Shown: positions 1 through 33,011, counted from the first letter of the stretch. The stretch: DNA of 33,011 nucleotides from Cytophagaceae bacterium (GCA_947486835.1 CANKVC010000004.1:1-33011); one strand, 5' to 3'. The notes: generated by a model from the letters alone, not told the origin. Numbers and translations: made by a program.

Positions 1-4
1 TTTA

Positions 5-1408
5 TTGCATCAAAAATTTCCATTTGAGCCTACACCATCGCAAGTCCAACTATTTGAAAAATTAAGTGGATTTATCTTGAATCAAGATGAATGGGCTCCC
101 CTAACTTTTATTATTAAAGGGTATGCAGGAACTGGAAAGACAACGGTTATTTCGACCTTAATTAAAGTGCTAGGTTCATTTGAATATAAGACGCAATTAA
201 TTGCTCCTACAGGTAGGGCGGCAAAGGTAATGGCTAATTATTCTAAAAAGAAAGCCAGTACAATTCATAAAAAAATCTATCGCCAAGTAAGTAATCCAAG
301 TTCTGGGACGCTCACTTTTCAACGAATGAATAATTATGCCACAAACACAGTTTTCATTGTAGATGAGGCATCGATGATTACAGATGAAGCTGAATTTGGT
401 TTCAATAGTCTATTGACCGATTTAATTGAATATGTATTTACCAATCCAGAGAATGGACATAATGGGAATAAACTCATTTTTGTGGGTGACACGGCCCAAC
501 TTCCTCCCGTGGGTAAATCGCTTTCTCCAGCCTTATCGAAAGACTACATTAGCCAAGAATTTCACATGGAAGTTATGGAGCATGAATTAATCGATGTGAT
601 GCGCCAAGATTCACAATCTGGTATTCTATATAATGCAACAGCTCTACGCCTATTATTGAATGAAAAATCAACTCAAATAAAGTTCAATACAGCTTCTTTC
701 AAAGATTTCTTTCGAATGACCGGAGAAAAAATGGAAGATGGCATGCACTATGCGTTTCGAAAATTTGGCAAAGAGAATACCATCCTTTTAACGCGATCCA
801 ATAAAAGTGCCGTGATGTACAATCAATTTGTTAGGCGAACCATTTTATATCAAGAAGATGAAATTTCGAGTGGCGATTTACTCATGATTGTCCGAAATAA
901 TTACCATTGGTTAGACGAAGACTCCCCCGCTGGTTTTTTAGCGAATGGTGATTTTGTGGAAGTGATGAAAATCAAAAAGGAAGAGGAAATGCACGGTTTC
1001 CGATTTTTACAAGTTTCTTTAAGGCTTTGTGATTATGAGGAACATCCAGAGGTAGAAGCCAAAATTTTATTAGATACCTTACATTCCTCGGAATCCGCTC
1101 TAGGAAAAGATGGAAATAAAAAATTATATGATTCCGTTTGCAATGATTATGCCCATATCACCAAAAAGAAAGAGCGAATGGAGGCAATTAAAAAAGACCC
1201 CTATTTGAATGCGCTACAAGTAAAATTTGCCTACGCATTAACCTGCCATAAATCTCAAGGTGGCCAGTGGGGCGCGGTTTTTGTAGATCAAGGATATTTA
1301 AAAGAGGATCAAATCGATGCGGAGTATATTCGTTGGCTTTACACGGCGATTACTCGTTCCACGCATGAATTGTTTTTGGTCAATTTCCATGAGCGGTTTT
1401 TTGATTAA
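5..1408 (+). CDS. RecD-like superfamily 1 DNA helicase / AAA ATPase (start uncertain, may extend left of window)
   Basis: Walker A GYAGTGKTT, Walker B FIVDEASM, GDTAQLPPVG, C-terminal ALTCHKSQGGQW and YTAITRS motifs. ORF begins at TTG and the frame is open to the window edge. Confidence 0.9.
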   Translation: MHQKFPFEPTPSQVQLFEKLSGFILNQDEWAPLTFIIKGYAGTGKTTVISTLIKVLGSFEYKTQLIAPTGRAAKVMANYSKKKASTIHKKIYRQVSNPSSGTLTFQRMNNYATNTVFIVDEASMITDEAEFGFNSLLTDLIEYVFTNPENGHNGNKLIFVGDTAQLPPVGKSLSPALSKDYISQEFHMEVMEHELIDVMRQDSQSGILYNATALRLLLNEKSTQIKFNTASFKDFFRMTGEKMEDGMHYAFRKFGKENTILLTRSNKSAVMYNQFVRRTILYQEDEISSGDLLMIVRNNYHWLDEDSPAGFLANGDFVEVMKIKKEEEMHGFRFLQVSLRLCDYEEHPEVEAKILLDTLHSSESALGKDGNKKLYDSVCNDYAHITKKKERMEAIKKDPYLNALQVKFAYALTCHKSQGGQWGAVFVDQGYLKEDQIDAEYIRWLYTAITRSTHELFLVNFHERFFD

Positions 1409-1411
1409 ATC

Positions 1412-1597
1412 ATGGTTTTAGTCATGAAATCAATTATAAAATCCATGATGGGTAAAGCGATTAAGCAAATTGTACTTGATGCTATTCAAAAAACCTTAGA
1501 AGAATCTCAATTGCAAAAAGAAAATATTTACTTACAAATCAACTTGCAACAATTAGAACTCTTGAAAATCAAAGGGTTGAAATTTTGGGAATTATAA
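1412..1597 (+). CDS. small hypothetical protein directly downstream of the helicase
   Basis: 61-aa ORF starting 3 nt after the helicase stop; overlaps the convergent ald stop by a few nt. No recognisable domain. Confidence 0.35.
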   Translation: MVLVMKSIIKSMMGKAIKQIVLDAIQKTLEESQLQKENIYLQINLQQLELLKIKGLKFWEL

Positions 1598-2677
1598 ATT
1601 AAACGAAGCGGCCAAACCAGGATGGAATAATTTTCCATCATAGATAGTCAACCCTTTATTTAATGCTTCATTGGACGTACTAGCCCCTTGCCAACCTAAA
1701 TTAGCTAGCAGTTGAATATAAGGCAAAGTAGCCTGAGTTAAGGCTAAAGTTGACGTTTGGGGCACTGCACCCGGCATATTCGCCACACAATAATGTAAGA
1801 TTCCGTCGATTTCATACACAGGATTTTCATGTGTGGTAGGCTTACACGTTTCGATACAACCTCCTTGGTCCACCGCCACATCCACCAAAACGGTCCCTAA
1901 TTCCATTTTCCTTAAATCTTCCTTTTTAATTAATTGGGGTGCTTTTGATCCATGCAATAAAACAGCTCCAATTAGTAAGTCCACTTGGGGTAAATGACTC
2001 TGAATAGCATGAGAAGTGGCAAATTGCGTGTGGACATTAGCCGGCAAAACTTCATCTAAATACCGCAAACGGGATAAATTAGTATCCATGATGGTTACAT
2101 TGGCTCCTAAACCAGCAGCCATTTTTGCCGCTTGCGTGCCCACAACTCCCCCTCCTAAAATTAAAACATGGGCTGGCTGGACTCCTGGTACACCGCCCAA
2201 CATCTTTCCCTTTCCACCCTGTGGCTTTCCTAAATAATAGGCGCCCACTTGGACCGCCATACGACCAGCCACCTCCGACATTGGGATTAAAAGGGGTAAT
2301 GTTCGATCAGCTAACTCAACAGATTCATAAGCAAAGCAAATGGCCTTTGACCTAAGCATTGCTTCAGTTAATTCACGTGAAGCAGCAAAATGGAAATAGG
2401 TGAAAATGATTTGACCCTTTTTGATCAAATCATATTCAGCGGCAAGAGGCTCTTTAACTTTTACAATTAGATCTGCAAAAGCATAAACTTCTGCCGCAGT
2501 GGGCAATATACTGGCGCCTTCATGGACATACATTTCATCTGTAAACCCAGAACCTATTCCCGCATTTGTTTCGATCCAGATTTGATGACCCTCTTTCTGT
2601 AACGCATGAACTCCTGCCGGGCTTAGGCCAACACGGAACTCTAGATTTTTTATTTCCTTAGGGATGCCAATATTCAT
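1592..2677 (-). CDS. ald: alanine dehydrogenase
   Basis: MNIGIPKEIKNLEFRVGLSPAGV start and HVLILGGGVVGTQAAKMAAGLGANVTIMD Rossmann motif. The ORF-track start at 2815 adds a non-homologous leader; the ATG at 2677 gives a canonical 361-aa protein. Confidence 0.93.
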   Translation of the reverse strand: MNIGIPKEIKNLEFRVGLSPAGVHALQKEGHQIWIETNAGIGSGFTDEMYVHEGASILPTAAEVYAFADLIVKVKEPLAAEYDLIKKGQIIFTYFHFAASRELTEAMLRSKAICFAYESVELADRTLPLLIPMSEVAGRMAVQVGAYYLGKPQGGKGKMLGGVPGVQPAHVLILGGGVVGTQAAKMAAGLGANVTIMDTNLSRLRYLDEVLPANVHTQFATSHAIQSHLPQVDLLIGAVLLHGSKAPQLIKKEDLRKMELGTVLVDVAVDQGGCIETCKPTTHENPVYEIDGILHYCVANMPGAVPQTSTLALTQATLPYIQLLANLGWQGASTSNEALNKGLTIYDGKLFHPGLAASFNL

Positions 2678-2695
2678 AATTTTAAGGTAAAATAG

Positions 2696-2726
2696 AAAAG
2701 CCAACGAATTAAATTCGCTGGCTTTT
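2696..2726 (-). promoter_or_regulatory. terminator-like hairpin in the ald leader
   Basis: AAAAGCCA-A-CGAATT-A-AATTCG-C-TGGCTTTT: 8 bp plus 6 bp arms around one mismatch and a 1-nt centre, 18 nt upstream of the ald ATG. Confidence 0.6.
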
Positions 2727-2809
2727 TCCAATGATGAAGAATAATAGAGTACAAATATAAAGTAAACAATAAAATATTTTGTGTTAATTCGTTTAATAAG
2801 TAAATAAAC

Positions 2810-2832
2810 TGACAATTATCATAATTATCAGA
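2810..2832. promoter_or_regulatory. candidate Lrp-type operator (palindrome) between ald and lrp
   Basis: CTGACAATTAT-C-ATAATTATCAG: 11-nt arms with 10/11 complementary positions. Confidence 0.55.
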
Positions 2833-2880
2833 AAATATTACTAATATTAGGATTATTTATTTCAAAAAACAGAAAAGATT

Positions 2881-3351
2881 ATGGCCATAAAATCCGCTTT
2901 AGATGCTTTGGATATTAAAATTTTGAAAATTTTACAGAATAATAGCCAACATACCCTTAAAGATATCGCTGAACAGGTTAATTTATCGTTGAGTCCAACA
3001 CATGACCGAATAAAGCGATTGGAAATGGATAATTACATAAAAGGATATGTAGGAATCTTGAATCGTAAAAAGTTGAATTTGGGATTAATGGTGCATTGTC
3101 AAGTAACTCTAGAGAAGCAAAATAGAAGTAATTTCTCTGAATTTGAGCAATCTATCAAAGAGTTTCCTGAAGTGATATCATGTCATTTGGTTTCCGGGAA
3201 CTTTGATTACTATTTGAATGTGATCAGTGAAGATGTGGAGAGTTATAACCGTTTTTATCAAGAAAAACTAGCTGTTCTGCCATCTGTAGCTCATATTAGT
3301 TCGTTATTTGTGATGGATGAAATTAAAACAACGACATCACTTCCCTTGTAA
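2881..3351 (+). CDS. Lrp/AsnC family transcriptional regulator
   Basis: N-terminal HTH (LDALDIKILKILQNNSQHTLKDIAEQVNLSLSPTHDRIKRLE) and RAM-like domain (VISCHLVSGNFDYYLNVI). Confidence 0.95.
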   Translation: MAIKSALDALDIKILKILQNNSQHTLKDIAEQVNLSLSPTHDRIKRLEMDNYIKGYVGILNRKKLNLGLMVHCQVTLEKQNRSNFSEFEQSIKEFPEVISCHLVSGNFDYYLNVISEDVESYNRFYQEKLAVLPSVAHISSLFVMDEIKTTTSLPL

Positions 3352-3359
3352 ATATTTCG

Positions 3360-3367
3360 TATCTTTG
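3360..3367 (+). promoter_or_regulatory. Bacteroidota -7 element for ssrA
   Basis: TATCTTTG matches TAnnTTTG, 12 nt before the mature tmRNA 5' end. No clear -33 element at the expected spacing. Confidence 0.5.
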
Positions 3368-3379
3368 TCCACCTTTTAT

Positions 3380-3746
3380 GGGGTCGACCGGTTTTGACAG
3401 CTTTAGCAGTCTGGTTGTAAGCACGTCGGGAGTTGTAGGCATTTCCTGTTAAAAAAACCTTCGAATTATAGCTGGCAATACACAGTATGCCATGGCTGCC
3501 TAATCTGATAGATTAGACAATTTGCCATCGTCCGGCCTCTTCCAAACTCTGCCGAGGAGGATTTCTGGGCGTCGACATGCAGAGTCGATCATTAAGATTT
3601 TACTAATTAATGATTAGTACCCAGTAAATAAGTGTTAGGTAAGGTCTGATTTGAACCTATTTAACATCGAAAATGAATCAAATCTAAACGTGTAGAAGGC
3701 AATTTTACTCTAGGTTTGGACGAGGGTTCGAATCCCTCCGACTCCA
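3380..3746 (+). ncRNA. ssrA: tmRNA (transfer-messenger RNA)
   Basis: 5' GGGGTCG pairs with 3' CGACTCC (7-bp acceptor, one G-U); T-arm GGGTTCGAATCCC; tag ORF GCT GGC AAT ACA CAG TAT GCC ATG GCT GCC TAA at 3471-3503 = (A)GNTQYAMAA. Confidence 0.95.
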
Positions 3747-3760
3747 CAAGTTTTAACAAT

Positions 3761-3807
3761 CCTAAAAGATTTAGGCGCTCGGCCCGGTGAAAATCCGGGC
3801 TTCGCTT
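3761..3807 (+). terminator. hairpin pair downstream of tmRNA
   Basis: CCTAAA-AGA-TTTAGG (3761-3775), then GCCCGG-TGAAAAT-CCGGGC (3782-3800) with outer AGGCG/CGCTT pairing. No U-tract, so the terminator role is uncertain. Confidence 0.4.
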
Positions 3808-4001
3808 AAACAAATCATCCCAAACAAGCGAACATATAATGTGCAATGATTTATCTAAAGGTAGCCTTATGTTTTTTATAAGCTGAAAATTTAGCTATTC
3901 TATTAATTCATGAATTTCTTAAGTAAATAGGGCAAAACTTTTTTTTCAATTATTCGTTTAAAAAGGCAGATAATAGTTATTCAACAAATCCGATAAACCA
4001 T

Positions 4002-4009
4002 TATATTTG
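4002..4009 (+). promoter_or_regulatory. Bacteroidota -7 element
   Basis: TATATTTG matches TAnnTTTG, 23 nt upstream of the 4033 ATG. Confidence 0.45.
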
Positions 4010-4032
4010 CTCACAAAAAAAATTATAATTGT

Positions 4033-5043
4033 ATGAAAATTATCCATACACTCCTTTTTTGCCTAAGTACATTGATTACTTATTCGCAAACAGATACAAC
4101 AGAGACATTTGATTATAGTAATTTTGGAGATGCCGATGGAGTAAAAAGGTTTTGTACAGTCAAGGTATTAAATCAGACCCCCCAACGAATTATCAGTTTT
4201 GGATTTGAAAATAACGGTCACTTTGCCATGCCAAGTGTACGATTTAATGACAAAGATTTACCAAAAACGATTCACATTGATCAAGTAAATGCCATAAGAG
4301 CACAGTTAAATATCCCAGTAATTTCAACAAATAAAATTATCTGGCAAATGGGACTCAATTATTGGGGAAGTAACTTCACCGTTGAAAATCCAAATATCAA
4401 TGCATTTGCGAACTCTTTGTCAACAAACTCCTTAATAACCGCAGGCATTAATACAACGGTTTTTAAACCATTAAACGAAAAGAATTTTATTATTTTCCAG
4501 GCAAGTTCTGATTTAAATGGATTATTTGGTGGAACTAAGGATATTCAATCCAATGCCATTACCACGAGTGCTACACTCATCTACGGATGGAAAACATCTG
4601 AAAATAATATGATTGGTACCGGAATCGCAAGAACTTATCGAGCGGGTCAACTCATCCACGTGCCCGTTATATTTTGGAACAAAACGTTCAATGAAAAATG
4701 GGGAATGGAATTATTATTACCTGCGCGCGCTTACCTGAGGTATAATTTTTCCACTTCAAATATATTGCAAGCTGGATTTGAATTAGAAGGCAATCAATAT
4801 TGGGCGAATATTCCTGGAGTAGAAAACGCCTATATACAACGAGGAGAAATTAAACCTCGTATCATGTGGGACAAAAAGATTAGCGGATTTTTATGGCTTA
4901 ACCTACAAGCGGGATTGCGTTACAATTACCGGTTTGATGTAGCAAAAACCTACAATGCCAAAGATGAAAACCAAAATTATTTTTCAAGTAATTTAGGAAA
5001 TCCGTTTTTCTTTAATGTCACTTTAAACTTTGTATCACCTTAA
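4033..5043 (+). CDS. putative outer-membrane beta-barrel protein (DUF6268-like)
   Basis: Signal peptide MKIIHTLLFCLSTLITYSQ; alternating aromatic/beta strands; ends in FFFNVTLNFVSP. Confidence 0.65.
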   Translation: MKIIHTLLFCLSTLITYSQTDTTETFDYSNFGDADGVKRFCTVKVLNQTPQRIISFGFENNGHFAMPSVRFNDKDLPKTIHIDQVNAIRAQLNIPVISTNKIIWQMGLNYWGSNFTVENPNINAFANSLSTNSLITAGINTTVFKPLNEKNFIIFQASSDLNGLFGGTKDIQSNAITTSATLIYGWKTSENNMIGTGIARTYRAGQLIHVPVIFWNKTFNEKWGMELLLPARAYLRYNFSTSNILQAGFELEGNQYWANIPGVENAYIQRGEIKPRIMWDKKISGFLWLNLQAGLRYNYRFDVAKTYNAKDENQNYFSSNLGNPFFFNVTLNFVSP

Positions 5044-5046
5044 TCG

Positions 5047-5508
5047 CTACTTGGCTTGTTGACGAGTCCAGTTGTCCGTTCTACCAATTAAAGAAACTCC
5101 GATGTAACCTCGAACCTCTAGGGAGTTGGGAGATGTTAGTTTAATTGTACATGAATAGGTATTTCCATTTTTGGGATCGTAAATATTTCCATCATCCCAG
5201 GTATTATTATCCTTATACAAAAATCCCCAAATATTAATAAGTCCGAGAACTGCTCTCTTTCTAGATGCCTCATCGGGATGATTCTTGTCTACTTTCGGCT
5301 TACCTGTTTCAGGATCAATTGGTTCCTTTAACCAAACCACTTTGCCTTGGTATTTGTCTCCATTCTTATAGATACGCACCATAGCAGTCCCTTCACCTGT
5401 TTTCCAAACCCCTACTATATCATCAGGATTATTGGGATTTGATGCAAAAGCTGAGTTAACTAATAATAAAACAGATAAAAACAATGAATGTATAATTGAA
5501 TTTTTCAT
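5047..5508 (-). CDS. DUF2147 domain secreted protein
   Basis: Signal peptide; DDIVGVWKTGEGTAMVRIYKNGDKYQGKVVWL...WDDGNIYDPKNGNTYSCTIKL...GRTDNWTR pattern. Confidence 0.85.
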   Translation of the reverse strand: MKNSIIHSLFLSVLLLVNSAFASNPNNPDDIVGVWKTGEGTAMVRIYKNGDKYQGKVVWLKEPIDPETGKPKVDKNHPDEASRKRAVLGLINIWGFLYKDNNTWDDGNIYDPKNGNTYSCTIKLTSPNSLEVRGYIGVSLIGRTDNWTRQQAK

Positions 5509-5680
5509 GGTAAGTTTTTTTTGATCTAAAAAATAATAGCAACAAATATATAATACACTTTTATAAATAAAAAAAAGGCCCTGAAAATTGGTATTATTTA
5601 TAATAAAAAACCTTATTTGAATTCATGTTTTAAACCCAAATTCATATTTATTTTATAAATTGGGGCCTAAATATTACACC

Positions 5681-7072
5681 ATGACATTCAAATCAACCTC
5701 ATTATTTCTTTTTGGAATCCTTGTAAGCTTTTGCAGCATCGCACAAGATTATCCAACTGATTATTTAAGCGCATCTTTTCATGCAGATCGACGAGCCGCT
5801 GTAAAAAAGCAATTATCGGACAAGGGCGTAGGTATCTTTTTTGCCGGACAAACGCGTCAACGAAGCAATGATACCGATTTTCCATATGCACAAAACAAAA
5901 ATTTCTATTATTTAACTGGCCTAGATGAGCCAAATGCTGTTTTATTATTATTCAAACAACCTGTGAGCCTCTTAGGTAAAACAGGAACTGAATTTATATT
6001 TGTCCAAAACCGAGATCCTTTCAAAGAATTGTGGACTGGAAAAATCTTGGGTGTTGATGGATTTAGGGCGAAAAGTAATATGGAAAACATATTCATTAAT
6101 GAGGAATTCAAAGCTAGCACACTCCCTATGGCTAGCATTGACTCGGTATTTAGCCTATTTCGCACGGAAGGAATTTTCAATAAATACAAAGCAAAGGAAG
6201 ATGCACTTTCACGTATGGCAGGAACCGTTGACAGCCTAATCGCAACCTCTAAAAAACCTGTAGCAACGCGTTCTACCTTAAACATTATGCGAAACTTAAG
6301 AGGAATCAAAACAGCTGAGGAAATCACATTAATCAAAAAAGCTGCTTCAATCAGTGCATTGGGACATAATGATGTCATGCGTTCTATAAAACCTGGTATG
6401 AAGGAATTCCAAGCACAAGCCATTATGGAATATCATTTTAAAAATAATGGTTCTGAATTTCCAGGCTATGGCAGTATTAATGGATCAGCCGAAAACGCAT
6501 GTGTGCTCCATTATGTAACAAATTTGAAAACAATCAAAAATGGTGATTTACTTTTAAGTGACTGTGCTGCTGAATACCACGGGTATACAGCAGATGTAAC
6601 AAGAACTATTCCGGCTAATGGAAAATTCACTGAGGCTCAAAAAACACTATATGAGATTGTATTAGCTGCCCAAGATGCTGGAATCGCCGCATGCCAAGCA
6701 GGTGCTCCCATGGCCAATGTAGATGCAGCTTCACGCGCAGTTGTTTATGCCGAATTAATAAAATTAGGCATCGCCAAAAATAATATGGAAGCTAGAACTT
6801 ATTTTCCCCATGGAACTTCCCATCATTTAGGATTAGATGTTCATGATTTAGGACCCAGCACACTTCTACCAGGTGTTGTTATCACCGTTGAGCCAGGAAT
6901 TTATATTCCAGCAGGCAGTAAATGTGATAAAAAATGGTGGAACATTGGTATTCGAATTGAGGACGATATTTTAATTACAGAAAAAGGCCCTGAGAACTTA
7001 TCTGCTGGTTCACCTAGAAAAGTGGCAGATATCGAGAAAATGGCTAAACAGAAAAGAGTTATTCAAAATTAA
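5681..7072 (+). CDS. secreted Xaa-Pro aminopeptidase (M24 family)
   Basis: M24 metal-site segments LLLSDCAAEYHGYTADVTRT, HGTSHHLGLDVHD, TVEPGIYI. ATG at 5681 starts a signal peptide (MTFKSTSLFLFGILVSFCSIAQ); 5660 is probably too early. Confidence 0.93.
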   Translation: MTFKSTSLFLFGILVSFCSIAQDYPTDYLSASFHADRRAAVKKQLSDKGVGIFFAGQTRQRSNDTDFPYAQNKNFYYLTGLDEPNAVLLLFKQPVSLLGKTGTEFIFVQNRDPFKELWTGKILGVDGFRAKSNMENIFINEEFKASTLPMASIDSVFSLFRTEGIFNKYKAKEDALSRMAGTVDSLIATSKKPVATRSTLNIMRNLRGIKTAEEITLIKKAASISALGHNDVMRSIKPGMKEFQAQAIMEYHFKNNGSEFPGYGSINGSAENACVLHYVTNLKTIKNGDLLLSDCAAEYHGYTADVTRTIPANGKFTEAQKTLYEIVLAAQDAGIAACQAGAPMANVDAASRAVVYAELIKLGIAKNNMEARTYFPHGTSHHLGLDVHDLGPSTLLPGVVITVEPGIYIPAGSKCDKKWWNIGIRIEDDILITEKGPENLSAGSPRKVADIEKMAKQKRVIQN

Positions 7073-7089
7073 ATAATTGCTAAACCTAT

Positions 7090-7119
7090 AAAAAATGGCC
7101 TTTCACCAGGCCATTTTTT
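7090..7119. terminator. bidirectional intrinsic terminator
   Basis: AAAAAATGGCCT-TTCACC-AGGCCATTTTTT, perfect 12-bp arms between convergent genes; overlaps the sulfatase stop codon. Confidence 0.85.
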
Positions 7120-8614
7120 ATTTATTCATTTCATGTTCTAAGAGAGATTTAAGTTCTGCTGACTTTTCTTTCTGTGCAGTAGATACATTATTTTTTTCTG
7201 TAGGATCAGTTTTTAAATTATATAGTTGGTCTTCCGAATCATTCCCTAGTTCAATATTAACCAGTGGATTTAATCTAGCTCCTTTCCCACTTTTTATGAA
7301 TTTCCAATCTCCTTTTTTAATCGCTAAGGTTCCCGCTTGTTCAATGATATATTCGCGTCCGATCTTATCTTTTCCCAACCATGCATTCAAATTAGCTTTG
7401 GAGTCTTTGGCAGAATTCTCGTTATATTCAGTACCCAGCAATTGATTCATCGTAGCTAAAAAATCAATCTGAGAAATCAAGGCATTTGACTTACCCGCTT
7501 GAACTTGCTTCGGCCATTTAACAATGAACGGAACCCTTGTACCAGCTTCAAAAGAACTATATTTTCCTCCCCTTAAAATTCCAGCAGGTTGGTGCAATCC
7601 TAAATTCTCCTTGGAACCGTCGATATATCCATCATCCACCACGGGACCATTATCGCTTGTCAAAATAACTAATGTATTGGGTGTTAAACGTAAAGAATCA
7701 AGCGTTTTCATCAATTGGCCCACCGAGTCGTCCAATTGCAATAAAGCATCTCCCCTATTGCCAAAACCACTTTTTCCCAAAAACCTTGAATGTGGAATTC
7801 TGGGTACATGAATATCATGTGTAGCAAAGTATAAAAAGAAAGGACTTTTTTGATTACGAATCATGAAGGACTTCGCTTTATTAGCCAATGTTTGGGCCAT
7901 GTCTTCATCATCCCATAAAGCTTGCTTTCCGCCCACCATAAAGCCAATTCTGCCTACTCCATTGACAATCGTATTATCATGTCCATGGGAATGTTTCATC
8001 TTTAAAAGCTCCGGATTTTCCTTGCCTGTCGGCATACTACCAATTTTTTTAAGGTAATTCACCTCAATGGGATCTTTTGTATCCAAGTTTCGAACATGGT
8101 CATTTTCAATATAAACACAGGGAACTCGATCACCTGTAGCAGGCAAAATAAACGCTTCCTTAAAACCGATATCTAAAGGACCATGTTCGATTTTTCCATT
8201 CCAATTAGGGCCACCCAATGGCCCTAAACCTAAATGCCATTTGCCGATAGCCGCTGTATTATACCCCGCTTTTGAAAAAATAGTCGCAACGGTTTGTTGG
8301 CCTGCGGGAATTAACGCCGACGCGTCTCCAGTCGCCACACCCGTATCTTTTCTGCGAAAAGCATATTCTCCTTTGAGCAAAGAATATCGTGAGGGAGTGC
8401 AGGTAGCAGACGTTGTATGCGCCTGGGTAAACAATAGCCCTTTTCTAGCTAATTGGTCTATATTAGGCGTTTTAATCGTCTTAGATCCATAGCAACCTAA
8501 ATCACCAAAGCCTAAATCGTCCACATAAATGACGATTACGTTGGGTTTTTGCCCAAATGTTAAAAACGACACACACACGAAAAGAAGTACTTTGATACTA
8601 GATAAAAACTTCAT
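7118..8614 (-). CDS. secreted sulfatase (arylsulfatase family)
   Basis: Signal peptide; NVIVIYVDDLGFGDLGCYG; CTPSR active-site motif (formylglycine precursor Cys); GKWHLG. Confidence 0.95.
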   Translation of the reverse strand: MKFLSSIKVLLFVCVSFLTFGQKPNVIVIYVDDLGFGDLGCYGSKTIKTPNIDQLARKGLLFTQAHTTSATCTPSRYSLLKGEYAFRRKDTGVATGDASALIPAGQQTVATIFSKAGYNTAAIGKWHLGLGPLGGPNWNGKIEHGPLDIGFKEAFILPATGDRVPCVYIENDHVRNLDTKDPIEVNYLKKIGSMPTGKENPELLKMKHSHGHDNTIVNGVGRIGFMVGGKQALWDDEDMAQTLANKAKSFMIRNQKSPFFLYFATHDIHVPRIPHSRFLGKSGFGNRGDALLQLDDSVGQLMKTLDSLRLTPNTLVILTSDNGPVVDDGYIDGSKENLGLHQPAGILRGGKYSSFEAGTRVPFIVKWPKQVQAGKSNALISQIDFLATMNQLLGTEYNENSAKDSKANLNAWLGKDKIGREYIIEQAGTLAIKKGDWKFIKSGKGARLNPLVNIELGNDSEDQLYNLKTDPTEKNNVSTAQKEKSAELKSLLEHEMNK

Positions 8615-8627
8615 AAACTTTAGATTT

Positions 8628-9743
8628 TTATTTTAAATATTTAATTAATTCCACTCCGGCCAATAAAAAACAACCTGTCCCAAAATCTTCAAAGTCAGGC
8701 ACATGAGTATATGAAACGGGCTGTGAATCTTTAGGCTCCTTTCCAGTTCCTTGTACATTTCCTAAAAAACCATTGGGATGGACGCAGGTTGACAAAGCAT
8801 CCCAACCAGCTAAAATAGCTCGATCAAATTTCTTTTTAGGCAATAATTTATTTCTAACTCCCCAAGACATGCCATAGACAAACAAGGAAGTCCCTGTGGC
8901 TTCAGGACCACCAAAATGGGTAGGGTCCTTCAAGCTTACATTCCAAAAGCCATCTTTTCGCTGCAAAGGCAAAAGTGAATTAGCTAAATCAATAAAATCT
9001 TGTTCGTATTCAGCCCGGTGAGGAGCGTTTTTTGGCATCAATTCCAAGGTTCTCACCAAGGCCGCAAATACCCATCCATTTCCCCGGGACCAATAACAAT
9101 TCTCTCCATTGGGTTCTTTATAGGGAGGAACAAAATCTTTATCACGCCACCATAAGCCTGCATTTCTATCATACAATCCCGAAGCCCCATGTTTGTTTTT
9201 CGTAAAGGCATATAAATCATACATTTTTTCAAAATATCGATTGTCGGAAAATCGAACGCCCAAGCGCGTAAAAACTGGCATACTCATTTGCAAACAATCC
9301 ACCCAGGACCAATCATCCGCTTTGACTGAATTCACCATTAAATCCACATTAGCCTTGATGGGGAAAATTCGCAAAGAATCTGCTTGAAAATCGAATAAGT
9401 CGAGGTAAATCTGTCCGCAGGCTTGATTGTCGGCATTACGTGTTTTTATCCCGTCTCGTAGATTCCATTGATGGAAATTCGCCCAGTCCAACATATATTT
9501 CATGTCAGAGGCTTTGGGATCAATCTTATATAGTTCCATCAGCCCCTCATAAAAAACAGCACGGGTCCAAATATTAGATGGCCGAATGCGATCTGGCCGA
9601 GGAATAGGAGCTGAAACATCTGGCCATTTTTGTTGGAAATAGGCTTTAGCTACATGTAATTTCGCCAAAACTTCTGTGGTTTTTGGCTTAGCAAATCCAT
9701 GAAAACTTATTATTAATAAAATTAAAAAGATAAGTTTTTTCAT
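8628..9743 (-). CDS. glycoside hydrolase family 88/105 (unsaturated glucuronyl/rhamnogalacturonyl hydrolase-like)
   Basis: Signal peptide; DNQACGQIYLDLF, GLWWRDKDF, NCYWSRGNGWVFAALVRTLELMP, GPEATGTSLFVYGMSWGV. Confidence 0.9.
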   Translation of the reverse strand: MKKLIFLILLIISFHGFAKPKTTEVLAKLHVAKAYFQQKWPDVSAPIPRPDRIRPSNIWTRAVFYEGLMELYKIDPKASDMKYMLDWANFHQWNLRDGIKTRNADNQACGQIYLDLFDFQADSLRIFPIKANVDLMVNSVKADDWSWVDCLQMSMPVFTRLGVRFSDNRYFEKMYDLYAFTKNKHGASGLYDRNAGLWWRDKDFVPPYKEPNGENCYWSRGNGWVFAALVRTLELMPKNAPHRAEYEQDFIDLANSLLPLQRKDGFWNVSLKDPTHFGGPEATGTSLFVYGMSWGVRNKLLPKKKFDRAILAGWDALSTCVHPNGFLGNVQGTGKEPKDSQPVSYTHVPDFEDFGTGCFLLAGVELIKYLK

Positions 9744-9744
9744 T

Positions 9745-10059
9745 TTAAGCTAGATAAAACACAGAAGGCAAATTAACTGATACTGGGGAATTATCTGGAT
9801 TGGCTTTCATAATATCACCCATAAAAGCCCACCATTTTTGCATGATTGACATTGCAGGTAATCCGTCCAATAAACGCAGATCTTTGGCTTCTAAATAGGC
9901 AAACAAGGTCAGCGTCTCTTCATCCAAAAAAATAGAATAGTTTTGTATACCCACTTCCTTCAAAAGCTCGCTCAATTCTGGCCAAATTTCATCATGGCGC
10001 TTCTTATATTCTGCCTCAAAACCAGGTAATAAAAACATTTTAAATGCTTTACGTTCCAT
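9745..10059 (-). CDS. rhaM: L-rhamnose mutarotase
   Basis: 104 aa; FKMFLLPGFEAEYKKRHDEIWPEL...YSIFLDEETLTLFAYLEA...MQKWWAFMGDIM. Confidence 0.93.
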   Translation of the reverse strand: MERKAFKMFLLPGFEAEYKKRHDEIWPELSELLKEVGIQNYSIFLDEETLTLFAYLEAKDLRLLDGLPAMSIMQKWWAFMGDIMKANPDNSPVSVNLPSVFYLA

Positions 10060-10066
10060 ATGTATA

Positions 10067-11077
10067 TTATTGCTTTATGATTTTTATGAATTTATACAAT
10101 GCCTCATCATCAAAATTCAAATGGGTGACAAATCGAATATATTGAGGACCAAACGGCGCACATTTAATGCCCAAGGAATCTAATTCGGCAACTTTAAGGG
10201 AAGCCTTTATATCATCCTTTAATTTAATAATAACAATGTTCGTGGTCACAGGCATTACTTCTGACACCCAAGCTAAACCTTCACAAGCTAATCCTATTTG
10301 CGTAGCGCGGGCATGATCATCCTTTAATCTTTCAACCTGATTATCTAATGCATATATTCCCGCAGCGGCCAATAATCCCGCTTGGCGCCAACCGCCTCCC
10401 AATCTCTTTCTAATTCTTCGCGCTTTTTTGATAAAATCGTTGGAGCCCAACAAGACAGAACCGATAGGAGCACCCAATCCTTTGGAAAGACAGACAGAAA
10501 TGGAATCAAACCATTGGCCAAATTGCTTAGGATTTTGTCCACTCGCAGCCATAGCATTAAAAATACGAGCACCATCCAAGTGTAAAGGAATCGAAGCATG
10601 TTTACAAAAATCAGCTATTTCCTGAAGCGATTCTGAAGTGTAAATACTTCCTCCGCCCTTATTCACCGTATTTTCTAAACTGACTAATTTACTTTCACAG
10701 GCATGAATGTCATCAGGTGAAATGGCATTTGCAATTTGATCTTTAGACAATCGGCCCAAATCACCCTTTAATAATTTAACCGAGGCACCCGCATTCGCCA
10801 TAATTCCTCCCCCTTCATATAAATAGATATGCGACAACTCATCACAGATAACCTCTTGGCCTTTAGAAACATGTGCCGAAATAGCAATCTGATTCGTCAT
10901 GGTACCGGAGGGACAGAATAATGCATTTTCCATTCCAAACAATTCAGCTACTTTAACTTGCAAATTATTTACCGTCGGATCCTCCCCAAAAACATCATCC
11001 CCCAAAGGTGCCGAAAACATCGCATCGCGCATTCCTACAGTAGGTAAAGTAAACGTATCACTCCTCAGTTCAATCAT
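10067..11077 (-). CDS. ltaE: low-specificity L-threonine aldolase
   Basis: MIELRSDTFTLPTVGMRDAM, GDDVFGEDPTVN, LENTVNKGGGS, LHLDGARIFNA, SVCLSKGLGAPIGSVL. Confidence 0.94.
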   Translation of the reverse strand: MIELRSDTFTLPTVGMRDAMFSAPLGDDVFGEDPTVNNLQVKVAELFGMENALFCPSGTMTNQIAISAHVSKGQEVICDELSHIYLYEGGGIMANAGASVKLLKGDLGRLSKDQIANAISPDDIHACESKLVSLENTVNKGGGSIYTSESLQEIADFCKHASIPLHLDGARIFNAMAASGQNPKQFGQWFDSISVCLSKGLGAPIGSVLLGSNDFIKKARRIRKRLGGGWRQAGLLAAAGIYALDNQVERLKDDHARATQIGLACEGLAWVSEVMPVTTNIVIIKLKDDIKASLKVAELDSLGIKCAPFGPQYIRFVTHLNFDDEALYKFIKIIKQ

Positions 11078-12224
11078 GGGAATTTTTAATAAAATGAGAT
11101 AAGAAAAATAGTCGAATCAATGGCATCAATCCAACTAAAGCAATGTATGGAAAGTAAAATAGGGTCCAAATAACTCCAATCGTAGTTAATATAAAGACAA
11201 TTCGGCAATATAAGGTCCACCATTCAGCCCTATTTTTTCTCGCAAACCAAATAACCGCCGGAAAATTCAATGGAAACAACAACAAGGAACTAGGATTATA
11301 TGCCATTACTTCGTGATCTGTGCCAATAGCCAAAAAGAATATAAACCAAGCTAAAATTCCTAAAAGCGAAAATAAAATGACATCAAAAATGAAGATTTCA
11401 ACCTTTCGTTTTTTGAATGAGATGAAAGCAATCAACAAATTAATCAACAACAATAAAGGAATGGGGCCAAACCAATCATAATTTTCTTGCTCTGATGGTT
11501 TTGAAACAAATACATCGAAAGGGGCATCTGCTAATTTTTGACCATTCACCTCAGCTTGTTGGACCGAAAGATTTAAATTATCAGGTAAATAACATGACTC
11601 TGAGGCATTGGCAACATGATTAGCGGGAACCCCTAATGCTAAATTCATCCCAAACGTAACCCAGGAATTCGTTTTCAAATAGTCGTTCATCCAATCACGA
11701 TATGATTTACCTTCTAGACTCTTATAATTCTTCCATTTAAATGCGCCTGGAGATGCCTTTTCAATCATATCTCTGAGCCTAGTGGAACAGTTATCATAAA
11801 AGAATTTGTACTGATAGTTTTTATTTTCGGGTAATAAATTGGTTTCTAATGCGGAGAAAATCTGCATTTTCTGTGGATCGGTCAATTTTAAATTTTGAAT
11901 TTGGATGCCTCTTTTTTCAATTTCAGAATAATAGTACACTAAATCATTCATGGAATTATATGAAATCGAATAAGGCAGCGTTCCTCTTAAAAATTTGAAA
12001 TAAAAATTATCCGTATTAAAATCAAAAGTTCCATAACTGTATGCCCGATCAATCCCTTGATCCGGATCATTCACCCAAATAACAGCATGACCAAAAGCAG
12101 CATGCAGTTCTTTTCCAGGAGCAAAAGTAACCAAAGAGACCTGAGCACGCGGGCTTAGTGTGGGAATAACGGCTGTTCCAATGAACGGTAAAAACAGAAA
12201 AAGGTATAAATAAAATTTCTTCAT
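11070..12224 (-). CDS. DUF4105 domain membrane protein
   Basis: LVTFAPGKELHAAFGHAVIWV...YSYGTFDF...FFYDNCSTRLRDMIE pattern plus C-terminal TM helices. Confidence 0.85.
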   Translation of the reverse strand: MKKFYLYLFLFLPFIGTAVIPTLSPRAQVSLVTFAPGKELHAAFGHAVIWVNDPDQGIDRAYSYGTFDFNTDNFYFKFLRGTLPYSISYNSMNDLVYYYSEIEKRGIQIQNLKLTDPQKMQIFSALETNLLPENKNYQYKFFYDNCSTRLRDMIEKASPGAFKWKNYKSLEGKSYRDWMNDYLKTNSWVTFGMNLALGVPANHVANASESCYLPDNLNLSVQQAEVNGQKLADAPFDVFVSKPSEQENYDWFGPIPLLLLINLLIAFISFKKRKVEIFIFDVILFSLLGILAWFIFFLAIGTDHEVMAYNPSSLLLFPLNFPAVIWFARKNRAEWWTLYCRIVFILTTIGVIWTLFYFPYIALVGLMPLIRLFFLSHFIKNSHD

Positions 12225-12895
12225 TATTTTCCGGCAATGACAATGACAATTTCCCCTCTAATTTTATCAGGATTTTGATCAAAATAGGTTAAAACTTCTG
12301 TAGCACTCCCTCGCACCATTTGTTCATGCATTTTACTTAATTCGCGTGCCACCATTATTGGCCTATCGGGCCCTATAAATTCAATAATCTGCTCTAAAGC
12401 TTTATGCAAACGATGGGGAGACTCATACAAAACTGTTGTTCTTTCCTCTTCCGCAATGGCTTTCCAACGGGTTTGTCGGCCTTTTTTATGAGGCAAGAAA
12501 CCTTCAAAAACAAATCGATCTAAAGGAAATCCTGAATTTACTAATGCGGGAATAAGCGCCGTGGCACCCGGTAAGGTTTCTACATCGATACCCTGCTCAA
12601 TACATGTTTTGACTAATAAAAAACCAGGATCTGAAATCCCTGGAGTACCGGCATCTGAAATTAAACCCACCACCTTGCCTTCTTTTAACAACTTAATGAC
12701 TCCAGCTACACCCACATGTTCATTGTGCGCATGGTGAGCAAAAAGAGGTTTGGAAATATCTAAATGTTTAAGGAGTTGGCCCGAAGTCCGCGTATCCTCT
12801 GCAAAAATAACATCCACCTCTTTTAAAACTCGGATAGACCGTAAAGTCATATCTTCTAAGTTGCCTATGGGAGTGGGAATCAAGTATAATTTCAT
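12224..12895 (-). CDS. rsmI: 16S rRNA (cytidine(1402)-2'-O)-methyltransferase
   Basis: MKLYLIPTPIGNLEDMTLRSIRVLKEVDVIFAEDTRTSGQLL, GLISDAGTPGISDPGF, LYESPHRL. Confidence 0.96.
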   Translation of the reverse strand: MKLYLIPTPIGNLEDMTLRSIRVLKEVDVIFAEDTRTSGQLLKHLDISKPLFAHHAHNEHVGVAGVIKLLKEGKVVGLISDAGTPGISDPGFLLVKTCIEQGIDVETLPGATALIPALVNSGFPLDRFVFEGFLPHKKGRQTRWKAIAEEERTTVLYESPHRLHKALEQIIEFIGPDRPIMVARELSKMHEQMVRGSATEVLTYFDQNPDKIRGEIVIVIAGK

Positions 12896-13031
12896 ATTCG
12901 AAATTTAACCAAAAATGATTGAAATTATTTCATCGACATTAAAAGCTTTTTAAAAGCGCTAACAGAAATGACAAGCATGGGAATAAAGGATAAAAACAAA
13001 AAAGGGCCTGCATAAATGCAAGCCCTAAACG

Positions 13032-13116
13032 TAGAGAGTGAGGGATTCGAACCCCCGGGCCTGTAACAGCCAACAGTTTTCAAGACTGCCTCGATCGACC
13101 ACTCTGACAACTCTCT
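13032..13116 (-). tRNA. tRNA-Ser(UGA)
   Basis: 7-bp acceptor AGAGAGT/ACTCTCT; anticodon loop CTTGAAA (UGA); T-arm GGGGGTTCGAATCCC; long variable arm; no encoded CCA. Confidence 0.93.
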
Positions 13117-13189
13117 ATTTCCTAATCAGGATGCAAATTAAATCAAAAAATACTTTTTATGCAACCCTAAAGCCTTAAAATTGTTGAAA

Positions 13190-13951
13190 TTAAATTCTTG
13201 ATTGAATGAAGGCCAACTTACCTTCCAACGAAAGTTCATCAGGAATCCAATGAATAGGAATGCCAGAGCGTTCCATTTTTCGAAAAAATGTCATTTGGCG
13301 TTTAGAAAATTGCTGAATAGCGATGGTCAAACCTTGTTCAAATTCAACTCGGTTAATATCTCCTTGAACTAAATTTACCAGCCATTTATATTCTAAACCT
13401 AATCTGATTAAATCATTTGGATTAATGCCATCAGCAATCAATTGTTCTACTTCTTCGACCAATCCATTATTTAAACGATTCGTTAATCGATTAGCACATC
13501 GCATTCTTCGAATTTCAGCCATAGGATTTAGGCCAAAAACAATAAAGTCACGATTCAACTTAAGAGACTCGTTTGCAAAGTCGGTCATCCTAGAAAATTC
13601 ATAATCTCGCAAAAGTGCGTCTAAATAAAGTCCCGTACCCCCACAAATAATAACTTGTTGGCCCATTGCCTCAACTTTCTCGATGGCTTTTAAAGCATCA
13701 AATTGGAAATGAGCCACAGAATAAGGTTCACCTACATCAAGAATATCAATCAAATGATATTTGACAGGGACTCCCCCATTTTGATATACATCCAAATCTT
13801 TTCCGGTACCAATGCTGAGGCCTCGATAAATTTGCCTAGAATCCGCTGAAATTATTTCCCCTTGAATGAATCGCGCCAAAGAAACAGCCAACTCAGTTTT
13901 ACCCGATGCCGTAGGTCCTAGAACAACAATGATTGGCTTATTTTTTTCCAT
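13190..13951 (-). CDS. MiaA-like tRNA dimethylallyltransferase, short form
   Basis: VLGPTASGKTELAVSLA P-loop, ISADSRQIYRGLSIGTGK, IICGGTGLYLDALL, FSKRQMTFFRKME. 253 aa versus roughly 300 for typical MiaA. Confidence 0.88.
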   Translation of the reverse strand: MEKNKPIIVVLGPTASGKTELAVSLARFIQGEIISADSRQIYRGLSIGTGKDLDVYQNGGVPVKYHLIDILDVGEPYSVAHFQFDALKAIEKVEAMGQQVIICGGTGLYLDALLRDYEFSRMTDFANESLKLNRDFIVFGLNPMAEIRRMRCANRLTNRLNNGLVEEVEQLIADGINPNDLIRLGLEYKWLVNLVQGDINRVEFEQGLTIAIQQFSKRQMTFFRKMERSGIPIHWIPDELSLEGKLAFIQSRI

Positions 13952-14792
13952 GAATCAAGAGCCTAGATTTAATGTTTCCTGAATTACAGGCATCAGCTGT
14001 TTTAACATCTTTTGCAAGAACTCGTTTCCCATTTTCTGCTATATTGAAATGCAAAGGAACAGTAATGAGTTCGTTTTTAAAACCAATTTTCTGAAAGGCC
14101 ATTCCACCACTCCATTCCAAATCCGAATAGGTCATTATATTATCTACCTGATGCATGTTGGCATAAAATGAAATCAATTTTGTGAGTCCGCCTACGAGCC
14201 TAACGGAAGGATCCGTACAAATTTGAATCAATTCGGCTGAAATTTGAGCATTTCCATTCTCCGTTTTAAATACTCGGTCCTTGCCAAAAACGGCTATAGC
14301 AATCAGTGGATTTCCATCTACGTCAAATTCAGATTGAATATTACGAAATTGTCGGTGTGGCGGAACAATACAAGCCAAATAGGTTTTACCTCTTAAAAAG
14401 CCCAATAAATGATTTTTATCTGCAAATTTTCGAGCGTCCTTTTCCTCTAACATCACAACTTTCGTATCACGCGCAAAAATAGAAATGGGTTTATTGATTC
14501 GAAATGTCAGAAAATTCAAAATCCAATTCTTTTTATAATTCCAAACATCTTCCCAAATTCGAAAAGCTGAAAAACCATCACTTCTAAGGTTTACAATTTC
14601 TTGTTGGAAAGCAGCTAATTTACCTGAATCCAACCTTTTAAATTCAGCTAAACAAATCCCCTGAATGATGATTGAATTTTCTTTCGATTTCCAAATTGGA
14701 AAACTATCTTGCATATATGTTTGTCGTTCAAACCCTAATGAGGCAAGATGAACATCCAATTCAAGATAAAAATTTGATTTTTCGGGAATCAT
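13938..14792 (-). CDS. GNAT-like protein paired with the MiaA-like gene
   Basis: C-terminal half resembles acyltransferase-type folds (NHLLGFLRGKTYLACIV...LIAIAVFGKDR...YSDLEWSGGMAFQKIGF). FRIWEDVWNYKKNWI resembles the end of Vsr-type nuclease folds in fused phage proteins. Overlaps the miaA-like start by 14 nt. Confidence 0.5.
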   Translation of the reverse strand: MIPEKSNFYLELDVHLASLGFERQTYMQDSFPIWKSKENSIIIQGICLAEFKRLDSGKLAAFQQEIVNLRSDGFSAFRIWEDVWNYKKNWILNFLTFRINKPISIFARDTKVVMLEEKDARKFADKNHLLGFLRGKTYLACIVPPHRQFRNIQSEFDVDGNPLIAIAVFGKDRVFKTENGNAQISAELIQICTDPSVRLVGGLTKLISFYANMHQVDNIMTYSDLEWSGGMAFQKIGFKNELITVPLHFNIAENGKRVLAKDVKTADACNSGNIKSRLLIHGKK

Positions 14793-14875
14793 TTAATAAA
14801 AATAATGGTTCAAAGATACAGTGAAATTGAGTAGAAAGTGGTTAACAAACGCTTTGTAAATTTTAAATATACATT

Positions 14876-15706
14876 ATGCAATTTAGATTTGAGTCGAGTA
14901 GAAATGAGGTGTCAACGTTCACAACCCAACAAATCAGAGATAATTTTTTGATCGAAAATATTTTTTCGGAAGATCAAATTGAACTAACCTATTCCATTTA
15001 CGATCGAATGATTATAGGAGGGGCAATGCCAATAAACAAAACCCTTACTTTGGGAAATCCTGATAAACTCAAAGCCACCTACTTTTTAGAGCGCAGAGAG
15101 ATGGGAATCATTAATGTGGGAGGAGAAGGTACAGTTTCGGCAGACGGAGTGGAATTTGAAATAGGCAAATTGAGTGCGGTCTATTTAGGAAAAGGGACGC
15201 AAAATGTCTCATTTAGTTCGAAATCGGCTAATGACCCAGCTTTATTTTATATTTTGTCATGTCCCGCCCATGCGACTTATCCGAATGTAAAGTTGGAAAA
15301 GGAAAATGTCATTACGGTCAACATGGGTGCTTTGGAAACTTCAAACCATCGCACGATTTATAAATACATTCACCAAGAGGGTATCCAATCTTGCCAGTTG
15401 GTCATGGGATTAACCATTTTAGAACCAGGATCTGTTTGGAATACCATGCCATCACATGTGCATGATCGCAGAATGGAAGCTTATTTGTATTTTGATGTGG
15501 ACCCAGAGCATGCTGTATTGCATTTATTAGGTGAACCTACGGAAACGAAACACATGTGGGTGCACAACCATCAAGCAATTATTTCGCCACCTTGGTCGGT
15601 TCACAGTGGTTCAGGGACGAAAAACTATTCATTCATATGGGGAATGGCAGGTGAAAACAAAGATTATACAGACATGGATTTTTCTCCAATTAAGGATCTA
15701 CGATAA
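14876..15706 (+). CDS. kduI: 5-dehydro-4-deoxy-D-glucuronate isomerase
   Basis: YDRMIIGGAMP, LGNPDKLKATYFLERREMGIINVGGEG, HDRRMEAYLYFD, SPPWSVHSGSGTKNYSFIWGMAGEN. Confidence 0.95.
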   Translation: MQFRFESSRNEVSTFTTQQIRDNFLIENIFSEDQIELTYSIYDRMIIGGAMPINKTLTLGNPDKLKATYFLERREMGIINVGGEGTVSADGVEFEIGKLSAVYLGKGTQNVSFSSKSANDPALFYILSCPAHATYPNVKLEKENVITVNMGALETSNHRTIYKYIHQEGIQSCQLVMGLTILEPGSVWNTMPSHVHDRRMEAYLYFDVDPEHAVLHLLGEPTETKHMWVHNHQAIISPPWSVHSGSGTKNYSFIWGMAGENKDYTDMDFSPIKDLR

Positions 15707-17601
15707 TGAAAAATATAGGATTAATTTGCTCGTTCTGGTTGGTGACTTTTGTGGGCCTAAGCCAAAATACACCCTATTCAGTTCAAATGGCTGAGTCATT
15801 AATGCATACGCATCAAGATTCCATTCAAGTAAAATTGGGTAAACCCGCGAACTGGGATTATGAACAAGGATTATATTTAAAAGCATTAGAATGGGTTTAT
15901 CAACGTACTGGAGATGCTAAATACTTTACTTACATTCAGAAAAATATCAACAGCTTTGTGAGTCCATCGGGGGACATCAGAACCTATAAAGCATCGGAAT
16001 TCAATTCAGATAATATCACGACGGGGAGAGCTTTGTTATTTTTATACCAAGAACTCAATACAGAAAAATACAAAAAGGCGGCCGACCTATTAATGAAGCA
16101 AATTTCAACGCAGCCAAGAACAAAGCAAGGAGGCTTTTGGCATAAAGATCGATATCCTGACCAAATGTGGCTTGATGGACTTTACATGCTTGAACCATTT
16201 TATGCCGAATACGGAAAAATCACAGGTCAAGATTATTGGTCAGATATCGTCATGCAGTTCCAATTAATGGAGAAAGGCGCATTAGACCCTAAAACTGGTT
16301 TATTGTATCATGCATATGACCATGAGAGGAAACAACCATGGGCTAATAAGTCAACAGGTCAGTCGCCAAATTTCTGGGGCAGGTCTATGGGTTGGTACAT
16401 GATGGGCTTAGTGGATGTGCTGGATTATATGCCCACAAATCATCCTAAAAGATCCATTTTAATTAATCAATTAGCTCGATTATCAGCTGCCATATTGAAA
16501 ATTCAAGATGCGAAAACGGGCCTATGGTATCAGGTACCTAATTTTCCTGGGAGAAAAGGAAATTACTTTGAAGCATCGTGTGCGAATATGTTTGTTTATG
16601 CGATAGCGAAAGGAATGCGAAAAGGGTATTTGCCACAAAATTATACCGATAAAGTTTCAAAAGCCTATGGAGGCATATTGAAAAATTTCATCACAAAAGA
16701 TGCGCAAGGATATATTCACATTGAAAAAACAGTTAGTGTGGGTGGCTTAGGTGGCCAGCCCTACCGCGATGGTTCTTATGAATATTATTTAAGTGAGCCA
16801 TTAAAAACGGATGATTTAAAAGGTGCAGGGCCATTTATTATGGCTTCATTGGAAATGGAAATTGCGAAAGAATTGGCGATTGGCCAAGGGAAAAAAGTTG
16901 TCCTAGATTATTACTTCAACCATGAATATAAGGTTTCAAAATCAGGCAAAAAGGAATTTAATAAATTTTATACCTGGGAAGAGCGGAAAGATCGCGGGTA
17001 CAGTTTATTTGCTACTCAATTAGAGCAAATGGGACTTAAAACGGATTCATTATCAGTTGCCCCTACTTTTGAAAATTTAAAAAATGCTAATATCTACATC
17101 ATTGTGGATCCTGATAATTTAAAGGAGTCTCCTACCCCAAATTATGTCCAAGCAAAGGATATTGATGAGATTGAGAAATGGGTGAAGCAAGGAGGTAATT
17201 TGATTTTGTTGGCCAATGACACAACAAATTGTGAAATCCCTAAATTCAATGAATTAGCTAAAAGATTTGGAATTGAGTTTGTGGGACCTAATTTAAATTT
17301 TGTACAAGGAACTCAATGGGAACAAGGAGCGGTGTACATTCCTGAGGGAAATCCCATATTTGCACCTTTGAAAAAGATTTATGTCAAGGAAATAACTCAA
17401 TTGAAACTCAGTAAAACGGCAAAATCAATATTGAACATCAAAGATGCGGTTGTGATGGCAGAAGCGCAAGTTGGTAAGGGGAAGGTGATCGCCTTAGGAG
17501 ATCCTTGGATTTATAATGAATATTTGAATAATCGAAGAACTCCTTTAGAATTTGAGAACTTCAAAGCTGCCAAAAAACTGATCGAATATTTATTAAAATA
17601 A
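15706..17601 (+). CDS. GH88/GH105 hydrolase with C-terminal DUF4350/GATase-like domain
   Basis: Signal peptide; FWHKDRYPDQMWLDGLYM, FWGRSMGWYMMGLVDVLDYMP; C-terminal part IYIIVDPDN...IEKWVKQGGNLILLAND...GKGKVIALGDPWIYNEY. Start overlaps the kduI stop (TAATG). Confidence 0.88.
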   Translation: MKNIGLICSFWLVTFVGLSQNTPYSVQMAESLMHTHQDSIQVKLGKPANWDYEQGLYLKALEWVYQRTGDAKYFTYIQKNINSFVSPSGDIRTYKASEFNSDNITTGRALLFLYQELNTEKYKKAADLLMKQISTQPRTKQGGFWHKDRYPDQMWLDGLYMLEPFYAEYGKITGQDYWSDIVMQFQLMEKGALDPKTGLLYHAYDHERKQPWANKSTGQSPNFWGRSMGWYMMGLVDVLDYMPTNHPKRSILINQLARLSAAILKIQDAKTGLWYQVPNFPGRKGNYFEASCANMFVYAIAKGMRKGYLPQNYTDKVSKAYGGILKNFITKDAQGYIHIEKTVSVGGLGGQPYRDGSYEYYLSEPLKTDDLKGAGPFIMASLEMEIAKELAIGQGKKVVLDYYFNHEYKVSKSGKKEFNKFYTWEERKDRGYSLFATQLEQMGLKTDSLSVAPTFENLKNANIYIIVDPDNLKESPTPNYVQAKDIDEIEKWVKQGGNLILLANDTTNCEIPKFNELAKRFGIEFVGPNLNFVQGTQWEQGAVYIPEGNPIFAPLKKIYVKEITQLKLSKTAKSILNIKDAVVMAEAQVGKGKVIALGDPWIYNEYLNNRRTPLEFENFKAAKKLIEYLLK

Positions 17602-17642
17602 GATTATCAGTTTTTAAATTGCTTAAATCAAATGCCCCCTTT

Positions 17643-17673
17643 AGCTTTAAAAATTTTGAAAATTTTTAAAGCT
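17643..17673. terminator. perfect palindrome between convergent genes (candidate bidirectional terminator)
   Basis: AGCTTTAAAAATTTT-G-AAAATTTTTAAAGCT: 15-nt perfect arms around one central base. Confidence 0.7.
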
Positions 17674-17708
17674 GGTTGCTGAAGCTCTGTTTTACAAATT
17701 ATCAATTA

Positions 17709-18365
17709 CTAAGGAAACTTATATCCCGTCATTTTTTTTAGTTGAGCCAAAGGTATTGAATAGCTTTGCCAATTAGGATTCAAGGTCTTTTCATTCGGAA
17801 ATAAAATACACCAAACCTTATCTGGGGTGTAAACGACTTTCCAACAATATTTTGGGATGGGCATTTTGGTTGACCCTAGAGCGTCTTTGGCCCCAATGGC
17901 TCCTGCATAAATAACTAGCTTTTGTCCTCTCTTAGCCAATTTACGGCAATATGCTTCTAAACGTTCCCAAGGTCCCCGATTCAACTCTGGAGTTTGGGGC
18001 AACATATTGGACATCAAAAATGTTTCTCTGTTTAAAAAGACAGTAGACGTTCGATCTTCTGAATTACATAAATGTCCTCGGTCGTATCCCGTATACTTGT
18101 AATCAGACTCGTCAATCACATAAAATGATCTAGGAAAGCTATCGTCTTGAATAAATTTATTTGAGCGAGAAACAGAACCTACATCAGCGTCCACTAGCGT
18201 CCAGGCAACCCAATTGGCCCGACCCAAAACACCATCATAGGACATGACATAACCCGATTTTACAGATAAATAATTGGATGTAGATGCAGTATTTGCACCT
18301 GAAATATTCATAATTCCTACAGGCAAAACCTGTAGAAAAAATGAAATAATAAGATTTAAAATCAT
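17709..18365 (-). CDS. secreted DNA/RNA non-specific endonuclease (NucA-like)
   Basis: Signal-like N-terminus; YDRGHLCNSEDRT matches the DRGH catalytic motif; NMLPQTPELNRGPWERLE. Confidence 0.92.
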   Translation of the reverse strand: MILNLIISFFLQVLPVGIMNISGANTASTSNYLSVKSGYVMSYDGVLGRANWVAWTLVDADVGSVSRSNKFIQDDSFPRSFYVIDESDYKYTGYDRGHLCNSEDRTSTVFLNRETFLMSNMLPQTPELNRGPWERLEAYCRKLAKRGQKLVIYAGAIGAKDALGSTKMPIPKYCWKVVYTPDKVWCILFPNEKTLNPNWQSYSIPLAQLKKMTGYKFP

Positions 18366-19138
18366 CTTTTAAACGAAAATAACCAAGATAATAAGGCTGG
18401 CTGCGCAAAGGTATTATCCCATGAATTATGATTCACCCCGGGATATTCCGTATACGTCACATTAGCTTTAGCCTCTTGTAAGGCAGCTACTAATTCCCTC
18501 GAATGTTTTACTGGAACTACCGCATCTGCATCTCCATGATTCACCCATAAAGGTAATTTTTTAGCATATTTTTTCACATAGGTCAAATCCGCCCCACCAC
18601 AAATTGGAATGGCAGCAGCAAACATTTTTGGATTTCTTGAAACCGCTTCCATGGTCCCCATGCCACCCATCGATAAGCCCATGATGTATAAACGTTTTTT
18701 ATCGGCAACTTTCGATTTAACCAAACTTTTGACCAAATCTATGGCAGATTGTAAAGGCCAATTGATATTTTGGGAATAGTCGAATACAAAGGAAGTTGGC
18801 TTTTGTGTTCGATCAATCTTCACTGAAGACCAATAGGAATCTTTGGGACATTGAGGAAAAATAACAATCGCAGGGAATTTGGCTTGGTTTTCCGGATTCA
18901 AAAAAACTTGAGTTCCATATTTCATTTGTGCCACGTTATCATCTCCCCGCTCACCCGCACCATGCAAAACCAAAACAACTGGATATTTGGTAGAAGGGTT
19001 ATAATTGGTCGGGTATAAAATCTGATAGGATAAACTTTGACCTGACTCATTCACATAGGATTTCTTTTCAAAAACACCTTGAGCGAAAATTTGTACACTT
19101 AAAAAAAGAAGCGCTAAGGCAATAAATAATTTTTTCAT
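18362..19138 (-). CDS. secreted alpha/beta-hydrolase esterase (feruloyl-esterase / prolyl-oligopeptidase type)
   Basis: Signal peptide MKKLFIALALLFLSVQIFAQ at 19138; VVLVLHGAGERGDD, MGLSMGGMGTMEA, WVNHGDADAVVPV. Start forms an ATGA overlap with the madM stop, favouring 19138 over 19186. Confidence 0.9.
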   Translation of the reverse strand: MKKLFIALALLFLSVQIFAQGVFEKKSYVNESGQSLSYQILYPTNYNPSTKYPVVLVLHGAGERGDDNVAQMKYGTQVFLNPENQAKFPAIVIFPQCPKDSYWSSVKIDRTQKPTSFVFDYSQNINWPLQSAIDLVKSLVKSKVADKKRLYIMGLSMGGMGTMEAVSRNPKMFAAAIPICGGADLTYVKKYAKKLPLWVNHGDADAVVPVKHSRELVAALQEAKANVTYTEYPGVNHNSWDNTFAQPALLSWLFSFKR

Positions 19139-19893
19139 AAGATTTTTTCTAAAATTAAATAAAATACGGATGGACATAATAGGCAACCCATCCCGGTTGC
19201 AAAAGTAGCTGTTAATGCGCCATAGGGAACTAATTTGGTATCTGTAGCCGCTAGACCAGCTGAAACACCTGATGTGGTACTCATCATTCCCCCATAAATC
19301 ATCGCACTATGTGCATTATTTAAACCAATATAGGGGGCAATAAATGGGGTAGAAATCGTGACAAAAATAGATTTTACAACGCCAGTAGCAATGCTTAATG
19401 CAATTACCTCAGAACTAGCTTGTAAAGCGGCTCCTGTCACTGGACCTACGATAAAAGTACAAGCGCCTGCTCCAATAGTGGCTATACTTTTAGCATCATG
19501 ATAGCCCAAAAAAACAGCAATAATGGCGCCGCCAACAAAAGATACGGTTGTTCCTAAAACTAAAGAAATGGCTCCGGCTAAACCTGTTTGACGAATCAAC
19601 ATAAAACTGGCACCCATCGCGGTAGATACAATGGCAAAATCCCTAAACATGGAACCACCTAATAATGACATTCCTGAGAAAATAGAAATGTCCGCAATTC
19701 CCTTAGATCCACCTGTATATAATCCTGAGAAATAGGCGACAATTAAACCTAATAAAATGGCAACTGCCGCTCCAGGTATCTTATTTTTCAAGACATGTTT
19801 GGAAATTAAAAAACCCAAATAGCTAATGATACCCACCGCCACAAACGCAACAATCAAGCCATTCTTTTCGAAAAAGTTGACAATAATTTCCAT
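19135..19893 (-). CDS. madM: malonate transporter subunit MadM-like
   Basis: 252 aa; GLIVAFVAVGIISYLGFLISKHV...KGIADISIFSGMSLLGGSMFRDFAIVSTAMGA...TSGVSAGLAATDTKLVPYGALTATFATGMGCLLCPSVFYLIL. Confidence 0.85.
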   Translation of the reverse strand: MEIIVNFFEKNGLIVAFVAVGIISYLGFLISKHVLKNKIPGAAVAILLGLIVAYFSGLYTGGSKGIADISIFSGMSLLGGSMFRDFAIVSTAMGASFMLIRQTGLAGAISLVLGTTVSFVGGAIIAVFLGYHDAKSIATIGAGACTFIVGPVTGAALQASSEVIALSIATGVVKSIFVTISTPFIAPYIGLNNAHSAMIYGGMMSTTSGVSAGLAATDTKLVPYGALTATFATGMGCLLCPSVFYLILEKIL

Positions 19894-19894
19894 C

Positions 19895-20263
19895 TTAGTT
19901 GTTTAATGGTGATTTAGTTAATTTAACTAATAATGGAATGCATGCGAAACACATAAAAACAGGAATGACACCCGCGAGAATGGCTAATAAACCAGAATTA
20001 AGTGCCACCACCACGTTTTGGGTGGCTGACATAGCCACAATAACGGGAATGTACATTTGGCTCCAAAACAAAATTCCTTTTTCCGCTTCAGCAGAAAATA
20101 AATTCCGTTTGTTAAAATAGTCATGTGCTAAAATCAAAAATAACATGGCAAATCCAACTCCCCCGACATTGGCTTTAACACCAATCCATTTGGCTAAAAA
20201 TTCGCCTACCAATTGGCCTAATATATAACAGGCCCCTAAAAATGAGACTCCATAAATAACCAT
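19895..20263 (-). CDS. madL: malonate transporter subunit MadL-like
   Basis: 122 aa membrane protein directly upstream of madM; GVSFLGACYILGQLVGEFLAKWIGVKANVGGVGFAMLFLIL...PVIVAMSATQNVV. Confidence 0.85.
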   Translation of the reverse strand: MVIYGVSFLGACYILGQLVGEFLAKWIGVKANVGGVGFAMLFLILAHDYFNKRNLFSAEAEKGILFWSQMYIPVIVAMSATQNVVVALNSGLLAILAGVIPVFMCFACIPLLVKLTKSPLNN

Positions 20264-22158
20264 TATTTTATTCGTTTTAACATGTCAGAAATAGGAAATC
20301 GAATCGCTTGACCCATGGGTTTTTTACCTCGATAGCCAATCACGCGCATTTCGACAGCATCCTTGGGCACAGTGATAACTCCTAATGCAGCAGGATAATA
20401 ATGGTCGGGCAACGAGTGATCGAAACTATAGTGGAATGAAATGTTCCCCACTTCTGCTGTCATATTAACTTGAATCTCCCCCTTTGATGTTTTTGAAAAC
20501 TTGAAAATAGGGTCATACATGCTTCGAGCGTATTTAATTTCAGCCATATCTGATCTTTCAAAATGATTTTCGACTCGGCTGATAAAATTATCCCAATTTT
20601 TATTATCGTTTTTTGACCATAAATCTTCTGCCACAGCCCATGCCCGAGGATATAACATATATTGAAGATGTCGGTAATTAAATAATTGCTCAGACCATAA
20701 ATTTGCTTGGCCACCTTTAATTAATTCAGCATTTACGCCTTGAGGTACCGGATTGAAATCATAGGAGTTTTTCAGCCGAACGGTTTCATAGACAGGAGGC
20801 TCAATAATTCCATCGCCCTGCATTAAATCTAGATATACATTTGAATTAGGCGTCATGACCACTTGGTGTCCATCATTTGCCGCCTGAATACCTCCTTTAA
20901 TACCTCTCCAAGACATAACAGCTGTATTTTTTGGTAGTCCACCGCCTTCTAATATCTCATCCCAGCCCATCATTTTTTTCCCTTTTGAAGTAATGATTTT
21001 TTCCAATCGGCGCGTAAAATAGGCTTGAACTTCCTGAGAATTTTTTAACCCTTCCTTGATTCTCAAGGCTTGTATTTGAGGATTTTTATCCCAATAATTT
21101 TTGGGACATTCATCTCCACCCATGTGAATATATTCAAAGGGGAATAATTCAGACACTTCACCAAAAACCTTATCTAAAAAGGTGTACACCTTTTCATTGG
21201 CAGGACATAATGTATTATCCTGCAAAGCAATCGCATGATCGGTAGACCAATCAATAAAAGGCTCCCCGGAAATTACTTGGTAATTTACTGCCTCAGGGGT
21301 ACATGAAAGTTCTGGATAAGAAGCTACAGCGGCCATTGAATGCCCAGGTACATCGATTTCAGGCATGATATCGACAAATCGATCTTTGGCATATTTAACC
21401 AATTCTCTTATGTCATCTTGCGTAAAAAATCCACCAAAATCACGAGGTTCATTCGGCTCAGGTTTAGAAAACTCCGTAAATCGGCCTATTTTCTTCACAT
21501 TAAAAGCGCCCTTTTTAGTCAAATTAGGGAATGATTTTATTTCAATGCGCCAACCTTCATCATCCGTCAAATGCAAATGCAATAAATTGTATTTATAAGC
21601 GACCATTTCGTCAATAAATTGCTTTACCTGATCCTTAGTAAAGAAATGCCGCGCTACGTCAAACATCATTCCGCGCCATGCAAATCTTGGCGTGTCCTGA
21701 ATATTCGCAAAAGGAATTTTCCAAGATACACCATTTACTATCGTTTTTGACTCTATTTCTTTGGGTAATAATTGGCCTAACGTTTGAATTCCATAAAACA
21801 AACCAACGGGATTATTAGCCAAAATCTGCACTCCACTCTGATTCACTTGAAGGCGATAACCTTCTTTTCCAAGCGATGAATCAAACGATTTATTTAAAAC
21901 AAATCGAATATTAGCTTTCGCCTGATCCCCATAAACCCATTTTAATTTATAGCCAGTGGCTTTTTTGAGTTTTTCAGAAAATAAGCTGAAAGCCACTTTT
22001 AGGCTAGGATCATTAGGTCCCGACAAAGTCAAAGATGAAGGCAGAGAATAAGAACCCTTTGGGTATTCAGCCTTTAATGGAATGGGAATAATAGAAGGTG
22101 TTTGACCCCTAAAAACATAGGATGTCAAACAAATGAAAGTTAAAATTACATACTTCAT
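20263..22158 (-). CDS. beta-N-acetylhexosaminidase (GH20)
   Basis: WRGMMFDVARHF, LLHLHLTDDEGWRIEIK, DIMPEIDVPGHSMA, YIHMGGDECPKNYW (catalytic DE), VMSWRG. Confidence 0.96.
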   Translation of the reverse strand: MKYVILTFICLTSYVFRGQTPSIIPIPLKAEYPKGSYSLPSSLTLSGPNDPSLKVAFSLFSEKLKKATGYKLKWVYGDQAKANIRFVLNKSFDSSLGKEGYRLQVNQSGVQILANNPVGLFYGIQTLGQLLPKEIESKTIVNGVSWKIPFANIQDTPRFAWRGMMFDVARHFFTKDQVKQFIDEMVAYKYNLLHLHLTDDEGWRIEIKSFPNLTKKGAFNVKKIGRFTEFSKPEPNEPRDFGGFFTQDDIRELVKYAKDRFVDIMPEIDVPGHSMAAVASYPELSCTPEAVNYQVISGEPFIDWSTDHAIALQDNTLCPANEKVYTFLDKVFGEVSELFPFEYIHMGGDECPKNYWDKNPQIQALRIKEGLKNSQEVQAYFTRRLEKIITSKGKKMMGWDEILEGGGLPKNTAVMSWRGIKGGIQAANDGHQVVMTPNSNVYLDLMQGDGIIEPPVYETVRLKNSYDFNPVPQGVNAELIKGGQANLWSEQLFNYRHLQYMLYPRAWAVAEDLWSKNDNKNWDNFISRVENHFERSDMAEIKYARSMYDPIFKFSKTSKGEIQVNMTAEVGNISFHYSFDHSLPDHYYPAALGVITVPKDAVEMRVIGYRGKKPMGQAIRFPISDMLKRIK

Positions 22159-22165
22159 AAATTAC

Positions 22166-23812
22166 TTAAACTAAAGATTTTCTTGCCTCACGATCGGGAT
22201 CTAAAGCAAGCATTGATTGATCATTTAATATCATGGTCTCCCCTTTTTCTGACGTATAAGGCTTCCAGTTAGGCAAACCACCTCCATTTGGGTTTCCTGT
22301 TCTAACAAAATTCAAAAAGCTTTTAGCCATTTTTTCTGACAATGCTCTAGGACGTTTACCACCTCCGGTATGAGTTAGCATTAAGTCCGTATTATAAAAC
22401 CAAAAGCAAATGTCATCGCAATGAAAAGCACGCATTCTGCCGTCAAATAGCGGTGGTTGCCAGCCGAACCAAGAAACATACACGGGAGCTTTTTTCTGTC
22501 CCGACTTCACATTCGCTGTTGCTATAGCATTTTTACGATTGGAATTAATTAATGCCCAGATTTCAATCGGCTTAGCCTCAGGGAAATTTTTAGCATAAGC
22601 ATCAACTACATTACTAGTTTGATCAGCAAACCTTGTTTTTAGTTTCTCTTTGACTCCTGACAAAGTTATTGTTTCCAAAAGAGCATCTGTTCTAGATGGA
22701 GATTGCTCATGAAAAGTTGTATTAATTAATAAAGGAATATCGGCTGAAAAATGAGAAGAATCTTTAAAGAATTCCCCGGCAGCTAGGTATTGACCATCGC
22801 CTACAGGTGAAAAACCTGCTCGGGCAATATTCATACGCTTAGCTTCATCCCCCATTTTAGCGGCTGCTTTATTGGCCACGTCAATGTATTCACGCCAAGA
22901 AAGTTTCTGCAAACCTTTGATATCACCCGGTTTCAAACCAGCTTCTTCCATAATTTTAAGTCCAACTTTCTCAGCAAATTCTTTGTTGGTCCCACTCAAT
23001 GAACTACCACTCAAAGCCACCGCTTTATGAAACAATCCTTTGGCAGATGGCATATTCATTAAAGTTGTCACTTTAGAACCTCCGCCAGATTGACCTATAA
23101 TGGTCACATTACCTGGATCGCCACCAAAATTTGAAATATTATCTCGGATCCATTCCAATGAAGCGACCATATCTAAATTACCTACATTTCCTGAGGCTGG
23201 ATGACCACCAGCCGCAGAAAGCTGACTATAACCTAAGGCCCCTAAACGATGATTAATTGAACAAAAAACAACATCACCAAACCTCGAAAGATTTTCCCCA
23301 TGATATCCATCCTGCTCTATGGCATTCCCATTCGTATATCCACCCCCGTGCAACCATAAAATAACAGGCCTTTTTTTCTGATCTAATGTAGGAGTCCACA
23401 CATTGATGCGCAAACAGTCTTCAGAAACATCATCATAATTCCAATGATCCACAAAAGAAGCATATTGATTTGCATACCGATTGTCCATGATTTGAGGAGC
23501 TGTATTTCCCCACCAAACGGCAGGACGAGTTTCGGTCCAAGGATTAGGTTTTTGAGGAGGCATAAACCGATTGCTTCCCGACGTATCCGCTCCATAAGGT
23601 ATGCCTAAAAAAGTATGGATTCCGCGAAGTATGAAGCCGCGAACTTTTCCGTATTGTGTGTTAGCGACTGCAATATTATCGCCAACAAATAATTGTTGAT
23701 CATCTAAAGATAGAGATTTAGAATCCTTTGAATAACCGTTATAATGCCCTAGGCTTAAACTTGCTGAGCCAAGGCCCAAAGATTGAATGAAATCACGACG
23801 ACTTGCTTTCAT
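22166..23812 (-). CDS. type B carboxylesterase with Tat-like signal
   Basis: SRRDFIQSLGLGSASLSLG twin-Arg start; LGIPYG, EDCLRINVWTP, VILWLHGGGYTNG, VTIIGQSGGGSKVTTLM nucleophile elbow. Confidence 0.95.
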   Translation of the reverse strand: MKASRRDFIQSLGLGSASLSLGHYNGYSKDSKSLSLDDQQLFVGDNIAVANTQYGKVRGFILRGIHTFLGIPYGADTSGSNRFMPPQKPNPWTETRPAVWWGNTAPQIMDNRYANQYASFVDHWNYDDVSEDCLRINVWTPTLDQKKRPVILWLHGGGYTNGNAIEQDGYHGENLSRFGDVVFCSINHRLGALGYSQLSAAGGHPASGNVGNLDMVASLEWIRDNISNFGGDPGNVTIIGQSGGGSKVTTLMNMPSAKGLFHKAVALSGSSLSGTNKEFAEKVGLKIMEEAGLKPGDIKGLQKLSWREYIDVANKAAAKMGDEAKRMNIARAGFSPVGDGQYLAAGEFFKDSSHFSADIPLLINTTFHEQSPSRTDALLETITLSGVKEKLKTRFADQTSNVVDAYAKNFPEAKPIEIWALINSNRKNAIATANVKSGQKKAPVYVSWFGWQPPLFDGRMRAFHCDDICFWFYNTDLMLTHTGGGKRPRALSEKMAKSFLNFVRTGNPNGGGLPNWKPYTSEKGETMILNDQSMLALDPDREARKSLV

Positions 23813-23873
23813 AATTTAATGGTTTAGTTTCCTTAAAGTTGACGCAAAATGTATGTAAATCCAAATCCTTTTT

Positions 23874-23881
23874 TATTTTTG
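23874..23881 (+). promoter_or_regulatory. Bacteroidota -7 element for amt
   Basis: TATTTTTG matches TAnnTTTG, 31 nt upstream of the amt ATG. Confidence 0.4.
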
Positions 23882-23912
23882 TAACAATAAGCATTATATA
23901 CGAAACAAAATC

Positions 23913-25166
23913 ATGAATGAAACTGCCACGCTTGCTGCTCAGCAAGTAGAACTTACACACGCTATTGACACAGTTTGGGTCGCCATTTGTGCGGCATTAA
24001 TCTTCCAGATGGAAGGTGGATTTGCTCTTTTAGAAGCGGGATTTGTCCGATCTAAAAATGCGGTCAGCATTATCGCCAAAGTAATGATTGACATCTTATT
24101 TGGTGGGGTTGCCTTTTACTTAGTCGGTTTTGGAATTGCCTATGGCCATTCGAATGGCTATTGGGCCTTCGATTTTGGTATTTCAAAAGAAGATTTAGGA
24201 TTAGGATTGACCATTTCGAATAGTCTATTTTGGTTTATCCAAATGGGCTTTGCGGTGGCTGCTATTTCCATTGTTTCCGGTGGAGTAGCCGAGCGAATGA
24301 AAATGTGGTCCTATGCCGTTTTTGTTACGATATTTTGTGCTGTGATGTATCCGTTGGCAGCTAATTGGGTTTGGAATCCAAACGGCTGGTTAGCCGTGCA
24401 AGGCTTTAATGATTTTGCAGGTTCTGCTGCTGTTCACGCGATGGGTGGATTTGCAGCCTTAGCTGGTGCAATCGTTTTAGGACCTCGATTAGGAAAATAC
24501 AATGAAGATGGGAGCATCAATGCGATACCGGGACATAATCTAACTTTATCGGCCGTTGGAGCTTTTATGTTGTGGTTTGGTTGGTTCGGATTCAATCCCG
24601 GATCCACCTTAGGGGCAGTCGGAAAATGGGAATTAATAGGTTCAGTCGCTACAAATACATTTTTAGCTTCAGCCGCAGGAGGAATTTCAACGATCTGTTA
24701 TACTTTTTTACGGTACAAAAAAGTGGATATAACCATGGTGATCAATGGAGTATTGGCCGGTTTAGTGGCCATTACGGCAGGATGTAATGTAGTAAGTCCA
24801 AACAGTGCATTAATCATCGGATTGGTGGCTGGAACTTTAGTAGACATGGCTGTCGTGATCGTAGATAACATGAAAATAGATGATCCCGTGGGAGCCATCG
24901 CAGTTCATGGAATAAATGGTTTCTTTGGAACGATTGCCGTAGGTTTATTCTCAGAAAAAAATGGCTTATTTGTGACCGGTGAAACGAGCCAATTAATCGT
25001 TCAATTTACAGGGGTAGCGGTGATCAGTGTATTCTCATTTGTTCTAACCTATACCATTTTTAAAATATTGAAAGCGACCATGGGAATTAGACTAAGTCAT
25101 AAAGCAGAGTCAGCGGGTATTGACGCAGTTGAATTTGGAGTAGAATCTTATACAACATTTGAATAA
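23913..25166 (+). CDS. amt: ammonium transporter
   Basis: MEGGFALLEAGFVRSKNAVSII, FAGSAAVHAMGGFAALAGAIVLGPRLG, LWFGWFGFNPGS, AVHGINGFFGTIAVGLF. Confidence 0.97.
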   Translation: MNETATLAAQQVELTHAIDTVWVAICAALIFQMEGGFALLEAGFVRSKNAVSIIAKVMIDILFGGVAFYLVGFGIAYGHSNGYWAFDFGISKEDLGLGLTISNSLFWFIQMGFAVAAISIVSGGVAERMKMWSYAVFVTIFCAVMYPLAANWVWNPNGWLAVQGFNDFAGSAAVHAMGGFAALAGAIVLGPRLGKYNEDGSINAIPGHNLTLSAVGAFMLWFGWFGFNPGSTLGAVGKWELIGSVATNTFLASAAGGISTICYTFLRYKKVDITMVINGVLAGLVAITAGCNVVSPNSALIIGLVAGTLVDMAVVIVDNMKIDDPVGAIAVHGINGFFGTIAVGLFSEKNGLFVTGETSQLIVQFTGVAVISVFSFVLTYTIFKILKATMGIRLSHKAESAGIDAVEFGVESYTTFE

Positions 25167-25184
25167 TAGCTAAATAAATTAGAT

Positions 25185-25526
25185 ATGAAAAAGGTAGAAG
25201 CCATTGTAAAACCATCGAAATTAAAAGCTATTCAAAAGGGCTTGATCGATGCCAATATCCCTTGCATGACCGTGGTTCCCGTTCGGGGAGCCGGTTTACA
25301 ACAAGGCTATTCAGAGATTTATCGGGGTACCGAAAAATCATTAATCTTATTACCTAAAATCATGATCATTTGTGTGGTCAGCGATGAAAACCTAGAAAAA
25401 TGCTTAAGTGTGATCTTAGACAATGCCTCAGAAGGAAACACGGGGGATGGAAAAATCTTTGTTTATGATGTCCAAGATGCGATTAGGATTAGGACGAGAA
25501 CGAGGGGGATTGAGGCGATTAGGTAG
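25185..25526 (+). CDS. P-II family nitrogen regulator
   Basis: 112-113 aa; MKKVEAIVKPSKLKAIQKGL, YSEIYRGTEKSLILLPK T-loop, GDGKIFVYDVQDAIRIRTRTRGIEAI; 18 nt after amt. Confidence 0.95.
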   Translation: MKKVEAIVKPSKLKAIQKGLIDANIPCMTVVPVRGAGLQQGYSEIYRGTEKSLILLPKIMIICVVSDENLEKCLSVILDNASEGNTGDGKIFVYDVQDAIRIRTRTRGIEAIR

Positions 25527-25531
25527 GTTTA

Positions 25532-25594
25532 GGTAATAGGTAAGAGGTAAGAGGTAAGAGGTATTAAGTAATAGGTATTAGGTAATAGGTAATC
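25532..25594 (+). repeat. degenerate heptad tandem repeat
   Basis: Nine 7-nt units: GGTAATA GGTAAGA GGTAAGA GGTAAGA GGTATTA AGTAATA GGTATTA GGTAATA GGTAATC. Confidence 0.9.
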
Positions 25595-25599
25595 GTAGG

Positions 25600-25627
25600 G
25601 GACGGGTTTACCCCGTCCTAATTTTTT
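25600..25627 (+). terminator. intrinsic terminator after the PII gene
   Basis: GGACGGG-TTTAC-CCCGTCC followed by TAATTTTTT; overlaps the stop codon of the convergent gene. Confidence 0.75.
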
Positions 25628-26289
25628 ATCGTTTTTATGACGCGCATGCGGATAAACATCTCCTCAGAATACCATTTTAGCGCACGAGTCTTTTTAATCA
25701 TGGGCGCGTGCTCTTTACTTTTATAAGCGAAACTATCCAAGATTTCTTCCGACTCCCAAAGACTTAATGTGGCTTGTTCCAACAGGGGGAATTCCCCTAC
25801 CCCTTTGGCAAATAGCAAACCACTTTTTGAAGATAAGTACTTGCTAGCATGAGAGACATTGAACCAAAATAATAGGGATTTATACCAAACGATACTCGCA
25901 CGCGTCAAAACCAAAACAGGTCCACTTCCTGGGTCTTCTTTGATTTCAAAAGGATTGTTTCCATTCCAAGTTCCATGACCCTTGATGGCCACGGTATCCC
26001 AGCCTTTCATTTCGCTTATTTGGTTTTTTAAAGCAGACCAACGCGCGTTCGTTTCAAAAAAATCATCCGAAGCTTTTTGAGACTCAAATACACCCAAAAA
26101 GGCATACATAGAAAAATCAGGCCAAACAGAAAAACCATTTCCAGCACCCACACCCAAATGTTTTGAAAATAACAAACCCGCATGATTCCAAGGATTCACT
26201 AATGAAATTCCCATTTGAGCAAAAGCAAAACGCTTATTTGAAAAGCCCTCAAAAGTTAAAAATCGAATTGAAATAATTTTTTCACTCAT
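25618..26289 (-). CDS. CrtA (spheroidene monooxygenase)-like protein
   Basis: 223 aa; FAFAQMGISLVNPWNHAGLLFSKHLGVGAGNGFSVWPDFSMYAFLGVF and GTWNGNNPFEI...VLVLTRASI resemble the CrtA family. Confidence 0.7.
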   Translation of the reverse strand: MSEKIISIRFLTFEGFSNKRFAFAQMGISLVNPWNHAGLLFSKHLGVGAGNGFSVWPDFSMYAFLGVFESQKASDDFFETNARWSALKNQISEMKGWDTVAIKGHGTWNGNNPFEIKEDPGSGPVLVLTRASIVWYKSLLFWFNVSHASKYLSSKSGLLFAKGVGEFPLLEQATLSLWESEEILDSFAYKSKEHAPMIKKTRALKWYSEEMFIRMRVIKTIKN

Positions 26290-26306
26290 TTACATCTAAA
26301 TTAGCC

Positions 26307-26314
26307 TAATTTTG
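26307..26314 (+). promoter_or_regulatory. Bacteroidota -7 element
   Basis: TAATTTTG matches TAnnTTTG, 33 nt upstream of the 26348 ATG. Confidence 0.4.
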
Positions 26315-26347
26315 AACAAATATATCGACAATAAGGTTTAAAACAAC

Positions 26348-27466
26348 ATGAACAATTCTGGTAAAAAAGGTTTTTATTTTAAACAATATGAGGAAAAAGG
26401 CACATCCCCTTTTGATAAACTTTTTGGCATATTTAAAGAATTAATCACTCATACATCGGGAGATTTTGATGAAGCCATTGATTGGCTACGTGAATTGGAC
26501 AAGGAATACGAATTGACCGATGAGAATTATACCATTGAAGATTTTATTGAGGATTTAAAAGCCAAAGGCTATATCCGAGAAGAAATAGACGCCGAAGGCG
26601 GATCTGGTTTAGGCATTACGGCAAAGACGGAAAGGGCGATACGCCAACAAGCTTTAGAAAATATCTTTGGGAATTTGAATAAAAGCGGTGCTGGAAACCA
26701 TAAAACCAAAGCTGCTGGACTAGGAGATGAACTCACGGGCGAATTCAGAAGCTATCATTTTGGAGATGGATTAGAAAAAATATCCCTAACCGAGAGTTTG
26801 AAAAATGCGCAAATAAATCATGGAATTGGGTCTTTCGAATTAACAGAAGACGATTTAGTGGTGGAGGACTCAACCTATAAATCCCAAATGAGCACCGTAT
26901 TAATGATCGACATCAGTCATTCCATGATCCTTTATGGGGAAGATCGCATTACACCGGCTAAAAAAGTGGCCATGGCTTTAGCGGAACTCATCACAACTCG
27001 CTATCCAAAAGACACGATTGACATCTTGGTTTTTGGAAATGATGCATGGAGCATCTCCATTAAAGATATTCCCTATTTGAAAGTTGGGCCTTATCACACC
27101 AATACCGTCGCTGGATTACAATTAGCCATGGATATTTTACGAAGAAAAAGGAATACCAACAAACAAATCTTTATGATTACGGATGGTAAACCCAGCTGTG
27201 TTAAGGAAAGAGACGGGACCTATTACATGAATAGCAATGGCTTAGATCCTTATGTAACAGAAAAATGTTATACCCAAGCGGCCCAAGCGCGGAAATTGCA
27301 TATTCCGATTACCACATTTATGATTGCCAGAGATTCGTATCTCCAACAATTTGTAGACAAATTCACCGAAACTAACCAAGGAAAAGCATTCTATACGGGT
27401 TTAAAAGGTTTGGGAGAAATGATTTTTCAAGATTACGAAACAAATAGAAAGAAAAGACTAAAATAA
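26348..27466 (+). CDS. VWA domain protein, partner of the AAA+ ATPase
   Basis: MIDAS motif LMIDISHSM (DxSxS), IFMITDGKPS; one base separates it from the downstream AAA+ gene. Confidence 0.88.
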   Translation: MNNSGKKGFYFKQYEEKGTSPFDKLFGIFKELITHTSGDFDEAIDWLRELDKEYELTDENYTIEDFIEDLKAKGYIREEIDAEGGSGLGITAKTERAIRQQALENIFGNLNKSGAGNHKTKAAGLGDELTGEFRSYHFGDGLEKISLTESLKNAQINHGIGSFELTEDDLVVEDSTYKSQMSTVLMIDISHSMILYGEDRITPAKKVAMALAELITTRYPKDTIDILVFGNDAWSISIKDIPYLKVGPYHTNTVAGLQLAMDILRRKRNTNKQIFMITDGKPSCVKERDGTYYMNSNGLDPYVTEKCYTQAAQARKLHIPITTFMIARDSYLQQFVDKFTETNQGKAFYTGLKGLGEMIFQDYETNRKKRLK

Positions 27467-27467
27467 A

Positions 27468-28907
27468 ATGATCAAAAATTTAGGTGAATTAAAAGCTTCT
27501 GGTTACGCCAGCAAATCAATTAAAGACGAATTAAGAGATAATTTAATCAAGCACATGCAGGCGGGAACGACTGTTTTTGAGGGCGTTCACGGTTTTGAAA
27601 ATTCCGTTATTCCTGAATTAGAGCGAGCCATTTTATCACGCCACAATATAAATTTATTGGGTTTGCGAGGCCAAGCAAAAACACGTTTAGCCAGGTTGAT
27701 GGTCAATTTATTAGATGAATACATTCCCTTCGTTGAAGGCTCTGAAATAAATGATGATCCATTGTCCCCTATTTCGCGTTTCTCACGTGATTTAATCGCT
27801 GAAATGGGAGACAAAACACCCATCGCATTTTTGCATCGGTCCGACAGGTTTGCCGAAAAATTAGCAACTCCTGATGTTACTGTGGCTGATTTAATAGGCG
27901 ATGTGGATCCCATCAAAGCTGCTAATTTAAAACTATCCTATGCAGATGATCGAGTGATCCATTTTGGAATGATCCCGAGAGCAAATCGGTGCATTTTTGT
28001 CATCAATGAAATTCCAGACCTTCAAGCGAGAATTCAAGTAGCCTTATTTAATATTCTTCAAGAAGGTGATATTCAAATTCGTGGATTCAAATTGCGTTTG
28101 CCCTTAGATATGCAATTTATTTTTACGGCAAATCCGGAGGATTATACCAATAGAGGAAGTATTGTGACCCCTTTAAAAGATCGAATTGGCTCTCAAATTT
28201 TGACTCATTACCCAGAAAGTATTGCGATAGCTCGTAAAATTTCCTCACAAGAAGCTAGGATAAATTCAAATCAAATAAGTGCAGTGCATGTGCCTGAATT
28301 AGCTTATGATTTATTAGAGCAAATTTGTTTTGAAGCTAGAGAGAGTGAATATGTGGATAATAAAAGTGGAGTGAGTGCTCGGATGAGTATTTCCATGTTA
28401 GAAAGTTTAATTAGCACGGCAGAACGTAGAGCGCTGTTAGCAAAAGAAACATCGACAAGCGTTCGATTATCCGATTTCATGGGCATTATCCCTGCCATTA
28501 CAGGAAAAGTTGAGTTGGTATACGAAGGCGAACAAGAAGGCGCTGCATTCGTAGCTGAGCAGTTGATCGGCTCAGCGATCAAAACATTTTTACCTGGCTT
28601 ATTTCCTAAGATAGAGAAATTGACCAAAAAAATAGAAGACACCCCTTATTCCCCGTTAATGGAAGCCATTTTTACTGAGGGAGGTATCGTAATTTATGAC
28701 GAAAGTACAGAAGCTGATTACCGAAGCTCGTTAGATGCCATTAAACCCTTGGAGGATTTGGTTAAAAAATACCAACCCAATATCCTGGCAACTGATCGTT
28801 ATTTTCTGAAAGAGTTTGTGTTATGGGCATTAGCCGAACACCACAAACTAGGTAAAGATCGGCTCACAGATGGGTTCCAATTTAAAGATTTATTAGATAT
28901 TTTATAA
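27468..28907 (+). CDS. MoxR/Mg-chelatase-like AAA+ ATPase
   Basis: GLRGQAKTRLARLM, RCIFVINEIPDLQARIQVALFNILQEGDIQIRGFKLRLPLDMQFIFTANPEDYTNRG, LKDRIGSQ. Confidence 0.88.
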   Translation: MIKNLGELKASGYASKSIKDELRDNLIKHMQAGTTVFEGVHGFENSVIPELERAILSRHNINLLGLRGQAKTRLARLMVNLLDEYIPFVEGSEINDDPLSPISRFSRDLIAEMGDKTPIAFLHRSDRFAEKLATPDVTVADLIGDVDPIKAANLKLSYADDRVIHFGMIPRANRCIFVINEIPDLQARIQVALFNILQEGDIQIRGFKLRLPLDMQFIFTANPEDYTNRGSIVTPLKDRIGSQILTHYPESIAIARKISSQEARINSNQISAVHVPELAYDLLEQICFEARESEYVDNKSGVSARMSISMLESLISTAERRALLAKETSTSVRLSDFMGIIPAITGKVELVYEGEQEGAAFVAEQLIGSAIKTFLPGLFPKIEKLTKKIEDTPYSPLMEAIFTEGGIVIYDESTEADYRSSLDAIKPLEDLVKKYQPNILATDRYFLKEFVLWALAEHHKLGKDRLTDGFQFKDLLDIL

Positions 28908-28913
28908 AAAATT

Positions 28914-28938
28914 AAGCCTCATTTAGAGGCTTTTTTTT
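28914..28938 (+). terminator. intrinsic terminator
   Basis: AAGCCTC-ATTTA-GAGGCTT followed by a T-run. Confidence 0.9.
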
Positions 28939-29013
28939 ATATAATTTGTGTTTATTTACCCCTCTAATCTCTTAGATTTTAAATAGATTAAGTTAAACGC
29001 TATTTCTATTACA

Positions 29014-30249
29014 TTGAAAACCATGAAACACATCCATAGGGAAACTCATTCGCGACGTAAATTTGTTGAAAAAGCAGGAATCGGATTAGCATCTATGGCA
29101 TTCATCCCAAAATTCAATTTCTTAAACACGTCACAAGCCGAAAATAAAGTACGCATAGGCATTATCGGAGGTAGATTTGGTGCTAGCTTTCAATTTCATG
29201 AGCATCCAAATTGTATCGTAGAGGCAGTCAGTGATCTGCGCTTAGATAGGCGCGAAAACTTGATGAAAGTCTATAAATGTCGCAAAAGTTATTCTTCCCT
29301 AGAAGAGTTAATCCAGGACTCTAACATCGACGCAGTGTTCATAGCCACCCCTGCTCCAGATCATGTCAAACATGTTATAGCAGCATTGAATGCAGGAAAA
29401 CATGTTTTATGTGCCGTGCCAGCCGCTTTAAATTTGGAAGAATGTTATCAATTGAAAGAAGCGGTCATCAAATCGGGTTTAATTTATATGATGGCTGAAA
29501 CTAGTTATTTCAGACAAAACACAATTTCGGTTAGGAAATTATATCAAGAAAATAGCTTTGGCGAAATCTTTAGTGCGGCGGCTGAATACAACCATCCCGG
29601 TCTTGAAACTTTATGGTTTGAGGACAAAAAACCTACTTGGCGACATGGATTACCCCCAATGCTCTATCCCACCCACTGCACCTCATTTTTAATTTCAGTC
29701 ACAGGAGAGAGATTAACCAGTGTGAGTGCATTGGGTTATGGAGATCAAAGTCCACTATTAAAAAACAATCCGTATAACAACCCATTTTGGAATGAAACGG
29801 CCTTTTTTCAAACCAATAAAAATCATCCATTCCGAGTGGAAGTTAATTGGAAAGGTGCATTAAGGAATGCGGAACGTGCAGAGTGGCGTGGTGAAAAAAT
29901 GAGTTTTATTTCATCAGCATCTGAGTCGAATGAACACACGATTATTCGTAGTGTAGAAACGATGGGGAAAGATGATGCGGGTTTTCAAATAAAAGAAAAC
30001 AGAATTGAAAAATATGCCCAAGAAAAATGGTGGCAGTCCCCACTATTACCTGAACCATTAAGACATGATAGTGGGCATGATGGCTCGCATTCATTCATTA
30101 CTCATGAATTCATTGAATCCATTGTACAAAAGCGTGAATCGAAAATTAATGTATTTGAGGCCTTAGCCTACACAGCCCCAGGAATTATTGCACATACCTC
30201 AGCACTTAAAAATGGAGAATTTTTAAATATCCCGAGTTTTGATCTTTAG
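29014..30249 (+). CDS. Gfo/Idh/MocA family oxidoreductase with Tat-like signal
   Basis: SRRKFVEKAGIGLASMAF; VRIGIIGGRFGASF; DAVFIATPAPDHVKHVIAALNAGKHVLCAVPAA. Confidence 0.92.
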   Translation: MKTMKHIHRETHSRRKFVEKAGIGLASMAFIPKFNFLNTSQAENKVRIGIIGGRFGASFQFHEHPNCIVEAVSDLRLDRRENLMKVYKCRKSYSSLEELIQDSNIDAVFIATPAPDHVKHVIAALNAGKHVLCAVPAALNLEECYQLKEAVIKSGLIYMMAETSYFRQNTISVRKLYQENSFGEIFSAAAEYNHPGLETLWFEDKKPTWRHGLPPMLYPTHCTSFLISVTGERLTSVSALGYGDQSPLLKNNPYNNPFWNETAFFQTNKNHPFRVEVNWKGALRNAERAEWRGEKMSFISSASESNEHTIIRSVETMGKDDAGFQIKENRIEKYAQEKWWQSPLLPEPLRHDSGHDGSHSFITHEFIESIVQKRESKINVFEALAYTAPGIIAHTSALKNGEFLNIPSFDL

Positions 30250-30261
30250 ATTTTAAATGGA

Positions 30262-31629
30262 TTATTTTCCGATACAAAACTTGCCAAAAATATTTTTCAA
30301 CAAGTCATCGTTCGATATTTGACCTGTTATTTCACCCAAATGATGTAGGGCATATCGAAGGTCTTGAGCAATTAAATCGCCTGTCAATCCGGTTTTTAAC
30401 GCATTTAGAACTCCAATAAGCGTTTCCTGGGTTTGTACTAATTGCTGATAATGCCGGATATTCGTCACCAAAGTACCACTGGCATTGGCTTGGTCAAGCC
30501 CGATAATATTTAAAAGCGCCTTTTCTAATTCGGGTAGGCCAACCTGATTTTTTGCCGACATCAATATCAATTCAGGCAGTGCCACTTTAAAATCATCCAA
30601 AATTGTAGAAGAAACTTGGTCTACTTTATTTAACACTTGAATGATCGGAATTTCTAAAGTCCCCAAAGCCATAATCCCAGCCTTTAGTCCTTCCACAGAT
30701 TCAGTCATTGCATCGGCCATGTAAATAACCACTTGGGCTTTTTTAACCCATGCCTGAGTTCTCTCAACACCTAATGCCTCAATCACATCGACAGTTTCGC
30801 GCAAACCTGCTGTGTCTACTAATCTGAATTTAATGCCCCCTAAAGTCCATTCGTCCTCTAAACTGTCACGAGTAGTTCCAGCGATTTCAGAAACAATGGC
30901 ACGATCCTCGTTTAATAATGCATTTAATAAGGTCGACTTACCAGCGTTAGGTTTACCGACAATAACAGTCGCCACGCCATTCTTGATTGCATTTCCCGTC
31001 CGAAAACTTTCCACCAGTGGGCGAACATGATCTAGCAATTGGATGACTAAGGCCTCCAAATCTTTACGGTCAGCAAACTCCACATCCTCTTCACCAAAAT
31101 CAAGTTCCAATTCGATTAACGAAGCAAAATGAATCAACTCCTCGCGTAAAGCGGCTAGTTCTTTGGAAAATCCACCTCTTAATTGGTGCAATGCAGCTGA
31201 TTGTGCAGCCGCTGAATTTGCCGCAATGACATCGGCAACTGCCTCCGCCTGAGCAAGATCAAACGCTCCGTTCAAAAATGCACGTTGGGTAAACTCGCCA
31301 GGGCGAGCAAACCGAGCCCCTTTTTCGGTAAATAATCGGATTAAACTTTCTTGAATAAAAGGAGAACCGTGGCATGAAATCTCCACGACATGTTCCTTTG
31401 TATATGATTTTGGGGCAATATATAAACTAACGACTACCTCGTCATACACGCGACCTGCTGACTCAATCCGACCATAATGAAGGGTATGAGAAGTCTGAAT
31501 GGATAAGTCCTTGGGTTGAAATAGTTCATTCACAATTTCGATCGCTCGATCTCCTGAAAGCCGTATGACCCCAATAGCTCCTAACCCAGCCGGTGTCGCT
31601 AATGAAACGATGGTGTCTTTAAAGTCCAT
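30262..31629 (-). CDS. mnmE: tRNA uridine-5-carboxymethylaminomethyl(34) GTPase MnmE
   Basis: MDFKDTIVSLATPAGLGAIGVIRLSG, VGKPNAGKSTLLNALL, IAGTTRDSLED, DTAGLRET, terminal FGKFCIGK. Confidence 0.97.
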   Translation of the reverse strand: MDFKDTIVSLATPAGLGAIGVIRLSGDRAIEIVNELFQPKDLSIQTSHTLHYGRIESAGRVYDEVVVSLYIAPKSYTKEHVVEISCHGSPFIQESLIRLFTEKGARFARPGEFTQRAFLNGAFDLAQAEAVADVIAANSAAAQSAALHQLRGGFSKELAALREELIHFASLIELELDFGEEDVEFADRKDLEALVIQLLDHVRPLVESFRTGNAIKNGVATVIVGKPNAGKSTLLNALLNEDRAIVSEIAGTTRDSLEDEWTLGGIKFRLVDTAGLRETVDVIEALGVERTQAWVKKAQVVIYMADAMTESVEGLKAGIMALGTLEIPIIQVLNKVDQVSSTILDDFKVALPELILMSAKNQVGLPELEKALLNIIGLDQANASGTLVTNIRHYQQLVQTQETLIGVLNALKTGLTGDLIAQDLRYALHHLGEITGQISNDDLLKNIFGKFCIGK

Positions 31630-31632
31630 CGA

Positions 31633-31917
31633 TTAGATCAAATTCGTCAATTTCATTGCGACGGTCATGTCACCCGATATCTTTACTTTTCCAGTCATCA
31701 CTGCCATCATGGAATTTAATTCGCCATTTAAAATAGCTGTAAAAGTCTCTTCTGAAGTAGCTATGGTACAATCTGTATCCAGATTTTCATTGGTTACTTG
31801 GCCCTCTCCGGTAACAACGATGATACCTGTAGGAAATGCGAATTTAAAAGAAACCCCTTGGCCTCCTTTTTGTGCTGCTAATGAAACAATTTTGTCGTTG
31901 ATTTCTTGAAATGTCAT
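31633..31917 (-). CDS. SCP2 sterol-binding domain protein
   Basis: 94 aa; SFKFAFPTGIIVVTGEGQ...DCTIATSEETFTAILNGELNSMMAVMTGKVKISGDMTVAMKL. Confidence 0.88.
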   Translation of the reverse strand: MTFQEINDKIVSLAAQKGGQGVSFKFAFPTGIIVVTGEGQVTNENLDTDCTIATSEETFTAILNGELNSMMAVMTGKVKISGDMTVAMKLTNLI

Positions 31918-31979
31918 TTTGATAAAATTTATTGTGAGGCAAAATTAATTCTTTTTGTGCGTTTTATATAGGGACAATC

Positions 31980-33011
31980 CTACAATTCCCGTTGGCATAT
32001 CACCTTAAAATCGCAATACTGACAATCTGAAACTTCTTTCGTTTTTTCAAACTTCGTATTTACGTCTAAAATCTGATGAACCCAACCTTGTATTACATCC
32101 TGAGATTCCTGTAAGAATTGATCCCAATTAGGTCCAGACTCAAACCATAAATCATGCTCTTCATCGCTTAAAACACCTTCCTTTAAATTTCTAAAGGAGA
32201 TAATTCCTGGCTTGATCGAATGTGATTGTAGACTTAATCCTGCCAAAACTTGTTCATTTTTTTCAGATACATGTACTAGTTCGGAGGCCAACAAAAATTT
32301 ATATAACCAAAGTTGGAGTATTTTAGGCTTTAATTCGCCCAACAAAATTGAATTCCGCAAACCTAATTCTCCAGATTTCAATTCCGACCTCTCCACTTTG
32401 CCTGTTTTATAATCAATAATTCGAATTTCACGGTTGTCCAATACATCCAATCGATCGATTCGCCCGGTCACTTTTACATCAAGGTGTTCTTGGCCCCATA
32501 GAATCTTCAGGTTTGTGGTCAGCGTGGATTCTAAATCAATTATTTTAGTATTTTTCGAAAAATCAGATTTGGAATAATAGGACTCCAGCAACGTTTTAGC
32601 GACTTCTTTGAGCACAAAATTAAATCCCTTCTCTAGTTCAAAGACACCTTCTTTTTCTTGAATGGACTTCATTGCTTTTTCCAGGTATCCATCTAAACCA
32701 GAAACAACCTCTGCTAAATTGACCCGATCATATACCCCATCGTAATTTTCTACAACCTCCTGGTCGACTATTTCCAAAACTTTATGTACCCAAGTTCCAA
32801 ACACATCCGCACCTAACTCATCTTCTAATTGCTTTTCCTTTCGCATGCCCAATATTTGAGCATAAAAATATTTAAGACTACAGGTGGAAAACATCGTCAT
32901 CGCGGAAGTAGAAAGCCCTGAGTTGGCCAATTTCCCTTTAATTTTATCAAGGATGGCCGGCGACTTTGCAACAGATCCATCATTTCTCTCAAAATCAGAC
33001 TCATGAGCCGA
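31980..33011 (-). CDS. PD-(D/E)XK (RecB/AddB-like) nuclease, C-terminal part, truncated by the window
   Basis: TGRIDRLDVLDNREIRIIDYKTGK nuclease motif; Cys at CSLKYFYAQ and CQYCDFKVICQREL. The frame upstream of 32930 is open to the window edge (SAHESDFERNDGSVAKSPAILDKIKGK). Confidence 0.88.
   Translation of the reverse strand, partial: SAHESDFERNDGSVAKSPAILDKIKGKLANSGLSTSAMTMFSTCSLKYFYAQILGMRKEKQLEDELGADVFGTWVHKVLEIVDQEVVENYDGVYDRVNLAEVVSGLDGYLEKAMKSIQEKEGVFELEKGFNFVLKEVAKTLLESYYSKSDFSKNTKIIDLESTLTTNLKILWGQEHLDVKVTGRIDRLDVLDNREIRIIDYKTGKVERSELKSGELGLRNSILLGELKPKILQLWLYKFLLASELVHVSEKNEQVLAGLSLQSHSIKPGIISFRNLKEGVLSDEEHDLWFESGPNWDQFLQESQDVIQGWVHQILDVNTKFEKTKEVSDCQYCDFKVICQREL

Follow-up and report, generated by a model that had tools for sequence, protein, structure and literature searches.

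MadLM is a malonate:Na+ symporter made of two adjacent subunits (PF03817/PF03818, TIGR00807/TIGR00808), and malonate decarboxylase (mdc/mad) clusters use carriers of this type in some bacteria. Malonate is also assimilated through MatB paired with MatC or with MadLM, and MadLM together with MatB forms a working engineered route from malonate to malonyl-CoA in E. coli (PMC12303837).

Here, we investigated a madLM pair in a 33,011-nucleotide stretch of DNA, referred to below as the window. It corresponds to contig C4 in an assembly of 197 contigs and 2.09 Mb that is 90% complete, and its host genus is Aquirufa (Spirosomaceae), found in freshwater. The pair consists of the same adjacent subunits as the described symporters, above the equivalog cut-offs. 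Unlike those systems, the locus has no decarboxylase genes, and its operon partners are secreted hydrolases. As in MatB-MadLM assimilation, MatB and MadLM occur together across Aquirufa, and their genes adjoin in most Bacteroidota loci. However, in the subclade of the window matB is unlinked, located together with SDH, GH105, and KduD in another operon, and this region most likely falls in an assembly gap in the MAG of the window. Operons of matB, an esterase, and madLM in Chitinophagaceae are alike in that a secreted esterase shares the madLM operon, and in their uronate or SusCD context. They differ in a BD-FAE/GDSL-type esterase, in having matB inside the operon, and in lacking GH20 and nuclease genes.

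Results

A MadLM-type carrier among predicted exported hydrolases

Six genes on the minus strand occupy positions 17709-23812 and are transcribed in the order COE, GH20, MadL, MadM, EST, and NUC. All six lie where the sequence-only reading had put them, and the Pfam identities agree with its assignments. The genes and their flanks are as follows.

14876..15706 (+), flank: kduI, 5-dehydro-4-deoxy-D-glucuronate isomerase (NF002091, 428.6 against a cut-off of 250)
15706..17601 (+), flank: GH88/105-type hydrolase (PF07470), syntenic across the genus and marking the conserved insertion site
17709..18365 (-), NUC: NucA-like DNA/RNA non-specific endonuclease, likely exported (PF01223, Endonuclease_NS, 161 bits)
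18362..19138 (-), EST: exported alpha/beta-hydrolase esterase (Pfam Peptidase_S9, Abhydrolase_2, and Esterase models)
19135..19893 (-), madM: malonate carrier subunit (PF03818, 356 bits; TIGR00808)
19895..20263 (-), madL: malonate carrier subunit (PF03817, 159 bits; TIGR00807)
20263..22158 (-), GH20: beta-hexosaminidase, exported (PF00728/PF02838, 380 bits)
22166..23812 (-), COE: carboxylesterase B with a Tat-type N-terminus, SRRDFIQ (PF00135, COesterase, 287 bits)
23913..25526 (+), flank: AmtB and GlnB, named from sequence and synteny, on the opposite side of the conserved site

The AmtB/GlnB neighbours are common to relatives in the genus that carry other variants of the operon. Spacing within the operon is tight: COE and GH20 are 7 nt apart, GH20 and madL have a single base in common (TAATG), madL and madM are separated by 1 nt, and the MadM/EST and EST/NUC junctions are both ATGA overlaps. 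The EST start is likely the ATG at 19138, which overlaps the madM stop, and not the upstream TTG at 19186. Gene order and overlaps are repeated in relatives whose contigs span the locus, and four subclade comparisons gave dN/dS values of 0.01-0.10 for all six genes, showing strong purifying selection.

Both carrier subunits pass their curated NCBIfam equivalog cut-offs (MadL, TIGR00807, 136.3 against 113.45; MadM, TIGR00808, 326.6 against 236.3). Together with their adjacency, this identifies the pair as a MadLM carrier, as had been proposed. The family of each of the six proteins is clear. Its substrate would accordingly be malonate, judging from family membership. MadM is present in 87 of 223 Spirosomaceae genomes (84 above the family cut-off) and in 8 of 395 genomes of a class-wide sample, 4 of these outside Spirosomaceae. 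Our literature search found no publication on MadLM in Spirosomaceae.

EST carries the nucleophile motif GLSMGG, and its nearest solved structures are the esterase 3doh and LC-Est1C (3wyd). COE has solved relatives in 7x8l, 5a2g, and Est50. The solved relatives of GH20 are beta-N-acetylhexosaminidases, with 6q63 the best, and 37 of 38 Aquirufa genomes have a GH20 match at E<=1e-60. Based on family membership and on N-termini read from the sequence, GH20, EST, NUC, and COE are probably exported and would scavenge amino-sugar polymers, esters, and nucleic acids. No SusC/SusD pair, such as defines a SusCD-type polysaccharide utilisation locus, appeared among the window proteins scanned with Pfam.

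MatB is the usual partner of MadLM in Bacteroidota

The sequence-only reading held that MadLM normally accompanies malonate decarboxylase, while noting that no mdc genes lie in the window. None were found there. The decarboxylase alpha subunit (MdcA/MadA, PF16957) gave 0 hits in 38 Aquirufa genomes with a positive E. coli control, so no malonate decarboxylase, linked or unlinked, was found to go with this MadLM, and the proposal that the carrier is untied to decarboxylation holds. A search for malonyl-CoA decarboxylase (PF05292) found no match, but its control gave no match either.

We scored 69 named MadM loci from our genome collection, mostly Bacteroidota and all outside the window subclade; a MatB of at least 40% identity adjoins MadM in 51 of them, and none has a relative of GH20, EST, or NUC nearby. 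A recurrence of GH20 and nuclease beside MadM did not appear in these loci. In most Spirosomaceae MadM loci, the ligase gene lies either immediately before madL or in convergent orientation to madM. The best NCBIfam match of MatB from a Spirosomaceae relative is malonyl-CoA synthase NF005702 at 376.6, which is below the cut-off of 558, so the name MatB is a functional reading with a putative substrate. The best solved matches are the malonyl-CoA ligases 3nyq and 4fuq. Since MatB adjoins so many MadM loci, MadLM in Bacteroidota is mainly the partner of MatB, a putative malonyl-CoA synthetase, and not of malonate decarboxylase.

This association is also seen within Aquirufa. Among 29 genomes, 20 have both MadM and MatB, 7 have neither, and 2 have MadM only; a strong MatB is thus found in all but 9, 7 of which also lack MadM. 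Both MadM-only genomes, G036 and the MAG of the window, are fragmented. One further genome, G033 (62% complete), is the single case of MatB and no MadM. With G033 included, the association gives a Fisher P ~1e-4, calculated by hand and treating genomes as unrelated.

In the window subclade, matB is unlinked from madLM and lies in a second glycan operon in the order SDH-matB-GH105-KduD-GH88, 1 nt behind SDH, a 942-aa secreted gene. SDH is named from sequence as sugar-dehydrogenase-like, and GH105, KduD, and GH88 from sequence and from homology to window genes. In the Aquirufa genomes checked beyond the subclade (L169-L176, L179-L182), the same GH105 comes immediately after SDH with no intervening MatB, and KduD and GH88 come next where the contig extends that far. 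Among the genomes checked, MatB between SDH and GH105 is confined to the window subclade; the MatB of G033 is also this one.

We did not find MatB in the window's own assembly, and a DNA search of that genome points to the reason. The 19-kb reference L168 matches the MAG only from position 13239 on, and the match comes to within 339 bases of the first base of contig C130. For the other 13 kb, which holds SDH, MatB, GH105, and KduD, there is no orthologous match, nor is there one for the close SDH orthologue. The most likely reason for the missing MatB is an assembly gap, as all of these 13 kb are lost where a contig ends. The G036 contig ends inside SDH (L178).

Empty sites and trees point to insertion into older operons

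Aquirufa genomes share one conserved site, flanked by AmtB-GlnB and GH105-KduI, that holds different versions of the operon. Seven genomes have GH20-NUC, without madLM or EST, and 13 have GH20-EST-NUC, also without madLM (G022 and G034 are cut by contig ends). GH20-madL-madM-EST-NUC is found in three genomes (G025, G029, and G032, the last over two contigs). The complete COE-GH20-madL-madM-EST-NUC arrangement is found in 10 genomes, that of the window among them, with contig ends truncating some; G020, whose contig ends before COE, was counted here by its position in the tree. The linkage first seen in the window is therefore not limited to one strain, as madLM lies in the hydrolase operon of 13 Aquirufa genomes.

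The versions lacking madLM are found in species that have matB-madLM elsewhere as well as in species without it entirely. In species without MadM, we found EST, GH20, and NUC in G010 and G017, and EST and NUC in G022. At the junctions sampled, the stop codon of GH20 abuts the next start, whether that of NUC, EST, or MadL, or lies a few bases from it, and there is no scar. The GH20(-EST)-NUC operon is thus older than its linkage to madLM, with GH20 as the ancestral first gene and NUC as the ancestral last. These arrangements at the same site do not support the earlier view of the esterase, GH20, and nuclease genes as parts of a malonate system. COE orthologues (72-76%) are located elsewhere in other species, including the madLM-bearing G025 and G029, and COE appears to have moved to the front of the operon within just one part of the subclade that carries madLM, the part that includes the window.

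Phylogenies of MadM and MatB are consistent with this order of events. MadM of the 13 operon genomes forms one clade (SH-aLRT 99; 100 for the COE-bearing class alone), and MatB of the same subclade also forms one clade (support 99). Both trees give matching Aquirufa lineages, namely types I and II together, type III grouped with L069 from another genus, and the subclade of the window. This agreement indicates that matB and madLM share a history, though they are apart here. In the simplest reading, there was one madLM insertion between GH20 and EST, one matB insertion into the second operon, and a later move of COE.

Discussion

Most likely, the locus belongs to an ordinary malonate uptake system that depends on MatB and is divided between two operons. 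We consider it probable that MadLM and MatB assimilate malonate in Aquirufa and that, in one subclade, madLM and matB were inserted into two older carbohydrate operons. This reading draws on gene identities, empty sites, the joint distribution of MadM and MatB, and matching groups in the trees. MadLM would take up malonate through the inner membrane, after which MatB, from its unlinked locus, would activate it to malonyl-CoA, which most likely feeds fatty-acid synthesis. We infer this MatB activity and malonyl-CoA fate, as well as co-expression with the hydrolases, from the genomes. The older exported-hydrolase operon GH20-EST-NUC would have received madLM between GH20 and EST in one Aquirufa subclade, with the carboxylesterase later set in front in part of it, and matB of the same subclade would have entered the SDH-GH105-KduD-GH88 operon. 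As each part now lies in a carbohydrate operon, the malonate module would be expressed with two operons for carbohydrate scavenging, a placement that probably lets malonate uptake accompany the digestion of plant or algal debris.

The subclade offers a clean case of a two-part metabolic module divided, with no scar left, between two carbohydrate operons that already existed and for which sister species keep the empty sites. The prevalence of MatB-type ligases beside MadLM in Bacteroidota also bears on the practice of assigning malonate decarboxylation from MadLM alone. Relatives have an ordinary malonate pathway through an unlinked MatB, and no mdcA was found in the 38 Aquirufa genomes; the idea of a system outside malonate decarboxylation stands, while that of the esterase, GH20, and nuclease genes as a malonate system is not supported.

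Placement may also mean nothing beyond expression. A working malonate module could have recombined into an expressed hydrolase operon by chance and been kept for its expression, with functionally unrelated neighbours; we regard this as a real if lesser possibility, one that overlaps with the explanation above, as function and insertion history are the same and only the meaning of the placement differs. The module occupies at least four positions within the genus, and GH20 and NUC do not sit beside MadM in the 69 loci scored elsewhere, both of which favour this reading. Against this, matB went into another glycan operon in the same subclade, albeit in a small sample of two sites, and the maintained overlaps and purifying selection fit shared regulation somewhat better than chance.

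A direct role for the esterases, close to what the sequence-only reading had suggested, seems unlikely to us. Here, exported COE and EST would cut malonyl half-esters from a uronic-acid glycan or plant glycoside, MadLM would import the malonate, and MatB would activate it. COE did enter the operon solely in madLM-bearing genomes of the subclade, though not in all of them, the gene overlaps kept at the locus leave room for such a role, and most type III Aquirufa loci have a different gene of the COE family (about 32% identity) ahead of madL. In the window subclade, matB adjoins GH105/KduD and madLM is close to KduI/GH105. However, EST, GH20, and NUC predate madLM at the site and occur without it, both COE and EST have generalist esterases as their solved relatives, and no fitting malonylated substrate was found in the papers searched.

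Beyond Aquirufa, several Chitinophagaceae loci (L193, L203, L205, L226, L228, L233, L236, L239, and L244) have, in one operon, the order matB, secreted BD-FAE/GDSL esterase, madL, and madM; the L193 esterase appears split over two reading frames. UxuA/UxaC or KDPG aldolase with an MFS carrier lies upstream in some, and others have SusC/SusD with fucosidase, sulfatase, and GDSL esterase. In L212, a GDSL esterase follows 10 nt after madM. Because these esterases lie inside matB-madLM operons, the general idea that esterases release malonate retains some credit. The top Pfam families among 65 madLM operon partners outside Aquirufa are GDSL lipase (5), BD-FAE (4), COesterase (4), and Abhydrolase_3 (4), and no esterase family is among the 25 most frequent families listed for 98 random genes of Spirosomaceae genomes. 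Linkage of esterase and madLM thus recurs in Chitinophagia operons and in a second Aquirufa lineage, but most MadLM loci are without an esterase: after dereplication, an esterase is an operon partner in only about 5 of 63 non-Aquirufa loci, all in Chitinophagia and partly of one gene family. The excess of esterases is limited to Chitinophagia, stems in large part from a single gene family, and came to light in part through a targeted search. Uronate linkage with madLM was not significant (P=0.25); the esterase/uronate enrichment test is partly circular, as some reference esterases came from MadM loci, whereas the Pfam counts are independent. Our literature search found no publication on malonyl-ester utilisation loci. 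That some Bacteroidota have dedicated malonyl-ester operons leading from esterase to MadLM to MatB, with the Aquirufa pair as a two-locus version, is likewise improbable. If the esterase link were true, decorated plant or algal material would be a new source of malonyl units, and a sugar decoration would become a lipid building block via malonyl-CoA.

Finally, it is very unlikely that MadLM here carries another short dicarboxylate or acyl acid instead of malonate; the papers searched hold no transport data for any Bacteroidota MadLM and no MadM relative was found in the PDB, but both subunits pass their equivalog cut-offs and MadM co-occurs with a MatB-type ligase across Bacteroidota.

Malonate carrier loci in other genomes

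The gene order matB (read as malonyl-CoA synthetase), secreted BD-FAE/GDSL esterase, madL, and madM is found in Chitinophagaceae operons at MadM loci L193, L203, L205, L226, L228, L233, L236, L239, and L244. These operons, which either adjoin uronate catabolism genes or are enclosed by SusCD loci, are candidate malonyl-ester utilisation operons. At locus L227 (7001-8631), a homologue of the uronate isomerase KduI lies 47 nt after MadM, a further malonate/uronate adjacency.

Aromatic catabolism genes adjoin matB-madLM in other Spirosomaceae (L059, L067, L068, L075, L076, L081, L084, and L086); judging by their sequences, these genes encode 4-hydroxybenzoate hydroxylase, protocatechuate dioxygenase, 3-carboxymuconate cycloisomerase, 3-oxoacid CoA-transferase, and thiolase. 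The MadM reading frames of genomes G034 (contig C11) and G169 (contig C559) each contain one internal stop, suggesting carrier decay in some species or else assembly errors.

Other features of the window

3380-3747: tmRNA gene, tag GNTQYAMAA
7118-10059, minus strand: sulfatase, GH88, and L-rhamnose mutarotase genes, mutually adjacent
13938-14792: 284-aa protein, neighbour of miaA

A second GH88/105 gene and KduI lie close to the sulfatase-GH88-mutarotase genes. Together these look like a small ulvan-like set, lacking SusCD, for a sulfated rhamnose/uronate-containing glycan. The 284-aa protein has no Pfam or NCBIfam matches; its conservation within the genus is just 38-48%, and its position is fixed.
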